Below, piece by piece: positions 1 to 64,000 of a DNA stretch of 64,000 nt (positions are counted from its first letter, which is position 1; every line of letters begins with the position of its first letter). The DNA lies in assembly GCF_005876985.1 (NCBI RefSeq), contig NZ_VAHD01000002.1, forward strand, positions 372,001 to 436,000, read 5' to 3'. The position numbers and the translations under genes are program-made. Below the pieces are notes generated by a model. That model made no database searches, was not told the origin of the DNA, and worked only from the letters and a program-made list of their open reading frames with translations. This DNA is from Rhodoferax bucti (GTDB taxonomy: Bacteria > Pseudomonadota > Gammaproteobacteria > Burkholderiales > Burkholderiaceae_C).

Positions 1-72
1 CATGGAGTCAAGATTGACGTGAAGCAGCTCACTCGCTGTAATCATCGGGCTAGGTATCAGTGTGTTGGACAT
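1..72 (-). CDS. Unknown protein, N-terminal 24 residues only
   Basis: An open frame on the minus strand starts with ATG at 72 and runs off the left edge. A strong Shine-Dalgarno (GGAGGAG, complement of 77-83) sits just in front of the start. The N-terminus begins MSNTLIPSPMITASELL. It follows the DUF3987-type gene after 76 bp in the same direction, so it probably belongs to the same element operon. Too little is visible to assign a family. Confidence 0.45.
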   Translation of the reverse strand, partial: MSNTLIPSPMITASELLHVNLDSM

Positions 73-148
73 GCAACTCCTCCATGAACTGGAACCAGTC
101 TTGAGCCGGGCGGGCGAGGTGTCAATCTCCGCCCGGCCAATGTTCAGC

Positions 149-1642
149 TCAGTAGGACGAGCGGCCACTGTTGCTTTTTCGGGCTGCGGCCAGCTCAATG
201 TGCGGAGCAAGTGCCGGGTCATCCGCAAGGAATTCGAGCATCTCCTGAGCTTCGGTAGCCTTGCCCACGCCACGCACACCAGCGACCAGATCACGCTTGC
301 TCGTCTTCAAGCCGCTGGCGGCACGACGTTCAACGAACGATTTGGCCTTCTTCGAGATGTCGTTGAAGACAGGCATGTCGTATTGGTCCAGCACCTTGCG
401 AAGATCACGCAGGTTCAGTGCAGCCAAACGGGCGGCATACGTCAAGTCTTCGGCGTGCAACACGTTGTCGGTCTTGCCGGTGATGACGTGGTAGATCAAC
501 GCGTATTTGAGGGACCGCCACATGATGCGACGTGAGAAGCTCTCGTCGATGGACTCCGAGCCGCTGCGAGCGACGATCATGTAGAACGCTTCCTCGTAGG
601 CTGCGATGCCCACGTCATCGACGTGATAAACCTTGTGGAACTGCGTGGCGAGGTTCGCGGCCCACTTCTCTTGGATTTGGGGCAACCGTGCCTTGGTGCG
701 ATAGATTGGCTTGATGCGACGCTCATCACGCTCAGCAACCACGAACGCGAACCGCTGGGCGAAGCCGTCCACCAAGGACTCGCTCGAAAGATAGTTCTTG
801 ATCGTCGCAAATGGTGTCGTGCCGAAGATCGTCAGGGCCGGGTCTTCGACGATGACATCCTCTTCCTTCGTGCGGTGTTCGATGTCGTTGTTGTCGTAGG
901 TGCGGAGCAGGAAGTCTTTGACCTGTGCCATGTGGCTCTGTGTCTCCACGGAGCTGAGGTATTGAGCGAACTCATCGCGGAGCCACAACGAATGGTTGTT
1001 GTCTCGCAGGCACTCGACAAACTTGGCCGCTGACGCCGCTTCGGGGAACTGCCGCACGCCCTTGCCGAAAATTTCCTCAATGACGTTCTGCGTGAACGTC
1101 TTGCCTGCACCGGATGGTGCGAGTGCAATGGTCCAGATGTCGGGCCGGGTCGTGCGGCCCTCGACCTCGATCTGCACATCTTGCTGCAACAGCATCGCGG
1201 CAATGTAGTGAATCACCGTGAAAAACGGCAGCTCTCGCGGGATGTCTGTTCCTTCGTAGAACATGCGGTCCACATCGTCCAAGATGCTGCCGGGAGGGAT
1301 GCAGGCATCCAGTGTTGGCCACTTGCCGCCAGCGACCACAGACAGCATGGAACGCACCATCGACCGGGTAGGGTCAATGGCTGCCTGAACAAACTTGCCG
1401 TGAATGCTGGGTTTGGCGAAAGCCCGCCATAGCGTCTCATTAGGGGCGAGGGTGTTCACGATCAGATCGTCAACCTGCTCTTGCGAATAGACATAGGTGG
1501 GCACCGGGGATGCTGCTGCCATCGCCTCTAAGGCTGCACGGCCGTCGCCCGTGGGGGTCTTGATTTCGTAGACCCCAGACACTACCGGCAGGGGTGCCAC
1601 CGCAGGGGTGGACGACTCAATGGGATTCTCTGTTTTCTTCAT
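149..1642 (-). CDS. DUF3987-type P-loop NTPase of an integrated element
   Basis: The 497-aa product has a Walker A motif (APSGAGKT, about residues 175-182) in a context typical of the DUF3987 / phage-plasmid primase-helicase-like proteins. About 45 residues later comes an acidic LWLRDEF stretch that resembles the family's Walker B region. I chose the start at 1642 because GGAGG stands 7 nt upstream (complement of 1648-1652); the frame stays open further upstream but without a Shine-Dalgarno. Relatives are found on plasmids, prophages and islands, often near replication or integration genes. The many GTCAGCA repeats directly upstream suggest a replication or self-regulating role, which is inference. 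An alternative reading is a cargo or defence ATPase. Confidence 0.75.
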   Translation of the reverse strand: MKKTENPIESSTPAVAPLPVVSGVYEIKTPTGDGRAALEAMAAASPVPTYVYSQEQVDDLIVNTLAPNETLWRAFAKPSIHGKFVQAAIDPTRSMVRSMLSVVAGGKWPTLDACIPPGSILDDVDRMFYEGTDIPRELPFFTVIHYIAAMLLQQDVQIEVEGRTTRPDIWTIALAPSGAGKTFTQNVIEEIFGKGVRQFPEAASAAKFVECLRDNNHSLWLRDEFAQYLSSVETQSHMAQVKDFLLRTYDNNDIEHRTKEEDVIVEDPALTIFGTTPFATIKNYLSSESLVDGFAQRFAFVVAERDERRIKPIYRTKARLPQIQEKWAANLATQFHKVYHVDDVGIAAYEEAFYMIVARSGSESIDESFSRRIMWRSLKYALIYHVITGKTDNVLHAEDLTYAARLAALNLRDLRKVLDQYDMPVFNDISKKAKSFVERRAASGLKTSKRDLVAGVRGVGKATEAQEMLEFLADDPALAPHIELAAARKSNSGRSSY

Positions 1643-1666
1643 ATTTGCCTCCTTGTTGTGATGAAC

Positions 1667-2033
1667 TGCTGACAGTTTACGAAAATCGTCAGCAATAGTC
1701 AATGAGTTTGCTGACTTTATTTCAAAAACGTCAGCAATCAAGGGGTTTCAAGAGTTTAGTTCCTAGGACGGGTAAACGTCAGCATGTCAGCAAACTAAGT
1801 TTTCCTTAATAAAATCAATGACTTACCGTGCTGACAGGCTCGTCAACAGGCGTCAGCAATGTCAGCAGCCACGGCGTCGGAAGTGGTTATGCCCTTGAAC
1901 CGCGACTCGCTGCTGACCGGCGTAGCCCAACGGCGTCAGCATGTCAGCAAATTGCAATTTCCTTAATGAATTCAATGACTTAGAGTGCTGACGGGCTTGT
2001 CAGCAAGCGTCAGCACTGTCAGCACCGTCAGCA
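1667..2033. repeat. Iteron-like cluster: 17 copies of GTCAGCA / TGCTGAC
   Basis: GTCAGCA occurs at 1688, 1730, 1778, 1786, 1852, 1861, 1935, 1943, 1999, 2009, 2018 and 2027. Its complement TGCTGAC occurs at 1667, 1709, 1829, 1911 and 1986. Two larger units, about 1774-1868 and 1931-2025, share the arrangement GTCAGCATGTCAGCAA, an AT-rich CCTTAAT..TCAATGACTTA core, TGCTGAC, then further GTCAGCA copies. This density is far beyond chance. It resembles plasmid iterons or a multi-operator control region and fills most of the non-coding gap in front of the DUF3987-type gene, whose promoter must lie within or beside it. No gene is visible between 1643 and 2183. Confidence 0.8.
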
Positions 2034-2183
2034 GATCGCATGGCTGTGAGACTCGCAGTCGGAGTCTCGTCCAAGTTCCTAACCGCCGCCCATCGTGGTA
2101 GCATTTTAGGTATCGGTTTTTTTCGTGTTTTTGTGCTGCCACCCACAGCTGCACAGAGGGAAAACGGGCTTTTTTTCCGGTAG

Positions 2184-2201
2184 GTCCCGTCCACTCCGCC
2201 A
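2184..2201 (+). other. Candidate att site: 3' end of a tRNA-Asp gene
   Basis: The bases GTCCCGTCCACTCCGCCA match the last 18 nt expected of a betaproteobacterial tRNA-Asp (T-stem 3' strand, acceptor strand pairing with GGAGTGG, discriminator G, CCA). The E. coli tRNA-Asp ends almost identically. The preceding bases do not form the rest of a tRNA, so this is a fragment. A terminator follows 6 nt later, as expected downstream of the original tRNA. It is probably the attachment-site copy generated by integration. Confidence 0.65.
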
Positions 2202-2207
2202 AATTAC

Positions 2208-2240
2208 AAAGCCGATGCATGCGAATGCATCGGCTTTTTT
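2208..2240 (+). terminator. Rho-independent terminator (former tRNA-Asp terminator)
   Basis: A perfect 13-bp stem (AAAGCCGATGCAT at 2208-2220 with its complement at 2225-2237) closes a GCGA loop and runs into T residues to 2240. It lies just behind the tRNA 3' fragment and in front of the DUF1345 gene. It most likely ended transcription of the intact tRNA before the element inserted, and now insulates the chromosome from the element. Confidence 0.85.
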
Positions 2241-2272
2241 GTTGTCTCGCAGTTTGTGCGCATGAACCGCGC

Positions 2273-2947
2273 ATGCACAATCCGAGCATGTTGTTGCAGC
2301 GTCTTTCACACACTACCGGACACCAGCGCTTGCTGCTCGGGGCCAGTGTCGGTTTGGTTGCGGCTTTTGTTCCCACTCCGTGGAGCTCAGGTCTTCAGGG
2401 ATTGATGGCGTGGACTCTGGGAGCGAGCACTTATGTCGTCCTCGCGTGGTGGCTGGCGGTGGTGTTTGACGCACCCCGTACCAAGGCCCGGGCACAGTCG
2501 CAAGATCAACCCAGTGCCGTGTGGTTTAGCTTGTTGCTGATGTCGGTATTTGCCAGCGTGGCTGCAATTGCCATGCTGTTGTCCAACAGCCGGGACATGG
2601 GGCCTTGGGTGCGGGTGGGGCATGTGGCGGTATCTGCCCTTGCTTTGGTGAGTTCATGGCTGTTGATGCAGTGCATCTTTGCCTTCAGGTACGCCCATTT
2701 GTACTACCAGTCAGAGCTGGGGCGGCACCCGGCCGGGGGCGGCCTGCAATTCCCCGGGGTGTTGCCACCGGATTATTTTGATTTTCTATACTACGCCCAC
2801 GTGGTGGGCATGACGTCCCAGGTGTCGGACGTGGTGGTGACTTCGAGGCCCATGCGCCACCTCACATTGCTGCATAGCCTGGCCGCGTTTGCTTTCAATA
2901 TGTTGGTGCTGGCCTTGAGCATCAACGTCATGGCCGGCTTGCTCTAG
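2273..2947 (+). CDS. DUF1345 family membrane protein
   Basis: The 224-aa product is very hydrophobic with about five membrane segments. It carries the family's characteristic C-terminal stretch (DYFDFLYYAHVVGMTSQVSDV). Members are predicted inner-membrane proteins of unknown function. Start is uncertain: ATG at 2273 or 2288 are both possible and neither has a strong Shine-Dalgarno. The longer open frame is excluded because it would begin inside the terminator. It is the first chromosomal gene to the right of the element boundary and converges on the EamA gene with a 4-bp overlap of stop codons. Confidence 0.75.
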   Translation: MHNPSMLLQRLSHTTGHQRLLLGASVGLVAAFVPTPWSSGLQGLMAWTLGASTYVVLAWWLAVVFDAPRTKARAQSQDQPSAVWFSLLLMSVFASVAAIAMLLSNSRDMGPWVRVGHVAVSALALVSSWLLMQCIFAFRYAHLYYQSELGRHPAGGGLQFPGVLPPDYFDFLYYAHVVGMTSQVSDVVVTSRPMRHLTLLHSLAAFAFNMLVLALSINVMAGLL

Positions 2948-3876
2948 GGCTTGCGCCCCGCGGGTGCTTTTCCCCACGCAATCAAGCCGGTGGAGAGCGA
3001 GGTGCCTAGCATGATGATGGCGCCGCATATGCCCATCCACAGGGTCACAGACTCCCCCAAAAGCAGCACCCCGTACAGGATGGCAAACATCGGAATGGCG
3101 TAGGTAACCGACAGGGCACGGGAAGGGCCGGTGCGCTCAATCAGGCGAAAGAAAATCACATAGGCCAAACCGGTGCAGACCACGCCGAGCGCGATGACGG
3201 CACCCCAGGCCTGCGCAGGCGCTGCCTCTGCAGGCCACGCCCACCAGGTGAGAGGCAGCAGTGCCAGCGATGCGCCCAGCTGGCTGCCGGTCGCGAGCAC
3301 CAGAGAGGGCACACCGGGCAGAAAGCGCCGGGTGAAGCTGGCAGACAGCCCATAGAAGAAGCAGGCTGTCAGACAAGCCAGAATGGCCTGCCAGCCGCTG
3401 GCACCCTCTGCATGGCCGCCGCCGGTGTCGCGAAACAAAGCGAGCAAGGCCACGCCCGCAAAGCCGATGACCAGGCCCAACACCCGTGAGCCCTGCAATT
3501 TGTCACCCAGCCACCACCAGGCAATGGCCGCACCAAACAGCGGGACGGTGGCATTGATGAGCGCGGACAAACCGGTGGAGATAGAAAGCAGGGCCCAGGA
3601 CAGGCAGGCAAAAGGAATGGCGGAGTTCAGCACGCCCACGGTAAAGCTGAGCTTCCAGTGCTGGCGCAAGGCGGGGAGCTGACCGCGTACCGCCAGCAGG
3701 GGCAGCAAAAACAGACTGGCAATCATCACCCGCAGCCCGGCCGTGGGCAGGGCACCAAAGGCTTTGCCGCTGGTGCGCATGAACAAGAAGGAGGCACCCC
3801 AGATGGCGGCCAATACGATGAAGTCGATCACCCAGGTACGCGGGGCGGAGGCGGGGGCTGATGTGGAGGTGCTCAC
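2944..3876 (-). CDS. EamA / DMT-family transporter
   Basis: This 310-aa inner-membrane protein has ten predicted helices in two repeated EamA halves. An early IWGASFLFMR motif in helix 1 is typical of RhaT/YdcZ-like drug/metabolite exporters. The substrate cannot be told. It starts with GTG directly after the stop of ogt (TGA then GTG, no gap), so it is translationally coupled as the last gene of an ada-alkA, ogt, eamA operon. The family link to alkylation repair is unclear and may be only positional. Confidence 0.85.
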   Translation of the reverse strand: MSTSTSAPASAPRTWVIDFIVLAAIWGASFLFMRTSGKAFGALPTAGLRVMIASLFLLPLLAVRGQLPALRQHWKLSFTVGVLNSAIPFACLSWALLSISTGLSALINATVPLFGAAIAWWWLGDKLQGSRVLGLVIGFAGVALLALFRDTGGGHAEGASGWQAILACLTACFFYGLSASFTRRFLPGVPSLVLATGSQLGASLALLPLTWWAWPAEAAPAQAWGAVIALGVVCTGLAYVIFFRLIERTGPSRALSVTYAIPMFAILYGVLLLGESVTLWMGICGAIIMLGTSLSTGLIAWGKAPAGRKP

Positions 3877-4371
3877 TCAGTGCTTTCGTGTTTCAAGTTC
3901 CAGAAGGGCGACTTTGCGGTGCAGGCTACCGGCGTAGCCGGTGAGTGCGCCATTGCTGCCAATGATGCGGTGGCAGGGCACGATCACGGTGACCGGGTTG
4001 CGGCCCACGGCTCCGGCCACCGCGCGCACTGCGCTGGGCTTGCCCACGCGGGTGCTCAATGCCCCGTAGCTGATGGTAAGGCCATGGGGCACACCCAACA
4101 GGGCGCGCCACACGGATTGTTGAAATTCGGTGCCGCTGGAGAGGTCCAGTGGCACATCAAACTCGGCCAATTCGCCGGCGAAATACGCATCCAGCTGGCG
4201 TTGCGCCACAGTGGCAATGGGATGCACGGCATGGTGGTGACGGGAAAAGTCGGGTTGGTGCTTTTGCCCGTCGAACCAGATGCCGAGGAGTCCGGCATCG
4301 TGCGCGGCGAACACCAGATCGCCCCAGGGGCTGTGGCCTCGGGAGATGGTGGCAGACAGAGGGATTTTCAT
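3877..4371 (-). CDS. ogt: Methylated-DNA--protein-cysteine methyltransferase
   Basis: This 164-aa suicide repair protein transfers the alkyl group from O6-methylguanine or O4-methylthymine to its own cysteine. The active-site motif PCHRI is intact (VIVPCHRIIGSNG, about residue 130), preceded by the winged-helix DNA-binding segment (VWRALLGVPHGLTISYGAL). Length fits Ogt-type proteins. It lies 67 bp downstream of the Ada/AlkA fusion gene in the same direction. The gap is almost wholly a dispersed repeat copy, which appears to supply the AAAGG ribosome-binding sequence. Confidence 0.92.
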   Translation of the reverse strand: MKIPLSATISRGHSPWGDLVFAAHDAGLLGIWFDGQKHQPDFSRHHHAVHPIATVAQRQLDAYFAGELAEFDVPLDLSSGTEFQQSVWRALLGVPHGLTISYGALSTRVGKPSAVRAVAGAVGRNPVTVIVPCHRIIGSNGALTGYAGSLHRKVALLELETRKH

Positions 4372-4427
4372 AAAACAGGCCTTTGGTGCTTGAAATTGGT
4401 GCGCGAGTAGCTATGAATTTAATAGCA
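4372..4427 (+). repeat. Dispersed repeat, copy A
   Basis: A roughly 56-bp copy reads AAAACAGGCCTTTGGTGCTTG, then GCGCGAGTAGCTATGAATTTAATAGCA. The 3' half forms a GCTAT..ATAGC hairpin (4410-4414 with 4422-4426). It fills the ada-alkA/ogt gap and ends next to the ogt start codon. See copy G for the clearest full version. Confidence 0.75.
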
Positions 4428-4438
4428 TGAGGAAGTGT

Positions 4439-6013
4439 TTATTTAGCGCTGTGCCAGGCCCGCACTGTGGCGTAGGCCCGCCACGGGCGCCACGTCTGTG
4501 AGCGTGCCTCGGCTGCACGGGCGGGGTGGGGCGCGTCGCGCACACCGAGCACTTGCTGCACCACCACGTCCCCGGCGGGAAAGGCGTCTGGCCAACGCAA
4601 GGCCCGCATGGCAATGTAATGTGCGGTCCACGGGCCGACGCCCGGCAGTGCCAGCAGCCCTTGCAGGGTGGCCTCTACCGGGGCGCCCGGGTGCAAGGCC
4701 AATGTGCCGCTGTCTACGGCGCGTGCCAGTGCAATCAGGGCCTGTTGCCGGGATTTGACAATGCCCATGGCACCCAGCGCGTCCGGCGGGATGCGGGCTA
4801 CAGTGGCAGCATCCGGAAAACATAGCTGCAGTCCGGGCCATGCGGACTCCAGGGGGGCTCCCCAAGGCTCCAGCAGGCGCTGGGTCAGGGTGCGTGCGGC
4901 TTGCACGGTGATTTGCTGACCCAGAATGGCGCGCACGCCCAACTCAAAACCATCCAGGCTGCCGGGAACCCGCACACCGATGGCCTCGGGGAAGTCCGCG
5001 GCCAGCAAAGGCTCCAGGTACGTCGGGTCGGCATCCAAGTCCAACCAAGCGCGCATGCGCGCCAGCACGCCGGGCAGGGCCGGGGCCAGCGCTGCGCTGA
5101 TGTGTAACTCCACCCGGTGGTGTGCCGGTTGCCAGCGGGCTGCTACCACCCCGCGTAAGGTGCTGCCGCGGTGGCGCAGCGCCAGGGTGCGGGCCATGGT
5201 GCCGGCGGCAGGGTCCACCAGTTCCAGCCCGGCAAGTGCCCGCTGCTGAAAAAACCGGAGCAGGCTGTGGTGGTCCAGCGGCGGGCGGTAGGCCGCGTGC
5301 AGGGTGAATCCGCTTTGGGGCTCGCCGGCCGCGTGGGCGGCCTGTACCGCGCTGCCTGCCGCCTGCTTGCGCAAGGCCGTGGGCTGGAGCCGGTAATGCG
5401 CCAGAAACGCGGTGTGAAAACGACGCTGGCTGGCATAGCCACTGAGCTGGGCAATCTCGGCAACCGGGAGCGTGGTGTCGGTGAGCAATTGCTTGGCATG
5501 CAGCAGGCGGCGGGTTTGCAGGTATTGCAAGGGCGAGACGCCCCAGTGCGCATCAAAAATACGGCGCAAATGCCGATCGCTGATGCCCATGCGCTGCGCC
5601 ACGCCGGCCGCGCTGATGGGCTCGTCGCTCCAGGCGGCGGCCGTGTCCATCAACTCGGCGGCTTGCAGCGCCAGCAGGCTGCTGGCGTCTTGGGTGGTCC
5701 AGGCGTGGGGGCTGTGCCAGCGGTTGGCACCCGGAGCCAGCTCGGGTCGGCAACGCAGGCAGGGCCGGAAGCCGGCCGCCTCGGCCTGCGCCGCGCGGTC
5801 GAAAAACCGGCAGTTCTCCGGCTTGGGTGTGCGGACCCGGCAGACGGGGCGGCAATAGATGCCGGTGCTGGTCACGCCGGTGAAAAACCGGCCGTCAAAC
5901 CGCGCATCCCGCGCCTTCAGAGCAAGGTAGCGGCCGGCATCGTCCACCGCCAGGGAGTCGTGTGGACCGGTGGCAGGCGCTGGGGCGGGCGGGTGCGTGG
6001 CGTGGCGGGGCAT
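4439..6013 (-). CDS. Ada/AlkA fusion: Zn-Ada, AraC HTH, AlkA glycosylase
   Basis: The 524-aa product combines three parts. Residues about 25-95 form an Ada metal-binding domain with all four cysteines (YCRPVC and PCLRC), which in Ada accepts methyl groups from phosphotriesters. Residues about 115-200 form an AraC-type helix-turn-helix. The rest is an AlkA N-domain followed by an HhH-GPD 3-methyladenine glycosylase, with the LPGVGPWTAHYIAMRAL hairpin and the catalytic aspartate in AGDVVVQQ. It should both sense alkylation and excise alkylated bases. The methyltransferase domain missing here is encoded by the downstream ogt. It is divergent from the phosphomannomutase gene across 116 bp. Confidence 0.92.
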   Translation of the reverse strand: MPRHATHPPAPAPATGPHDSLAVDDAGRYLALKARDARFDGRFFTGVTSTGIYCRPVCRVRTPKPENCRFFDRAAQAEAAGFRPCLRCRPELAPGANRWHSPHAWTTQDASSLLALQAAELMDTAAAWSDEPISAAGVAQRMGISDRHLRRIFDAHWGVSPLQYLQTRRLLHAKQLLTDTTLPVAEIAQLSGYASQRRFHTAFLAHYRLQPTALRKQAAGSAVQAAHAAGEPQSGFTLHAAYRPPLDHHSLLRFFQQRALAGLELVDPAAGTMARTLALRHRGSTLRGVVAARWQPAHHRVELHISAALAPALPGVLARMRAWLDLDADPTYLEPLLAADFPEAIGVRVPGSLDGFELGVRAILGQQITVQAARTLTQRLLEPWGAPLESAWPGLQLCFPDAATVARIPPDALGAMGIVKSRQQALIALARAVDSGTLALHPGAPVEATLQGLLALPGVGPWTAHYIAMRALRWPDAFPAGDVVVQQVLGVRDAPHPARAAEARSQTWRPWRAYATVRAWHSAK

Positions 6014-6129
6014 GGGACGGATGATACGCAGCGCCTGCGCCCGGAGTAGCCGTTTCCGGACATGTGGCTGCCGCCTACAATCCTGCCCACCCGCCCTCTG
6101 GCGGAACCGGCCCTTACCCGCTCAGCTGC

Positions 6130-7539
6130 ATGCACCTGTCCCCCCGAATTTTCAAAGCCTACGACATCCGCGGCACCGTGCCCTCCACGTTGACGCCGGC
6201 GGTGGCGCACCTGCTGGGCCGTGCATTTGCGGCGCTGGTGCACGAGCAGGGCGGTGAGGCCGTGGCCGTGGGCCGCGATGGGCGACTGAGCAGCCCCGCC
6301 TTGGCAGAGGCACTCATGCAAGGCTTGTCGGTGGCGGGTGTGCAGGTGATTGACATCGGCCAAACCACCACGCCCCAGCTGTACTTTGCGACCCATACCC
6401 TGTGCCCGCACGGTATCCAGGTCACGGGCAGTCACAACCCCAAAGACGACAACGGCTTCAAGATGGTGCTGCACCGCCAGGCTTTGTATGGCGATGCGGT
6501 GCAGGACTTGCGCTTGCGCATGGAGGCGCTGCTGGCGCGACCGGACGATGCGGTGTCTGCGGATGAGGCATGGCCGGCACAGCCGGTGCAGCGCGTCGAT
6601 GTGCTGCCCGCCTACCGCGAGCGCATAGTCCAAGACATTCAACTGGCCCGCTCCATGAAGGTGGTGGTGGACAGCGGCAATGGCGTGGCCGGTGCCAGCG
6701 CACCGGCGGTGCTGCGCGCCGTAGGCTGCGAGGTGCAAGAGCTGCACAGCGCGGTGGACGGGCATTTCCCTCATCATCACCCCGACCCCAGTCGCCCTGA
6801 AAACTTGGCTGACCTGGTGCGCGCCCTGCGTGAGGGCGATGCCGAACTGGGCCTGGCCTGGGACGGCGATGGCGACCGCGTGGCCCTCGTCACCCGCGAT
6901 GGCCGCACCATCCATACCGACCGGCAACTCATGCTGCTGGCGCCCGATGTGCTAACGCGCCACCCCGGTGCAGCCGTGGTGTTCGATGCCAAATGCAGCC
7001 AAGGCTTGGCGCCCGTGATTGAGGCTGCCGGTGGCGTGCCGGTGATGGACCGCACCGGTCACTCCCTGATCAAAGCCAAGATGCGCGCCTTGAATTCGCC
7101 CCTGGGCGGCGAAATCAGTGGTCATGTGTTTTTTGGCGACCGCTGGTTCGGTTTTGACGATGGCACGTATGCCGCCTGCCGCCTGCTGGAAGTGCTGAGC
7201 CGCAGTGCGGACGCCAACGCCGTGCTGCACGCGCTGCCCGACAGCTACATCACCCCCGAGCTGCACATTGCCTGCCAGGAGGGCGAGGCGCATGCGCTGG
7301 TGGCGCAGTTGCTGGCGAATTTGACCTTGGATGCGGATGCCCGCCCCAACACCGTGGACGGTCTGCGCGTGGACTGGCCCGATGGCTTCGGCCTGCTGCG
7401 CGCCTCCAACACCACACCGGTGCTGGTAATGCGCTGCGAGGGGCGCACGCCCGAAGCGCTGGCCCGCATTCAGGCCCTGCTGATGGGATGGGTGCGACGC
7501 ATCCAGCCCGACGCCGCACTCATGGAGGCGGCCCATTGA
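6130..7539 (+). CDS. Phosphomannomutase / phosphoglucomutase
   Basis: This 469-aa alpha-D-phosphohexomutase has the phosphoserine loop VTGSHNPKDDNG (Ser about 101), the magnesium loop DGDGDR and the sugar-specificity motif GEISGH in order. The family (AlgC/ManB/Pgm) interconverts hexose 1- and 6-phosphates for LPS, exopolysaccharide or glycogen synthesis. I start it at ATG 6130 (MHLSPRIFKAYDIRG); upstream residues of the longer frame are not family-like. It heads an operon with waaC and waaA, with a stop/start overlap to waaC. This points to a role in supplying sugar phosphates for LPS. Confidence 0.93.
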   Translation: MHLSPRIFKAYDIRGTVPSTLTPAVAHLLGRAFAALVHEQGGEAVAVGRDGRLSSPALAEALMQGLSVAGVQVIDIGQTTTPQLYFATHTLCPHGIQVTGSHNPKDDNGFKMVLHRQALYGDAVQDLRLRMEALLARPDDAVSADEAWPAQPVQRVDVLPAYRERIVQDIQLARSMKVVVDSGNGVAGASAPAVLRAVGCEVQELHSAVDGHFPHHHPDPSRPENLADLVRALREGDAELGLAWDGDGDRVALVTRDGRTIHTDRQLMLLAPDVLTRHPGAAVVFDAKCSQGLAPVIEAAGGVPVMDRTGHSLIKAKMRALNSPLGGEISGHVFFGDRWFGFDDGTYAACRLLEVLSRSADANAVLHALPDSYITPELHIACQEGEAHALVAQLLANLTLDADARPNTVDGLRVDWPDGFGLLRASNTTPVLVMRCEGRTPEALARIQALLMGWVRRIQPDAALMEAAH

Positions 7540-8591
7540 AAGCGCCCCAAAAGATTTTGATCGTCAAGCTCTCGTCCTTGGGAGACGTGGTGCACACCAT
7601 GCCGGCGGTGCAAGACCTGCGCGCTGCTTTTCCGAAAGCCCGCATCGACTGGGTGGTAGAGCGCGGCTTTGCGCCACTGGTGGCGCGCTGCGAGGGCGTG
7701 TCGCGGGTCATCCCTTGCGAACTCCGTGCCTGGAGCAAAAAGCCATTCGCCGCGGCTACCCGTGCCGCCTGGCGCAGCTTCAAGGCCGACCTGCAGCAAG
7801 ACGACTATGACGCGGTGATCGACCTGCAAGGCCTGAGCAAATCCGCGCTGGTAGCGTGGCTGGCTCGTACTACGCCCGAGGGGCGCCGCTACGCCATGGC
7901 CAACCAGACCGAAGGCTCGGGCTACGAGGCGCCGACTCGCTGGGTGGCAGATACGGCCATTGCGCTGGAGCCCCATGTGCATGCCGTACAGCGCGGCCGC
8001 TTGCTGTGTGCAAAAGCGCTGGGCTATACGCCCGCGGATGCGCTGCGCTTCGGGTTGGTGGGCCAGGCTCGCGCCTTGAGCGCGCCGCTGCCCAAGCACC
8101 TGGGCCATGCCGACAACCCCTTTGTGCCCCGCAAGCCGCTGGTGGCGCTGGTGCATGGCACCTCACGGGCTGACAAAGAGTGGCCGCTGGAGCACTGGAT
8201 TGCGCTGGGCCGCCGATTGAACGATGCCGGCTTCAGCGTGGCCTTGCCCCATGCCGGCGCCCGCGAGCTGGCCACCAGCCAGGCGATTGCCGCCGGGGTC
8301 GACGAGGCCTGGGTGCTGCCTGCCGTGGGGCTGGACGTGCTCACTGACACCTTGGCCCACTGCGCCGGCGTGGTGGGCGTGGACAGTGGCGTGAGCCACA
8401 TTGCGGTGGCGCTGGACTTGCCCCATGTGCAAATCTACAACTTTGACACCGCCTGGCGCACTGGCCCGGCGGCGCTGGACGCACGCGGCAAGCCCGCGCG
8501 GCAATGCAGCGTGGTCGCACAACCGTGCCCGGATGTGGAGTCCGTGTGGTCCGCCTGGGAGGCGCTGGCCACCCCGGTGCTGAGCCGCTGA
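7536..8591 (+). CDS. waaC: Lipopolysaccharide heptosyltransferase I
   Basis: The 351-aa GT9-family enzyme adds the first L-glycero-D-manno-heptose to Kdo of the LPS inner core. Family marks are the N-terminal ILIVKLSSLGDVVHTMP stretch and the C-terminal GVDSGVSHIAVALDLP sugar-nucleotide site. I chose the TTG start at 7536: GGAGG (7524-7528) is 7 nt upstream and TTG overlaps the stop of the phosphomannomutase gene, giving translational coupling. No ATG gives a family-like N-terminus. waaA follows after 19 bp. Confidence 0.92.
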   Translation: MKAPQKILIVKLSSLGDVVHTMPAVQDLRAAFPKARIDWVVERGFAPLVARCEGVSRVIPCELRAWSKKPFAAATRAAWRSFKADLQQDDYDAVIDLQGLSKSALVAWLARTTPEGRRYAMANQTEGSGYEAPTRWVADTAIALEPHVHAVQRGRLLCAKALGYTPADALRFGLVGQARALSAPLPKHLGHADNPFVPRKPLVALVHGTSRADKEWPLEHWIALGRRLNDAGFSVALPHAGARELATSQAIAAGVDEAWVLPAVGLDVLTDTLAHCAGVVGVDSGVSHIAVALDLPHVQIYNFDTAWRTGPAALDARGKPARQCSVVAQPCPDVESVWSAWEALATPVLSR

Positions 8592-8610
8592 ATCTGCCTG
8601 TGACCCCCCC

Positions 8611-9969
8611 ATGTTGATGCGCGCCCTCTATTCCCTGCTGACCTACGCTGCCCAGCCTTTGGTGCGGCGCAAACTGCTGCGCCGTGCGCAGGCCGAGCCC
8701 TTGTATGGTGAGTGGATCCCGCAGCGCTTTGGCTACTACGACCCTGCTGTGGAGGGGCTGCCCCGGCCAGCAGAGGGCGCGCAGCGCCCGCCCGTGGTCT
8801 GGCTGCACGCGGTGTCGCTGGGGGAAACCCGCGCCGCTACCGTGCTGCTGGCGCGGCTGCGCGACACCCTGCCTGGCATGCGCCTGGTGCTGACCCACGG
8901 CACGGCGACCGGGCGCGAGGCCGGCAAAGCTTTGCTGCAGCCCGGCGATGTGCAGGTCTGGCAGCCGTGGGACACGCCTGCGGCAGTAGGGCGTTTTCTC
9001 GCCCGTTTTCAGCCCGATGTGGGCCTGCTCATGGAAACCGAGGTCTGGCCCAATCTGGTGGCCGGCTGTGCGCAGCGCGGTGTGCCCCTGTGCCTGGTCA
9101 ATGCCCGCATGAGTGACAAAACCTACCAACAGTCTTTGCGCCTGCGCTGGCTGGCTGGCCCCGCGTATCGCGGCTTGTACGCGGTGTGGGCGCAGAGCGA
9201 AGCAGATGCCCAACGTCTGCGTGAGCTGGGTGCGCCAGTGCGGGGCGTGTTGGGCAATTTCAAGTTTGATGCCACGCCGGATGCCGCCTTGCTGGCGCAA
9301 GGTCGCGCCTGGCGCGCGAGTGCGGGGCGCCCGGTGCTGATGTTTGCCAGTTCGCGGGAAGGCGAAGAGCAGATGCTGCTCGACGTTTTGAAGCAAAAAT
9401 GGCCTCTAGCGCACGCAGTGTCTGCGCAAGCAGCTCCTGAAACCATAGCAAGTGTTTCGCAGGGCGGGGCGTCCTTGCCATTCCAGTTGCTGGTGGTGCC
9501 GCGCCATCCCCAGCGCTTTGCGGAGGTGGCGCAGCTGTTTGTCGATGCCGACTATGCAGTGAGCCGGCGCAGCCAGTGGGGCGAGGTGCCGCAGACGGCT
9601 GATGTGTGGGTGGGCGACTCGCTGGGCGAAATGGCGCTGTATTTCGGCATCGCCCATGCCGCTTTGCTGGGGGGCAGTTTTGCGCCCCTGGGCGGGCAAA
9701 ACCTGATTGAAGCGGCCGCGTGCGGCGTGCCGGTGTTCATGGGGCCGCACCTTTTCAATTTTGCAGAAGCCTCCACGCTGGCGGCAGAGGCTGGTGCCGC
9801 GCTGCGGTGCGCAGACCTGGCCCACGCCGTGACCGAGGCGGTGGCCCTAGCCGCAGACCCCACACGCTTGCAAGCCATGCAGGACGCGGCTTGGGGCCTG
9901 GGCGCCGCGCACCGGGGCGCTGCAATGAAAACGGCCACCGAAGTGGCCGCTGTGATTCACAAGCAGTAA
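8611..9969 (+). CDS. waaA: 3-deoxy-D-manno-octulosonic acid (Kdo) transferase
   Basis: The 452-aa GT30 enzyme, anchored at the inner membrane by its N-terminal helix, transfers Kdo to lipid IVA. Visible marks are the HAVSLGETRAA motif, ETEVWPNL, and the nucleotide-sugar site GGSFAPLGGQNLIEAAACG. It follows waaC in the LPS operon and runs convergent to tolC, ending 3 bp before that gene's stop. It is about 25-30 residues longer than usual, because a copy of the dispersed repeat (9395-9451) is inserted in frame, adding a stretch near AHAVSAQAAPETIASV between the two Rossmann domains. Confidence 0.93.
   Translation: MLMRALYSLLTYAAQPLVRRKLLRRAQAEPLYGEWIPQRFGYYDPAVEGLPRPAEGAQRPPVVWLHAVSLGETRAATVLLARLRDTLPGMRLVLTHGTATGREAGKALLQPGDVQVWQPWDTPAAVGRFLARFQPDVGLLMETEVWPNLVAGCAQRGVPLCLVNARMSDKTYQQSLRLRWLAGPAYRGLYAVWAQSEADAQRLRELGAPVRGVLGNFKFDATPDAALLAQGRAWRASAGRPVLMFASSREGEEQMLLDVLKQKWPLAHAVSAQAAPETIASVSQGGASLPFQLLVVPRHPQRFAEVAQLFVDADYAVSRRSQWGEVPQTADVWVGDSLGEMALYFGIAHAALLGGSFAPLGGQNLIEAAACGVPVFMGPHLFNFAEASTLAAEAGAALRCADLAHAVTEAVALAADPTRLQAMQDAAWGLGAAHRGAAMKTATEVAAVIHKQ
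9395..9451 (+). repeat. Dispersed repeat, copy B (inside waaA)
   Basis: The full-length copy begins AAAAATGGCCTCTAGCGC and ends CAGCTCCTGAAACCATAGCA. It is translated in frame within waaA with no stop. Its 57-bp length is a multiple of three, which would allow tolerated insertion. Confidence 0.85.
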
Positions 9970-9972
9970 TTT

Positions 9973-11307
9973 TCAGGGCACCAGCTGGTTGTTGATGGGT
10001 GCCAGGTCTTCTGCCTTGAGCGTGCCGGCCGCTTGCTTGAGCTTCAAGCCGCCCACCAGCACGTCGTAGCGCGCCTTGGCCAGGCTGGCTTTGGTGCTGT
10101 AGAGCTGGCTCTGGCTGTTGAGCACATCGATGTTGATGCGCACACCCACCTGGTAGCCCAGTTTGTTGGCGTCCAGCGCGCTTTGGCTGGAGGCTTCGGC
10201 GGCTTCAAAAGCCTTCACCTGCGCCTGCCCGCTTTGCACGCCGAAGAAGGCGGTGCGGGTGCCTTGGGCGATGGTGCGGCGGCTGGCTTCCAGATCGGTG
10301 CGGGCCTTGTCTTCCAGCGCCAGGGTTTCCTTGATGCGGTTCTGGGTGGCAAAGCCGGCAAACAGGGGCAGGTTGAAGCTCACGCCCACGGTGGCCACAT
10401 TCACCCTGCTGTCGCCGATGGCGGTGGAGGTACCGTTGTTGTTTACCGCAGAGTAGCTACCCGTCAAGTCCAGCGTGGGCTTGTGGCCGGCTTCGGCCTT
10501 GGCGGTTTCGAGCTTGGCCACGTCCAGCGCAACCTTGAGTTGGGCCAGGCCGGGGTGCTGGGCTTCTGACTGTTGCACCCATGCTTCGGGGTCGGCGGGC
10601 TCAATGGGTGCCAGCACCACCGGTGCTGCCAGCGGTTTGGGGCTTGCATTGCTCACGCCCACCAGTTGGGTCAGCGCGAGGGTTTTGACGCGCAGGTCGT
10701 TTTCAGCGGCCAGCTCTTGGGCGACCACCAGGTCAAAACGCGCCTGGGCTTCGCGGGTGTCGGTGATGGTGGAGGTGCCGACCTCGAAGTTGCGTTTGGC
10801 GGAGGCCAGTTGCTCGGCCACAGCGGCTTTTTGCGCCTTTACGAAGGTGAGGCTGTCCGAGGAGGCCAGCACATCGAAGTAGGCCTGGCTGACGCGCACG
10901 ATCAGGTCTTGCTCAGCCACTTGCAACTGGGCTTTCGCGGCTTCAACGCTCTTCATGCCTTGTTCATAGCTCGCTGCGTTGACCGGGCGGTACAGCGGTT
11001 GCGATGCGCTGATGGTGGCGGTCTGGGCGCCATAGCTGCGGTCCGGGTTGGGCAGGATCTCCTGGTTGGAGCGGCTGGCCCCCAGCGCAAAGTTGGCGGT
11101 GGGCAGCAACAAGGCCTTGGCTTGCTCGGCCTTGGCCAGGTTGGCATCAAACAGGCTCTTGGCCGACTGGTAGCTCGCATCAAACCCGCGGGCGGCGGTG
11201 TACAGGTCTTGCAGGCTTTGGGCGCCCGCATGGGGGGCCACCAGGGCGCCGGCCAGGGCCAGTGCCAGGGGCAACAAGGGCAGTCGTAAAGAGGTAGTGC
11301 GGTGCAT
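9973..11307 (-). CDS. tolC: TolC-family outer-membrane efflux channel
   Basis: The 444-aa product has a signal peptide (cleavage near GAQS, residue about 30) and the repeated long coiled-coil helices of TolC-like proteins. Two OEP repeats each contain a RxxFxxG-like element (SAKRNFEVGTSTITDTREAQ). It would form the trimeric exit duct for a tripartite pump. The RND adaptor and pump lie upstream in the same direction beyond pcm and the rhodanese gene. The ATG at 11307 is preferred because it opens a classic signal peptide; the longer frame does not. Confidence 0.92.
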   Translation of the reverse strand: MHRTTSLRLPLLPLALALAGALVAPHAGAQSLQDLYTAARGFDASYQSAKSLFDANLAKAEQAKALLLPTANFALGASRSNQEILPNPDRSYGAQTATISASQPLYRPVNAASYEQGMKSVEAAKAQLQVAEQDLIVRVSQAYFDVLASSDSLTFVKAQKAAVAEQLASAKRNFEVGTSTITDTREAQARFDLVVAQELAAENDLRVKTLALTQLVGVSNASPKPLAAPVVLAPIEPADPEAWVQQSEAQHPGLAQLKVALDVAKLETAKAEAGHKPTLDLTGSYSAVNNNGTSTAIGDSRVNVATVGVSFNLPLFAGFATQNRIKETLALEDKARTDLEASRRTIAQGTRTAFFGVQSGQAQVKAFEAAEASSQSALDANKLGYQVGVRINIDVLNSQSQLYSTKASLAKARYDVLVGGLKLKQAAGTLKAEDLAPINNQLVP

Positions 11308-11372
11308 GGAGTGCTTTCTCAGTCGAAATGTCAATAAAACAAAGGGGGTGTTGCGTGCGTTTGCCGTGGGCC

Positions 11373-11714
11373 TCAATAGCGGGCGATTGCAGGGTCTCTG
11401 TCCAGGGACCAGGCATCGATACCGCGGGCGATGTTGGCCAGGTCTTCAAAGCCCCGGCTCTGCAAAAACAGTGCGACCTGCATGCTGCGCGCACCGTGGT
11501 GGCACAGGCAGGCGATGGGCCGGTCGGCAGGCAATTCGTGGATACGCACCGGAATCACCCCCATGGGAATGCTGAGCACCTCCAATCCGTCCGGCGCCAC
11601 GCTGGCCAAGGCCAGTTCGTGGGGCTCGCGCACATCCAGCACCAGAGGCTGGCCATGGCCTTCCACGCTGGCGTACCAGGCTTCTAGGTCGGTGGGACGG
11701 ATTTGACTGATCAT
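11373..11714 (-). CDS. Single-domain rhodanese-like protein
   Basis: The 113-aa product is one rhodanese domain with the active-site loop CHHGARS (Cys about 71, CxxGxR form). This supports persulfide or sulfur transfer, though the sulfur acceptor is unknown. LDVREPHELAL is the usual N-terminal signature. It starts 19 bp after pcm and ends 65 bp before tolC. The pcm-rhodanese-tolC order is one I recall from other Burkholderiales. Confidence 0.9.
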   Translation of the reverse strand: MISQIRPTDLEAWYASVEGHGQPLVLDVREPHELALASVAPDGLEVLSIPMGVIPVRIHELPADRPIACLCHHGARSMQVALFLQSRGFEDLANIARGIDAWSLDRDPAIARY

Positions 11715-11733
11715 GCCAATTGCACAGGGAGGT

Positions 11734-12387
11734 TTAAAACTGGAAACGCTCAGGCTCTGCAAAGCCCTGCAGGCGCTGCACCACGGTTTCCCAGGTGGCG
11801 CTGGTGCGGAAATCGGTAGCGCTGGTGCGGGTGACGATGGTGCATTGCATGACCGGGTCATCTCCCACGATGGCCGCCAGACGGCCGCCCACATTCAGGC
11901 GCTGCAGCAGGTCTTGCGGAATCTGGCCCACAGAGCCGCTGAGCAGGATCACGTCGAAGTTGCCTTCTGCGGCGGCCAGCTTGGAGCCATCGGCTTCGCG
12001 CACGGTGACGTTGGTCAGGCCGGCTTGTGCGAGGTTGCTGCGGGCAAAAGCGGCGAGTTCGGGCACGATTTCCAGGGTCAGCACCTGGCGGGCACGGTGG
12101 GCTAGCAGGGCGGCCATGAAGCCGGAGCCGGCACCGATTTCCAGCACGGTCTCGTGGGACTGCACTGCCACGTCTTGCAGCAGGCGGGCTTCCAGGCGGG
12201 GGGCGAGCATGCACTGGCCGGCGGGCAGGGGGATTTCGAGGTCGGCAAACGCCAGAGCCTTGTGGGCGGCGGGCACAAACTCCTCGCGGTGCACGTTGTC
12301 CAGCAATTCCAGGACTTGGAGGTCGAGCACATTCCACGGGCGGATTTGTTGCTCGATCATGTTGAAACGGGCTTGATTCGGATGCAT
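11734..12387 (-). CDS. pcm: Protein-L-isoaspartate O-methyltransferase
   Basis: The 217-aa SAM-dependent enzyme repairs isoaspartyl residues in damaged proteins. Motif I (VLEIGAGSGFMAALL) and the N-terminal NMIEQQIRPWNVLD region are typical. The start at 12387 has AAGGAA about 9 nt upstream; the longer frame to 12426 is less likely. It sits between the RND pump gene and the rhodanese/tolC genes on the same strand, 42 bp after the pump stop, so it may share the pump transcript. Confidence 0.9.
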   Translation of the reverse strand: MHPNQARFNMIEQQIRPWNVLDLQVLELLDNVHREEFVPAAHKALAFADLEIPLPAGQCMLAPRLEARLLQDVAVQSHETVLEIGAGSGFMAALLAHRARQVLTLEIVPELAAFARSNLAQAGLTNVTVREADGSKLAAAEGNFDVILLSGSVGQIPQDLLQRLNVGGRLAAIVGDDPVMQCTIVTRTSATDFRTSATWETVVQRLQGFAEPERFQF

Positions 12388-12429
12388 GGCGAAGTTTCCT
12401 TGGGTCACGTTTAAAGGGTGTGACAAATT

Positions 12430-15400
12430 TTACCGGCCGGTGGCGGCTGAGCCGGCCCACAAGCGCTTGGCCCAGGCGGCCAGATCATCCATATAGCAAT
12501 ACACCACGGGCACCACCACCAGGGTGAGCAGGGAGGAGGTGATGACGCCGCCAATCACCGCCTGGCCCATGGGGGCACGCATTTCGGAGCCTTCGGTCAA
12601 GGCAAAGGCCAGTGGCACCATGCCGAAGATCATGGCCAGCGTGGTCATGAGGATGGGGCGCAGGCGCACTTTGGCGGCCAGCAGCAAGGCTTCGGAGCGC
12701 CCTATGCCGGGGATGGTGCGGCCGTTCGCGTCCGTCTGGTCCTCCCGCGCGCGGATGGCAAAGTCCACCAGGAGGATGGCGTTTTTGGTGACCAAGCCCA
12801 TCAGCATCACTACCCCGATGATGGAGAACATGGAGAGCGTGGAGTTGAACATCATCAGCGCCAGCACCACACCGATCAGCGTGAGCGGCAAGGCGGTCAT
12901 AAGTGCCAGCGGTTGCAAAAAGCTCTTGAACTGGCTGGCCAGAATCATGTAGATAAACACAATGGCCAGCACCAGCGCCGAGATGGCGTAGCCAAAGGCT
13001 TCAGCCATGTCTTTGGTGGAGCCGCTGAATTTATAGCTGTAGCCCGGCGGCAGGCTGATGCTGTCCATCGCGGTCTTGATGTCGGCCGACACCTCGCCCG
13101 TCGAGCGGCCGGACACGTTGCCGCTGATGGAGACCTCGCGCGTGAGGTCGCGGCGGTTGATCTGATTGGGGCCGGTGGATTCGCGCACGTCGGCGACCTG
13201 GTTCAGGCGCACGATGCGGGCACTACCGTCCGCGTTGCTGCCCACGGTGAAGGGCAGGCGCTGCAGGTCGACGGCGGCGTTGCGGGCATCGGGCGCCAGG
13301 CGTACGTTGACGTCGTAGGTTTGATCATCCGGCGCGCGCCAGTTGCCCACGGTTTTGCCGGCAATCAAGGTGCGCAGGGCGCTGCCGATTTGCGCCACAT
13401 TCAGACCGAGGTCAGAGGCCGCATCCCGCCGCACCTGCACGTCCAGCGTGGGTTTATTGGGTTTCATGCTGGAGTCCAGATCGACCAGGCCGGGAACATC
13501 GCGCACCTTCTCCAGGGCCAACACGGTCAAGCGCTCCAGCTCATGCGTGTCCGGCCCCTGGATGGAAAACAGAATCTGCTTTTGCCCGCCCACCGCGTCT
13601 AGAAGGCCTACGTGGGTCACCGTGATGCCCGCCACATTGCGCAAGCGCTGGCGCAGCTTGACCGACATCTGGTCCACGCTCAGGCTGCGGTCTTTGCGGT
13701 CTACCAGGCGGATGTAGATGTTGGCGTAAATTTTTCCCTGCGCATTGCCCGTGTTGATGGTGGTCAACGTGTAACGCACCTCGGGGAACTCACGGATGAT
13801 GGCCTCCACCTGCCGGGCGCGGGCCTCGGTCACTTCGAGCGAGGAGCTGACTGGCGTGTTGAAGGTGAGCGAGGTTTCCGAGAAGTCGGACTTGGGCACG
13901 AACTCGGTGCCCAGAAGCGGCACCATCAAGATGCTGCCCACAAAAATGCCCACCGCAATCAGCACCGTGGCCAGCTTGTGCACCAGCGCCCAGCGCAGGA
14001 TGCTTTGGTAGCCCTCGGCCAGGGCCTCGGTACCGCGGTCAAACAGGCCGGTGACGCGGCCTATGGTCTTGTCGTACCAGTCCACCGGGGCGTGATGTTT
14101 GCCATGGCTTTCAATGCTGGGGTCGTGCCAGACGCTGGAGAGCATGGGGTCCAGCGTGAAGCTCACAAACATCGAGATCAGCACTGCCGCCACGATGGTG
14201 ATACCGAACTCGTGGAAGAACTTGCCGATGATGCCGCCCATGAAGCCGATGGGCAGGAACACGGCCACGATGGAGAGGGTGGTGGCCAGCACGGCCAGGC
14301 CGATTTCCTGCGTTCCGTCCAACGAGGCATTGAAGGCGTTTTTGCCCATCTGCACGTGGCGCACGATGTTTTCGCGGACCACGATGGCGTCGTCAATCAA
14401 CAGGCCCACGCACAGCGACAGGGCCATCAGCGTGATCATGTTGATGGTGAAGCCGAAGGCATTCATGAACAAAAAGGTGCCGATCAGCGCAATCGGCAAT
14501 GTGAGGCCGGTGATCACGGTGGACCGCCACGAGTTCAGGAACAGGAACACGATGAGCACGGTCAGCACCGCACCTTCAATCAGCGTACGCCGCACGTTGT
14601 CCACGGATACGCGGATCTGGCGGGAGCCGTCGGTAATCTGCTCCAGCCGCACGCCGGGTGGTAGTTGCTTTTGCATCTCTGCCAGCGTTTTGATCAGGCC
14701 GTCCACCACCATGATGGTGTTTTCGTCCTGCGACTTTTGCACATTCATCAGCAGGGTGCGCTGGCCATTGTAGAGGGCCAGGGTTTCGGCTTCCTGGGCG
14801 CCGTCCGCCACGCGGGCGACCTGGTCCAGGCGCACCGGCGTGCCGTTTTTGCGGGCCACGATGATGCTGCCGAAGTCCTCGGGCCGCAGCATGCGGGCTT
14901 GTACCTGAATCACGCGCTCCTGCTCGTTTGAGTGGATGGTGCCCAGGGGCAGGTCCTGGTTTTCGTTGGTGACCGCGGTGACCACTTGGTCGGGCGTGAT
15001 GCCGAAAGATTCCAGCGCCTGCGGATTCAGGTAGAGGTTAATTTCCCGCTTGGTGCCCCCCACCAAGGTGACTGAGCCCACGCCGCGCACGTTTTCCAAG
15101 CGCTTTTTGAAGTTTTGCTCGGCCCAGTTGGTTAGCTCCACGGCGGTGAGTGCTTTCGCTCCGTTGGCGTTATCCGGCAGCACGGCCACTGACCACACGG
15201 CGCGCGAGGACGGGTCAAAGCGCAGCACGCGGGGTTCTTTCACCTCGGTACGTAAGTTGGGTTTGACGGCCGCCACCTTTTCGCGCACATCATCGGCCGC
15301 CTTGCGGCCATCGATGTGCAGGCCAAACTCGATCACCACCACGCTCTGGCCTTCGTAGCTGCGTGAGGTCAGGGCATTGATACCGGCAATCGAGTTGACG

Positions 15401-15609
15401 CCTTCCTCCACTTTTTTGGAGACTTCGCTCTCCACAATCTCGGGCGATGCGCCGGGGTAGTCGGTAATCACCACCACCACCGGGAAGTCGATATTCGGGA
15501 ACTGGTCGACCTGCAGCCGCTGCAGCGAAAACAGGCCCAGTACCACCAGGGCCAGCATGACCATGGTGGCAAACACCGGGTTCTGGAGGCTAACGCGGGT
15601 GAACCACAT
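12430..15609 (-). CDS. RND efflux pump, inner-membrane transporter (HAE1 type)
   Basis: The 1059-aa AcrB/MdtBC-like protein has twelve helices and two large periplasmic loops. The proton-relay pair is visible in LCVGLLIDDAIVVREN in helix 4, the mark of drug-type RND pumps. N-terminal FIxRPVFATMV-like start is present as QNPVFATMVML. It should export hydrophobic compounds through the adaptor and TolC. Its ATG overlaps the adaptor's stop (ATGA). Substrate cannot be told. Confidence 0.94.
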   Translation of the reverse strand: MWFTRVSLQNPVFATMVMLALVVLGLFSLQRLQVDQFPNIDFPVVVVITDYPGASPEIVESEVSKKVEEGVNSIAGINALTSRSYEGQSVVVIEFGLHIDGRKAADDVREKVAAVKPNLRTEVKEPRVLRFDPSSRAVWSVAVLPDNANGAKALTAVELTNWAEQNFKKRLENVRGVGSVTLVGGTKREINLYLNPQALESFGITPDQVVTAVTNENQDLPLGTIHSNEQERVIQVQARMLRPEDFGSIIVARKNGTPVRLDQVARVADGAQEAETLALYNGQRTLLMNVQKSQDENTIMVVDGLIKTLAEMQKQLPPGVRLEQITDGSRQIRVSVDNVRRTLIEGAVLTVLIVFLFLNSWRSTVITGLTLPIALIGTFLFMNAFGFTINMITLMALSLCVGLLIDDAIVVRENIVRHVQMGKNAFNASLDGTQEIGLAVLATTLSIVAVFLPIGFMGGIIGKFFHEFGITIVAAVLISMFVSFTLDPMLSSVWHDPSIESHGKHHAPVDWYDKTIGRVTGLFDRGTEALAEGYQSILRWALVHKLATVLIAVGIFVGSILMVPLLGTEFVPKSDFSETSLTFNTPVSSSLEVTEARARQVEAIIREFPEVRYTLTTINTGNAQGKIYANIYIRLVDRKDRSLSVDQMSVKLRQRLRNVAGITVTHVGLLDAVGGQKQILFSIQGPDTHELERLTVLALEKVRDVPGLVDLDSSMKPNKPTLDVQVRRDAASDLGLNVAQIGSALRTLIAGKTVGNWRAPDDQTYDVNVRLAPDARNAAVDLQRLPFTVGSNADGSARIVRLNQVADVRESTGPNQINRRDLTREVSISGNVSGRSTGEVSADIKTAMDSISLPPGYSYKFSGSTKDMAEAFGYAISALVLAIVFIYMILASQFKSFLQPLALMTALPLTLIGVVLALMMFNSTLSMFSIIGVVMLMGLVTKNAILLVDFAIRAREDQTDANGRTIPGIGRSEALLLAAKVRLRPILMTTLAMIFGMVPLAFALTEGSEMRAPMGQAVIGGVITSSLLTLVVVPVVYCYMDDLAAWAKRLWAGSAATGR

Positions 15610-16742
15610 CAGCGGCTGCCTGCTATGGTTTTGATAGCGGTTCCCGCACGCAGGGCGCCCACTGCACCCGCTAACACGGGGGTGCCCTCGGGTATGCCTT
15701 TGACGGCCACCACGGCCACGCCGTCTGCCTCACCGCGCTCGCCCAGCTCCACTGTCTGGTGGGCGACCTTGTTGTCCTGCACCCACTGCACATAGGGCTG
15801 TGGTTTGTCGGTGCGGATGGCGCTCACCGGCAAAGCCAATGTGCGGCTGACACCCACCGCCAGTGCGCCTTGGGCGAACAGGCCTTGGCGCAGGCCTTCG
15901 GGCTTTTCCAGGCTCAAATACACCAGCACGGAGCGGCTGCCAGCCACCGCGCTGGGGTTGATGCGGGCCACGCGGGCTTGCAGGCGCTGGGCAGAGCCTT
16001 CTACCGTCAGTTGCGCAGTTTGTCCGGGTTTGACACCCAGCGAATCGGCAGCGGCCAGGTTGGCTTCCACTTCCAGGCGGCTCAGGTCCACGATTTCCAG
16101 CACGCGCGCATCAATCGCCACGCGTTCGCCGGGCTGGGTCAGGCGCTGTGCGACCTGGCCTGAGATGGGGGCGCGCAGCACGGTGTCTTCCAGTGATTTG
16201 GCCGCCACATCCACACCTGCCATCGCAGCGCGGTAGGAGGCCTCGGCCGCTGCAAGGCTGGCGCTGGAAGATTCGAGTGCGGTTTGCGAAATAAAGCCCT
16301 GGTCGACCAGCTTGCGGTTGTTCTCAAAGCTGCGGCGGGCAATGTCCACCTGCGCTTTGGCTGACTCGGCTTGCTGTTGTGCCTGGCGGGTGCGGGCCTG
16401 GTACTCGGTAGAGTCCACCCGAGCCAGCACCTGACCGGCTTTGACCATATCGCCCTCGCGCACAGTCAGACCTTGAAGCTCACCCGAGACGCGGGCTTTG
16501 ACAAATGCGGAGTTCACCGCCTTGATGGGGCCGGACACGGGCAGGGTGCGGCTCAGGTCCAAGGTGCGGGCCGTCACCACGTCACTGGCAGCCAGCTCCA
16601 GGCTGACCGGCACTTTGAGGGCTGCCTGTTGGCTTTCCAGGGCTTCTCTTTTGGCTTTGTTGGAGTTCACCAGCCGCAGGCCTACGCCCGCAAGTACCGC
16701 TACGCTGATGGCGACCGAAGTCCATTTGATCCAGGGTTTCAT
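15609..16742 (-). CDS. RND efflux periplasmic adaptor (membrane fusion protein)
   Basis: The 377-aa HlyD/AcrA-like adaptor has an N-terminal membrane anchor, a split lipoyl domain (VREGDMVKAGQVLARVD and APISGQVAQRLTQPGERV), a coiled-coil hairpin rich in Ala/Gln, and a beta-barrel. It links the RND pump to TolC. It starts 4 bp after tetR and overlaps the pump start. The last residues (AGTAIKTIAGSR) are encoded by a stretch that resembles the 3' half of the dispersed repeat. Confidence 0.93.
   Translation of the reverse strand: MKPWIKWTSVAISVAVLAGVGLRLVNSNKAKREALESQQAALKVPVSLELAASDVVTARTLDLSRTLPVSGPIKAVNSAFVKARVSGELQGLTVREGDMVKAGQVLARVDSTEYQARTRQAQQQAESAKAQVDIARRSFENNRKLVDQGFISQTALESSSASLAAAEASYRAAMAGVDVAAKSLEDTVLRAPISGQVAQRLTQPGERVAIDARVLEIVDLSRLEVEANLAAADSLGVKPGQTAQLTVEGSAQRLQARVARINPSAVAGSRSVLVYLSLEKPEGLRQGLFAQGALAVGVSRTLALPVSAIRTDKPQPYVQWVQDNKVAHQTVELGERGEADGVAVVAVKGIPEGTPVLAGAVGALRAGTAIKTIAGSR
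15621..15655 (-). repeat. Dispersed repeat, weak partial copy I
   Basis: On the minus strand this reads TGCGTGCGGGAACCGCTATC then AAAACCATAGCA. It matches the 3' half of the repeat, including the GCTAT..ATAGC hairpin, at the very end of the adaptor gene. Chance similarity cannot be excluded. Confidence 0.4.
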
Positions 16743-16746
16743 ACGC

Positions 16747-17436
16747 TCACGCAGAAGGTGCTCCGGCTGCTAGTGGCCGCACCGTGAGGCCCAGCAGCAG
16801 GTTATCGATATGGGTGTTGATGTAGGCGACGGGGTCCAACGGGGCATCGGCCGCTACGCAGTGGCCGATGGAGTGGCGCCACAGGGCCAGAAACATCATG
16901 GGTGCCAGCAGCAGGTAAACGCCGTACTCGACATCCAGCGTGCGGAACTCGCCGGAGTCCACGCCCCGCTGCAAGATGCGGCGGATCAAGTCGTTGCCGG
17001 GTTTGACGACTTCTTCTTGGTAAAAGGCGGCAAGTTCCGGAAAATTGCCGGCTTCGCTCATCATCAGCTTGGAAATGCCGGATGCCTTGGTGGCGCCCAC
17101 GCGCTCCCACCAGGCGGTCATGCAGTAGCGCAGCAGGTCGGCACTGCTGCCTTCGAAGTTTTCCAGCTCAATGCTCCACTCGGAGAAGCGGCCCGAAATG
17201 TTTTCACGCACCACCGCCTTGAAGAGCTCTTCCTTGCTTGCAAAGTAGAGAAACAGCGTGCCTTTGGAGACGCCTGCGCGCTTGGCGACTTCTTCGGCCC
17301 GGGTGGCGGCGAAGCCTTTTTCCACAAACAACTCGAGGGCAGCTTCCAGCAACTCGCCGTGCCGCGCGTCTTTGCGCCGCGCATGTTTGGCGCGGGCGTT
17401 GGCTGCAAGGTCACACAGAGAGGGCAGGGTAGGCAT
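16747..17436 (-). CDS. TetR-family regulator of the RND operon
   Basis: The 229-aa product has an N-terminal HTH typical of AcrR-like repressors (GFAATRAEEVAKRAGVSKGTLFLYFASKEELFKAV) and a ligand-binding C-terminal domain. It is the first gene of tetR-adaptor-pump, with a 4-bp gap to the adaptor. An 18-bp operator-like palindrome lies immediately in front of its start. The likely mode is autorepression of the whole operon, released by a pump substrate. The ligand is unknown. Confidence 0.92.
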   Translation of the reverse strand: MPTLPSLCDLAANARAKHARRKDARHGELLEAALELFVEKGFAATRAEEVAKRAGVSKGTLFLYFASKEELFKAVVRENISGRFSEWSIELENFEGSSADLLRYCMTAWWERVGATKASGISKLMMSEAGNFPELAAFYQEEVVKPGNDLIRRILQRGVDSGEFRTLDVEYGVYLLLAPMMFLALWRHSIGHCVAADAPLDPVAYINTHIDNLLLGLTVRPLAAGAPSA

Positions 17437-17439
17437 AAA

Positions 17440-17457
17440 TTACTGACTGGTTGGTTA
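17440..17457. promoter_or_regulatory. Probable TetR operator
   Basis: TTACTGACTGGTTGGTTA fits the symmetric pattern TnACnnACnnGTnnGTnA at every specified position, a form I recall for TetR-family regulators of RND pumps. It lies 4 bp upstream of the tetR ATG, where bound repressor would block initiation. Between it and msrA (17458-17641) nothing else is recognised. Confidence 0.6.
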
Positions 17458-17641
17458 TTAATGTACCGGTGCCACCGGGCAGTGTCAATGCGGGCGGTTT
17501 CATTTCCGGGGTGAGCACGGCAAAGTTGTGCAAAGTTCGGGTCATTCGGCTGGTGTGTCTGTCATCACCATGGGCTTCCGTAAGATGCAGCCTCCTTGCA
17601 CGACATTGCTTTCACGATTCACTTCATTTCAGGAGCACTTT

Positions 17642-18184
17642 ATGAGCCAGACCCTTCAAACTATCACCTTGGGTGGCGGTTGCTTTTGGTGCACCGAGAG
17701 TGTGTATGTGGAGGTGCAGGGTGTGGTGGATGTGGAGTCCGGCTACAGCAATGGCCATCTGCCCCAGCCCAGTTATGAGGCCGTGTGCACCGACACCACG
17801 GGGCACAACGAGGTGGTGAAGCTGGTGTACGACCCGGCGGTGGTGAGTACCCGCGAGTTGTTGGAGATTTTCTTTGTGATCCACGACCCCACCACCCTGA
17901 ACCGCCAGGGCAATGACACCGGTACCCAGTACCGCAGCGGCATTTATTACTCCACCCCGGAGCAAGAGGCCGAGGCGCGCGCCATCATCGCCGAGCTCAC
18001 GACCAGCGGCCACTACAGCCGCCCCGTCGTGACCGAGGTGCTGCCCTTGCACAACTACTGGCCGGCCGAGGACTACCACCAGGATTTTTTTGCCCGCAAC
18101 CCCACGCAGGGTTACTGCGTGGCCGTGGCTGCGCCCAAGGTGGCCAAGTTCCGCAAGACGTTTGCGCGCTTGCAGAAAGCGTGA
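17642..18184 (+). CDS. msrA: Peptide-methionine (S)-S-oxide reductase
   Basis: The 180-aa MsrA repairs methionine-S-sulfoxide in proteins. The catalytic motif GCFWC is at residues 13-17 with Cys14 as nucleophile, followed by GYSNGHLPQPSYEAVCTDTTGHNEVV. Start at 17642 is fixed by AGGAG 8 nt upstream. It stands alone, divergent from tetR. The MsrB partner is not in the window. Confidence 0.95.
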   Translation: MSQTLQTITLGGGCFWCTESVYVEVQGVVDVESGYSNGHLPQPSYEAVCTDTTGHNEVVKLVYDPAVVSTRELLEIFFVIHDPTTLNRQGNDTGTQYRSGIYYSTPEQEAEARAIIAELTTSGHYSRPVVTEVLPLHNYWPAEDYHQDFFARNPTQGYCVAVAAPKVAKFRKTFARLQKA

Positions 18185-18208
18185 CGCTGCGGCGTTGGTT
18201 TGGTCAGA

Positions 18209-18403
18209 TCAGCGGTTACTGCGGATGGGCGAGTCGTGCACGATGCCCCAGTCTGCCTTGGGTTTGAGCGGTGGCGTCATGCTTTCGCCGCCGTAGTTGG
18301 CGGCGTACCACAGGAGCAGCCACACCAGTCCGGCAATGGCGGCGGCGCCCAGCGCCAATTTGAGAATGGTGAGCCAAAGTTTGGGTTCTTTATCGCTGGC
18401 CAT
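18209..18403 (-). CDS. Small single-span membrane protein
   Basis: The 64-aa product starts MASDKEPKLW, has one strong membrane helix (about residues 11-32) and a polar tail ending DSPIRSNR. I do not recognise a family. Start at 18403 is favoured over the longer frame because it gives a compact N-in/C-out protein, though no clear Shine-Dalgarno is seen. It is convergent with msrA. Confidence 0.55.
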   Translation of the reverse strand: MASDKEPKLWLTILKLALGAAAIAGLVWLLLWYAANYGGESMTPPLKPKADWGIVHDSPIRSNR

Positions 18404-18454
18404 GGGAACTAACTGTGGAATCCGTGCAGAGTGAGCTAAACGGTAAATTGCATA

Positions 18455-18511
18455 CAAAAGTGGCTGCAGCGCCCATTGAATGTGCGCGAGCAGCTCCTGA
18501 ATGTATAGCAA
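18455..18511 (+). repeat. Dispersed repeat, copy C
   Basis: This full-length intergenic copy reads CAAAAGTGGCTGCAGCGC.. and GCGCGAGCAGCTCCTGAATG..ATAGCA. It lies between the small membrane protein gene and the 3' end of the zinc-binding protein gene. Confidence 0.85.
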
Positions 18512-18520
18512 AAAAAGCCT

Positions 18521-19468
18521 TCAGTTCAACTTCATGCCCGCCACCAGATGTGTGACGTTGTGGCGCATCAGTTGCAGGTAGGTGGCGCCCGGCTGGTCGG
18601 GGGCGGACAGGGCATCGGCGTACAGGCTGGCACCTAAAGGGGCGCCGGCGTCTTTGCTGAGCTGGGCAATGAGCTGGGGGTTGCTCATGTTTTCCAGAAA
18701 CACGGCCCCGATCTTTTCACGCTGTATCTGCTGGATGAGCTTGGCCACCTGTTTGGCGCTGGGTTCGACTTCGGTGTTGATGCCTTGCGGCGCGAGGAAG
18801 GTGATGTCGTAGCGCGCAGCGAGGTAGCCAAAGGCATCGTGCGAGGTAATCACTTTGCGTTGCCCGCCGGGAATGGCAAATATTTGGGCGGCCGCCCAGG
18901 CGTCCAGTGCTTGCAGCTCCTTGATGTAGGCATTGGCATTGGCTTGGTAGCTTGCCGCGTTGGCCGGGTCTGCTTTGCCCAGGCCGGCTGCAATGTTGCG
19001 CACGTAGAGCATTACGTTGTTGGGGTTTTGCCAGGCGTGCGGATCGGGCTCCTGGCCGTGTGCATGCGCGTGGCCGGAGCCGGCGCGCAGAAAGCGCGCT
19101 TCCACCCCTTTGGCGGCAACCACCGTCTCGCCCCGGTAACCCGTGGACTTGAGCAGCTTGCCGGCCCAGGGCTCAAAGCCCAGCCCGTTCATGACTAGCA
19201 GTTTGGAGGCCAGCAGGGCTTTGGCGTCGCCCGGTTTGGGTTCAAACACATGGGCATCCTGGTCGGCCCCTACCAGGGTGGTAACGCTGACTTTGTCACC
19301 CCCCACCACCCGCACCAGGTCGCCCAAGATGCTGAAGGTGGCCGTCACCGGCAATTTGTCGGCAGCGCGGGCAGCCGGGCTCCACAAAGTCAGTGCCACG
19401 GTGCTGGCGAGAAACAGGCGGCGCGGGATGGCAGCGAGGGACGAGGGGCGAAACACGTGCAGGGTCAT
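18521..19468 (-). CDS. znuA: Zinc/manganese ABC transporter, periplasmic binding protein
   Basis: The 315-aa cluster A-I protein has a signal peptide ending near ARAAD. Metal ligands are visible as His73 (DAHVF), His144 (DPHAW), His210 (TSHDAFGY) and Asp285 (YADALS). A His-rich loop (HAHAH, about 133-137) before the second ligand is typical of zinc-specific ZnuA proteins. I use the ATG at 19468, giving a standard signal peptide; a TTG at 19483 is the alternative. It is the last gene of the zinc operon, 40 bp after the permease. Three Zur-type palindromes control the operon start. Confidence 0.9.
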   Translation of the reverse strand: MTLHVFRPSSLAAIPRRLFLASTVALTLWSPAARAADKLPVTATFSILGDLVRVVGGDKVSVTTLVGADQDAHVFEPKPGDAKALLASKLLVMNGLGFEPWAGKLLKSTGYRGETVVAAKGVEARFLRAGSGHAHAHGQEPDPHAWQNPNNVMLYVRNIAAGLGKADPANAASYQANANAYIKELQALDAWAAAQIFAIPGGQRKVITSHDAFGYLAARYDITFLAPQGINTEVEPSAKQVAKLIQQIQREKIGAVFLENMSNPQLIAQLSKDAGAPLGASLYADALSAPDQPGATYLQLMRHNVTHLVAGMKLN

Positions 19469-19508
19469 GGTGAAGGTACTCAAGAGAAAAAGAAGGGTGA
19501 AAACGGCC

Positions 19509-20396
19509 TCAGGCCGGGCGCAGCAGGCCGGCGCGCCAGCGGGGCAGGCACCCGCCGGGTGCGATCAGCAGCGAGATGGCGTACAGCGCCCCTGCGCAGC
19601 CGATGATGGTGGGGCCCGAGGGCGTGTCGAGGTGGTAGGACAGCAGCAAGCCGGCCCCACCGGCCAGTGCGGCCTGCGCGCTGGCGTTGAGCAGTTGGGC
19701 GGGCAGGGTGACGTGCCAAAGGCGGGCGCTTACGGCGGGCAGCATCATCAGCCCCACGGCCATGAGCGTACCCAGGGTCTGAAAACCCGCCACCAGGTTG
19801 AGCACCACCAGCATCAAAAAGCCTTGCTGCCACAGCCAGGGCGGCACCCCGGTGCGGTGGGCGCTCAAAAACACGGGGTCGAAGGTCTCCAGCACCAGCC
19901 CGCGGTACATCAGCGCCAGCGCCACCAGGCTGGCGGAGGCCACACCGGCCACCAGCAGCAAGCCGCTAGCATCCACCCCCAGGGCGCTACCGAACAGGAT
20001 GTGCAGCACATCCAGCTGCGTGCCGTTGCGGGCGATCAGCGTGACCCCCAGCGCCAGCGCCACCAGGTAGAGAGCGGCCAGGCTGGCGTCTTCTTGCAAA
20101 GGCGTGAAACGGCTGACCGCACCGGCCAGCCCGGCCACCACCAGGCCGGCCACCACGCCGCCTGCTGCCATGGCCGTGAGCGACAGCCCTCCCACCATGA
20201 AACCGATGGCCACGCCCGGCAAGATCGCGTGGCTAAGTGCATCGCCCAGCAGGCTCATGCGCCGCAGCGTCAAAAAAACTCCCAGCGGTGCAGAGCTCAG
20301 TGAGAGCGCCAGCGTGGCCACCAGCGCCCGGCGCATGAAGGCGAATTCGGCAAAGGGTGTGAACACGGCGTCTGCCACCAGTGCGAGCGTGCTCAT
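19509..20396 (-). CDS. znuB: Zinc/manganese ABC transporter, permease
   Basis: The 295-aa ABC-3 family permease has eight to nine helices. It carries the family signature LLGDALSHAILPGVAIGF followed by Gly-rich helices. Its ATG overlaps the ATPase stop (ATGA), so the two are translationally coupled. It would form the membrane channel for zinc import with the ZnuC-like ATPase and ZnuA-like receptor. Confidence 0.9.
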   Translation of the reverse strand: MSTLALVADAVFTPFAEFAFMRRALVATLALSLSSAPLGVFLTLRRMSLLGDALSHAILPGVAIGFMVGGLSLTAMAAGGVVAGLVVAGLAGAVSRFTPLQEDASLAALYLVALALGVTLIARNGTQLDVLHILFGSALGVDASGLLLVAGVASASLVALALMYRGLVLETFDPVFLSAHRTGVPPWLWQQGFLMLVVLNLVAGFQTLGTLMAVGLMMLPAVSARLWHVTLPAQLLNASAQAALAGGAGLLLSYHLDTPSGPTIIGCAGALYAISLLIAPGGCLPRWRAGLLRPA

Positions 20397-21154
20397 GCGG
20401 GCAAGGCCTCGTGGGCTGGGGCGTCGGCTTCCGCATGGGTGCGGGCAAGCACTGCACGGGCGCGCTGCAGGTGTGCGTCCGTCAGCACCTCGGCAGTGGG
20501 GCCCCAGGCAATGCACTCGCGCGCCAGCAGCAGGGTGTGGGGGAAGTGCTCACGCACTTGCGCGTCATCGTGCACAGCGGCAATCACCGTGCGGCCTTGC
20601 CGGTGCCAGTGCTGCACCAGGGTGAGCAGGGCGGTGGTGGTGGCGCTGTCTACCGCGTTGAAGGGTTCGTCCAGCAGGATGATGTCGGCGTCTTGCACTG
20701 CCAGGCGGGCAAACAACACACGCTGGAGTTGGCCGCTGGAGAGGGTGTTGATCGTCCGGCGCTCCAGGCCGTGCAGCCCCACGGCTTCCAGTGCGGCGTG
20801 CACGCGTGCCAGCATGGGCGCAGTGGTGCAGCCCCACGCGCCGGATTGCGCCCAGAGGCCCAGGAGCACGCAGTCGCGCACCTCGAGCGGAAAGCTGCGG
20901 TCCAACTCGCTGTGCTGCGGCAAATAGGCCAAGCGCAGGCCCGCCGCGCGGGTAATGCGCGAGGGGCGCTGCGGCGCCACCAGGCCGGCCAGGCTTTTGA
21001 GCAAGGTGCTTTTGCCCGCGCCGTTGGGCCCGATGACGGCGGTGAGCGAGCCCTTGTCAAAGTGACCACTCACCTGTTGCAGCGCGCGGTGCTGCCGGTA
21101 GTGCACCGTGAGTTGCTGCAGGGCCAAGGCGGGAGGCGATGCGGGTGCCGTCAT
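20393..21154 (-). CDS. znuC: Zinc/manganese ABC transporter, ATP-binding protein
   Basis: The 253-aa ATPase has Walker A GPNGAGKST, signature LSSGQLQRV and Walker B ILLDEP in order. I start it at 21154 (MTAPASPP), where its ATG overlaps the stop of a 49-aa upstream ORF (TTATGA). It powers the adjacent ABC-3 permease. Expression should follow zinc starvation through the upstream palindromes. Confidence 0.9.
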   Translation of the reverse strand: MTAPASPPALALQQLTVHYRQHRALQQVSGHFDKGSLTAVIGPNGAGKSTLLKSLAGLVAPQRPSRITRAAGLRLAYLPQHSELDRSFPLEVRDCVLLGLWAQSGAWGCTTAPMLARVHAALEAVGLHGLERRTINTLSSGQLQRVLFARLAVQDADIILLDEPFNAVDSATTTALLTLVQHWHRQGRTVIAAVHDDAQVREHFPHTLLLARECIAWGPTAEVLTDAHLQRARAVLARTHAEADAPAHEALPA

Positions 21155-21300
21155 AAAGGCGCCGCCTCGAGGCTGGCCCACCACACGCCCATCCACAAGA
21201 GGGCCAAGACGGGCAGGATCAGGGCCACTCTGCGCCACGCGGGCAGTGCGAGCCAACTGACCTGTTTGTAAAGTTCGGGGGTGGGGGAGCGACTTGTCAC
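21151..21300 (-). CDS. 49-aa single-span membrane protein heading the zinc operon
   Basis: This short GTG-initiated frame has GAGG 7 nt upstream of the start at 21300. Its stop overlaps the ATG of the ATPase gene, the usual sign of coupling. The product starts MTSRSPTPELYKQV and has one membrane helix (VALILPVLALLWMGVWW). I know no family. It may be a small transporter subunit or a leader whose translation couples the ATPase. It is too short for ordinary gene calling. Confidence 0.6.
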   Translation of the reverse strand: MTSRSPTPELYKQVSWLALPAWRRVALILPVLALLWMGVWWASLEAAPL

Positions 21301-21314
21301 AAAGCGACCTCATA

Positions 21315-21385
21315 ATGCAACTAAATTGCGATATAGTCTAACGCAACTTGGTTGCATTTATGTATTTAATGCAACTGAATTGCAT
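21315..21385. promoter_or_regulatory. Three tandem Zur-like operators in a divergent promoter
   Basis: Near-identical 17-bp palindromes lie at 21315-21331 (ATGCAACTAAATTGCGA), 21341-21357 (ACGCAACTTGGTTGCAT) and 21369-21385 (ATGCAACTGAATTGCAT). Their centres are 26 and 28 bp apart. They sit between a zinc ABC operon and a Fur/Zur-family gene, which makes Zur the likely ligand. Occupancy would repress both directions when zinc is sufficient. Confidence 0.8.
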
Positions 21386-21401
21386 TTATTGGGATGCTGC
21401 C

Positions 21402-21911
21402 ATGGCCTCTGCCTCGCCACTTATGCCTTCTCCGCCTCCTGTGTTGAAGGGTGACGACCCGATTGACGCCCTGTTGTCTGCCCACGGCCTGCGCCGCACA
21501 GCGGCTGCGCGCCGCGTGCTGGGCTGGCTGCTGGCCCACCCGGACACCAGCTACACCCACGCCCAGTTGCAAGATGCCTTGGCCGGTAACGATGCCGAGC
21601 CGCTGGACCGGGTGACGCTGTACCGCCTGATCGACCGCCTGACCCAGGTCGGCCTGCTGCTCTGCCGGGTGGACAGCCAGCGCGTGCGCCGCTACCAGGC
21701 CATGCCGGCCAGCGTGCACGCCACCCCCCACTTTGAGTGCCAGACCTGCCACCGCGACAGCCCGCTGGCGGGCGCATTGGCCGCAGTGGACCTGGAAAAA
21801 GCCGCCCAAACCGCCATCGAATCGCTGCGCGCCCTGGGTTACCAGGACATGCACCTCGACTTCGCGGTGCGCGGTGTGTGTGCAGATTGCGCTGCCGGAC
21901 CCGCCGCATGA
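21402..21911 (+). CDS. zur: Fur-family zinc uptake regulator
   Basis: The 169-aa product has the Fur winged helix (RRTAAARRVLGWLLAHP.. and VTLYRLIDRLTQVGLL) and a C-terminal dimer domain with two cysteine pairs (CQTCH and CADC) that hold structural zinc. Zur rather than Fur is inferred from the zinc operon opposite and the shared palindromes. I start at 21402 because upstream ATGs would lie inside the operators. The next ABC gene overlaps its stop (ATGA), so the regulator heads a six-gene operon it probably controls. Confidence 0.87.
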   Translation: MASASPLMPSPPPVLKGDDPIDALLSAHGLRRTAAARRVLGWLLAHPDTSYTHAQLQDALAGNDAEPLDRVTLYRLIDRLTQVGLLLCRVDSQRVRRYQAMPASVHATPHFECQTCHRDSPLAGALAAVDLEKAAQTAIESLRALGYQDMHLDFAVRGVCADCAAGPAA

Positions 21912-22588
21912 TCCGCAGCCGTGGCTTGGCCTACCGCTACCCCGGGGCAGGTGCGGCACTGACGTTTCCGGATGTGACGGTGCCCCCCGGCGCGGTGCTG
22001 CTGCTCAGCGGCCCGTCCGGTTGCGGCAAATCCACCTGGCTGGCCTTGTTGGCCGCCCTCGTGGCGCCTTCTGAAGGGGTGCTGGAAGTGGCCGGCCTGC
22101 CGCTGCACGCGCTGCACAACGTGGCGGCGGACGCTTGGCGGGCCAAGGCCATTGGCTTTTTGCCGCAAAAGCTGCATCTGAGCAGCGCGCTCACGGTGCA
22201 GCAAAACCTGGCCATGGCCCAGTGGGCGGCCGGCCAGCCGGAAGATGCCGCGGCCATCACCCGCGCGCTGGGTGCGCTGGGCGTGGCAGAGCTGGCGGGC
22301 CGCAAGCCCGAGCAGCTCTCGGGTGGGCAGGCGCAGCGCGTGGCCCTGGCGCGGGCGGTGTTGTTGCAGCCCCGCGTGCTGCTGGCCGACGAGCCCACTG
22401 CCAGCCTGGACGATGCCGCCGCCGCCGATGCCATCGGTCTGCTGCTGGCCACCGCCCTGGCCCACCAAGCCGTGCTGGTGATTGCCACCCACGACGCCCG
22501 GGTGGCCGGGCTGATACCGCCATTGGATGATGGTCAAATCGGCTTCCAGCGCTTGTCCCTTGTGCGCGAGCAGCTATCAAAAGCATAG
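21908..22588 (+). CDS. MacB/LolD-type ABC transporter, ATP-binding protein
   Basis: The 226-aa ATPase has Walker A GPSGCGKST, signature LSGGQAQRVALARA, and Walker B VLLADEPTASLD, of the LolD/MacB class that works by mechanotransmission. It is coupled to the regulator gene by a 4-bp overlap. Its last 19 residues or so are encoded by dispersed-repeat copy D, which may have replaced the original C-terminus. In a Zur-type operon a role in zinc homeostasis is inferred. Confidence 0.88.
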   Translation: MIRSRGLAYRYPGAGAALTFPDVTVPPGAVLLLSGPSGCGKSTWLALLAALVAPSEGVLEVAGLPLHALHNVAADAWRAKAIGFLPQKLHLSSALTVQQNLAMAQWAAGQPEDAAAITRALGALGVAELAGRKPEQLSGGQAQRVALARAVLLQPRVLLADEPTASLDDAAAADAIGLLLATALAHQAVLVIATHDARVAGLIPPLDDGQIGFQRLSLVREQLSKA

Positions 22589-22590
22589 TG
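22535..22590 (+). repeat. Dispersed repeat, copy D (3' end of an ABC ATPase gene)
   Basis: It reads CAAATCGGCTTCCAGCGC.. then GCGCGAGCAGCTATCAAAAG..ATAG and is translated as the C-terminal tail GFQRLSLVREQLSKA. It ends 2 bp before the ATG of the permease gene. Confidence 0.8.
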
Positions 22591-22592
22591 CC

Positions 22593-23795
22593 ATGAAAAC
22601 ACTTTTTTTCGCATGGCGCTACCTGTGGTCCCGGCCCTTGGGAGCTGCGCTCAATCTGCTGCTGCTCAGTCTGGGGCTGGCCTCCATGACTTTTTTGTTG
22701 CTGGTGGGGGCGCAACTCAGCAAGGCGTTTGACCGCGATCTGGCCGGCATCGACCTCGTGGTGGGTGCCAAGGGCAGCCCCATGCAGCTGATTTTGTCGG
22801 GCGTGTTGCATATTGATGTGCCGCCGGGCAATGTGCCGCTCAAAGCGGTGCAAGAGCTGGCCCGGCACCCGCTGGTGGCGCAGGTCATTCCCATCAGCCT
22901 GGGGGACAACCTGGCGGGTTATCGCATTGTGGGCACCACCTCGGCCTACCCAGCGCATTACGGCGCGCAGCTCGCCCAAGGCGCACTGTGGACGCAGCCC
23001 ATGCAAGCAGTGCTGGGTGCGGCGGTGGCCAAGAGTCTGGGGCTGCAGGTCGGGCAGACCTTTATCGGCTCCCACGGGCTGGGCGGCGGGGGGCACGCCC
23101 ACGGCGACAACGCCTACACGGTGGTCGGCATTCTGGCGCCCGGCGGCAGTGTGCTCGACCGCCTGATCCTCACCGATACGGCGTCGGTTTGGAAAGTGCA
23201 CGAAGACGCCACCGCCCTGGACGACGACGACCGCCAGGTCATGGAGGAGGAGCGCGAAGTCACCATGGCGCTGGTTCTGTACAAAACGCCCATGGCTGCC
23301 GTGAGCCTGCCCCGTTATGTGAATACCAGCACCGAGATGCAGGCGGCCGCCCCTGCGCTGGAGATCAGCCGCCTGCTCAGCATGCTGGGGCTGGGCACCG
23401 ATGTGCTGCGTGCCTTTGCAGCGGTGCTACTGCTCACGGCGGGCCTGAGCGTGTTCATTGCCCTGTGGAGCGCGGTGCGCGAGCGGCGCAGCGACCTCGC
23501 GCTGTTGCGCATGCTGGGCGCCTCGCCCGCCAAGGTGGCCACACTGCTCTTGAGCGAAGCCCTGTGGCTGGGGCTGCTGGCCTCGGTGCTCGGTGTGGCT
23601 TTGGGGCAGGGTTTTGCTGCTGCGCTGGCCCGGTTTTTGAGCCTGGACCACTCCCTGCTGCTGGGCGGCATGGTCTGGCCCGCCGCCCTGTGGGGGGTGC
23701 CGGCCTTGGCGCTGGTGGTGTCGTTGGCATCTGCCGTGTTGCCCACGGTGGCGGCCTACCGGGTGAGCGTGTTGCGCTTGCTGCAGAGTCGTTGA
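22593..23795 (+). CDS. FtsX/MacB-type ABC transporter permease with His-rich loop
   Basis: The 400-aa protein has an N-terminal helix, a large periplasmic domain, and three C-terminal FtsX-domain helices (ALWSAVRERRSDLALLRMLGA is typical). The periplasmic domain contains a His-rich loop (SHGLGGGGHAHGD, His161, 168, 170) that could bind zinc. It follows its ATPase after 4 bp. The pair resembles the Zrg ABC proteins I recall from the Zur regulon of Vibrio cholerae. Transport direction and substrate are not shown. Confidence 0.85.
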   Translation: MKTLFFAWRYLWSRPLGAALNLLLLSLGLASMTFLLLVGAQLSKAFDRDLAGIDLVVGAKGSPMQLILSGVLHIDVPPGNVPLKAVQELARHPLVAQVIPISLGDNLAGYRIVGTTSAYPAHYGAQLAQGALWTQPMQAVLGAAVAKSLGLQVGQTFIGSHGLGGGGHAHGDNAYTVVGILAPGGSVLDRLILTDTASVWKVHEDATALDDDDRQVMEEEREVTMALVLYKTPMAAVSLPRYVNTSTEMQAAAPALEISRLLSMLGLGTDVLRAFAAVLLLTAGLSVFIALWSAVRERRSDLALLRMLGASPAKVATLLLSEALWLGLLASVLGVALGQGFAAALARFLSLDHSLLLGGMVWPAALWGVPALALVVSLASAVLPTVAAYRVSVLRLLQSR

Positions 23796-23822
23796 TTTTG
23801 TCGTTACCTGTATGGAGTTTTT

Positions 23823-24065
23823 ATGAAAAAAAGCCTTCTGGCCCTTGTATTGCTTGCGCAAGCAGCTATGTTTTCTGTAGCAGCAGAGTCTGACAAGGAA
23901 ACCCGGGAAGACGTGGCCAAACACCGCGCCATGGCCGCCGCCCACGAAGCCGCTGCCAAATGCCGCGAAGCCGGCAAGGGCGAAGACGTGTGCAACAAAG
24001 AGCTGCAAGCCGCCTGCAAGGGGCTGGCCATCGGCAAATTCTGCGGCATGAAGCATGAGCATTGA
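23823..24065 (+). CDS. Small secreted Cys/His protein
   Basis: The 80-aa product has a signal peptide (cleavage near VAA-ES, residue 21). The mature 59 residues carry four cysteines (47, 57, 65, 74) and four histidines (34, 41, 78, 80), the last two in the tail KHEH. The set suggests a metal-binding or disulfide-bonded periplasmic protein. It lies 27 bp after the permease gene in the presumed Zur-controlled operon. Most of its signal peptide is encoded by dispersed-repeat copy E. No family recognised. Confidence 0.75.
   Translation: MKKSLLALVLLAQAAMFSVAAESDKETREDVAKHRAMAAAHEAAAKCREAGKGEDVCNKELQAACKGLAIGKFCGMKHEH
23826..23883 (+). repeat. Dispersed repeat, copy E (encodes a signal peptide)
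   Basis: It reads AAAAAAAGCCTTCTGGCCC.. then TTGCGCAAGCAGCTATGTT..GTAGCA, matching the full repeat with drift. It covers codons 2-20 of the small secreted protein, that is, nearly the whole signal peptide. Confidence 0.7.
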
Positions 24066-24103
24066 GGCCGCACTAAACTGTGGCTCTCGTCCGGAGGTCT
24101 TGT

Positions 24104-24628
24104 ATGCGTGCTGAATATGTCCCTGTCCGTCGTGCATTGCTGGGCGTCGCCCTGGCTGCGGCGCTGGTGCCCGCCATGGCCCAGCTCAGCTCCCCCATGC
24201 CCGGTGTGCCGGCAGGCACCGGGGCCGGGGTGCACAGCCCCAACAGCCCCTTTGCTCCCCTCAAAGAACGGGCGGATGTGCTGCCCTGGTCGGTACTGAC
24301 GGCGGTGAAAACCAAAACGGAGAAGAACCGGCTGCTTCCCGTGTTCCCCTCGGACGTGCAGGCTCTGAACAAAAAAGTGCAGCGCATCCAAGGCTTCATG
24401 ATGCCGCTGGAGCCGGGTGAAAAGCAAAAGCATTTCCTTATCAGCTCCGTGCCGCTGACCTGTTCATTCTGCGTGCCAGGCGGCCCCGAGAGCATGGTGG
24501 AGGTGAAAACCAAAACCCCAGTCAAATACTCCATGGAAGTGGTGGTGGTGGAGGGGCAGTTCGCCGTCCTCAACGACGACCCTTATGGCTTGTACTACCG
24601 CATCACTGACGGCGTGGCTGTCAAATAA
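24104..24628 (+). CDS. DUF3299 family exported protein
   Basis: The 174-aa product has a signal peptide (cleavage near AMAQL). Its DUF3299 core includes IQGFMMPLEPGEKQKHFLIS and the CSFC pair, which could bind metal or form a disulfide. Start at 24104 has GGAGG 7 nt upstream. Family members are often found beside MacB-like ABC genes in zinc-regulated loci, as here. Exact function unknown. Confidence 0.82.
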   Translation: MRAEYVPVRRALLGVALAAALVPAMAQLSSPMPGVPAGTGAGVHSPNSPFAPLKERADVLPWSVLTAVKTKTEKNRLLPVFPSDVQALNKKVQRIQGFMMPLEPGEKQKHFLISSVPLTCSFCVPGGPESMVEVKTKTPVKYSMEVVVVEGQFAVLNDDPYGLYYRITDGVAVK

Positions 24629-24649
24629 CTCCCAACGCTCTATCGTCGT

Positions 24650-25609
24650 ATGCCTTTGGACCATCCGGTCGTATCGTCCCTGCTGCCGGTGGTTTTGCTG
24701 ATTCTGGTCGGTGTCATCACCGGCAAGATGAGGCTCATTCGCCAGGAGGCGGTGCGCGATCTCTCCAACCTCGTGTTTCTGGTGCTGACCCAGGCGCTGC
24801 TGTTTCGCACCATGAGCAGCGTGCATGTGCAGGACTTGGACTTTGCGCCCGTGTCGCTGTACTTTGCGGTGGCGGCCGGTCTGTTCACCGCCATGTTGCT
24901 GCTGCAGGGCGCGAGCAGCAAGGCGGCGGTGATTGCGTTGTCCGGCACCTTCAGCAACACGGTGATGATCGGCATTCCGCTGGTGGGCTTGGCCTATGGC
25001 AAAGATGCGCTGGTGCTGCTTTTCACCTTGATTTCGCTGCACGCCTTGGTGCTGCTGACCTTTGCCACGGTAGTGCTGGAGTTGCTGAGTGCGCGTGAGC
25101 AGAGTGCCCAGCACGATGGCCCGCCACGCCATCCGCTGAAATCGGTAGGGCTGGCGGTGCGCAATGCAGTGGTGCACCCGGTGCCCATGCCCATCATTGC
25201 CGGCTTGCTCTATGCGCAGACGGGTTGGGGCCTGCCGGACGTGGTGGACCGGCCGCTGCAACTGCTGGGCAATGCCTTCGGCCCGGTGGCCTTGGTGCTG
25301 GTGGGGGTGACCTTGTCGGGCGCCGCCATAGGCCGCAATTTGAAAGGGGCGCTCGCGATTTCGGGGGTGAAAACCTTGCTGCATCCTGCACTCATGGCAC
25401 TCGCAGGCTATCTGGCGGGCCTGCGGGGCATGTCGCTCACGGTGCTGGTGGTGGCCGCTTCGTTGCCCATTGGGGCCAATGTGTTTCTATTCTCCCAGCG
25501 CTACCAGAAGGCGGAGGACCTGGTGACTGCCAGCGTAGCCGTATCCACCGTGGTGGCCCTGCTTACCGTCACACTCACCATGACTCTGGTGCCGCTGATC
25601 GCGGGCTGA
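24650..25609 (+). CDS. AEC-family (auxin efflux carrier-like) permease
   Basis: The 319-aa membrane protein has about ten helices and the family features IVxNxxxR-like FSNTVMIGIPLVGLAYG and a C-terminal ASLPIGANVFLFSQRYQ motif. Bacterial members move small organic acids, but the substrate here is unknown. It starts 21 bp after the DUF3299 gene, so it may be the last member of the Zur-linked operon. It is convergent with pdxH. Confidence 0.88.
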   Translation: MPLDHPVVSSLLPVVLLILVGVITGKMRLIRQEAVRDLSNLVFLVLTQALLFRTMSSVHVQDLDFAPVSLYFAVAAGLFTAMLLLQGASSKAAVIALSGTFSNTVMIGIPLVGLAYGKDALVLLFTLISLHALVLLTFATVVLELLSAREQSAQHDGPPRHPLKSVGLAVRNAVVHPVPMPIIAGLLYAQTGWGLPDVVDRPLQLLGNAFGPVALVLVGVTLSGAAIGRNLKGALAISGVKTLLHPALMALAGYLAGLRGMSLTVLVVAASLPIGANVFLFSQRYQKAEDLVTASVAVSTVVALLTVTLTMTLVPLIAG

Positions 25610-25636
25610 CGCAGACTCGCCGCTCCGGCGCCAGAT

Positions 25637-26275
25637 TCAGGGGGCCAGGCGTTCGCGCAGCCACTGCCCGTCTGTACCCAGGCTGTAACGCAGCCGGTCA
25701 TGCAAGCGGCTTTTGCGCCCTTGCCAGAACTGCCAGTTGTCCGGTTTCAGCCGGTAACCCCCCCAGTGGGGCGGGCGGGGCGGCTGCAACAAAAACTGGG
25801 CGGCGTACTTGGCCGCATTGGTGACCAGCACGGTGCGCCCCGGAATCACTTCGCTTTGCGGGGAGGCCCAGGCGCCAATGCGCGAGTCCAGCGGCCGGCT
25901 GTGGAAGTAGGCATCGCTTTCTTCATCACTCACTTTTTCGACCACGCCTTCAATGCGCACCACGCGCTCCAGCTCTACCCAATGAAACTGCAGCGCGGCG
26001 TAGGGGTTGCCGGCCAGTTCCTTGCCTTTGCGGCTTTCATAGTTGGTGTACCAGACGATGCCCTGCTCGTCATACCCTTTAATGAGTACCACGCGCGTGC
26101 TGGGGCGCAGGTCGCTGCCCACGGTGGCCAAGGTCATGGCATTGGGTTCGGGCACCTCGCCCTGAATGGCTTCTTTCAACCAGCGGTCAAATTGCTGGAG
26201 CGGGTCGGGGTGCGATGCCTGCTCGTCGAGTTCGGCACGTTCGTAGCTTTTGCGGAGGTCGGCAATGGATGTCAT
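25637..26275 (-). CDS. pdxH: Pyridoxamine 5'-phosphate oxidase
   Basis: The 212-aa FMN enzyme makes pyridoxal 5'-phosphate from PNP or PMP in the B6 pathway. It shows the family's N-terminal [18 protein letters not shown], the FMN/PLP motif [19 protein letters not shown], and the C-terminal LxPxxWQFWQGRxSRLHDR box. Start at 26275 matches the usual length. It is a single gene, divergent from a small membrane protein gene. Confidence 0.95.
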
Positions 26276-26390
26276 GCCTGCAGTATAGGAAGTGCAGGCT
26301 TCCTGTGGCTTGCGCTGGGTCATGTGCAAGGGGGCGCCTGCGGCAAGCACCTACAATCATGGGTTGCTTTTTTCAACCGGAGTGTTTTGC

Positions 26391-26600
26391 ATGTCTGCCC
26401 AGGAAAATAACGACCAAACCGTGGTCACTGTCGTCGTCGCTTTCATCATCGTCGCCATTCTGGCCGGCGTGATCGGCTTTGCGGTTCACAAGTCCCGCGC
26501 CAAGCCTGTGGCAGCCCCCGTGTCCGTGGCAGCCCCCGTGGCAGAGCCTGCAGATGCCGCCGCATCTGCCCCTGCAGCGCCTGCTTCCGCCGCGCAGTAA
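26391..26600 (+). CDS. Small membrane protein with Ala/Pro-rich tail
   Basis: The 69-aa product has one membrane helix (about residues 11-32) followed by KSRAK and a low-complexity Ala/Pro/Val tail of about 30 residues. GGAG lies 10 nt upstream of the ATG at 26391. No family recognised. It stands alone before the edd promoter. Confidence 0.6.
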   Translation: MSAQENNDQTVVTVVVAFIIVAILAGVIGFAVHKSRAKPVAAPVSVAAPVAEPADAAASAPAAPASAAQ

Positions 26601-26703
26601 GCCTCTCTTTGCGCTGGCACAGCGCTTCTGTGCCGGCCGCGTCTCCTTGGCCGCCAGCGTTCTGCTGGCGCGCTGTTTCCCCTTCGCATAGTTTGTACCT
26701 GCC

Positions 26704-26746
26704 TGGTAACTCTGCCTGTACACAAACAGGTGTTTCCAAGTTACCA
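26704..26746. promoter_or_regulatory. Nested inverted repeats upstream of edd
   Basis: TGGTAACT (26704-26711) pairs with AGTTACCA (26739-26746). Inside lies a second pair, CCTGT (26715-26719) with ACAGG (26726-26730). The structure lies just upstream of the HexR-like box and could be a second operator or a DNA cruciform. No regulator is assigned. Confidence 0.45.
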
Positions 26747-26753
26747 TCAGATG

Positions 26754-26768
26754 TGTAATTTAGTTACA
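26754..26768. promoter_or_regulatory. HexR-like operator of edd-eda
   Basis: TGTAATTTAGTTACA differs at one position from the HexR consensus TGTAATTWAATTACA I recall from comparative work. It ends 9 bp before the edd start codon. HexR responds to KDPG, the substrate of Eda and product of Edd, so the match fits the pathway. hexR itself is not in the window. Confidence 0.65.
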
Positions 26769-26777
26769 AAAAGACCT

Positions 26778-28646
<1,869 letters not shown>

Positions 28647-28680
28647 ACCTCCCCCTACAACGTCGATCTGGAAAACTTCA

Positions 28681-29322
28681 ATGTCTAACGCTCCCGCCTT
28701 TACCGCCCTGCAAGTGATGCAGGACGCCCCCGTCATCCCCGTGATCGTGCTCAACGATGTGGCCCACGCCGTGCCTATGGCCCGCGCTTTGGTCGCCGGC
28801 GGCGTGCGCATGCTGGAAGTAACCTTGCGCACTCCTCAGGCCCTCGCCTGCATGGAAGCCATTGCCCGTGACGTGCCCGAAGCCGTGGTCGGCGCCGGCA
28901 CCGTGCGCAGCAAGGCCGATGCGCAAGCCGCTGCCAGCGCCGGGGCCCGCTTTGCCGTGAGCCCCGGTTACACCAGTGCGGTGGGCCAGGCCTGCCGTGA
29001 TTTGGGCTTGTCTTTGTTGCCCGGTGTGGCCACCGGCAGCGAGATCATGATGGCGCAGGAAGACGGCTTTACCCAGCTCAAGTTCTTCCCCGCCATGCAA
29101 GCCGGCGGCCCCGCCATGCTCAAGGCTTGGAGCGGCCCCTTCTTCGACGTCAAGTTCTGCCCCACCGGTGGCGTGACTTTGCAAAACGCGCCTGAGTTTC
29201 TGGCCCTGCCCAACGTGGTGTGCGTAGGCGGCTCGTGGATGGTGCCGGCCGACGCGATGGCCAAAGGCGACTGGGACAAGATCACCCAGCTGGCGAAAGA
29301 CACGCAGGCGCTGCGCAAGTAA
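28681..29322 (+). CDS. eda: KDPG / KHG aldolase
   Basis: The 213-aa class I aldolase splits KDPG into pyruvate and glyceraldehyde 3-phosphate. The Schiff-base lysine is in TQLKFFPA, with phosphate-site motifs FCPTGGV and VCVGGSW. It is the second gene of edd-eda and is followed by a strong terminator at 29344-29369. Confidence 0.95.
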   Translation: MSNAPAFTALQVMQDAPVIPVIVLNDVAHAVPMARALVAGGVRMLEVTLRTPQALACMEAIARDVPEAVVGAGTVRSKADAQAAASAGARFAVSPGYTSAVGQACRDLGLSLLPGVATGSEIMMAQEDGFTQLKFFPAMQAGGPAMLKAWSGPFFDVKFCPTGGVTLQNAPEFLALPNVVCVGGSWMVPADAMAKGDWDKITQLAKDTQALRK

Positions 29323-29343
29323 GGCACTACGCGGATTACAAGC

Positions 29344-29369
29344 AAAAGGGCGCACTGGCGCCCTTTTTT
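29344..29369 (+). terminator. Rho-independent terminator of edd-eda
   Basis: A 10-bp stem (AAAAGGGCGC with GCGCCCTTTT) with an ACTG loop runs into T residues, starting 22 bp after the eda stop. Confidence 0.9.
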
Positions 29370-29433
29370 ATTGCCATATGTCTTTCCGGGCGTTACAAAG
29401 CCGGATGCGATTTCTGCGCACAGGAGACCTTTC

Positions 29434-29913
29434 ATGACCCCCAAAAATACGGTGTGTATCTGGTACGACCATGCGGCACTGGAGGCGGCAACCTTTTACG
29501 CCCAAACCTTCCCGGACAGTGTGGTGGGCCGCGTGCACTACGCTCCGGGTGACTATCCCATGGGGCAAGAGGGCCAGGTGTTGACGGTGGAGTTCACGGT
29601 CATGGGCATCCCGTGTATCGGGATCAACGGCGGGCCGGTGTTTCAGCACTCGGAGGCATTTTCATTCCAGGTCGCAACCGATGACCAAGCGGAAACAGAC
29701 CGCCTCTGGCACGCGATTGTGGGTAACGGCGGCCAGGCAAGTCAGTGCGGCTGGTGCAAAGACAAATGGGGTGTGTCCTGGCAAATCACCCCCCGCGCTC
29801 TTACGCAGGCGATTGCCGGCCCGGACAGGGCTGCCGCCAAGCGGGTGTTTGAGGCCATGATGCGCATGGGCAAAATTGATATCGCCACCCTGGAGGCGGC
29901 TCGCCATGGATAA
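29434..29913 (+). CDS. VOC-superfamily protein (PhnB/3-demethylubiquinone-MT-like)
   Basis: The 159-aa product begins TVCIWYDHAALEAATFYAQ and carries LTVEFTVMGIPCIGINGGP, CGWCKDKWGVSWQITP, all marks of the PF06983-type vicinal-oxygen-chelate fold. Substrate unknown. AGGAG precedes the ATG at 29434. The SRPBCC gene follows after 10 bp; such VOC/AHSA1 pairs are common and often cotranscribed. Confidence 0.87.
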   Translation: MTPKNTVCIWYDHAALEAATFYAQTFPDSVVGRVHYAPGDYPMGQEGQVLTVEFTVMGIPCIGINGGPVFQHSEAFSFQVATDDQAETDRLWHAIVGNGGQASQCGWCKDKWGVSWQITPRALTQAIAGPDRAAAKRVFEAMMRMGKIDIATLEAARHG

Positions 29914-29923
29914 AGGAGATGTG

Positions 29924-30358
29924 ATGGAACCCGTAGAACTGCGTGCCGATACCCGAAGCCACTTTATTGCGGCGACGCCCTCACAGGTGTTTGCCGCCAT
30001 GCGCGACCCGGAGCGGGTAGCCCGCTGGTGGGGGCCGGATGGATTCAGCAGCACCATGCATACCTTTAATTTCCGCCCCGGAGGCAGCTGGGTGCTCACC
30101 ATGCACGGACCTGGTGGCACCGATTACCCGAATGAAAGCCGTTTTTTGCGCCTGGAAGAGGGCGCACTCTTTGAAATCGAGCACCTGAATGGTCATCATT
30201 TCGTGCTCACCATTACCCTTCACGCCTCAGGTGAGGGCACTGAAGTCCGGTGGCAGCAGGCGTTTGACACCGTCGCGCATTACCAAGGCTTGGCCACGTT
30301 TGTGGCAGCGGCCAACCGGCAGAATCTGGAGCGATTGGCCGCCGAGGTGCTGCGTTAA
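29924..30358 (+). CDS. SRPBCC / AHSA1-like protein
   Basis: The 144-aa product has the START-like fold typical of AHSA1/Aha1-C proteins ([25 protein letters not shown]). I choose ATG 29924 because AAAGGAG stands directly upstream; an in-frame ATG at 29906 has no such signal. It binds a hydrophobic ligand in known relatives, but no ligand can be named. It ends sharing bases with the gloA stop on the other strand. Confidence 0.85.
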
Positions 30359-30768
30359 CGCAGGCCCACGCCCGCTTGCTGCGGGGCTTTCTGGATCAGC
30401 TCGATCTTGTAGCCATCAGGGTCGGTCACAAACGCAATCACGGTGGTACCGCCCTTGACCGGACCGGCTTCGCGCGTCACGTTGCCGCCAGCGGCCTTGA
30501 TCTTCTCGCAGGCTGCGTAGGCGTCGGGCACGCCCAGGGCGATGTGGCCGTAGGCGGTGCCCAGTTCGTAGCTCTCCACGCCCCAGTTGTAGGTTAATTC
30601 GATCTCGGCCTGGCCGGGGTTGCCGCCCTCAAAGCCCAGGAAGGCGAGGCTGTATTTGTACTCGGGGTTTTCGGAGGTGCGCAGCACCTGCATGCCCAGC
30701 ACGCCGGTGTAGAAATCGATGGAGCGTTGAAGGTTGCCAACGCGCAGCATGGTGTGGAGGAATTGCAT
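30355..30768 (-). CDS. gloA: Lactoylglutathione lyase (glyoxalase I)
   Basis: The 137-aa metalloenzyme converts the methylglyoxal-glutathione hemithioacetal to S-lactoylglutathione. All four metal ligands are present: His5, Glu57, His75 and Glu123. The length and the segment [23 protein letters not shown] match Ni-dependent bacterial GloA. The long frame upstream is not family-like, so I start at 30768. It is divergent from the cupin-like gene by 39 bp. Confidence 0.95.
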
Positions 30769-30807
30769 GCGCCGGATGATAATCCCGCCACCATTCAAAG
30801 GCACACC

Positions 30808-31188
30808 ATGAGCACGTTCACCCAAGTCATTCTGTACACCGACACCGACGGTTTTGCCAAGTTCCGCGAAGAGCCGATTCCTCTGAACGAGGGCAATCCG
30901 CAGTCCATGCTCTCCCAAGTGTTTGCGTCGGGGGGTTATCAGCTGCGCACCAGCCCGGTCGGTTTTCGCAGCCAGTTCCATTGCTCGGGGCACACGCAGT
31001 GGTGCTTTATCTTGCAAGGGCAGATGGAGATTGGTGTGCACGGCAGCTCGCGCGTGTTCGGGCCCGGCCAGCACTTTTACTCGGCAGACTTGCTGCCGGA
31101 GGACGCCAAGTTTGACCCTGCCATCCACGGTCACTGGAGCCGCCAAGTGGGTGACCAGCCTTTGGTCACCCTGTTTGTGCGGGGCTAA
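30808..31188 (+). CDS. Cupin-like protein
   Basis: The 126-aa product has a compact beta-rich pattern with [20 protein letters not shown] and [14 protein letters not shown], matching the two cupin motifs though with few of the usual metal histidines (His in FHCSGH, QHF). Function unknown. It converges on the NAD-binding oxidoreductase gene with a 4-bp stop overlap. Confidence 0.7.
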
Positions 31189-31898
31189 GTCGCAGCCGCA
31201 CGGGCCGCTGCGCCCTGCAGCGCACCTGACAAGATGTGTTGCACGCCGGGTTGCCCAGCTTTGACTGCTTGCACCAAGCCAGCAGCCACGTCTTCCGCTT
31301 GCACTGGCAGGTAGTTGGCAGGAATGAGTGGCTTGAGCCATTTGCTGACCAAGAGGCCGATACGCTCGCCGGGTCGCTCGGGTTGGTTCAGCGGACCACG
31401 GTCGCCCACCAGGAGAGACGGGCGAACAATGCTGACGCTGGCGTAGCCCAGCCGCGCAATTGCGTCTTCCATCTCGCCTTTGACGCGGTTATAAAAAACG
31501 CTGGATTTGGCATCCGCGCCCATGGCGCTGACTACTCCTAATTTGGTAGCGCCTCGCGCACGTCCCATCTGCGCTACAGCCACAACAGCCTCGTAATCCA
31601 CCGCGCGGAAAGCCGCTTGGCTGCCGGCTACCTTGATCGTGGTGCCCAGACAAATAAAAACATCGTCGATCTGCGGCAGCTCCGGGAGCGCCGCAAAGTC
31701 GACGATGTGTTGTGTCAGCTTCGTGTGAGTCAAGGGCAGCGTGCGCCGCCCCAGACTGTGTACCGCGCTGGTGTGTTTATCGGCTAGAAGAGCCGCCAGG
31801 ACCGCGCGGCCCACGAGGCCCGTTGCCCCCGCGACCACCGCCACCCGAGCGTCCACCGCCGCCGAAGCTGCCTCCGCCACCACCGTATCCGCCGCCAT
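31185..31898 (-). CDS. NAD(P)-binding oxidoreductase (atypical SDR, HTATIP2-like)
   Basis: The 237-aa product carries the dinucleotide motif [16 protein letters not shown] and the middle segment [31 protein letters not shown] with a Tyr-like active-site region of atypical SDRs. Its start lies inside the 3' end of rhlE in another frame. ATG at 31898 has GGAGG 5 nt upstream; GTG 31856 is an alternative. The overlap with rhlE is about 122 bp. Function is not known. Confidence 0.8.
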
Positions 31899-33567
31899 TA
31901 CCACCTCCACTGCGGCCACCGCCGCCAAAGCCACCGCCACCACCGCGGCGGGCGCCGCGACCGGCCATCATATCGACGCTGGTGCGCATGGGGTCAGGTT
32001 GAGCGGTAGAGGGGCGCGGTGCGCGACCTTCGTGGGTGAAGCCTGCGGGCGGCTGGAACTCGGCGCTACCACCGCCTTCACGGCGCGGGCCACGATTTTG
32101 AGCGGGACGCGGGCCTTGCGAACGGGCTGGTTGAAATTCGCCGCCGCGATCGGGACCACGGCCACCGCCGCCATTACCGCCACCATTGCCACCGTTACCA
32201 CGGGCGCCTTGGCCACCACGGCCACCACCGTTGCCACCGCCACCAGCGCCGGCATTGCCACTGCGACCGCCGCCTTGGCCGGCTTTGCTATCGCGCACGC
32301 GCTGCAGCATTTCGGTGCGGGCGGCCTTGGCGGCTGCCTGCATCACATCACGGCTTGGGGGCTTACCTGCGCCGCCCCAGATGGTCTGGCGGCCCATGGC
32401 GATGGGTTCTGCCTTTTCACCCGGCTCAGGGGCAAAGCCCTCAACCACTTTGACTTCGATTTTTTGCTTGGTGAAGCGCTCGATGTCCTGCATGAAGCCT
32501 TCTTCATCCAGGCACACCAGGTTCACCGCGGCGCCATCGGCACCGGCACGGCCGGTACGGCCGATGCGGTGCACATAGTCTTCGCTCACGTTAGGGATTT
32601 CGTAGTTCACCACGTGCGGCAAGTCGTCAATGTCGATACCGCGGGCGGCAATGTCGGTGGCCACCAAGGCGCGCACATCGCCGCTCTTGAAGCCGGACAG
32701 CGCCTGGGTACGGGCAGCTTGGCTTTTGTTGCCGTGCAGCGCCATGGCGGTGATGCCGTTTTTCTCAAGGAACTCGGCCACGTTGTTGGCGCCAAACTTG
32801 GTGCGGGTGAACACCAGCACCTGGCTCCAGTTTTGCTCGTTGATGATGTGGGCGAGCAATGCCTTTTTCTTGCCGCGGCCCACGGGGTGGATCACCTGGG
32901 TGATGCGCTGTACCGTAGTGTTGCGCGGGGTGACCTGTACGCTTTGCGGGTTCTTCAGCAGGCCGTTGGCCAGCTCGCGGATTTCATCGCTGAAGGTGGC
33001 GGAGAACAGCAGGCTTTGCTTTTCCTTGGGCACCAGAGCCAGCACTTTTTTCACGTCATGGATGAAACCCATGTCCAGCATACGGTCGGCTTCGTCCAGC
33101 ACCAGCATTTGCACCTGGCCCAGGTCCAGCATGCCTTGTTGGGCCAAATCCAGCAGACGGCCTGGGGTGGCCACCAAGATGTCCACGCCTTTTTTGACTT
33201 TGGAAATCTGGGGGTTCATGCCCACGCCGCCGAACACGACGGTGGAGCTGAGTTGCAGGTATTTGCCGTACTGGCGCACCGACTCTTCAACTTGGGCGGC
33301 GAGTTCGCGGGTGGGGGTCAGCACAAGGGCGCGGATGCCGGTGCCGCCGAATTTGTTCTGCGCGCTGCGGCTCATGGAGAGACGGTGCAGCAGGGGCAGG
33401 GTGAAGGCAGCGGTCTTGCCGGTACCGGTCTGGGCGCCGCCCAGCAGGTCGTGGCCTTCGAGCACCAGGGGAATGGCCTGCGCCTGGATGGCGGTGGGCG
33501 TTTCGTAACCCTGCTCGCGCACGGCCTTCACGATGGCAGGTGCCAGCTTCAATTCTTCAAAGTTCAT
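31777..33567 (-). CDS. rhlE: DEAD-box RNA helicase with long Gly/Arg-rich tail
   Basis: The 596-aa product has all helicase motifs in order: Q motif ([13 protein letters not shown]), [27 protein letters not shown] and HRIGRTGR. After about residue 400 comes a long RGG/GGG-rich low-complexity tail that should bind RNA loosely and may promote condensates. RhlE-type helicases unwind short rRNA or mRNA structures. Its 3' end overlaps the oxidoreductase start. The 255 bp upstream (33568-33822) hold no gene; a leader for cold or autoregulation is possible but unsupported. Confidence 0.93.
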
Positions 33568-33822
33568 TGGATAGATGCGTCCGTCCGGGACGCTTGGGAA
33601 TCGGCCGTTCTGCGGACACTCGGTGCGCAGTCAGTCAAAGGCAGATGGATTCAAAAGTGGGATGCCCTGTCACGTAGCAGTCCCCAGCAAGTTGCTGATA
33701 TTGCAGGCAACTGAAAAGCTGCAATGGCCCGTATTGTCGCACGCTTGGCGCACATACCCTTTAGGCCCCTCCTGCCCGAGCCGTGGTTTACCTGCGGGTA
33801 ACAATGTGTCACTACACTGGCC

Positions 33823-36072
33823 ATGCCCGATTCCGGTGATAAAAATGGCCCCAAGATGAAGAAATACCTGCTCCGGCGTCTCGGTGTGGCCCATGAGCCG
33901 GGCGACACCAAACCCTCGCTCTCTACCTGCATCGAAGCGGTGCTGGAGCAAAGCGATGCCTTGCTGGACGATGTATTTGCCGGCCTGCAGGCCATGCTGG
34001 GCGTGGCGGGCGGCAATACCTTGCATGCCCGCCAGCACCCTGTGCGGCGTGCCACGGTGGAAAAGCTGCTGGCGCAGGGCCATGAAGCCAAAGCGGTATT
34101 CCGGGTGGAGTTGCGCAGCGCCATTTATGGCGGCGGCTCTTTTCGCAAGCCTCAAATCAGCCAGGTGCGGTTTGATGACTTCCAGTTTCTGGAAGAAGAC
34201 CAGATTGACGCCAACATTGAGTGGGCGGTGACCGAGCAGGAAGTCAACCGCTCGGTAGAAGGCGTACTACCCGCGCTCAATGCGCTGGTTAGCAGCCTCA
34301 TGGGCTGGGCCAGTGTGCAAGCTCACCTTAACCCGCTCAAGCCGGAGGCCTTTGTGCATGCCCTGCGTGAGTCCTTGGGGCAAGTCATTCCGGACGACGA
34401 GGCCCGTGCGGCGGTCATGGCGCCGGCCGCAGGGTTGATGGGCACCGCGCTCAGCCAGATGTACCGCGAGTTGGTGGAGTGGCTCAAATCCCATGGGGTG
34501 GAGCCGGTGGCCACCGCTGCGGCAAGCAGCAACCCCTTTGGCGGGCCGGTCAAAGCGCCTGACACGCCGGTAACCCGCAGCCTGCTCACGCTCGACAAGC
34601 TGCGACGCTTGCTCTCCGGGGAGTTGGATTCTCCGGTCAGCCCGTCGGGTAGCGTGGATTTTTCTCACACTGTGCCGGCCTCGTTTGTAGCGTTGGAGGA
34701 CATGAAGCTGGTCGAGCCCATGCTTAAGCGCCTTGCCCTGCGGGCGAGCCAGCCCGTGATCGACGCTGAAGACGGCACTTCACCGCGGGCGGTGGCCGCC
34801 AGGGGCAAGGGGGATGTGCTGCAAGGCAGGGCTCTGGGCAAGGAGCTTGGGCAAGAGGTCGTGCGGCTCATGCTGGAAAACCTGATGCAAGACCGCCGCC
34901 TGCTCCCTGGCGTGCGCCAATCGATTTTGAGAATGGAGCCGGTGCTGCAGCGTTTGTCGGTGCTGGATCCGCGCTTTTTTGCCGATCGTAAGCACCCGGC
35001 TCGTATTTTTTTGGACCGGATGACACACCGCAGCTTGGCTTTCCAGTCGGAGAATGACGCCGGTTTTGCCCGCTTCCATAAAACCCTGGTCAACGCGATT
35101 AGCGTGCTGGCGGGGGGCGAGGGGGATGCCAAAGCCTTTGAGCGCATGGTGCGCAAGCTGGAGGAGGGCTGGTCGCAAGATGAGCTGCAACAGCGTCAGC
35201 TGGCAGCCGAAGCAGCGCGCGGCCTCATGCATGCGGAGCAGCGCCAGATGCTTGCACAGCGCTTAGCGCAGGAGTTTGTGCAGCGGATGACGTTTAAAAA
35301 TGCGCCGGAGTTTGTACTGGCCTTTTTGCGGGGGCCCTGGGCGCAGGTGGTTGCAGAGAGCCAACTGCGTTGCACCGATGGCCGGGAAGACGCCGATGGT
35401 TATCTCGCCTTGGTTGACGATTTGATCTGGAGCGTGCAACCCCGGCTGGTGCGCAAAAGCCGCGCCCGCCTGGTCGCGTTAGTGCCGCAAATGCTGGTGC
35501 AAATCCGGCAGGGCTTGGCGCGTATCGACTTTCCGGAAGAGCGCATTCCACTTTTCTTCGATGCGCTGATTGCAGTGCATGAACAGGCGTTTGACAACGC
35601 CAAATTTGTGGCCCAACGGGATGCGCCTGCTTCCCCTGCGGCGCCGCCTGCAGAATTGTCTGCAGAAGAGCTGTGGCTGGCGGAGGAAGAGGCCCAAGAC
35701 TCCGGCTTCGTGTTTGATACTGCTGTGCCGATAACGCCACCGGACGCTCCCGAGGTGGCCGATCCCGAGCTGCAAAGCGCCTGGAGTGCGGAGAGCCTGC
35801 ACACTGGTGCCTGGGTGGATATGGCTTTGGGCGGTGTCTGGGTGCGGGCGCAGTTGACCTGGAGCAGCCCGCACCGCACCTTGTTCATGTTCACCTCGGG
35901 TGGTGGCTTGGCGCACTCCATGTCCCGCCGCACCATGGACCGCTTGCGCGGGCTGGGCTTAATTCATCTCGTATCCGACGGGCACGTGGTGGACAACGCG
36001 CTGGATGCCGTTGCCCGCCAGGCCTTGCGCAACGATGTAAAAAATGCGTCAGAAGACGGTTCTGTCGACTAA
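33823..36072 (+). CDS. DUF1631 family protein (paralogue 1)
   Basis: The 749-aa cytoplasmic protein belongs to DUF1631, whose function is unknown. It is mostly helical. The C-terminal 100 residues carry the family's beta-rich module (GAWVDMALGGVWVRAQLTWSSP and FMFTSGGG), reminiscent of PilZ folds. It has a paralogue at 37820, with ettA between them. Landmarks shared by the pair include TLDKLRRLLSGELD, a THRSLAF segment and FLRGPWAQVV. No signal peptide or membrane span. Confidence 0.85.
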   Translation: MPDSGDKNGPKMKKYLLRRLGVAHEPGDTKPSLSTCIEAVLEQSDALLDDVFAGLQAMLGVAGGNTLHARQHPVRRATVEKLLAQGHEAKAVFRVELRSAIYGGGSFRKPQISQVRFDDFQFLEEDQIDANIEWAVTEQEVNRSVEGVLPALNALVSSLMGWASVQAHLNPLKPEAFVHALRESLGQVIPDDEARAAVMAPAAGLMGTALSQMYRELVEWLKSHGVEPVATAAASSNPFGGPVKAPDTPVTRSLLTLDKLRRLLSGELDSPVSPSGSVDFSHTVPASFVALEDMKLVEPMLKRLALRASQPVIDAEDGTSPRAVAARGKGDVLQGRALGKELGQEVVRLMLENLMQDRRLLPGVRQSILRMEPVLQRLSVLDPRFFADRKHPARIFLDRMTHRSLAFQSENDAGFARFHKTLVNAISVLAGGEGDAKAFERMVRKLEEGWSQDELQQRQLAAEAARGLMHAEQRQMLAQRLAQEFVQRMTFKNAPEFVLAFLRGPWAQVVAESQLRCTDGREDADGYLALVDDLIWSVQPRLVRKSRARLVALVPQMLVQIRQGLARIDFPEERIPLFFDALIAVHEQAFDNAKFVAQRDAPASPAAPPAELSAEELWLAEEEAQDSGFVFDTAVPITPPDAPEVADPELQSAWSAESLHTGAWVDMALGGVWVRAQLTWSSPHRTLFMFTSGGGLAHSMSRRTMDRLRGLGLIHLVSDGHVVDNALDAVARQALRNDVKNASEDGSVD

Positions 36073-36136
36073 GGAAAGTGCAAGCGGGGCGCCGCAGTCG
36101 ATAATAGTGGTTTACCGCTGAATAACCAGAATCGCA

Positions 36137-37798
36137 ATGGCTCAATACGTTTTCTCCATGAACCGCGTCGGCAAGATCGTGCCCCCCAAGCGGCACATTC
36201 TTAAAGACATCTCCCTGTCCTTCTTCCCTGGCGCCAAGATCGGCGTCTTGGGTACCAACGGTTCCGGTAAATCCACCCTGCTCAAGATCATGGCGGGTGT
36301 GGACAAGGAAATCGAGGGCGAAGCCATCCCCATGGCCGGCTTGAACATCGGCTACCTGCCCCAGGAACCCCAGCTCGACCCAAATCACACCGTGCGTGAG
36401 GCAGTGGAAAGCGGCATGGGCAACGTGTTCGCCGCCAAGGCCCGTCTTGAAGAGGTATACACCGCCTACGGTGCGGAAGACGCCGACTTTGATGCTTTGG
36501 CTGCGGAGCAGGCCGAGCTGGAGGCCATCATTGCGACTGCTGGCACCGACTCCGAGCACCAACTCGAAATCGCTGCCGACGCGCTGCGTTTGCCCCCATG
36601 GGATGCCAACATCGGCGTGCTTTCCGGTGGTGAAAAGCGCCGTGTGGCGCTGTGCCGCTTGCTGCTCTCCAAGCCCGACATGCTGCTGCTCGACGAACCC
36701 ACCAACCACTTGGACGCCGAATCGGTGGACTGGCTGGAGCAGTTCCTGCAGCGCTATTCCGGCACCGTGGTGGCCATTACCCACGATCGCTACTTCTTGG
36801 ACAACGCGGCTGAGTGGATTCTGGAATTGGACCGTGGCTCCGGCATTCCGTACAAGGGCAATTACTCGGATTGGTTGACCCAAAAGGGCGCCCGTTTGGA
36901 AGCTGAGCAGAAGGGCGAAGAAGCCCGCGCCAAGGCCTTGAAGAAGGAATTGGAATGGTCCCGCCAAAACCCCAAGGCCCGCCAAGCCAAGAGCAAGGCC
37001 CGTTTGGCCCGCTTTGAAGAATTGAGCGACTTCGAATACCAGAAGCGCAACGAAACCAACGAAATCTTCATCCCCGTGGCCGACCGCTTGGGCAGCCAGG
37101 TGATCGAGTTCAAGGGCGTGAGCAAGTCCTTTGGTGACCGGTTGTTGATTGACAACCTGAGTTTCAATATTCCGGCAGGTGCGATCGTCGGCATCATCGG
37201 CCCCAACGGTGCCGGTAAGTCGACCTTGTTCAAGCTGATCGCAGGCCGCGAGAAGCCCGATTCTGGCGAAGTGGTGATCGGCTCCACCGTGAAGATGGCG
37301 TTTGTGGACCAGCACCGCGACGCACTGTCGGACGAAAAAACCGTGTGGGAAGACGTGTCCGGTGGACTCGACATTCTCAACGTCGGCAAGTTCCAGATGG
37401 CCAGCCGTGCGTACTGCGGCCGTTTCAACTTCAACGGTGGCGATCAGCAGAAAAAGGTGGGCATGCTCTCCGGCGGTGAGCGCGGCCGTTTGCACTTGGC
37501 CAAAACCCTGATCGCGGGCGGCAACGTGCTGATGCTTGATGAGCCGTCTAACGACTTGGACGTGGAAACCTTGCGCGCCTTGGAAGACGCGTTGCTCGAA
37601 TTTGCCGGCACCATGCTGGTGATTTCCCACGATCGCTGGTTCCTGGACCGTATTGCCACCCACATCCTCGCAGCCGAAGGCGACAGCCAGTGGACCTTCT
37701 TTGACGGCAACTACCAAGAGTACGAAGCCGACAAGAAGAAGCGCCTGGGTGAAGAAGGTGCCAAGCCCAAGCGCATGCGTTACAAGGCCTTGAAGTAA
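36137..37798 (+). CDS. ettA: Energy-dependent translational throttle protein (ABC-F)
   Basis: The 553-aa soluble ABC-F ATPase binds the ribosomal E site and gates the first elongation cycles by ADP/ATP ratio. It has two ATP-binding cassettes: GTNGSGKST with LSGGEKRR, and GPNGAGKST with LSGGERGR; an arm and a Lys-rich linker (about residues 250-300) lie between. Length and the C-terminal KPKRMRYKALK match EttA. It lies between the two DUF1631 genes on the same strand, 64 bp and 21 bp away. Confidence 0.94.
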   Translation: MAQYVFSMNRVGKIVPPKRHILKDISLSFFPGAKIGVLGTNGSGKSTLLKIMAGVDKEIEGEAIPMAGLNIGYLPQEPQLDPNHTVREAVESGMGNVFAAKARLEEVYTAYGAEDADFDALAAEQAELEAIIATAGTDSEHQLEIAADALRLPPWDANIGVLSGGEKRRVALCRLLLSKPDMLLLDEPTNHLDAESVDWLEQFLQRYSGTVVAITHDRYFLDNAAEWILELDRGSGIPYKGNYSDWLTQKGARLEAEQKGEEARAKALKKELEWSRQNPKARQAKSKARLARFEELSDFEYQKRNETNEIFIPVADRLGSQVIEFKGVSKSFGDRLLIDNLSFNIPAGAIVGIIGPNGAGKSTLFKLIAGREKPDSGEVVIGSTVKMAFVDQHRDALSDEKTVWEDVSGGLDILNVGKFQMASRAYCGRFNFNGGDQQKKVGMLSGGERGRLHLAKTLIAGGNVLMLDEPSNDLDVETLRALEDALLEFAGTMLVISHDRWFLDRIATHILAAEGDSQWTFFDGNYQEYEADKKKRLGEEGAKPKRMRYKALK

Positions 37799-37819
37799 GT
37801 CTTTTTTCAGCCGCCCGCC

Positions 37820-40222
37820 ATGATGGACTCCACCGCCCGCCACCAGTCTTTGTACCAAGCAACAGTCCGTGACGCGGCCAGCAGCGGTGGTGTCATCATG
37901 GGGCGCCTGATCGACACCTTGCGCAAGGGCTTGCAGGCCCGGGAAATGGCAGCACGTGAGTTGCGTGAGCGCGATGTGTATGCAGAGTCCCTCAAGCAAC
38001 TCCGCATCCACGAAGGTGCTTTGCGAGAGGGCTACGAGGTGGCCCTGCTGGAGGAGTTCACCCGCCCGGTGGAAACGGTGAAGGCGGCGGTTCCCAGCAT
38101 CCACGACATGCACTTCGATCAACTGGAGTTGATGGATGAACTCCAGGTGCAGGAGAGCGTCAACATGGCCCGTGCCCAGCAAATGGCCATGCTCGCGGCA
38201 GAGGTGAGCCTGGCCGAACTCAACACCCTGATTTGCGCCACCCTGGGGTTGCCCACCGTGCGGCCGGAGCGCAACCCGTTGCGCCCGCAGGCCTACATCA
38301 ACGCACTGAAAGTTACCGTAGAGCGCACTCCTGTTGCCGCCGGAATCCGCTTGGAGTGGGTGACCGGCATGGGTGTGGCTTTGGGGGTGGAGCTGCGCGA
38401 GTTGTATGCCAAGCTTGCCAACAAATTGAAGGCGGAAGGTGTCGTGGCTGCAGGCTATGCAGTCACTCCAGCACCTCTGAATGCCGGCGCACCTTTTGGA
38501 AAACCACGGGAGTCAGTTGCAACGCCATCCCCGTTTGCGGAGTCGGCGCGTTATGGAGCGCCGGGGAGTGCGGAGCGGGAAGCCATCATTGCACGGGAAA
38601 TTCGTGCGCCACGGCCTGTAGCCGACCCCGCGTTGTTGACGCTGGATCGCCTGCGCCGCTTGCTGGCGGGCGAGTTGGATCAATTGGGGACTCCACATCG
38701 CGTTGCCGCTTTTGCCCAGCAATTTGCCCGCCAGTTTGAGTCGCCGGGTGGTGCCCCGCCGGCGGAAGATGTGCAGGCGGATTTCGCGGCCACGGTGCCT
38801 GCGGCGTTTGAGGCACTCACCGAGATGAAGCAGGTGGAGCGCGTGGTGCAGCGCTTGGAGCAGCGGCGCGGCGGCCTGTTGCCTGTGGGCGGTCAGCAGG
38901 GCTTGCAAGCCACCCGCGAGGCCATTCGCCAAACCGCCAACGGTGTCGCGCAGGCCCTGAGCCTGGAAGTGGTGGGTTTGATGGTGGACAACATTGCCCG
39001 CGACCCCCGCTTGCTGGAGCCTGTGCAACAAGTCATCCGGGAGCTGGAGCCTGCGCTGATGCGCTTGGCGCTGATAGACCCCCGCTTGTTCACCGACAAA
39101 CACCATGTAGCGCGTTTGCTGGTACAGGAAATCACGCACCGCAGTCTGGCATTTCCGAATGTCCAAGCGCCGGGGTTTTTGGCGTTTCTCGACGAAGTGC
39201 GCGAGGCGATCGCCCCTCTGGCAGACGCCATGCTAGAGGGTCCCGAGCTGTTCGCGCAAGCGCTGAATGACCTAAAGACGATCTGGCAGCAAGAGGCCAA
39301 TAAACAGCTCCAAGCCCGTACCCAAGCGGTGAAGGCGCTGGAAAAAGTGGAGCAACGCAACTTGCTCGCAGAAAAAATTGCGCGTGATATTGACTCCCAC
39401 CCGGACGCCGCCAAGGTGCCTGAAGTGGTGGTGAACTTTTTGTGTGGCCCGTGGGCGCAGGTGGTTGCGCAGGCCCGCTTGGCCGGCGGTGCGGGCTCTG
39501 CCGCTGCCGACAAATACCAAGCGCTGATATCTGCATTGCTCTGGAGTGCCCACCCCGAGCTGGCCCACAAGAATGTGGCCAAGCTGACGAAGTTGGTGCC
39601 TTTGTTGCTCAATACCTTGCGCGATGGCCTGGACACCATCCAATACCCCGCCACCAAAACCAGTGCTTTTTTTGAAGTGCTCATGGGCCTGCACCAGGCG
39701 GCCTTCCGAGCGGTGCAGCGTGACAATACGGCAACAGTCGCTGCGGTGCCTGCGGAGCTCAAGCCCCCTTCGGTGGCGACTTTGGTGCGCCATCGTCCGG
39801 TGGAAGAGGGCAATCCGTGGGTGGCACCCTCAGAGGCACAAGACTCCAACTTCCTCGATATGCCTGACGATGCGCCTGTGGCCGCGCCGGAAGGCGATTT
39901 GCCGGTCATCACCGGCTTGGGTGCTACTGCTGCACCGGTCATGAGTGGCACGGGAGCCGGTGGCTTGCCGCTCGGGTCCTGGGTGGAGTTGCAGTCGCAA
40001 GGCGATTGGGTACGTACCCAACTCACATGGGCCAGTCCGCATGGCACCTTGTTCCTGTTTACCAGCGCAGCGGGCACCACACAGTCGATGACGCGCCGCA
40101 CCCACGACAAGCTGGTGGCTGCGGGTCAGTTGCGGGTGATTTCTGCACAGCCAGTAGTGGATAGTGCGCTCGATGCGGTAGCCCAGCAGGCCATGAAAAA
40201 CAGCGTGGACTCTACGCTGTAG
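37820..40222 (+). CDS. DUF1631 family protein (paralogue 2)
   Basis: The 800-aa product is the longer DUF1631 copy. Its N-terminal half (helical, RHQSLYQATVRDAASSGGVIMGR) is fuller than in the first copy. Shared landmarks are LTLDRLRRLLAGELD, ITHRSLAF, FLCGPWAQVV and the C-terminal GSWVELQSQGDWVRTQLTWASP. Function unknown; the C-terminal beta module suggests nucleotide or c-di-GMP binding, which is only inference. It starts 21 bp after ettA and overlaps the TAXI protein gene tail-to-tail by 11 bp. Confidence 0.85.
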   Translation: MMDSTARHQSLYQATVRDAASSGGVIMGRLIDTLRKGLQAREMAARELRERDVYAESLKQLRIHEGALREGYEVALLEEFTRPVETVKAAVPSIHDMHFDQLELMDELQVQESVNMARAQQMAMLAAEVSLAELNTLICATLGLPTVRPERNPLRPQAYINALKVTVERTPVAAGIRLEWVTGMGVALGVELRELYAKLANKLKAEGVVAAGYAVTPAPLNAGAPFGKPRESVATPSPFAESARYGAPGSAEREAIIAREIRAPRPVADPALLTLDRLRRLLAGELDQLGTPHRVAAFAQQFARQFESPGGAPPAEDVQADFAATVPAAFEALTEMKQVERVVQRLEQRRGGLLPVGGQQGLQATREAIRQTANGVAQALSLEVVGLMVDNIARDPRLLEPVQQVIRELEPALMRLALIDPRLFTDKHHVARLLVQEITHRSLAFPNVQAPGFLAFLDEVREAIAPLADAMLEGPELFAQALNDLKTIWQQEANKQLQARTQAVKALEKVEQRNLLAEKIARDIDSHPDAAKVPEVVVNFLCGPWAQVVAQARLAGGAGSAAADKYQALISALLWSAHPELAHKNVAKLTKLVPLLLNTLRDGLDTIQYPATKTSAFFEVLMGLHQAAFRAVQRDNTATVAAVPAELKPPSVATLVRHRPVEEGNPWVAPSEAQDSNFLDMPDDAPVAAPEGDLPVITGLGATAAPVMSGTGAGGLPLGSWVELQSQGDWVRTQLTWASPHGTLFLFTSAAGTTQSMTRRTHDKLVAAGQLRVISAQPVVDSALDAVAQQAMKNSVDSTL

Positions 40223-41549
40223 CCAGCCTCTGGCGCACCAGCCCGATGTGGTTGCGCAGCGCATAGAGTTCGTCCGCATACGAGAGCGGCAAAATTACTT
40301 TGCCTACACGGGCTTCGATGGTGCTCAGCTCTTTCAGCAGCTCTGGCGCGAGCGAGGCGTCGGCCTCAAAGCGGGTTTCAATATCCCGCAACTGCCCGTA
40401 CCAGCGGAACACCCGTGAGCGCACCCGGTACGCGTAGAGCGGGGGCGCAATCTTGCCCAAGGGCAGCAGTACCGCAATGATGATGCCCATGGCCAGCCAC
40501 ATGCGTTCTACGAGGTTGGCGAGTGTGAACGGGATGTAGCGCTGCAGGGTGGGGACGCCGTTTTTCAAGGTCCGCTCGGCTTCCGGTGCCAAAGGAAACT
40601 CGCTGTTGGACGCGTTGGGAAACTCGCGAGCCCGGTTGAACCAGCCCGATTGCCCGTGGGTCTGTACGGCCGCTTGCGCCAGCAATTGGCGCAGGCCGGG
40701 GTGCAAACCCTCGCGGACCAGCATGCTGGTGGTGGTTGCGATCAGGTGCACATCCTGCGCCGGTACATTGCGGGCCAGGTCCACGACGCCGCGCGGCAGG
40801 GTGACCGGGGTGATGAAGGGCAGGCGCCGCGCGTAGGCCTCGTTCTGCGGAAAGTCCATCAGCCGGATGCCCGGGGTTTGCAGCAGCATTTGCACCATGG
40901 GGGCCTGGGGGGCGGAGGCAAATACGACAGCATCCAGCTTGCCCTGTAGCAGTTGCACCGTGGCAGGGGTTTGCTCCAGGTGGCTGAGGTGCACCTTCTT
41001 CGGATCCATGCGGTGCATATCGAGTAGCGAATCCATCAAGGGAGGCACGCCGCTACCCGCCGTGCCGGCATTGATGCGTAGAGATGCCAGCTGGTTCAGG
41101 GAGGTCAGCTTGCCGGAAGGAGTCACTGCCGCAGCGGCACTGCTGCGATAAAAGAGCCACACAGGCTCAACAAACAAATTACCGAGGGTGAGTAGGTCTT
41201 CCGCATCCTCGTTGGGTGGTGTGGTGGAGCTGCCGCCTTGTACAAAGCCCGCATCAGCTTCACCGCTTTGCAGCCGCCGCAGGTTGTCTGCCGAGCCTTC
41301 GGTGTGGACGAGCTCCACGGTAATGCCGTGGCGCCGTAGCAGGGCCGCGTATTGCTCGCCCATATCGGCATATGCACTTTGCTCCGGCCCGGTGACCAGG
41401 GTGAGCTGTTTCGGGGGCATGGGGTCCATCCACCAATAGGCCAGCCAGATCAAGGCGGCGCCGGCAATCAACAGGGGGCTGGCAGAGGTGAATAGGTCCC
41501 ATACCGCGAGCAGGGCAGCTTTGACGGGGCGGGGTACATGCAATGACAT
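40212..41549 (-). CDS. TAXI-family substrate-binding protein with two membrane anchors
   Basis: The 445-aa product resembles TRAP-transporter receptors of the TAXI type (LTLVTGPEQSAYADMGEQYAALL; GEADAGFVQGG). Unlike a free periplasmic receptor it has an N-terminal uncleaved helix (about 20-42) and a second helix near residue 355 followed by a helical cytoplasmic tail of about 75 residues. No TRAP membrane subunits are nearby. It may be a membrane-bound sensor rather than a transport receptor. It starts 2 bp after the flavin reductase gene. Confidence 0.8.
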   Translation of the reverse strand: MSLHVPRPVKAALLAVWDLFTSASPLLIAGAALIWLAYWWMDPMPPKQLTLVTGPEQSAYADMGEQYAALLRRHGITVELVHTEGSADNLRRLQSGEADAGFVQGGSSTTPPNEDAEDLLTLGNLFVEPVWLFYRSSAAAAVTPSGKLTSLNQLASLRINAGTAGSGVPPLMDSLLDMHRMDPKKVHLSHLEQTPATVQLLQGKLDAVVFASAPQAPMVQMLLQTPGIRLMDFPQNEAYARRLPFITPVTLPRGVVDLARNVPAQDVHLIATTTSMLVREGLHPGLRQLLAQAAVQTHGQSGWFNRAREFPNASNSEFPLAPEAERTLKNGVPTLQRYIPFTLANLVERMWLAMGIIIAVLLPLGKIAPPLYAYRVRSRVFRWYGQLRDIETRFEADASLAPELLKELSTIEARVGKVILPLSYADELYALRNHIGLVRQRLATA

Positions 41550-41551
41550 GC

Positions 41552-42070
41552 TTACAGCGGATGCTCGGCGTAAAACTTGCCGCCATGGTAGAGCAGCGGC
41601 GAAGCGCCGACCCGGTGGCTGCAGCGCTCCACTTCGCCCACAAAAATCACGTGATCGCCTTCTTCATATTGGCTGCGGTTAAAGCACTCGAAGCTGGCTG
41701 CTGCACCGGTTAACAGCGGTGCACCGTTGTACCCCAATTCAAAGTCCACGCCCGCGTAGCGGTCTACGTCTTTGGCGGCGAATTGCAGCGCCAATGCCTG
41801 CTGGTCCGCCGCTAGGATATTGATGGCGTAATGCGCGCCGCGGCTGAATGCGGCCATGGAGCCGGCTTTTTGCGCCAGACTCCAGAGCACCAGCGGGGGG
41901 GAGAGCGACACCGAGTTGAACGAATTGGCGGTCAGACCGACCAGTGTGCCGTCACTGGTGCGAGCGGTGACGATGGTGACCCCGGTCGCAAACATGCCTA
42001 GCGCCTGGCGGAACTGAGGGCTGGAAAAGTTGGGTGGCGTGGCGCGGTGGGCACGGGAGGGGGGTGTCAT
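41552..42070 (-). CDS. Flavin reductase family protein
   Basis: The 172-aa FMN-binding split-barrel protein carries FRQALGMFATGVTIVTA, GLTANSFNSVSLSPPLVLWSL and HVIFVGEVE, typical of NAD(P)H:FMN reductases that feed two-component monooxygenases (HpaC-like). No monooxygenase lies nearby. The TAXI gene follows after 2 bp on the same strand. It is divergent from the M14 peptidase gene. Confidence 0.9.
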   Translation of the reverse strand: MTPPSRAHRATPPNFSSPQFRQALGMFATGVTIVTARTSDGTLVGLTANSFNSVSLSPPLVLWSLAQKAGSMAAFSRGAHYAINILAADQQALALQFAAKDVDRYAGVDFELGYNGAPLLTGAAASFECFNRSQYEEGDHVIFVGEVERCSHRVGASPLLYHGGKFYAEHPL

Positions 42071-42102
42071 GCATCGAATTTACCCCATTTACAATGCCCT
42101 TC

Positions 42103-42945
42103 ATGCACAAACCGATGTTCGCCGCCTTGTTGATTGCTATGTTTTCGATAGCTGCTCGCGCAGATATGTCGAGGGCTTGCGTGGATTATTCTTCCAAAAT
42201 ACCGAGTGTCTCCCCGGCCATGTGCGATGCCGCAGGCCTGCAGGATTTGAAGGCCCGCTCCGGTCAGGGGCGGGTACTGTGGGGGCGGGATGTGGGGGCT
42301 GCGGACGCGAACTTCAAAGTGCTGGTGGTGGGGGGGATCCACGGAGATGAGATGTCTTCCACCTCGCTGGTCTACCACTGGCTGAATCTGGCGATGACAC
42401 CGCCTTCGGATTCGCCCTTGGATATCCATTGGCGCTTCATCCCCAGCCTGAACCCCGACGGACTGTTTGCCAAACCCGCTCGCCGCACCAATGGCAGCGG
42501 TGTGGATTTGAATCGCAATTTCCCCACGCCCAATTGGGCGCGTGATGCCAAGGTGTATTGGGAGCAGCGCACCCAGCGGGATCCACGCCGCTGGCCGGGT
42601 ACCAAGCCGGTGTCGGAGCCGGAGTCCCGCTTTCTCTTGGAGCAAATGGACAGCTTCAAGCCTAACCTGATCGTCAGCGTGCATGCGCCTTACGGCGTGC
42701 TGGACTTTGACGGACCCTCGGTGCCACCCAGCAAACTGGGGCGTTTGTATCTGGACCAGGTGGGCATCTTTCCGGGCTCTTTGGGCAACTACGCTGGGGT
42801 GCACCGGCGCATACCGGTCGTGACGATTGAGCTACCCAGTGCAGGCCGCTTGCCGCAGGATGCCGAAGTCCGGCAGATGTGGATGGATTTGCTGCGCTGG
42901 ACCAATGAGCGCTTGGGGCCGGTTGCGGCAGCCAGCGCACCCTGA
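42103..42945 (+). CDS. M14-family zinc carboxypeptidase (MpaA-like)
   Basis: The 280-aa exported protein has a signal peptide (cleavage near ARA-DM, residue 20) and a full M14 active site: zinc ligands in GGIHGDE (His80, Glu83) and SVHAPYG, the substrate-binding NPDG and GVDLNRNFP motifs, and catalytic Glu in TIELPSAGR. MpaA-type enzymes trim peptidoglycan tripeptides. Part of the signal peptide is encoded by dispersed-repeat copy F in reverse. Start could also be ATG 42094. Confidence 0.85.
   Translation: MHKPMFAALLIAMFSIAARADMSRACVDYSSKIPSVSPAMCDAAGLQDLKARSGQGRVLWGRDVGAADANFKVLVVGGIHGDEMSSTSLVYHWLNLAMTPPSDSPLDIHWRFIPSLNPDGLFAKPARRTNGSGVDLNRNFPTPNWARDAKVYWEQRTQRDPRRWPGTKPVSEPESRFLLEQMDSFKPNLIVSVHAPYGVLDFDGPSVPPSKLGRLYLDQVGIFPGSLGNYAGVHRRIPVVTIELPSAGRLPQDAEVRQMWMDLLRWTNERLGPVAAASAP
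42134..42190 (-). repeat. Dispersed repeat, copy F (in a signal peptide)
   Basis: On the minus strand it reads AAGCCCTCGACATATCTGCG then CGAGCAGCTATCGAAAACATAGCA. The plus strand is translated as LLIAMFSIAARADM inside the M14 peptidase signal peptide. Confidence 0.7.
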
Positions 42946-42946
42946 G

Positions 42947-43249
42947 TCAGGCCGCTGCTTGGGCGAGGCGCTGGGAGGCCTTGTCGGCCCAGAGTTGCAG
43001 GCTGTCCACCAGATCGCGCTGGCTGAAGGAGCAGCTTTCTTCGCTGAATAAGGCGCTGGACTCCAGCCGGTCCATCAACTGGTGCAGCACCTCGGTAAAT
43101 TTGGCTGGCAGCGCGGCGAGCAATGCACTCTGGCCGCGTGCCAATTCTGACAAGGCATGTGCCGCCAGCCCATCCGCACGGAACTGGTCCAGGGCGTCTT
43201 GCAACACCTGGAGTTGTGCGTGTGCAGTGGTGGGGTTGGCGGTGCTCAT
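42947..43249 (-). CDS. Hypothetical helical protein at the end of the aap operon
   Basis: The 100-aa product starts MSTANPTTAHAQLQVLQDAL, is rich in Ala, Leu and Gln, and looks all-helical with no membrane span. No family recognised. It begins 5 bp after the aapP stop, so it is probably cotranscribed with the amino-acid transporter. Confidence 0.6.
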   Translation of the reverse strand: MSTANPTTAHAQLQVLQDALDQFRADGLAAHALSELARGQSALLAALPAKFTEVLHQLMDRLESSALFSEESCSFSQRDLVDSLQLWADKASQRLAQAAA

Positions 43250-43254
43250 GTGAC

Positions 43255-43998
43255 TTAGTGGCCCAGGATTTTGGACAGGAAGTCGCGGCTGCGCTCGTTC
43301 TGCGGGTTGTTGAAGAACTCGTGGGGCGTGTTTTGCTCCACGATCTGGCCCTGGTCCATGAAGATCACGCGGTCTGCCACAGCCTTGGCAAAGCCCATTT
43401 CGTGGGTCACGCAAATCATGGTGATGCCCTGGCCGGCCATCTCGATCATCACGTCCAGCACTTCCTTGATCATCTCGGGGTCGAGGGCCGATGTGGGCTC
43501 ATCGAACAGCATGATCTTGGGCTTCAGGCACAGGGCACGGGCAATCGCCACGCGCTGCTGCTGACCGCCGGAGAGTTGCAGCGGGTACTTGTTGGCCTGG
43601 TTGGCAATGCGCACACGTTCCAGCTGGACCATGGCTTTTTCTTCTGCCTCTTTCTTTGGCATTTTGCCGACCCACATGGGGGAGAGCGTCAGGTTTTCCA
43701 GCACGGTGAGGTGCGGGAACAGGTTGAACTGCTGGAACACCATGCCGACTTTTTTGCGTACGTCGTCAATGGCTTTTACGTCGTCGGTCAGCTCTACGCC
43801 ATCCACGATGAGGTTGCCCTGCTGGTGCTCTTCGAGGCGGTTGATACAGCGGATCATGGTGGACTTGCCGGAGCCAGAGGGGCCGCAGACCACGATGCGT
43901 TCGCCTTTGGTGACGGTCAGGTCAATATCGCGTAGTACGTGGAAATTGTTGCCGTACCACTTGTTGACTTTGTTGAAGGTGATGATGGGTTCAGACAT
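43255..43998 (-). CDS. aapP: General L-amino-acid ABC transporter, ATP-binding protein
   Basis: The 247-aa ATPase has Walker [10 protein letters not shown], signature [15 protein letters not shown] and Walker [13 protein letters not shown], all typical of the polar amino-acid import class (GlnQ/AapP). It is the fourth gene of aapJQMP, 9 bp after aapM. Confidence 0.93.
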
Positions 43999-44007
43999 AT
44001 TCGTTCC

Positions 44008-45111
44008 TTAGCGGAGTTTGCTTTTGTTGACTTGCTTTTCGATCCACAGGCTGTAGCGCGACATGGAGAAGCAAAATCCGAAGTAAATCAGGGCGATGAA
44101 GAGGTAGCCTTCAATCTTGTAGGGACGCCAGTCAGCGTCCGAATTCAAGGCCAGGCTCATGGACCCGGTCAGCTCATACAAGCTCACGATGGTTACCAGC
44201 GAGGTGTCCTTGAAGGTGGAGATGAAGTTGTTCATGATGCCGGGCACCACCATGGACAGGGCCTGGGGCAGCACGATCTTGCGCTGGGTTTGCCAGTAGC
44301 TCAGGCCCAGCGTGGCAGCAGCCTCAATCTGGCCCTTGGGCACCGCCTGCAAGCCACCGCGAATCACCTCGGCCATGTAGGCAGCGGCAAACAGGGTGAT
44401 ACCGGCCAGCACTCGCACCAGCACGTCGATGTTGAAACCCTGAGGCATCAGCAACGGGAACATGAACGATGCCATGAACAGCACCGAGATCAGCGGCACA
44501 CCGCGGATCAGCTCCACATAAATCGTGCAGAAGGTCTTGATGGCGGGCAGCTTGGAGCGGCGGCCCAAGGCAATCAGCAGCGCCAGTGGAAACGCCATGG
44601 CCATGGACAAGGAAGACAGCAGCAGCGTCAGTGGCAGGCCGCCCCAGCGGTCGGTATCCACCTTGCTCAGGCCGGCTACGCCGCCGCCCATGAGCAGGAA
44701 GAAGCTGCCCAGCACCAGTATCCAGGCCAGACCCAGCACCGGCTTCCAGGCCATGCGCATGCAGCTCACGACCAGCAGGCTGCACAGCAGCAGGGTGGCA
44801 ATCAGTGGGCGCCATTGCTCTTCAAAGGGGAAGCGGCCGAAGATGATGATGCGGAATTTCTCCGCAATCACGCCCCAGCAGGCACCAGCCCCCTCGACGT
44901 GGCAGGCCTCAAAGTTGGGCATCCACACCGCGTGGAAGAGGGCCCAGTTCAGGAAACGCGGCAGGATGGCCAGCAGGGCGGCGCCGATCAGCAGCGTGCC
45001 CAGTGTGGTTTTCCAGTCCGCGAACAGGTTGATGCGAATCCACGCGACCAAGCCGTCGGTCTTGACCGGGGCGGGGCGGGCTTCAATGGGTTGAAATGTG
45101 CTTGCGCTCAT
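44008..45111 (-). CDS. aapM: General L-amino-acid ABC transporter, permease M
   Basis: The 367-aa HisM-type permease has about eight helices with the EAA loop (EAAATLGLSYWQTQRKIVLPQAL) that contacts the ATPase. Its long N-terminal region before the permease domain matches AapM. The gap to aapQ is 9 bp. Confidence 0.92.
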   Translation of the reverse strand: MSASTFQPIEARPAPVKTDGLVAWIRINLFADWKTTLGTLLIGAALLAILPRFLNWALFHAVWMPNFEACHVEGAGACWGVIAEKFRIIIFGRFPFEEQWRPLIATLLLCSLLVVSCMRMAWKPVLGLAWILVLGSFFLLMGGGVAGLSKVDTDRWGGLPLTLLLSSLSMAMAFPLALLIALGRRSKLPAIKTFCTIYVELIRGVPLISVLFMASFMFPLLMPQGFNIDVLVRVLAGITLFAAAYMAEVIRGGLQAVPKGQIEAAATLGLSYWQTQRKIVLPQALSMVVPGIMNNFISTFKDTSLVTIVSLYELTGSMSLALNSDADWRPYKIEGYLFIALIYFGFCFSMSRYSLWIEKQVNKSKLR

Positions 45112-45120
45112 ATGCGTCTC

Positions 45121-46296
45121 TTAACGTTCTTTGATGGCGGAGCGGGTGTTGTACCAATTCATCGTGATCGATGTGAACAGCGATGTGCTCAGGTACACCA
45201 GCATGATGATGGCAATGCACTCCACGGCGCGCCCGGTCTGGTTGATGGCCGTGTTGGCAATCGACACCACATCCGGGTAGCCAATGGCCACCGCCAGCGA
45301 AGAGTTCTTGGTGAGGTTGAGGTATTGGTTGGTGACGGGTGGAATGATCACGCGCAAGGCTTGCGGCAACATCACCAGGCGCATGGTCTGGCCTCGGCTC
45401 AAGCCCAACGCGGCAGCCGCTTCGGACTGGCCCAAGGCCACGGACTGGATACCGCCGCGCACCACTTCCGACACAAAAGCGGCGGTGTAGATGGTCAGGC
45501 CCAGCAATACCGAGAGGTATTCGGGGGTCAGCGCGCCGCCGTTTTCAATGGCGAACTCGCCTTGCACCGGCATGTTGAGCGCCGTGGGTGCCCCGCCCAG
45601 CAGCCAGCCCAGAATGCCGCCACCCAGCACGATGGCCAGGGGTGCCCAAAACATGCTTTTGACACGGCCGGTTTGCTCAAACGACTTGGTGGCGTACGAA
45701 CGGTACAGCACCGCGCCCACGATGCCTGCCAGCAGGCCCCATGCGCCCCACACGTGGCCGCTGGCCCACTCGGGAATCGGAAAGTTCAGGCCGCCCTTGC
45801 TCAAGAAGAAGGGGCCGAACACCAGGGGCTCATTGGATGCAGGCAGTACCTCGGTAAACATGAGGTACCACATCAGCAACTGCAGCAGCACCGGAATGTT
45901 GCGGAAGAACTCGACATACACCGAGCACAGGCCGCGGATCAAGGCGTTGCGCGAGAAGCGGCCCACGCCGATCAGCGTGCCCAGAATGGTGGTGAGCACA
46001 ATGCCCACCACTGCCACGCGCAAGGTGTTCACAAAGCCGACCAGGTAGGCGCGCCAGTAGGACTCGCCGGAGTCAAACGTAAAAAAGCTCTCGCCGATAT
46101 CAAAGCCGGCGGGGCCCATCAAAAAATCAAAACCACTTTGGATGCCACGCAACTTCATGTTGGTGGTGGTGTTGTGGGCCAGGTAGAGCACCGTGACCAG
46201 AACAGCCACGATGGCCACCACTTGGTACAGCAACCCGCGGAATGCCTGACTGCGCCAGGACCACGACTTTTTAGGAGGTGAAGAGGGTGTGGACAT
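45121..46296 (-). CDS. aapQ: General L-amino-acid ABC transporter, permease Q
   Basis: The 391-aa HisM-type permease has the N-terminal GIQSGFDFLMGPAGFDIGES segment typical of AapQ/BztB and an EAA loop (SEAAAALGLSRGQTMRLVMLP). It pairs with aapM to form the heterodimeric channel. A long hairpin lies in the 115-bp gap to aapJ. Confidence 0.92.
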   Translation of the reverse strand: MSTPSSPPKKSWSWRSQAFRGLLYQVVAIVAVLVTVLYLAHNTTTNMKLRGIQSGFDFLMGPAGFDIGESFFTFDSGESYWRAYLVGFVNTLRVAVVGIVLTTILGTLIGVGRFSRNALIRGLCSVYVEFFRNIPVLLQLLMWYLMFTEVLPASNEPLVFGPFFLSKGGLNFPIPEWASGHVWGAWGLLAGIVGAVLYRSYATKSFEQTGRVKSMFWAPLAIVLGGGILGWLLGGAPTALNMPVQGEFAIENGGALTPEYLSVLLGLTIYTAAFVSEVVRGGIQSVALGQSEAAAALGLSRGQTMRLVMLPQALRVIIPPVTNQYLNLTKNSSLAVAIGYPDVVSIANTAINQTGRAVECIAIIMLVYLSTSLFTSITMNWYNTRSAIKER

Positions 46297-46333
46297 ATCA
46301 GCCCTTGTTGTTATGAAAAAACGCTCGCGAATT

Positions 46334-46371
46334 GAAAAGGGCAGCGCATGGTGTGTGCGACTGCCCTTTTC
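46334..46371 (-). terminator. Long hairpin between aapJ and aapQ (attenuator-like)
   Basis: GAAAAGGGCAG (46334-46344) pairs perfectly with CTGCCCTTTTC (46361-46371), extended inside by CGCA/TGCG with one unpaired base. Only a weak T-run follows on the minus strand. It may partly stop transcription or protect the aapJ message, keeping the binding protein in excess over the membrane subunits. Confidence 0.65.
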
Positions 46372-46411
46372 TGGTGCGTCATGCCGGGTTACAGCACTCC
46401 GCTAACCGTGA

Positions 46412-47446
46412 TTAACGGACGGGAGGAGCGTATTGCACGCCACCCTTGCTCCACAGGTTGTTCAAACCACGTGGCAATTGCAAGGGAGACTTGGGGCCCA
46501 CGTTGCGCTCAAAGATTTCACCGTAGTTGCCGGTGGTCTTTACAGCACGTGCCAGCCATTCTTTGTCCAAGCCCAGCAGCTTGCCGGTGTCTTCGGTAGA
46601 GCCCAGCAGGCGGCCGATGACGGGGTCTTTGCTGTTGGCTTTCAGGTCGTCCACGTTGGCTTGGGTCACGCCTGCTTCTTCGGCTTCCAGCAGGCCGTAC
46701 ACGGTCCACTTCACGATGGCGGTCCACTCGTCGTCACCGCGGCGAACCATCGGGCCCAAGGGCTCTTTGGAGATCAGCTCGGGCAGGATCATGTGGTCAG
46801 CGGGGTTTTTGGCAACCTTGTTACGGGTGGAAGCCAAGCCGGATGCATCGGTGGTGTAGGCCACGCAACGGCCGGCGAAGTAAGCGCCTTCAGCGGCTTC
46901 GAGCTTTTCAAACACGATGGGCTTGATGTTCAGCGCGTTGGCTTTGGAAAAGTCGGTCAGGTTCTTTTCGGTGGTGGTGCCGGACTGCACGCACACGGTC
47001 TGGCCCTTGAGCTGCTTGGCGCTCTTGAGCTTGCTCTTCACTGGCACCATGAAGCCTTGGCCGTCGTAGTAGGTCACGGCGGTTTGGGACAGGCCCAAGG
47101 ACGCATCACGTGTCAATGTGAAGGTAGTGTTGCGGGACAGCACGTCGATTTCGCCGGACTGCAGTGCAGTGAAGCGGGCTTGTGCATTCAGGGGGACGTA
47201 CTTCACTTTTTCGCCATCGCCCAAAGTGGCGGCAGCCACAGCGCGGCACACGTCCACGTCCAAGCCAGTCCATTTGCCGTTGGAATCCGCAGCACCGAAA
47301 CCTGCCAAACCTGTGTTCACACCGCAGACCACTTGGCCACGGGCCTTGATGGCGTCCAGTGTCTTGCCAGCGTGGGCAGGCGCTGCAACGACAGCACCCA
47401 GAGCAGCAACCACGGTTGCCAGTGTTTTCAGTTTTTTCATGCTCAT
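46412..47446 (-). CDS. aapJ: General L-amino-acid ABC transporter, binding protein
   Basis: The 344-aa periplasmic receptor has a signal peptide (cleavage near AHAGK), then TLDAIKARGQVVCGVNTGLAGFG and GLDVDVCRAVAAATLGD, typical of AapJ/BztA. It binds a broad range of L-amino acids, mainly Glu/Asp/Gln. GGAG lies 10 nt upstream of the ATG at 47446. It is the first gene of the operon; the 262-bp upstream gap carries a perfect 8-bp hairpin and nothing else recognised. Confidence 0.94.
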   Translation of the reverse strand: MSMKKLKTLATVVAALGAVVAAPAHAGKTLDAIKARGQVVCGVNTGLAGFGAADSNGKWTGLDVDVCRAVAAATLGDGEKVKYVPLNAQARFTALQSGEIDVLSRNTTFTLTRDASLGLSQTAVTYYDGQGFMVPVKSKLKSAKQLKGQTVCVQSGTTTEKNLTDFSKANALNIKPIVFEKLEAAEGAYFAGRCVAYTTDASGLASTRNKVAKNPADHMILPELISKEPLGPMVRRGDDEWTAIVKWTVYGLLEAEEAGVTQANVDDLKANSKDPVIGRLLGSTEDTGKLLGLDKEWLARAVKTTGNYGEIFERNVGPKSPLQLPRGLNNLWSKGGVQYAPPVR

Positions 47447-47508
47447 AAATCAGTACTCCAAAGAATTGAATCAGCAGGGCGCACCACATTGGTGTCTGCA
47501 CCCCGATT

Positions 47509-47531
47509 CTGAGGCTGAACTGTAGCCTCAG
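47509..47531. promoter_or_regulatory. Hairpin in the aapJ upstream region
   Basis: CTGAGGCT (47509-47516) pairs perfectly with AGCCTCAG (47524-47531) around a 7-nt loop, about 65 bp upstream of aapJ. It could be an operator or a leader hairpin. No regulator is inferred, and I saw no sigma-54 promoter nearby. Confidence 0.4.
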
Positions 47532-47708
47532 GCGCTATCGCACTCATCGGGGTTTACCATCGAAAGGTATGCGAAAAAGTAATAACCCAATTCGCCGCCT
47601 ACCTCTCAGCAAGTTGTCCATTCAAAGCAGAAAGCGTGCCACTGCGGGATGGCTTGGGGCGGGCGTTACAGTGCCACGTTGTTCATCACGATTTGGTTGC
47701 ATTGACCC

Positions 47709-48582
47709 ATGACTACCTCCCACGACGCCTCCGGGCACCTCGGCAAGCCACTGAATGGTTGGCGGTTGCGGGCCTACACCGTCATTTTTGAGGCGGATAC
47801 CCGTGCCGGCCGTGCGTTTGACCAATGGTTGATGGCTGCCATTCTGGTGAGTGTGGGCGTGGTGGCACTGGACAGCGTGAGCACGATCGGCCAACGTTTT
47901 GGCTCCGTGTTTGATGTGCTGGAGTGGGGCTTTACCCTGCTCTTTACGCTGGAATACATCGCCCGGCTTTTGTGTGTGCGCCACCCCATGCGCTATGCGC
48001 TATGCGCTGAGCTTTTATGGGGTGATCGATTTGCTCTCGCTGCTGCCCACTTACGTGGCCCTTTTGGTGCCGGAAGTGTCTGCCTTGATTGATGTGCGTG
48101 TGTTGCGGTTGCTGCGGGTGTTTCGAGTATTCAAACTCACGGCCTATGTGGCCGAGTACCAGTCTCTGGCCCGGGCGCTGGCGGCTAGTCGGCGCAAGAT
48201 ATCGGTGTTTCTGTCAGCGGTGCTGATGATCGTGCTGGTCATGGGCACGCTCATGTATGTGGTGGAGGGGCCTACCAATGGTTTCACCAGCATTCCCACC
48301 GGCGTTTATTGGGCGGTGACCACCATGACGACCGTGGGTTTTGGCGACATTACGCCCAAGACCGATCTCGGGCGCTTCATTGCCTCTTGCATGATGTTGC
48401 TGGGCTGGGGCACCCTGGCGGTGCCCACGGGTATCGTGACCTCCGAGATGGCGGCCCTGCGCGGTGTGGTCACCACAGCCACCACCCGCACGTGCCATGA
48501 GTGCCTGACCGAAGGCCATGCCCCCGATGCCCGCTACTGTATGCATTGCGGCGCCCACTTGCCCGAATACGTGCACGAGTAA
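47709..48582 (+). pseudogene. Voltage-gated potassium channel split by a 7-bp repeat expansion
   Basis: The 5' frame (47709-48092) encodes the first two helices and stops early. The 3' frame, entered at the repeat near 48001, encodes helix S3, an S4 voltage sensor (DVRVLRLLRVFRVFK), the pore with selectivity filter TTVGFGD, and a C-terminal zinc ribbon (CHEC..CMHC). Three tandem copies of ATGCGCT at 47988-48008 shift the frame by +1; two copies would restore a 288-aa channel. The gene is either off by slippage, phase-variable, or an assembly artefact. Confidence 0.85.
47988..48008 (+). repeat. Tandem repeat (ATGCGCT)x3 causing a frameshift
   Basis: Three perfect 7-bp units lie at 47988, 47995 and 48002. 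Removing one restores MRYALSFYGVIDLL and joins both channel frames. Seven is not a multiple of three, so each unit gained or lost switches the frame. Confidence 0.95.
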
Positions 48583-48610
48583 GCCCCTCTACCCACCCAG
48601 GAGCCGTCCT

Positions 48611-49807
48611 ATGACCTTTGCCACTTCCATCCCCACGCTTGATGGGCTGGGCTTTTCCGCTCCGGCATTGGCCCGCCTCGACCAAGTTTTGCAATCCCAT
48701 GTGGACCGGGGCCGCCTGCCCGGCGCGGTGGCCTACATCGCTCGCCACGGGCAGCCCGTGGTGCACCAGGCCTGGGGCTGGCAAGACCCGGCGGCGGGCA
48801 CGCCCATGGCACGGGACAGCATCTTCCGCATCTACTCAATGACCAAGCCCATCGTGTCCGTGGCCATCATGCAGTTGCTGGAGCGCGGGCAACTGCTATT
48901 GAGCGATCCGGTGGGCCAGCACCTGAGCGAGTTTGCCGAGGTGCGCGTGGCTGATGACGCTGCAGGTCGCACCCCGCGTGCGCCGGCCCACCCACCCACG
49001 GTGCAAGATCTGTTGCGTCACACCGCCGGACTTACCTATGACATATTGGGGGACGACCCCATCCAGCAGCGCTACGCCCAAGCGGGTTTGGGCACCCGCC
49101 AGCTCAGCAACACCGGCTTTGCGCATGCCTTGGCTGCCATTCCTTACCGCTACGAGCCGGGCAGCATCTGGCAATACAGCCGTGCCACCGACCTGCTGGG
49201 CGCCTTGCTGGAGCGGGTGACCGGCCAGCCGCTGGGAGACTATCTGCAGGCCCACATTCTCGGCCCGCTGGGTATGGCGGATACCACCTTTGCCGTGCCG
49301 CCCGACAAGCACCAGCGCATTGCCGAGCCGTTTGCGCAAGACCCGGACGGCGGCGAGCAAATGCCCTTGATGGACTTGCGCCACCCTACCCCTATGCAAG
49401 CCGGTGGTGCCGGCTTGGGTTCCACCGCCGCCGACTACGCGCGCTTTTTGCAATGCATGTTGAATGGCGGCACGCTGGATGGCGCCCGTATCCTGAGCCC
49501 CGCCTCGGTGCGGCTGATGACGGCGGACCACCTGGGCAGCATTCCGGTCAACCGCACCGGCCGTGGTGCGGATTTGCTGCCGCCTGGCCACGGCTTTGGG
49601 CTGGGCTTTGCGGTGCGCCTGGAAGATGGCTTGGCCACCCAGCTGGGCAGCCAAGGCATGTACTACTGGAGCGGTATCTCGGGCACGGTGTTTTTTGTCG
49701 ATCCAGCCAGAGACTTCTTCGCCATCCTGCTCACGCAGGCGCCCAACCAGCGCGCTTTCTACCGGCCGCTGTTTCGCAACCTGGTGTACGCAGCACTGAG
49801 CGATTAA
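48611..49807 (+). CDS. Class-C beta-lactamase-like serine hydrolase (EstB type)
   Basis: The 398-aa product has the SxxK nucleophile motif (YSMTKP, Ser76, Lys79), the tyrosine motif in YSRATDLLG, and a late HGFGLGFAV segment. No signal peptide is seen, which argues for a cytoplasmic esterase or peptidase rather than a secreted beta-lactamase. AGGAG precedes the ATG. It follows the potassium channel pseudogene after 28 bp. Confidence 0.88.
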   Translation: MTFATSIPTLDGLGFSAPALARLDQVLQSHVDRGRLPGAVAYIARHGQPVVHQAWGWQDPAAGTPMARDSIFRIYSMTKPIVSVAIMQLLERGQLLLSDPVGQHLSEFAEVRVADDAAGRTPRAPAHPPTVQDLLRHTAGLTYDILGDDPIQQRYAQAGLGTRQLSNTGFAHALAAIPYRYEPGSIWQYSRATDLLGALLERVTGQPLGDYLQAHILGPLGMADTTFAVPPDKHQRIAEPFAQDPDGGEQMPLMDLRHPTPMQAGGAGLGSTAADYARFLQCMLNGGTLDGARILSPASVRLMTADHLGSIPVNRTGRGADLLPPGHGFGLGFAVRLEDGLATQLGSQGMYYWSGISGTVFFVDPARDFFAILLTQAPNQRAFYRPLFRNLVYAALSD

Positions 49808-49811
49808 GTGC

Positions 49812-49866
49812 CAAATTGGCCTCTAGCGCTCGTGGAATATGCGCGAGTAGCTCCTAAAAATGTAGC
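49812..49866 (+). repeat. Dispersed repeat, copy G (clearest full copy)
   Basis: It reads CAAATTGGCCTCTAGCGCTC then GTGGAATATGCGCGAGTAGC and TCCTAAAAATGTAGCA. It fills the convergent gap between the serine hydrolase and oxidoreductase genes. The core pairs CTA/TAG and GCGC; the 3' part can form a short GCT..AGC hairpin. Confidence 0.9.
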
Positions 49867-49886
49867 ATTCAGAAGGTGCAAAGGTC

Positions 49887-50942
49887 TTAACCCTTGGCCA
49901 CTTCCAGCACCAGCTTGCCGAAGTTCTCGCCATTGAAGAGCTTGAGCAGCGTGTCGGGGAAGGTTTGCAGGCCTACCACCACGTCTTCCTTGCTCTTCAT
50001 GCGGCCGTCTTTCAGGTAGCCGGCCATCTCGGCCACGGCCAGGTGGTTGCGGTCGGCGTAGTCGAACACCACAATGCCTTCCATGCGCGCGCGGTTCACC
50101 AGCAGGCTCAGGTAGTTCTTGGGGCCTTGCACGGCGGTCGTGTTGTTGTACTGGCTGATGGCGCCGCAGATGATGATGCGGGCCTTGCGGTTGATGCGGG
50201 CCAGCACGTCGTCGAGGATGTCGCCGCCCACGTTGTCAAAGTAAATGTCCACGCCGCCGGGGCAGTGTTCTTTCAGGCCGGCGCGCACCGCACCGGGGCC
50301 GGCCTTGTAGTCAATGCAGGCGTCAAAACCCAGCTCCTTCACCACCCACTCGCACTTGGCTGCACCGCCGGCAATGCCCACCACGCGGCAGCCCTTGATT
50401 TTGGCCATCTGGCCCACGGTTTGGCCCACGGCGCCGGCCGCACCCGACACCACCACGGTTTCGCCCGCTTGCGGCTGGCCCACATCCATCAGGCCGAAGT
50501 AGCCGGTCATGCCGGGCATGCCCAGCACGTTGAGCCACTGGGTAAGGCTGCCTGCGCGCAGGTCGATCTTGAGCAGCCCGGCGCGCTTGAAGTCGGCCGG
50601 CGCCAGCGTGAGGTATTCCTGCACGCCAAAGCCTGCGCTCACATGGTCGCCCACCGCGAACTTGTCGCTCTTGCTGGCCACCACCACACCGACGCCCCCG
50701 GCGCGCATGACTTCGCCAATGCCCACGGGCGGGATATAGCTCTTGCCTTCGTTCATCCAGCCACGCATGGCCGGGTCCAGGCTCAGGGCGAGGGTCTTGA
50801 GGGTGACGCCGCCCTCAGCGGGCTCGGCTACCGGCTCGGTGGTATGGCTCCAGTCCGATGCCTTGGGCATGCCCACGGGGCGGGCGGCCAGACGGATTTG
50901 GTGATTCACCAGGTGGGCGAGAGATGACAAAGGCGTGCTCAT
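49887..50942 (-). CDS. Zinc-less NADP-dependent oxidoreductase (CurA/PGR-like)
   Basis: The 351-aa MDR-superfamily enzyme has the cofactor loop VVVSGAAGAVGQTVGQMAK and the signature YFDNVGG. It lacks zinc-ligand cysteines, like leukotriene B4 dehydrogenase/CurA, which reduce enone double bonds. The substrate is unknown. The start at 50942 (MSTPLSSLAHLV) was chosen by family length; the frame is open further upstream. Confidence 0.9.
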   Translation of the reverse strand: MSTPLSSLAHLVNHQIRLAARPVGMPKASDWSHTTEPVAEPAEGGVTLKTLALSLDPAMRGWMNEGKSYIPPVGIGEVMRAGGVGVVVASKSDKFAVGDHVSAGFGVQEYLTLAPADFKRAGLLKIDLRAGSLTQWLNVLGMPGMTGYFGLMDVGQPQAGETVVVSGAAGAVGQTVGQMAKIKGCRVVGIAGGAAKCEWVVKELGFDACIDYKAGPGAVRAGLKEHCPGGVDIYFDNVGGDILDDVLARINRKARIIICGAISQYNNTTAVQGPKNYLSLLVNRARMEGIVVFDYADRNHLAVAEMAGYLKDGRMKSKEDVVVGLQTFPDTLLKLFNGENFGKLVLEVAKG

Positions 50943-51051
50943 AAAGGCTCCAGAGTGGGGCACAGACCGGGTGCTGTGCAACGGCCGCGCATCGTAGCCC
51001 CGCACAGCGCCCAAGCTGGTTGCCAAGGTGACAAGCCCCGGCGCCGGGTTG

Positions 51052-51633
51052 TTAGGCCTCCGCGTGCGGTGGTGCGTTGGCTGATTGTGGTATCGATGCC
51101 GCCCCGCGCAACTCCGCCAGCTGGCTGGACAAGTCTTTCACCGCCTGCGTCAGCAGCAGAAGCTCTTTGTCTTTGAGGAGATCAATCTTTTCGTGCAGCA
51201 GTTCAATCTCCAACTCCGCCTTCACATTGACTTCGTAGTCGCTCTCGGCATGCTTGCGGTCCAGCTCCGACTGGCGGTTCTGGCTCATCATGATGGCCGG
51301 CGCCGTGTAGGCCGCCTGAAAAGACAGCAGCAGGTTGAGCAGGATGAAGGGGTAGGGGTCCCAGGCGTGCGAGCCGGTCAGCACGTTGCCCGTGATCCAC
51401 ACCACGATCAGGCCGCTTTGGATCAGGATAAAGCGCCAGGAGCCCACCGTGCGCGCCACCACGTCGGCCATGCGTTGGCCGCGGGTGGGGGGTGGCAGGT
51501 CGAAATGCTCGGGTGCAGCGGTTACTTTTGGTGGGTGCTTGCGGCGGTGTTTGCGCCGGTGTTCACGCAGCAGGCCGAGCTGGTGCTGGTCTACCAATGG
51601 GGTGTGGGCTGCAGTGGTGGTCGTGGTGGACAT
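51052..51633 (-). CDS. DUF1003 family membrane protein
   Basis: The 193-aa protein has a basic N-terminus (REHRRKHRRKHPPK), two membrane helices (about 66-85 and 98-115) and a helical coiled-coil tail (ELEIELLHEKIDLLKDKE). The segment DPYPFILLNLLLSFQAAYTAPAIMMSQNRQ is diagnostic. Function unknown. Confidence 0.88.
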   Translation of the reverse strand: MSTTTTTAAHTPLVDQHQLGLLREHRRKHRRKHPPKVTAAPEHFDLPPPTRGQRMADVVARTVGSWRFILIQSGLIVVWITGNVLTGSHAWDPYPFILLNLLLSFQAAYTAPAIMMSQNRQSELDRKHAESDYEVNVKAELEIELLHEKIDLLKDKELLLLTQAVKDLSSQLAELRGAASIPQSANAPPHAEA

Positions 51634-51685
51634 GCGGGCCTCCGGTGGTATGCGGCGCAGGGCCGCTGGTGCCCCGAGTGTGCGC

Positions 51686-52297
51686 TCAGTGGGCCATGTA
51701 GCGCCCTGCTCGGTGGTTGGTGGCCAGGGTCTGGTTCAGGGTGACGGCGCCCAACACGCTCAGCAGCACGTGCTGCCAGTCGGTCACGCCAAAGGCTAGC
51801 AGCACGATGGTGCAGTCCAACGCCATCTGGATGCGGCCGGCGCGCCAGCCGTGTTTTTCCTGCAGGTAGAGCACCAGCACATTGAAGCCACCCAGGCTGG
51901 ATTTGTGCCGGAACAAGATCAGCATGCCCGTGCCCATGAGCAAGCCGCCCAACACGGCGGTTACCGCGGGGTGCAGGTGCTCAAAGCCCACCCATTGCGG
52001 CAGCAGGTTGGTCCATACCGCCAGCAGAGCGACCGCCATAAAGGTTTTGACGGTGAACACCCGCCCCATGCGCTGGTAGGCCAGCGCGTAAAAGGGCAGG
52101 TTAATCGTGAAAAAGATGAGCCCGAAATTCCAGCCCGTGGCGTAGTGCAGCCAGAAAGCCACCCCTGCGGTCCCCCCGGTGAGCAGCCCCACTTGTTTGA
52201 ACATCAAGACCCCCAGCGCCACAAAAATGGTGCCGGTCAGCAGGGCTTGCAGGTCTTCAAAGGGGCGGTGGCGCAGCGTGGCAGGGGTGTGGGGCAT
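51686..52297 (-). CDS. YitT-family membrane protein
   Basis: The 203-aa product has five to six helices and the family stretches VLMFKQVGLLTGGTAGVAFW and TGWNFGLIFFTINLPFYALAY. Function unknown; often called a putative transporter. It starts 13 bp downstream of the hemerythrin stop and lies on the same strand, so it may be cotranscribed. Confidence 0.87.
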   Translation of the reverse strand: MPHTPATLRHRPFEDLQALLTGTIFVALGVLMFKQVGLLTGGTAGVAFWLHYATGWNFGLIFFTINLPFYALAYQRMGRVFTVKTFMAVALLAVWTNLLPQWVGFEHLHPAVTAVLGGLLMGTGMLILFRHKSSLGGFNVLVLYLQEKHGWRAGRIQMALDCTIVLLAFGVTDWQHVLLSVLGAVTLNQTLATNHRAGRYMAH

Positions 52298-52310
52298 TAG
52301 CGAAGTCTAG

Positions 52311-52820
52311 TCAAACGGTTTCGGTGTCCGAGCAGGTAACACCGCCGCAACCGTGGATTTGCTTTTGCGGCAATCGTTCGGGCTGCGCCAGGGCGCCTGT
52401 TACAGGGTCGTAACCTGCTGAACGCAAGTGCAGTGCCAGGGACGCATCCATGGTCTGCGCGTGCTGGGGAAACCAGATGCCCAGCTCGTCGGCCATTTGC
52501 CGCACCACGTCCAGGTCACCGCCGTGGCCGCGTGCTTCGCCTTCGCGTAGTACCTGGAGCACTACTTTGTGTTGGGTGGAGTGGCAGTTGGCCGCAGAAA
52601 AGCCGGTGGCCTGCATCCATTGGTCTTCGCGGTCAAAGTGGTCCTGGGTGTGCGCAATCAGGCGGCTCCAGAGTGGCAGGAGCATGTCATCGGGGGCACG
52701 CACCACTTGGGCCAGCAGTTCCACAAACTCTTCATGGACTTCGTCCATCACCGGCATGTCGAGTACCAGGGCATCGCTCCAGGCGAGGGGGGTGGATGGG
52801 GTGGCAGTGGGCTGGGTCAT
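52311..52820 (-). CDS. Bacteriohemerythrin
   Basis: The 169-aa protein carries all seven diiron ligands: His29, His61, Glu65, His80, His84, His120 and Asp125. It should bind O2 reversibly, or NO, in the cytoplasm. A C-terminal cysteine pair (CGGVTC) is extra. The start at 52820 gives the family N-terminus. An FNR-like box lies 52 bp upstream, suggesting induction at low oxygen. Confidence 0.92.
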   Translation of the reverse strand: MTQPTATPSTPLAWSDALVLDMPVMDEVHEEFVELLAQVVRAPDDMLLPLWSRLIAHTQDHFDREDQWMQATGFSAANCHSTQHKVVLQVLREGEARGHGGDLDVVRQMADELGIWFPQHAQTMDASLALHLRSAGYDPVTGALAQPERLPQKQIHGCGGVTCSDTETV

Positions 52821-52871
52821 AGCGGGTCTCCTTGAGAGGCCGCAGCTTAGGTGCGAAGGCGCTCGCGCGTA

Positions 52872-52885
52872 TTGATGCACATCAG
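52872..52885. promoter_or_regulatory. FNR/ANR-like box
   Basis: TTGATGCACATCAG matches the FNR/ANR consensus TTGAT-N4-ATCAA except at the last base. It lies in the 101-bp divergent gap between the hemerythrin gene and the 2OG-Fe dioxygenase gene, 52 bp from the former's start and 36 bp from the latter's. Both encode oxygen-handling proteins. Confidence 0.55.
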
Positions 52886-52921
52886 TCACTGGCGCAAGAG
52901 CGCGGTTGATAATGCGACGCT

Positions 52922-53656
52922 ATGACTATTGCCTTTCCGCCACCCCTCATTGCCCGCCCTGCCGATTTGGGTGCCACCCTGTTTCGCCAGGGCTATGCCG
53001 TAGTCGGGGCGTCCCAGGTGGCGGGCTTGTCCGGCGTGCCGCTGGAGGCCATGCTGGGCTGGTGTGGCTTGTGGGACGACCTGCCGCCGGACAACTATCT
53101 CAAAGACGGTGGCCGCTACCGCCGCCGCCGCCACTCCTGTTTTGTGATGGATGCCCAGGGCGTGACCCAGGCCCCGCACCGCCCGCACTGGCAGCCCTTG
53201 GCCTACAACGCCTTGCACGGCGGCATGCAGCGCCACTTTGAGCCCATGGAGCGCAGCCTCACCACCCAAAGCCCTTGGTTGCAATTGCTGGCGTGGCTGG
53301 GCCGTGTGGCCGACGACTTGAAAGGCCACCGCACCTGGTTTGCCGAAGCGCACCAGTTCCGCATCGACACCACCGATGGCATCGGCCGCCCCACGCCCGA
53401 GGGCGCGCACCGCGATGGCGTCGATTTGGTGGCCGTGTTCATGGTGGCGCGCGAGGGCGTCAAGGGCGGCGAAACCCGTGTGTTTGAGGCCGATGGCCCG
53501 AATGGCCAGCGCTTCACACTCAGCGAACCATGGTCCTTGCTGCTGCTCGACGACCAGCGGGTGATCCATGAGTCCACCCCCATTCAGCCCTTGGCAGATG
53601 GGGGCTACCGCGATACGCTGGTGGTGACGCTGCGGGCAGGAGGATTCCAAGAATAA
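52922..53656 (+). CDS. 2OG-Fe(II) dioxygenase family protein
   Basis: The 244-aa enzyme has the iron triad His163, Asp165 (GAHRDGVD) and His216 (HESTP), with Arg230 for 2-oxoglutarate. The pattern fits the PF10014 group, which includes amino-acid hydroxylases such as L-isoleucine dioxygenase. The substrate cannot be named. It is divergent from the hemerythrin gene across the FNR-like box. Confidence 0.85.
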   Translation: MTIAFPPPLIARPADLGATLFRQGYAVVGASQVAGLSGVPLEAMLGWCGLWDDLPPDNYLKDGGRYRRRRHSCFVMDAQGVTQAPHRPHWQPLAYNALHGGMQRHFEPMERSLTTQSPWLQLLAWLGRVADDLKGHRTWFAEAHQFRIDTTDGIGRPTPEGAHRDGVDLVAVFMVAREGVKGGETRVFEADGPNGQRFTLSEPWSLLLLDDQRVIHESTPIQPLADGGYRDTLVVTLRAGGFQE

Positions 53657-53738
53657 TGGTTACCGCGCTGTGGCGCATTTTTTGCAAACAGAACAAAACA
53701 AATACCAATAATTTGTAGGTTCAACAGGGAGTGTCAAT

Positions 53739-55325
53739 ATGAAATTTCTGGACAACATCAGCGTCCGCAATCGCCTTGTTTTTTCGCACGGCATTTTGAT
53801 CCTGGCCATGGTCTTGATCATCGGCTTCAGTTTGCGCAACACCGTGGCCACCGGCCATAGCGTGCAAGCCATGGTGGAGCAGGATTACGTGACCTTCGAG
53901 TTGGCGGCCGCCATCGACAGCGCCACCAAAGAGAACACCCGCAACACTATCGAGCTTTTCATGGTGGATCCGGAGCGCCAAGCCGAGGTGCGAGGGCGCA
54001 TAGGCACCCTCAAGAAACACATTGATGGCTTGTTTGCCTCGCTGGAGCCCATGCTGCACGGCGACAAAGAGCTGGCTTTGTATGCGGAAATTCGCACACG
54101 CCGGCAGGAGTTCGTGACCGCGTTTACGGCGGCCGGTGCAGCGTTGCAAGCGGGTGAGCTGACCGAGGCACAGGGGCTGCTGCGCAACAAGGTATTGCCC
54201 GCTGTCGATGCCCTGAAAGCGCCTATCCAGGAAATGCTGGCCTTGCAAAAAACACAAGCCCAAGAGCGTGCTGACGAGATTGCGCGGAGCAACCAGTCCC
54301 AAAACACCTGGAGTTTGGCGATCGGCGGGGGTGCGGTGCTGCTGGGTATTGCGCTCGCGGTAGCGCTGATCCGGTCCATCATGCAGCCATTGGCCGTCGC
54401 CGTATCGGTAGCGGGTGAGATTGGCAAGGGTAATCTGGATGTGCAGTTTGAAGCCCATGGCAACAACGAGCTGACCGACATGCTGGTCGCGCTCAATGCC
54501 ATGAAAGAGTTTTTGATGCATGTGATGATGCGCATCCAGCAAAGCGCAGGCTCGGTGGCCACCGCCTCGCAGCAAATTGCGGCGGCCAATTTTGATTTGA
54601 GCGCTCGCACCGAGTCACAAGCCAGCTCGCTGGAGCAAACCGCAGCGGCGATGGAGGAAATGACGGGCACGGTCGCCCAAACAGCGGACTCGACGGAGGC
54701 CGCGAACCAGCTGGTGGCGCAGGTCAGCGTGTCTGCGGACGAGGTGGGCAAACTGGTGCGTGCGGTGGTGGAGACCATGGGCGGTATTCATGCGTCGTCC
54801 CAGCGGATTCACGACATCATCGGCACCATCGACTCGATTGCGTTTCAGACCAACATTTTGGCGCTGAATGCGGCGGTGGAAGCCGCGCGCGCCGGGGAGC
54901 AGGGGCGGGGCTTTGCGGTGGTGGCGTCAGAGGTGCGGTCCCTGGCTGGCCGGTCTGCAGAGGCTGCGCGGGAAATCAAAACCATCATCCAGGACAACGT
55001 GGAAAAGATGGACCAGGGCAATGATGTGGCGCGGCAGGCCGGTCAGGCGGTGTCGCAGGTGGTGGCTTCCATCCAGCAGGTCAGGCAATCGGTGTCCGAT
55101 GTGACCTTGGCCAACGGAGAGCAAAAAACCGGTATCCAGCAAGTGGGCGAGGCGGTTGCGCAGCTGGATCAAATGACCCAGCAGAACGCCGCGCTGGTGG
55201 AAGAAAATGCGGCGGCCTCCAAAAACCTGGATGACCAGGTGCAGGCCCTTAAGAAGACCATCAACCGCTTCAAAATCGGTCACATGGCCACTTCCGATTT
55301 TCAGGATGCTCGGCTGTTGAATTGA
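53739..55325 (+). CDS. Methyl-accepting chemotaxis protein
   Basis: The 528-aa receptor has a membrane helix (about 13-33), a four-helix periplasmic sensor domain, a second helix (about 190-212), a HAMP domain, and a signalling coiled coil whose tip (IDSIAFQTNILALNAAVEAARAGEQGRGFAVVA) is complete. It lacks the CheR/CheB tether pentapeptide; it ends RLLN. The ligand is unknown. AGGGAG precedes the ATG. Confidence 0.94.
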   Translation: MKFLDNISVRNRLVFSHGILILAMVLIIGFSLRNTVATGHSVQAMVEQDYVTFELAAAIDSATKENTRNTIELFMVDPERQAEVRGRIGTLKKHIDGLFASLEPMLHGDKELALYAEIRTRRQEFVTAFTAAGAALQAGELTEAQGLLRNKVLPAVDALKAPIQEMLALQKTQAQERADEIARSNQSQNTWSLAIGGGAVLLGIALAVALIRSIMQPLAVAVSVAGEIGKGNLDVQFEAHGNNELTDMLVALNAMKEFLMHVMMRIQQSAGSVATASQQIAAANFDLSARTESQASSLEQTAAAMEEMTGTVAQTADSTEAANQLVAQVSVSADEVGKLVRAVVETMGGIHASSQRIHDIIGTIDSIAFQTNILALNAAVEAARAGEQGRGFAVVASEVRSLAGRSAEAAREIKTIIQDNVEKMDQGNDVARQAGQAVSQVVASIQQVRQSVSDVTLANGEQKTGIQQVGEAVAQLDQMTQQNAALVEENAAASKNLDDQVQALKKTINRFKIGHMATSDFQDARLLN

Positions 55326-56549
55326 TCAGTGGGCGCCCGCCAAGCCGGGTGTCAACAAGCGCTGCATCAGCTCACGCACCGTTTTGATCTGGTCGCCAAA
55401 AGGCAGGCGACCCGCACCCCGGAAGAACAGGCCTTTTTTCAAATCGCCCCGCAATGCCGCGGCCAACTGGTTGTCGATGCAAAACTGGCCCCAGCCTTGC
55501 AGTCCGTCTCGCAGGCCGCACTGGCCCAGGCAGTCAAAGCTTTTGGTGCAGCGGCTTTTCACATGGGCCACGGCTTGCAGCTTGGGTTCGATCTTCATGT
55601 AGGCGCGCAGCCATGGCGTGCCCACCGCGCGGGCGGGCAGGCCGGCCACGCTGGTGAACTCCACCATGTCTTCTTCGCGCGCTTCGGCCAGCACGCGCTT
55701 GAACTCGGCGTGGGCGTCGCTTTCCTCGGTCACGGCAAAGGCAGTGCCCAGTTGCACACCGTCAGCGCCCAAGGCTTGCAGGCGGGCAATATCTTCGTGG
55801 GTACGGATGCCACCGGCGGCAATCAGCGGAATGTGTTGCTCGTAGCCCGCGTCTTTGAAAAACTGGCGTACTTGCGGAATCACGTTTTCAAAGTCGAAGC
55901 GCGTGTCTTGCAGGTCGGCAATTTTGGCCGCACCCAAGTGGCCACCGGCCAGGCGGGGGTGTTCAATGACGATGGCATCCGGCAGGCGCTTTTTGCGTTC
56001 CCACTTTTTCACCATCAGTTGCACACCGCGTGCGTCGGAGAGGATGGGGATTAGCGCTGCCTGGGGGTGGTCTTTGGCCAAATCAGGCAAATCCAGCGGC
56101 AGGCCGGCACCCACCACCACGGCGTCGATACCAGCCTCCAGGGCGCGGGTGACGTTGGCGGCGTACTCGCTTACGGCGCGCATCACGTTGATGGCCAGCA
56201 GGCCTTTGCCTCCGGTGCGCTCGCGGGCGGCTTTGATTTCGCGGTCAATCGCTTCCAGGTTGGCGGCGTTGATGCCGGCTTTGGCTTCGTCGCCGGGTGC
56301 GAGTTCGCGGGTGCGGTCCATCAGGTCGGGGTGGTGGCGGCGCAAATCCACGCTGGAGAGGGTGCCCACACCGCCCGCTGCCGCGACGCTGCCCGCCAGG
56401 CGGTTGCCCGAAATACCGATGCCCATGCCGCCCTGCACGATGGGCAGCACGCGGCGGCCTGCGATCTTCAGTGCGCCCAGACCACTGCGGGCCAACCAAT
56501 CGTTGGATTCTTGTGGCAAATACGACATGTCAGGCTTGGGTTCGTTCAT
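55326..56549 (-). CDS. Nitronate monooxygenase (2-nitropropane dioxygenase family)
   Basis: The 407-aa FMN TIM-barrel protein begins with the family signature GRRVLPIVQGGMGIGISGNRL and has IAAGGIRTHEDIARLQALGADGVQLGTAF later. It oxidises nitronates or related toxins; some family members act in fatty-acid synthesis instead. ATG at 56549 or 56528 are both possible. It converges on the chemoreceptor gene with no gap. Confidence 0.9.
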   Translation of the reverse strand: MNEPKPDMSYLPQESNDWLARSGLGALKIAGRRVLPIVQGGMGIGISGNRLAGSVAAAGGVGTLSSVDLRRHHPDLMDRTRELAPGDEAKAGINAANLEAIDREIKAARERTGGKGLLAINVMRAVSEYAANVTRALEAGIDAVVVGAGLPLDLPDLAKDHPQAALIPILSDARGVQLMVKKWERKKRLPDAIVIEHPRLAGGHLGAAKIADLQDTRFDFENVIPQVRQFFKDAGYEQHIPLIAAGGIRTHEDIARLQALGADGVQLGTAFAVTEESDAHAEFKRVLAEAREEDMVEFTSVAGLPARAVGTPWLRAYMKIEPKLQAVAHVKSRCTKSFDCLGQCGLRDGLQGWGQFCIDNQLAAALRGDLKKGLFFRGAGRLPFGDQIKTVRELMQRLLTPGLAGAH

Positions 56550-56686
56550 GGTGTGGTCTAAGATGGCAGCGATTAACAGGCGCAGAGCTTAGGTTTCTCA
56601 AGCAACGGGTGGTTTGAGGTGGGTCAAGATCTGGCGCAATCGGTGGTTGGGACCCGATGATGACAAGAACAAGGTAGACAGACTTC

Positions 56687-57724
56687 ATGAACGTTTTGGT
56701 GCAAAGCCTTGCAGCGTTGGGCGGGCTGCGGGACAGGGACGCGTTGGACACAGAGTTGGTGCGCCTGGTGCTGACCAGTGCCGGCGTTGCGCTGGAGGCC
56801 GCTACGCTGGTGCGCATCGTGGGCGAAAGTGACGAGCGCCGCTGCCTCACCCTGGCCGCCTTGCAGCCGGGCCAAACCGAACCCACCCGTGATGTGCTGT
56901 GGTCGGACTGGAGCTTGCTGCCCCATGTGAGCGACTTCCCCCTGCGCGCCACTGCGCTCGAAAAAGGCCGCGCCGCCACCAGCACCGGCAGTCCTTACCA
57001 GGTGGTGCTGCCCATCGGCACGCCGCAAGGCTTGCAGATCTTGCTGGAGGTGACAGCGCCCCACCCGCTGACCCCCACCACCATTGATTTGCTGCAAAGC
57101 ATTTTGCTCACCTACCAGAACCTGCTGGGTTTGCTGGACTATGGCGAGCGCGACTCACTCACTGAGTTACTCAACCGCAAAACCTTTGACGGCGCCTTTT
57201 TCAAAGCCACGGCCGACCACAACCCCGCGCTGCCCGATGACATGCCCGATCGCCGCCACCAGACCCCTGAGGGCGGCGTATGGCTGGCGGTGCTGGATAT
57301 TGACCACTTCAAGCGGGTCAACGACAACTTCGGCCACCTGATTGGCGATGAGGTGTTGCTGTTGATGGCCCGCCTGATGCGCACCAACTTCCGCTTTCAC
57401 GACCAGCTGTACCGCTTTGGGGGCGAAGAGTTTGTCATTTTGATGCGCTGCGACAGTGCGGACCACGCCGAGGGCGCACTGGAGCGCCTGCGCGAGCGGG
57501 TGCTGGCTTATGCGTTTCCGCAGGTCGGCACCATCACGGTCAGCATCGGCGTGTCCACCTTGCTACCCAATGACACGCCGAGCAGTGCCTTCGGGCGCGC
57601 GGACAAGGCGGTGTATTACGCCAAAGAGCATGGCCGCAACCAGGTCTGTAACTACCAGACCCTGGTAGCTGAGGGCAAACTGGTCGAGCAGGTGGCGGAC
57701 GAAATGGATGTGGACCTGTTCTGA
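56687..57724 (+). CDS. Diguanylate cyclase (GGDEF)
   Basis: The 345-aa protein has an N-terminal GAF-like region (about 10-145) and a GGDEF domain with active-site GGEEF at residues 245-249. The inhibitory I-site RxxD is intact (RFHD, 236-239, five residues upstream). It should make c-di-GMP and be product-inhibited. The signal sensed is unknown. No membrane span is seen. Confidence 0.93.
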   Translation: MNVLVQSLAALGGLRDRDALDTELVRLVLTSAGVALEAATLVRIVGESDERRCLTLAALQPGQTEPTRDVLWSDWSLLPHVSDFPLRATALEKGRAATSTGSPYQVVLPIGTPQGLQILLEVTAPHPLTPTTIDLLQSILLTYQNLLGLLDYGERDSLTELLNRKTFDGAFFKATADHNPALPDDMPDRRHQTPEGGVWLAVLDIDHFKRVNDNFGHLIGDEVLLLMARLMRTNFRFHDQLYRFGGEEFVILMRCDSADHAEGALERLRERVLAYAFPQVGTITVSIGVSTLLPNDTPSSAFGRADKAVYYAKEHGRNQVCNYQTLVAEGKLVEQVADEMDVDLF

Positions 57725-57749
57725 ACAGGCCCACCTTGGTAATTAGCGT

Positions 57750-58937
57750 TTAGCGGTCGCGCTCAAAGATAGCGGCAATACCCTGGCCGCCACCGATGCA
57801 CATGGTCACCAGCGCATAGCGGCCGTTGATGCGCTCCAGCTCATACAAAGCCTTCACGGTAATCAAGGCGCCGGTTGCCCCAATCGGATGACCCAGAGAG
57901 ATGCCGGAGCCATTGGGGTTCACCTTGGCCGGGTCCAGGCCCAAATCTTTGGTGACTGCACAAGCCTGGGCTGCAAAAGCTTCGTTGGCTTCAATCACAT
58001 CGAGGTCGTTCACCGTCAAACCGGCTTTTTGTAATGCCAGCTTGGTGGCGGGCACCGGGCCGATGCCCATGTATTTGGGGTCTACGCCCGCATGGGCGTA
58101 AGCCACTAGACGGGCCAACGGCTTGAGGCCACGGGCCTGGGCTACGCTTTTTTCCATGAGCACCACAGCAGCCGCGGCGTCATTGATGCCGGAAGCGTTG
58201 CCTGCGGTCACGGTGCCGTTTTCCTTGACGAAGACCGGCTTGAGCTTGGTCATGTCTTCGAGCTTGCAGTCGGGGCGGAAGTGCTCGTCGGTTGCGTAGG
58301 CTATTTCGCCTTTTTTACTCTTGAGCATGACAGGCGTGATCTGGCTGGTGAAGTAACCGGCAGCAGTGGCCTTTTGGGCGCGGTTGTGGCTCTCTACCGC
58401 CAAAGCGTCCTGCGTTTCGCGGCTGATGCCCCACTTGGCGGCAATGTTCTCCGCCGTCACGCCCATGTGGATGGTGTGAAAGGGGTCATGCAGGGCGCCG
58501 ATCATCATGTCCACCATCTTGGTGTCACCCATGCGGGCGCCCCAGCGCATGTTGAGGCTGGCAAAGGGCGCGCGGCTCATGTTTTCGGCGCCACCGCCAA
58601 TGGCCACATCGGCATCGCCCAGCAAGATGCTCTGGCTTGCGTTCACGATGGCTTGCAGCCCGGAGCCGCACAGGCGGTTCACGTTGTAGGCCGGTGTTTC
58701 CTGCGCGCAGCCGCCGTTGAGGGCGGCGACGCGGCTGAGGTACATATCCTTGGGCTCGGTGTTCACCACGTGGCCGAACACCACATGGCCCACGTCTTTG
58801 CCTTCGACATTGGCGCGGGCCAGGGATTCGCGCACCACCTGGGCTGCCAGGTCGGTGGGGGGAATGTCTTTGAGGCTGCCACCAAAGGTACCAATGGCGG
58901 TGCGCACAGCGCTGACGACAACGACTTCACGGGACAT
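57750..58937 (-). CDS. Acetyl-CoA C-acyltransferase (thiolase)
   Basis: The 395-aa enzyme has the acyl-accepting Cys90 (NRLCGSGLQA), the His of NGSGISLGHPIGATGAL, and the C-terminal catalytic Cys (MCIGGGQG). It condenses or cleaves acyl-CoAs in PHB synthesis, isoprenoid supply or beta-oxidation. The absence of phaB/phaC or fad genes nearby leaves the exact role open. It converges on the diguanylate cyclase gene. Confidence 0.93.
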   Translation of the reverse strand: MSREVVVVSAVRTAIGTFGGSLKDIPPTDLAAQVVRESLARANVEGKDVGHVVFGHVVNTEPKDMYLSRVAALNGGCAQETPAYNVNRLCGSGLQAIVNASQSILLGDADVAIGGGAENMSRAPFASLNMRWGARMGDTKMVDMMIGALHDPFHTIHMGVTAENIAAKWGISRETQDALAVESHNRAQKATAAGYFTSQITPVMLKSKKGEIAYATDEHFRPDCKLEDMTKLKPVFVKENGTVTAGNASGINDAAAAVVLMEKSVAQARGLKPLARLVAYAHAGVDPKYMGIGPVPATKLALQKAGLTVNDLDVIEANEAFAAQACAVTKDLGLDPAKVNPNGSGISLGHPIGATGALITVKALYELERINGRYALVTMCIGGGQGIAAIFERDR

Positions 58938-59096
58938 ACAAGGCTCCTCTAAAAATAAAAATGGGTGCAGCAGCCAGTGTGCGCCGCTTGCAATACAGGC
59001 ATCTTACGGTTCGCTTGGTCATGGTTTTGTCATGAAATTGACATTAGAGGCGCCTACCCTCAGGCTGTTAAAAATCTGCCCGTTCAGGAGTTGCCC

Positions 59097-60014
59097 GTGA
59101 GTTCCAGTGAAGAAGAAATGATCCGTCGCATCCGCAGCGACATGTTGGACAGCTATGACGAAGAGCTGGAAATGGAGCTCGACGACCACAACCAGGACGA
59201 ACTGGCCGATGGCCTGAGGCCCGAGCTGAGCGCGCAACAAAAACAGGACCGGCGCACCTACTTCCGCGAACTCTTCCGCATGCAGGGCGAACTGGTCAAG
59301 CTGCAGGACTGGGTGGTGGCTACCGGCCACAAAGTGGTGGTGATTTTTGAAGGGCGCGATGCGGCCGGCAAGGGTGGGGCCATCAAGCGCATTACCCAGC
59401 GCCTCAACCCTCGTGTGTGCCGCGTGGCAGCGCTGCCTGCGCCCAACGACCGCGAACGTACCCAGTGGTACTTCCAGCGCTATGTGAGCCACCTGCCTGC
59501 GGCCGGCGAAATCGTGTTGTTTGACCGCAGTTGGTACAACCGCGCGGGCGTCGAACGTGTCATGGGCTTTTGCAACGACGAGCAGCTCGAAGAGTTCTTC
59601 CGAACTGTGCCAGAGTTTGAAAAGATGCTGGTGCGCTCGGGCATCCAAGTCATCAAATACTGGTTCTCCATTTCTGATGAAGAGCAGCACACCCGCTTTT
59701 TGGGCCGTATCCACGATCCGCTCAAGCAATGGAAGCTCAGCCCTATGGACTTGCAGTCCCGCGTGCGCTGGGAGGCTTACACCCACGCCAAAGAGGCCAT
59801 GCTGGAGCGCACCCACATCCCCGAAGCTCCGTGGTGGGTGGTGCAGGCGGTGGACAAAAAGAAGGCCCGCCTGAACTGCATTCAGCACCTGCTGGGCCAA
59901 ATGCCCTACGAGGAAATCATTCACCCGCCCGTGGAGCTGCCAGAGCGGGTGCGCCATCAGGATTACGAGCGCCACCCGGTGCCTGCAGAGATGTACGTGC
60001 CGGAAATCTACTAA
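59097..60014 (+). CDS. ppk2: Polyphosphate kinase 2
   Basis: The 305-aa P-loop enzyme moves phosphate between polyphosphate and nucleotides. Walker A is EGRDAAGKGG (85-94) and the DRSW motif is at 143-146, followed by the PPK2 lid region. The length fits a single-domain class that phosphorylates NDPs. I chose GTG at 59097 with AGGAG 6 nt upstream. A hairpin follows the gene at 60012-60051. Confidence 0.92.
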   Translation: MSSSEEEMIRRIRSDMLDSYDEELEMELDDHNQDELADGLRPELSAQQKQDRRTYFRELFRMQGELVKLQDWVVATGHKVVVIFEGRDAAGKGGAIKRITQRLNPRVCRVAALPAPNDRERTQWYFQRYVSHLPAAGEIVLFDRSWYNRAGVERVMGFCNDEQLEEFFRTVPEFEKMLVRSGIQVIKYWFSISDEEQHTRFLGRIHDPLKQWKLSPMDLQSRVRWEAYTHAKEAMLERTHIPEAPWWVVQAVDKKKARLNCIQHLLGQMPYEEIIHPPVELPERVRHQDYERHPVPAEMYVPEIY

Positions 60015-60051
60015 GTCGGGCTAAGCGCCGGGGCACGCGCAGCCCGGCTTA
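60012..60051. terminator. Hairpin between convergent ppk2 and SDR genes
   Basis: TAAGTCGGGCT (60012-60022) pairs with AGCCCGGCTTA (60041-60051) with one G-T wobble. There is no T-run, so it may be a bidirectional transcript end or simply mRNA protection. Confidence 0.5.
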
Positions 60052-60070
60052 TAGCGACGCTGATGTGCGT

Positions 60071-60835
60071 TCAGCTGCGCACGTCCGCCACCGGCTGCTC
60101 ACCAAAGTCCGGCCGCGCCAAATACGCCAGCACCCGCTGCGCCGCGTCGTGCGGGCTGGTGAGCTGGCCGTGGGTATGCAAGTTGTCAAACCCCGCTTGG
60201 TCGGGGAACTGCGTGGCATCGGCGCTGCGCAACTGCACTTGCATGTCGGTGTCGATCACCCCCGGTGCCAGCGAGCACACCTTGGCACCATGGGGCACCA
60301 GCGCTTCATCCAGCGCTAGGCAGCGGGTGAAATGGTCCATGCCGGCTTTGGCGGCGCAGTAGCCCGCTTGGGAGGCCATGGCGCGCCGGCCCAGGCCGGA
60401 GGACACATTCAGCACCTTGCGGGGGCCTTCCCAGCTGCGGGTCGCACCCAGAAACGCAGCACACAGCTGCATGGGCGCTTCCAGCCCGACGCGCAGGGCG
60501 TGGGCCAGATCGGCCGGCTCGCTTTCGCGCAGCGGCACCAGGGCGGGGATCACGCCGGCGTTGTTGATGAGGGCGGCGCTAGCCACGGCGTGCGCTGGCA
60601 AGGCGCTCAGCCAGTCGCGCAGGCGGACGGCTACCGGGGCGCCATCGGCCAAGTCTGCGGTCCATTGCTCCAGGGGGATGCCGGCCGTTGCAGCCTGTGC
60701 TTGCAGCTCGGCATGGTGATGGCGTGAGATACACAGCAGCCGGTGGCCGGGCACCAGCAGCGCATGCGCCATGGCCAAGCCCATGCCGCGCGAAGCGCCG
60801 GTCACGATGTAGAGATGCAGTGGGGAGTCGGACAT
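60071..60835 (-). CDS. Short-chain dehydrogenase/reductase (sepiapterin-reductase-like)
   Basis: The 254-aa NADP-binding SDR has the TGASRGMG cofactor motif at the N-terminus, NNAG, and the catalytic YxxxK (YCAAK, in GYCAAKAGMDH). The C-terminal part with ITSP-like TSPHDAAQRVLAYL fits sepiapterin-reductase-type members. Substrate unknown. Start at 60835 is chosen because upstream residues of the open frame come from a repeat copy. Confidence 0.88.
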   Translation of the reverse strand: MSDSPLHLYIVTGASRGMGLAMAHALLVPGHRLLCISRHHHAELQAQAATAGIPLEQWTADLADGAPVAVRLRDWLSALPAHAVASAALINNAGVIPALVPLRESEPADLAHALRVGLEAPMQLCAAFLGATRSWEGPRKVLNVSSGLGRRAMASQAGYCAAKAGMDHFTRCLALDEALVPHGAKVCSLAPGVIDTDMQVQLRSADATQFPDQAGFDNLHTHGQLTSPHDAAQRVLAYLARPDFGEQPVADVRS

Positions 60836-60842
60836 GGCGTAA

Positions 60843-60902
60843 TTTGCTATGAATTCAGGAGCTGCTTGCACATATTCCACGAGCGCTAGAGGCCTAAAAG
60901 GC
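60843..60902 (-). repeat. Dispersed repeat, copy H
   Basis: On the minus strand it reads AGGCCTCTAGCGCTCGTGGA then ATATGTGCAAGCAGCTCCTG and AATTCATAGCA, almost identical to copy G. It lies between the ZntB-like and SDR genes, both on the minus strand. Confidence 0.9.
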
Positions 60903-60913
60903 TTTGAAAATGC

Positions 60914-61927
60914 TTATTCGCGGTGGCGGCGCATGGCGATGTAGCCGGCCACCACGGTGAAGCTCACAATGAGCGCCACGATCCACCAGAAGCCATGGGG
61001 GTGGTCCGCGAGCGGGATACCGCCCACATTCATGCCTAGCAAGCCCGCAATGATGTTGATCGGCAGGGCCAGCACCGTCACGATAGTCAGCACAAACAGG
61101 CTGCGGTTGTTGGCCTCGGCTACGCGGCCGGCAATTTCTTCCTGCAGCAATTTGATGCGTTCCTGCAGCGCTGCCATGTCGCTCAGCGCCACGTTGAACT
61201 CTTCGGTGGACTGGCGCAGGTCGGCCAGGTCCTCCTCCACGATCCACTCCGGCGGCTTGCGCAGCAGGCGGAAAAGGGCAGCCGGCTCCGGTGCCAGCAG
61301 ACGCTGCAGCCGCACCAGCAGCCGGCGCAGGGCACCCAGGTCAGCCCGCTTGGTTTCCAGGCGGCCGGCGAGCAGGGTGTCTTCTATGTCATCCACGCGG
61401 GCAGTGGTGTTGCGCACGATGTGGATGAGCACGTCGCCCTGGTCGTGCATCAGGTGTACCAGCAAGGCCACCGGCGACATGAGCTTGGCACCATGGCGCA
61501 CCGCATCGCGCAGCCGGTCAATGGAGCGCAGCGGCTGCAAGCGCGCACTCACCACCAGACGCGGGCCGACCGAGAGCCATAGGGTGGAAATGTCGGTGGG
61601 CTCGAAGGCAAAGTCGTAGTGCACATCGTTGACCACGGCGACGAGCATGTCGTCGTCCATCTCCACCCGGGTGGAGCGGGAGCCGTCGGTCAGCGACTCG
61701 TGAAACAGGTCGGAGAGCGGAAGATGGTCTTTGAGCCACTTGGCGCTGGCGGTGTGCGAGAGGTTGAAATGCAGCCACACAAAGCCCCCCGTGTCGGGGC
61801 TGGCCTCGCGTAGCCAGCGCAAGGCGTCATCCGTCCCGGCAGGGGTTGCCGTGCCGTCTTTGTCAAACACGAAGCCGTAAATCAATCCGGAGGTATCGGC
61901 ACCGTAGTTTTTGGCGGGGAGGTTCAT
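60914..61927 (-). CDS. zntB: CorA/ZntB-family divalent cation transporter
   Basis: The 337-aa protein has a large cytoplasmic domain, a long stalk helix and two C-terminal membrane helices with the family motif GMN (LLGMNVGGIP). The overall spacing and the GIPLADHPHGFWW linker resemble ZntB, a zinc transporter. Zinc versus magnesium specificity is not proven. Its ATG overlaps the Nudix gene's stop (ATGA). Confidence 0.88.
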   Translation of the reverse strand: MNLPAKNYGADTSGLIYGFVFDKDGTATPAGTDDALRWLREASPDTGGFVWLHFNLSHTASAKWLKDHLPLSDLFHESLTDGSRSTRVEMDDDMLVAVVNDVHYDFAFEPTDISTLWLSVGPRLVVSARLQPLRSIDRLRDAVRHGAKLMSPVALLVHLMHDQGDVLIHIVRNTTARVDDIEDTLLAGRLETKRADLGALRRLLVRLQRLLAPEPAALFRLLRKPPEWIVEEDLADLRQSTEEFNVALSDMAALQERIKLLQEEIAGRVAEANNRSLFVLTIVTVLALPINIIAGLLGMNVGGIPLADHPHGFWWIVALIVSFTVVAGYIAMRRHRE

Positions 61928-62865
61928 GAAGGGTGCGCCGGGTGAGGGTTGTCAAAAGCAGGGCTTATGGTAGCGGCCTCGTGTGTCAAGCCCAAGCCCT
62001 GCGCAAGCGAGGCCACCGCATCGTGCGTGAAGGCGCCGGCCCGGATGCGCTCCAGCACCTCCAAGGCGTGCAGGCACAGGAATTCGGCCACTTCGCCGTC
62101 CTGGTTGGCTGGCAGCCAGCCGGTGGGGCAGTCCCAGTGGTAGACCAGCAGCGTTTCTTCGTGCCAACCGCCGGTGTCCTGTCGTGCGGTGCGTATGGTG
62201 CCGGCGGGTACCACTCTGGCCGGGTCGTCGATGACGGCGCCTGCTTCCTCGTGCAGCTCACGCAGTGCGCAGCTCCGCGGGGATTCGCCGGCGGGCAGGC
62301 CTCCGGCGGTCACGTTGTCGAGCATGTTGGGGTCGGTGGCTTTGCTGAGTGCCCGCCGGCCGCACCACAGCCGGCCTTCCGGGGTGAAGCCATTGATGTG
62401 CACAGCGTGGCTGGGCATGCCCAGAAAGCGAAAGCCTGCGCGTTCCACCTGCAACAGCGGTGGGGTGGTTGTGGGTGGCAAGGCGGTATCGTGCGCCCAA
62501 AACGCAAACAGCTCGCCTCGCCAGCCATGCACCAGCCCTTGCTGCTGCCAGATTTCCAGCGCGCGCTGCAAGGCGGCGCTGCGCTGTGGCTCAGAGTGAT
62601 GCAGCGTTTGCCAATGCAGGCAAGGCGTGCCCCCGGATGACTGCATCACGCTAGCTGGCAAATGGGCCAGCAGCAGAGCGGCCCGCTCCGGTGACAGCAC
62701 CCCCACATGCTGGGGCGGTGCGTGGCCGGCCGCGTCGGTGCAGTACCAAGGCACCCAGTCGGCGGGCGGGGTGTGGCGCATGTTGCGCAGCGCGGTGTGC
62801 AAGGTGTGCGCGCCTGCGGGGCCCAATGCGACCAGAAAACGGCGTGCGCTGGCAGGCAGGCTCAC
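61924..62865 (-). CDS. Nudix hydrolase with N-terminal DUF4743 domain
   Basis: The 313-aa protein has an N-terminal DUF4743 domain and a perfect Nudix box at residues 188-210 (G-x5-E-x7-REL-HEE-AGA). DUF4743-Nudix proteins resemble the thiamine-pyrophosphokinase-linked Nudix group, which removes damaged thiamine diphosphate forms, so that role is possible but unproved. It starts with GTG overlapping the histidine kinase stop, and its own stop overlaps the ZntB-like start. Confidence 0.88.
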   Translation of the reverse strand: MSLPASARRFLVALGPAGAHTLHTALRNMRHTPPADWVPWYCTDAAGHAPPQHVGVLSPERAALLLAHLPASVMQSSGGTPCLHWQTLHHSEPQRSAALQRALEIWQQQGLVHGWRGELFAFWAHDTALPPTTTPPLLQVERAGFRFLGMPSHAVHINGFTPEGRLWCGRRALSKATDPNMLDNVTAGGLPAGESPRSCALRELHEEAGAVIDDPARVVPAGTIRTARQDTGGWHEETLLVYHWDCPTGWLPANQDGEVAEFLCLHALEVLERIRAGAFTHDAVASLAQGLGLTHEAATISPAFDNPHPAHPS

Positions 62866-64000
62866 GCGGCGAGTGCGGTCGATATGGTGGGCGCTACATC
62901 CACCGCCGGGCTTTGCCGGTTTTTGAGGCCGTGGCGCAGCACGCTGCGCAACTTGGCGGCTTGCACCGGCTTTTTGAGAAGCACCAGACCGGCCTCTTGG
63001 GCGGTGGTGCGCAGGTCGTCTTCAATATCGCCGCTGATCAGGCAGGCTGGCAATTCCATGCCGCAGCGCTCCCGCAGCGCCTGGATGCTCTGGATGCCGT
63101 TGTGTCCGTCACGCAGGCGGTAGTCGCAAATCACGAAGTCGGGCGGGCAGGTGTGCGCCAGGGTGCGTAGTGCGTCCTCGGGCTCTTCAAACAGGTGCAC
63201 CGTACTGCCCCAGGACTCCAGCAGGCTCTTGAGCGCCAGGCCGCCCAGAGTATTGTCTTCAATCACCCAAAGGGTGCGGCCCTCCAAGTCACTCTGCAGT
63301 CCGGTGGGGTCCGGGGTGGGCAAGTGGGCGGGTATAGCAGGGGTGGCATGTGCCAACGGCAGTGTGAGTACAAAGCGGCTGCCTTGCCCCAGGCGGGAGT
63401 CCAGCATCAACTGATGGCCCAGCAGCTTGCAGGAGCGGTCCACCATGCTCAGGCCCAGCCCTAGGCCTTTGGCGCTGTCGCGCTCCGGGTTTTGCACCTG
63501 GAAAAACTCCTCAAACACCCGGTCGTGCAGCGCGGGGTCGATGCCGATGCCGCTGTCGCGCACCTCAATGCGCACATGGCTGCCATCGCCGCTCGGGCGG
63601 CAGGCCACCAGCACGGTGCCGCGCTGGGTGTATTGCAGGGCGTTGCTCACCAGGTTGAGCAAGATGCGCTGCAACAGGATGGGGTCGCTATGCACCCAGG
63701 TGCGGGTGGGCCGGATGCGCAGTCGCAGACCTTTGGCTGTCGCAATATTGCTGAAAAACAGATTCAAGTGCCCAAAAATGTCTTCCAGCGGCACCGGACG
63801 CTGCTCCAGCTGGGCCGATTGGGACTCCAGCCGCGAGTAGTCAAACAGCTCGTCCAGCAGTTCCTGCATGGCCGTGACCGAGGCGGCCACGCCGTTCACG
63901 ACGTCGCTGCTGGGCACCTGGCCAGCCGTTTGGGTGAGGCGCGACACAAACATGCCCAGCGCATGGGCAGGTTGGCGCAAGTCGTGGCTGGCAGCGGCCA
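62862..64000 (-). CDS. Hybrid histidine kinase/response regulator (3' part)
   Basis: The gene runs in from the right edge. The visible 379 codons begin in the dimerisation domain with the phospho-acceptor histidine (SHDLRQPAHA), followed by an ATPase domain (N box NLVSNALQYT, G boxes DSGIGID and GLGLGLSM) and a C-terminal receiver with phospho-accepting Asp in FVICDYRLRDG and conserved Lys in LLKKP. The receiver lacks an output domain, so phosphate must pass on or be stored. Sensor domain is outside the window. Confidence 0.92.
   Translation of the reverse strand, partial: AAASHDLRQPAHALGMFVSRLTQTAGQVPSSDVVNGVAASVTAMQELLDELFDYSRLESQSAQLEQRPVPLEDIFGHLNLFFSNIATAKGLRLRIRPTRTWVHSDPILLQRILLNLVSNALQYTQRGTVLVACRPSGDGSHVRIEVRDSGIGIDPALHDRVFEEFFQVQNPERDSAKGLGLGLSMVDRSCKLLGHQLMLDSRLGQGSRFVLTLPLAHATPAIPAHLPTPDPTGLQSDLEGRTLWVIEDNTLGGLALKSLLESWGSTVHLFEEPEDALRTLAHTCPPDFVICDYRLRDGHNGIQSIQALRERCGMELPACLISGDIEDDLRTTAQEAGLVLLKKPVQAAKLRSVLRHGLKNRQSPAVDVAPTISTALAA

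Follow-up and report, generated by a model that had tools for sequence, protein, structure and literature searches.

With a probability of about 0.8, the repeat array at positions 1667-2033 of the analysed DNA combines the replication origin of a 6.7-kb integrative mobilizable element with an operator that overlaps it, and the adjacent DUF3987 gene would encode the iteron-binding initiator helicase of this element. The window, i.e. the whole stretch of 64 kb that was analysed (G000:C2:372001-436000), contains the right end of this element in its first 2.2 kb, while the left end is located outside the window. The strongest evidence for an origin is provided by 26 small plasmids, in which a DUF3987-type protein with upstream iterons is the only recognised replication candidate.

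Seventeen exact copies of GTCAGCA/TGCTGAC were found at 1667-2033, 12 on the plus strand and five on the minus strand, confirming the 12 direct and five inverted copies in about 370 bp that an earlier note on this DNA had counted. One further copy, at 1842, has a single mismatch. In the 64-kb window as a whole, the 7-mer was observed 38 times, compared with 12.5 expected. A chance cluster was rejected, since 1000 shuffles of 1640-2080 that preserved dinucleotides gave two copies at most, against the 17 observed. A simple tandem repeat was also rejected, because the orientation within the array is mixed and the spacing unequal.

The array includes a 91-nt direct repeat (1777-1867 and 1934-2024, 85% identical, start-to-start spacing 157 bp). 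The two units of about 95 bp with an AT-rich core that were described earlier are thus present in this form, but five of the copies lie outside them, namely four at 1667-1736 and a single iteron between the units (1911-1917, minus strand). Proposed origin unit 1 (1778-1867, plus strand) has iterons at 1778+, 1786+, 1829-, 1842+ (the copy with one mismatch), 1852+ and 1861+, and proposed origin unit 2 (1935-2033, plus strand) has iterons at 1935+, 1943+, 1986-, 1999+, 2009+, 2018+ and 2027+. Both units have the same geometry, 0+, 8+, 51-, 64+, 74+, 83+ (spacing 8-43-13-10-9); the 64+ site of the first unit is the one with the mismatch, and the second unit carries an extra iteron at 92+. The inner segment of each unit is 36 bp long and has 28% G+C, compared with 62.7% for the window. 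It holds an AT-rich core, at 1804-1826 in unit 1 (plus strand, CCTTAATAAAATCAATGACTTAC), which is the proposed unwinding region, and at 1961-1983 in unit 2 (plus strand). As in iteron-type replicons, multiple short repeats lie beside the gene of the candidate initiator, and an AT-rich region adjoins the iterons. The strict DnaA box TTWTNCACA, the sole form searched, was absent from 1640-2210. DnaA boxes are common in iteron-type replicons, but not universal.

The four copies at 1667-1736 form an operator-like block with alternating strands and a spacing of 21/21/21 bp (1667-, 1688+, 1709- and 1730+). They overlap a promoter-like site (TTGACT-17-TAAACT, 1674-1702, minus strand) that faces the DUF3987 gene; one such site was found against a mean of 0.5 in shuffles, which is weak taken alone. 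These promoter-proximal copies are probably an autoregulatory operator of the DUF3987 gene.

The element is bounded by two 20-bp exact copies of the 3' end of a tRNA-Asp gene (L004 7386-7462). The copy forming attR is located at window 2184-2203 (plus strand), and attL starts 6,739 bp away at L004 7445 (G000:C2:367445). From attL to attR the element encodes a tyrosine integrase (PF00589, 30.4 bits; cut-off 27.1), a small ORF, a TauE/SafE exporter, an HTH protein, a MobV-type relaxase, a MobC-like ORF and the DUF3987 protein, followed by the array, which therefore lies between the DUF3987 gene and the right end. The relaxase (L004 10480-11700) matched Mob_Pre (PF01076) with an E-value of 4.6e-18 and 66.2 bits (cut-off 25.5), and NCBIfam MobV with 88.6 bits, under the cut-off of 100 for that family. 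The MobC-like ORF (L004 11743-12072, minus strand; its start is at window 1-72 and the rest extends beyond the window) matched no family and was named from its position only. When the right flank was searched against 10 other genomes of the same genus, four matched, two of them (G1034 and G217) from the att position on, and in these two the same five-tRNA cluster runs directly into the right flank, i.e. the site is empty. An integrase, att repeats, an empty site and a relaxase of its own are the features of an integrative mobilizable element. No secretion-type genes were found among the six other element ORFs scanned in Pfam, the short ORFs being outside that scan. The cargo includes the TauE/SafE-type exporter (L004 9169-9915), and the adjoining HTH_1-like protein, of LysR type, scored just below the Pfam cut-off.

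The DUF3987 gene (149-1642, minus strand) lies downstream of the array, points away from it, and encodes a protein of 497 aa. The presence of a DUF3987-type gene beside the array, as noted earlier, was borne out by a PF13148 match of 55.8 bits (gathering cut-off 27, E 5.6e-15). Residues 148-437 matched phrog_3022, 'DNA primase', with an E-value of 5.7e-18, the alignment covering positions 389-704 of that family. The PHROG families matched by this protein are mostly named primases, and no primase domain was reported by Pfam. A P-loop (APSGAGKT) and a Walker-B-like motif (LWLRDE) were read by eye. A sequence search of the PDB with a sequence profile (A1) gave no convincing relative. The full-length model had a mean pLDDT of 39.7, and the fold search was therefore restricted to the C-terminal domain. 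Modelled alone, the C-terminal 82 residues gave a mean pLDDT of 74.6 and a pTM of 0.60 with three helices, and weak winged-helix folds were among the matches listed (best Foldseek E 0.88, best Z 6.8), so that this domain is predicted to be winged-helix-like.

A tblastn search of 72,556 plasmids with the DUF3987 protein yielded 26 records at E 1e-5 and 27 at 0.01. The 27 records comprised 25 enterobacterial plasmids, a Roseivivax plasmid and a weak primase/polymerase match in Spartinivicinus. The enterobacterial plasmids are 3.5-4.3 kb in size, with identities of 24.5-28.5% over 55-71% of the query. One further small plasmid was obtained with a plasmid query, giving a set of 26 plasmids that encode only 15 distinct DUF3987-type proteins; overall, these are 24-29% identical to the window protein over the aligned part. 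PF13148 matched two of them just above the cut-off of 27 bits (L008, 29.7; L018, 27.2), and the last P-loop glycine, before the lysine, is alanine in 11 of the 15 distinct proteins. Domain scans with Pfam and NCBIfam covered the L008 genes as well as single genes of L009 and L018; for the other plasmids, gene content was taken from incomplete PLSDB gene lists. Besides the DUF3987-type protein, the annotation of L008 comprises a small ORF, MobC and a relaxase of the MbeA-like type, which scored 104 bits in NCBIfam, under the cut-off. The PLSDB typing lines available for the 26 plasmids give no replicon type and 'non-mobilizable', although most list a MobC or relaxase gene. ColE1-type replication was rejected, as no match to RNAI/RNAII was found in the 11 plasmids scanned; the lone Rfam line (sraL, E 0.09) was below the gathering score.

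In each of the 26 plasmids, the DUF3987-type gene is preceded within 450 bp by 4-9 exact copies of a single TGTCAnA type, and clusters as dense occurred in 0/200 shuffles for each plasmid. The core motif CCTT..A[AT]CA[AG] is present in 24 of the 26, compared with 4.9% of shuffles on average, and L009 has a variant core. The arrangement of iterons and core differs between the plasmids and the element. A blastn search of the plasmids with the array region (1660-2210), which is close to the check proposed in the earlier note, found no match, and the link between element and plasmids is consequently visible only via protein, motif and geometry. Two plasmids had unusual arrangements. L015 (CP043769.1, 3,497 bp), although deposited as complete, is missing the three left iterons and the core, and a deletion seems to have fused what remains of the origin, its right half, with the relaxase region. 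In L010 (NZ_CP055322.1), the GTCAGA array is accompanied by four GTCATA copies farther upstream, which looks like a combination of two origins.

A core profile was built from seven distinct plasmid 21-mers chosen by eye, with L009 and the first unit of L018 omitted; 0-2 spacer bases were permitted after the window cores had been seen, so this choice was not blind. In the 64 kb, both strands included, this plasmid-only profile ranked window 1804 first (29.3) and 1961 second (14.1), with the next site at 9.7. In 300 shuffles of 1640-2040, none reached the observed best, and none reached the observed second-best with its own second-best; some shuffles scored up to 18.7, higher than the 14.1 of core 2, but none had two such sites.

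One close relative, with a DUF3987 protein 81% identical to that of the window, was found in a metagenome-assembled genome (L005) by a genome-contig scan that reaches close relatives only. Upstream of its DUF3987 gene there are 11 iterons, consisting of a four-site block (22/21/22 bp), placed as in the window, and one unit. This unit has the exact spacing of the window units, mirrored like its gene, together with a 36-bp inner segment and a core-like sequence; the site at L005 7834 was the top core-profile site in its 17.5 kb, narrowly (13.1 vs 11.9). All three element units, two in the window and one in L005, therefore share the geometry 0+/8+/51-/64+/74+/83+, and in each the inner segment is exactly 36 bp long. 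Judged by eye, the L005 gene is followed by a MobC-like ORF and a piece of the same relaxase. The array is thus kept beside the L005 gene and beside 26/26 plasmid DUF3987-type genes, which at the level of sequence supports the initiator-plus-iteron replicon suggested earlier. In L005, two closely similar integrase-like ORFs (5533-6984 and 10224-11903) flank the DUF3987 region. The second continues into relaxase sequence in another frame, which suggests a composite or rearranged element, near a tRNA-His gene (11980-12055).

The plasmid iterons vary at one base, being GTCAGA, GTCATA or GTCAAA. Among the 15 distinct proteins, position 433 (L018 numbering) is Ser in all G-type and Asn in all T-type proteins, and the A-type protein has Asn433 in a changed context (YNIRK). 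Six gap-free columns separate the G from the T types, and among them only 433 is invariant within both types. Iteron types were assigned to the plasmids by hand, and the tie in L010 (four GTCAGA, four GTCATA) was set to G by layout. The G/T switch occurs between proteins about 70% identical and again between L018 and L019 (94.5% identical, 26 differences); it happened independently perhaps twice, and the covariation is thus based on few events. By our own reading, residue 433 is where the turn of the helix-turn-helix would be. This covariation suggests, without proving it, that the C-terminal domain reads the iteron.

A protein-blind pattern, GTCAGCA-N-GTCAGCA-N30-42-TGCTGAC, which fixes three iterons and a loose gap, was found in 399 genomes of the order only in the element's own genome (0/398 others), and in a viral collection of about 2.9 million contigs only in one contig, L050. 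This is a 6.1-kb phage fragment with a terminase, a Dda-like helicase, RusA and a toprim primase. It has 13 GTCAGCA copies compared with 0.94 expected, 12 of them in two inverted units with the geometries 0/8/51-/64/75/84 and 0/8/51-/65/75/86, the outer sites being within 1-3 bp of the element geometry. Random placement of the L050 sites gave the full geometry even once in 3/20000 trials. The inner segments are exactly 36 bp long and G+C-rich (61 and 64%), and the 56 bp between the units have 38% G+C. On one side the units adjoin the primase gene at its 3' end, and on the other they lie 25 bp upstream of the Dda-like helicase gene. Residues 509-611 of the L050 primase match positions 646-768 of phrog_3022, of which the window protein covers 389-704; no BLAST similarity between the two proteins was found, nor was a P-loop detected by motif in the L050 protein. 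Either by transfer between mobile elements or by retention, the iteron platform seems to extend beyond recognisable protein similarity. Searches of phages with the L050 array, and of phage records with the DUF3987 protein, gave no match. Of two protein searches of viral contigs, one found none and the other a single weak match, L037, without an array. Likewise, no array was found at the phage loci L051, L052 and L037, taken as relatives of the L050 primase or of profile A1, and there were no clustered 7-mers in the primase loci L051 and L052.

From these data we infer binding, unwinding, replication, repression and excision in the following scheme. The element would be excised from tRNA-Asp by its integrase. 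Using its C-terminal winged helix, the DUF3987 protein would bind to the GTCAGCA iterons and assemble on the repeated 8-43-13-10-9 platform. It may then unwind the AT-rich core that the iterons enclose and load itself as a helicase, the remainder being carried out by host primase and polymerase. At the four sites spaced 21 bp apart over the promoter, the same protein would repress its own gene.

An alternative is that the whole array is a multi-site operator autoregulating the DUF3987 gene, with any replication starting elsewhere. The alternation of the four proximal copies at 21 bp and their overlap with the promoter-like site agree with this, and in many of the plasmids one iteron is located 83-95 bp from the DUF3987-type gene. 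However, there are 17 sites over 367 bp and two repeated units, each with an AT-rich core that recurs in free plasmids whose proteins are 24-29% identical, and an operator has no need of an enclosed core. The L050 units could also be the operator of the Dda-like helicase gene that starts 25 bp from them, which slightly reduced our confidence in an origin, but they adjoin the 3' end of the primase gene as well, where an origin of the SaPI type would be. The operator proposed as an alternative in the earlier note is hence probable for the four promoter-proximal copies and, given two core-enclosing units, unlikely for the array as a whole.

Small mobilizable plasmids often use a rolling-circle or RNA-primed mode of replication. 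If the 26 plasmids replicated by rolling circle via the relaxase, the only other large plasmid gene, or by an unrecognised RNA-primed system, their arrays would be uninformative on replication. This is improbable, considering the lack of an RNAI/RNAII match in the 11 plasmids scanned and the presence of a DUF3987-type gene with an array in 26/26; moreover, according to a review, canonical relaxases play no part in the maintenance of the extrachromosomal form (PMC5704250). An array serving as oriT, or as a binding region for relaxase or integrase, appears more improbable still. It would fit a position inside a mobilizable element and adjoining attR, and repeats can also occur among accessory recombination sites, but the array is not beside the relaxase or integrase genes. 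In addition, in L008 an array of this kind accompanies an MbeA-like relaxase, and no integrase was annotated in the 26 plasmids, indicating that the array goes with the DUF3987 gene.

SaPIs are packaged by phage. In the element, Pfam scans of seven ORFs, two of which had no match at all, revealed no phage packaging or interference gene. SaPI Rep and SCCmec Cch2 are described as island helicases whose C-terminal domain binds iterons at their own origin, and they are thought to load themselves as initiators (PMC7581432). The present system resembles them by analogy in its element-borne helicase-type protein, C-terminal winged helix and iterons around an AT core. The SaPI Rep/Cch2 helicases are, however, of the DUF927 or D5/Primase_Cterm type, with the origin downstream of the gene (PMC7581432), whereas here a DUF3987 protein has the proposed origin upstream, on an element with a relaxase and no recognised packaging gene. 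SaPI/PICI membership was rejected on the latter ground and on the position of the array upstream, not downstream, of rep. The DUF3987 protein most likely works in the manner of SaPI Rep, from another helicase family and in another type of element.

SGI1 is likewise an integrated mobilizable element, with an iteron origin reported to make it a transient plasmid (PMC7826253), but its origin is described as having an IncN2/N3-type RepA, four 16-bp repeats and putative DnaA boxes (PMC7826253), as opposed to the helicase-type protein and the 7-bp iterons here, beside which no strict DnaA box was found. PICMI are reported as 6.1-kb phage satellites with an integrase and a 'primase' (model: DUF3987 and DUF5906), the loss of which lowers circular copies (PMC10803314). 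They differ in having AlpA, a site beside fis and a dependence on helper phage (PMC10803314), and the main text of that paper does not contain the word iteron. PICMI membership was rejected, since the element is at tRNA-Asp and no AlpA match was found in the element ORFs scanned. In the PrimQH/All3500 primases, DUF3987 was predicted to be a helicase of mobile-element replication (Kazlauskas 2018, PMC5862659); there it is fused to a primase domain, while the protein studied here lacks one and has a C-terminal winged helix and a matched candidate origin. A full-text search, with subscription papers and preprints outside its scope, found no literature containing both 'DUF3987' and 'iteron'.

A wider proposal, to which we give slightly less than even odds, is that one replicon class, common to integrated elements and free enterobacterial plasmids and linked to phages by exchange of origin platforms, relies on primase-less DUF3987 helicases as its only initiators, with the turn of the winged helix reading one iteron base (Ser for G, Asn for T), which would give the class an evolvable incompatibility code. 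For the maintenance of excised mobilizable elements, a 2017 review used the words 'an unexplored world' (PMC5704250), since when SGI1 has been worked out (PMC7826253). The element offers a concrete, clonable candidate replicon of another kind than SGI1. A likely function may be assigned to DUF3987 proteins without a primase domain, and the 26 plasmids without a PLSDB replicon type gain a candidate replication module. With the iteron variants that occur naturally, the specificity between initiator and origin could be tested directly.

DUF3987 genes of this type are rare. Homologues were present, own genome included, in 2/299 genomes of the family, 1/369 of the class, 1/398 of the phylum and 2/100 of the genus, and the class and phylum searches with protein or profile found the own genome only (of 369, 398 and 398). 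Weaker relatives, with identity given over the aligned part only, are G238 (48%), G1039 (41%) and the Roseivivax plasmid L011 (28.7%). Conservation of the array beside DUF3987 homologues thus holds at L005 and, with a changed iteron base, in the 26 small plasmids, but does not extend to all of these relatives. No array was seen at L011, where the second-ranked core-like site, 413 bp upstream of the gene, scored 9.4, which is background level (9.7 in the window). The GTCAG arrays at L023 (G238:C23) are of a different kind and lie 1.1 and 2.2 kb from the DUF3987 gene. Eighteen GTCAG copies at exact 9-bp spacing are located 2.2 kb upstream of the gene (12471-12624), and four more at 11350-11377; no AT core was found at these arrays, which could be another form of origin or a coding-type repeat. 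At L047 (G1039:C163) no GTCAG array was seen, the contig ending about 290 bp upstream of the gene. The whole contig, of 4,124 bp and from the same genus, encodes the DUF3987 protein and, by eye, a MobC-like ORF and a MobV-like relaxase; no integrase was seen and the contig ends do not overlap. It may be the same module in the form of a free plasmid.
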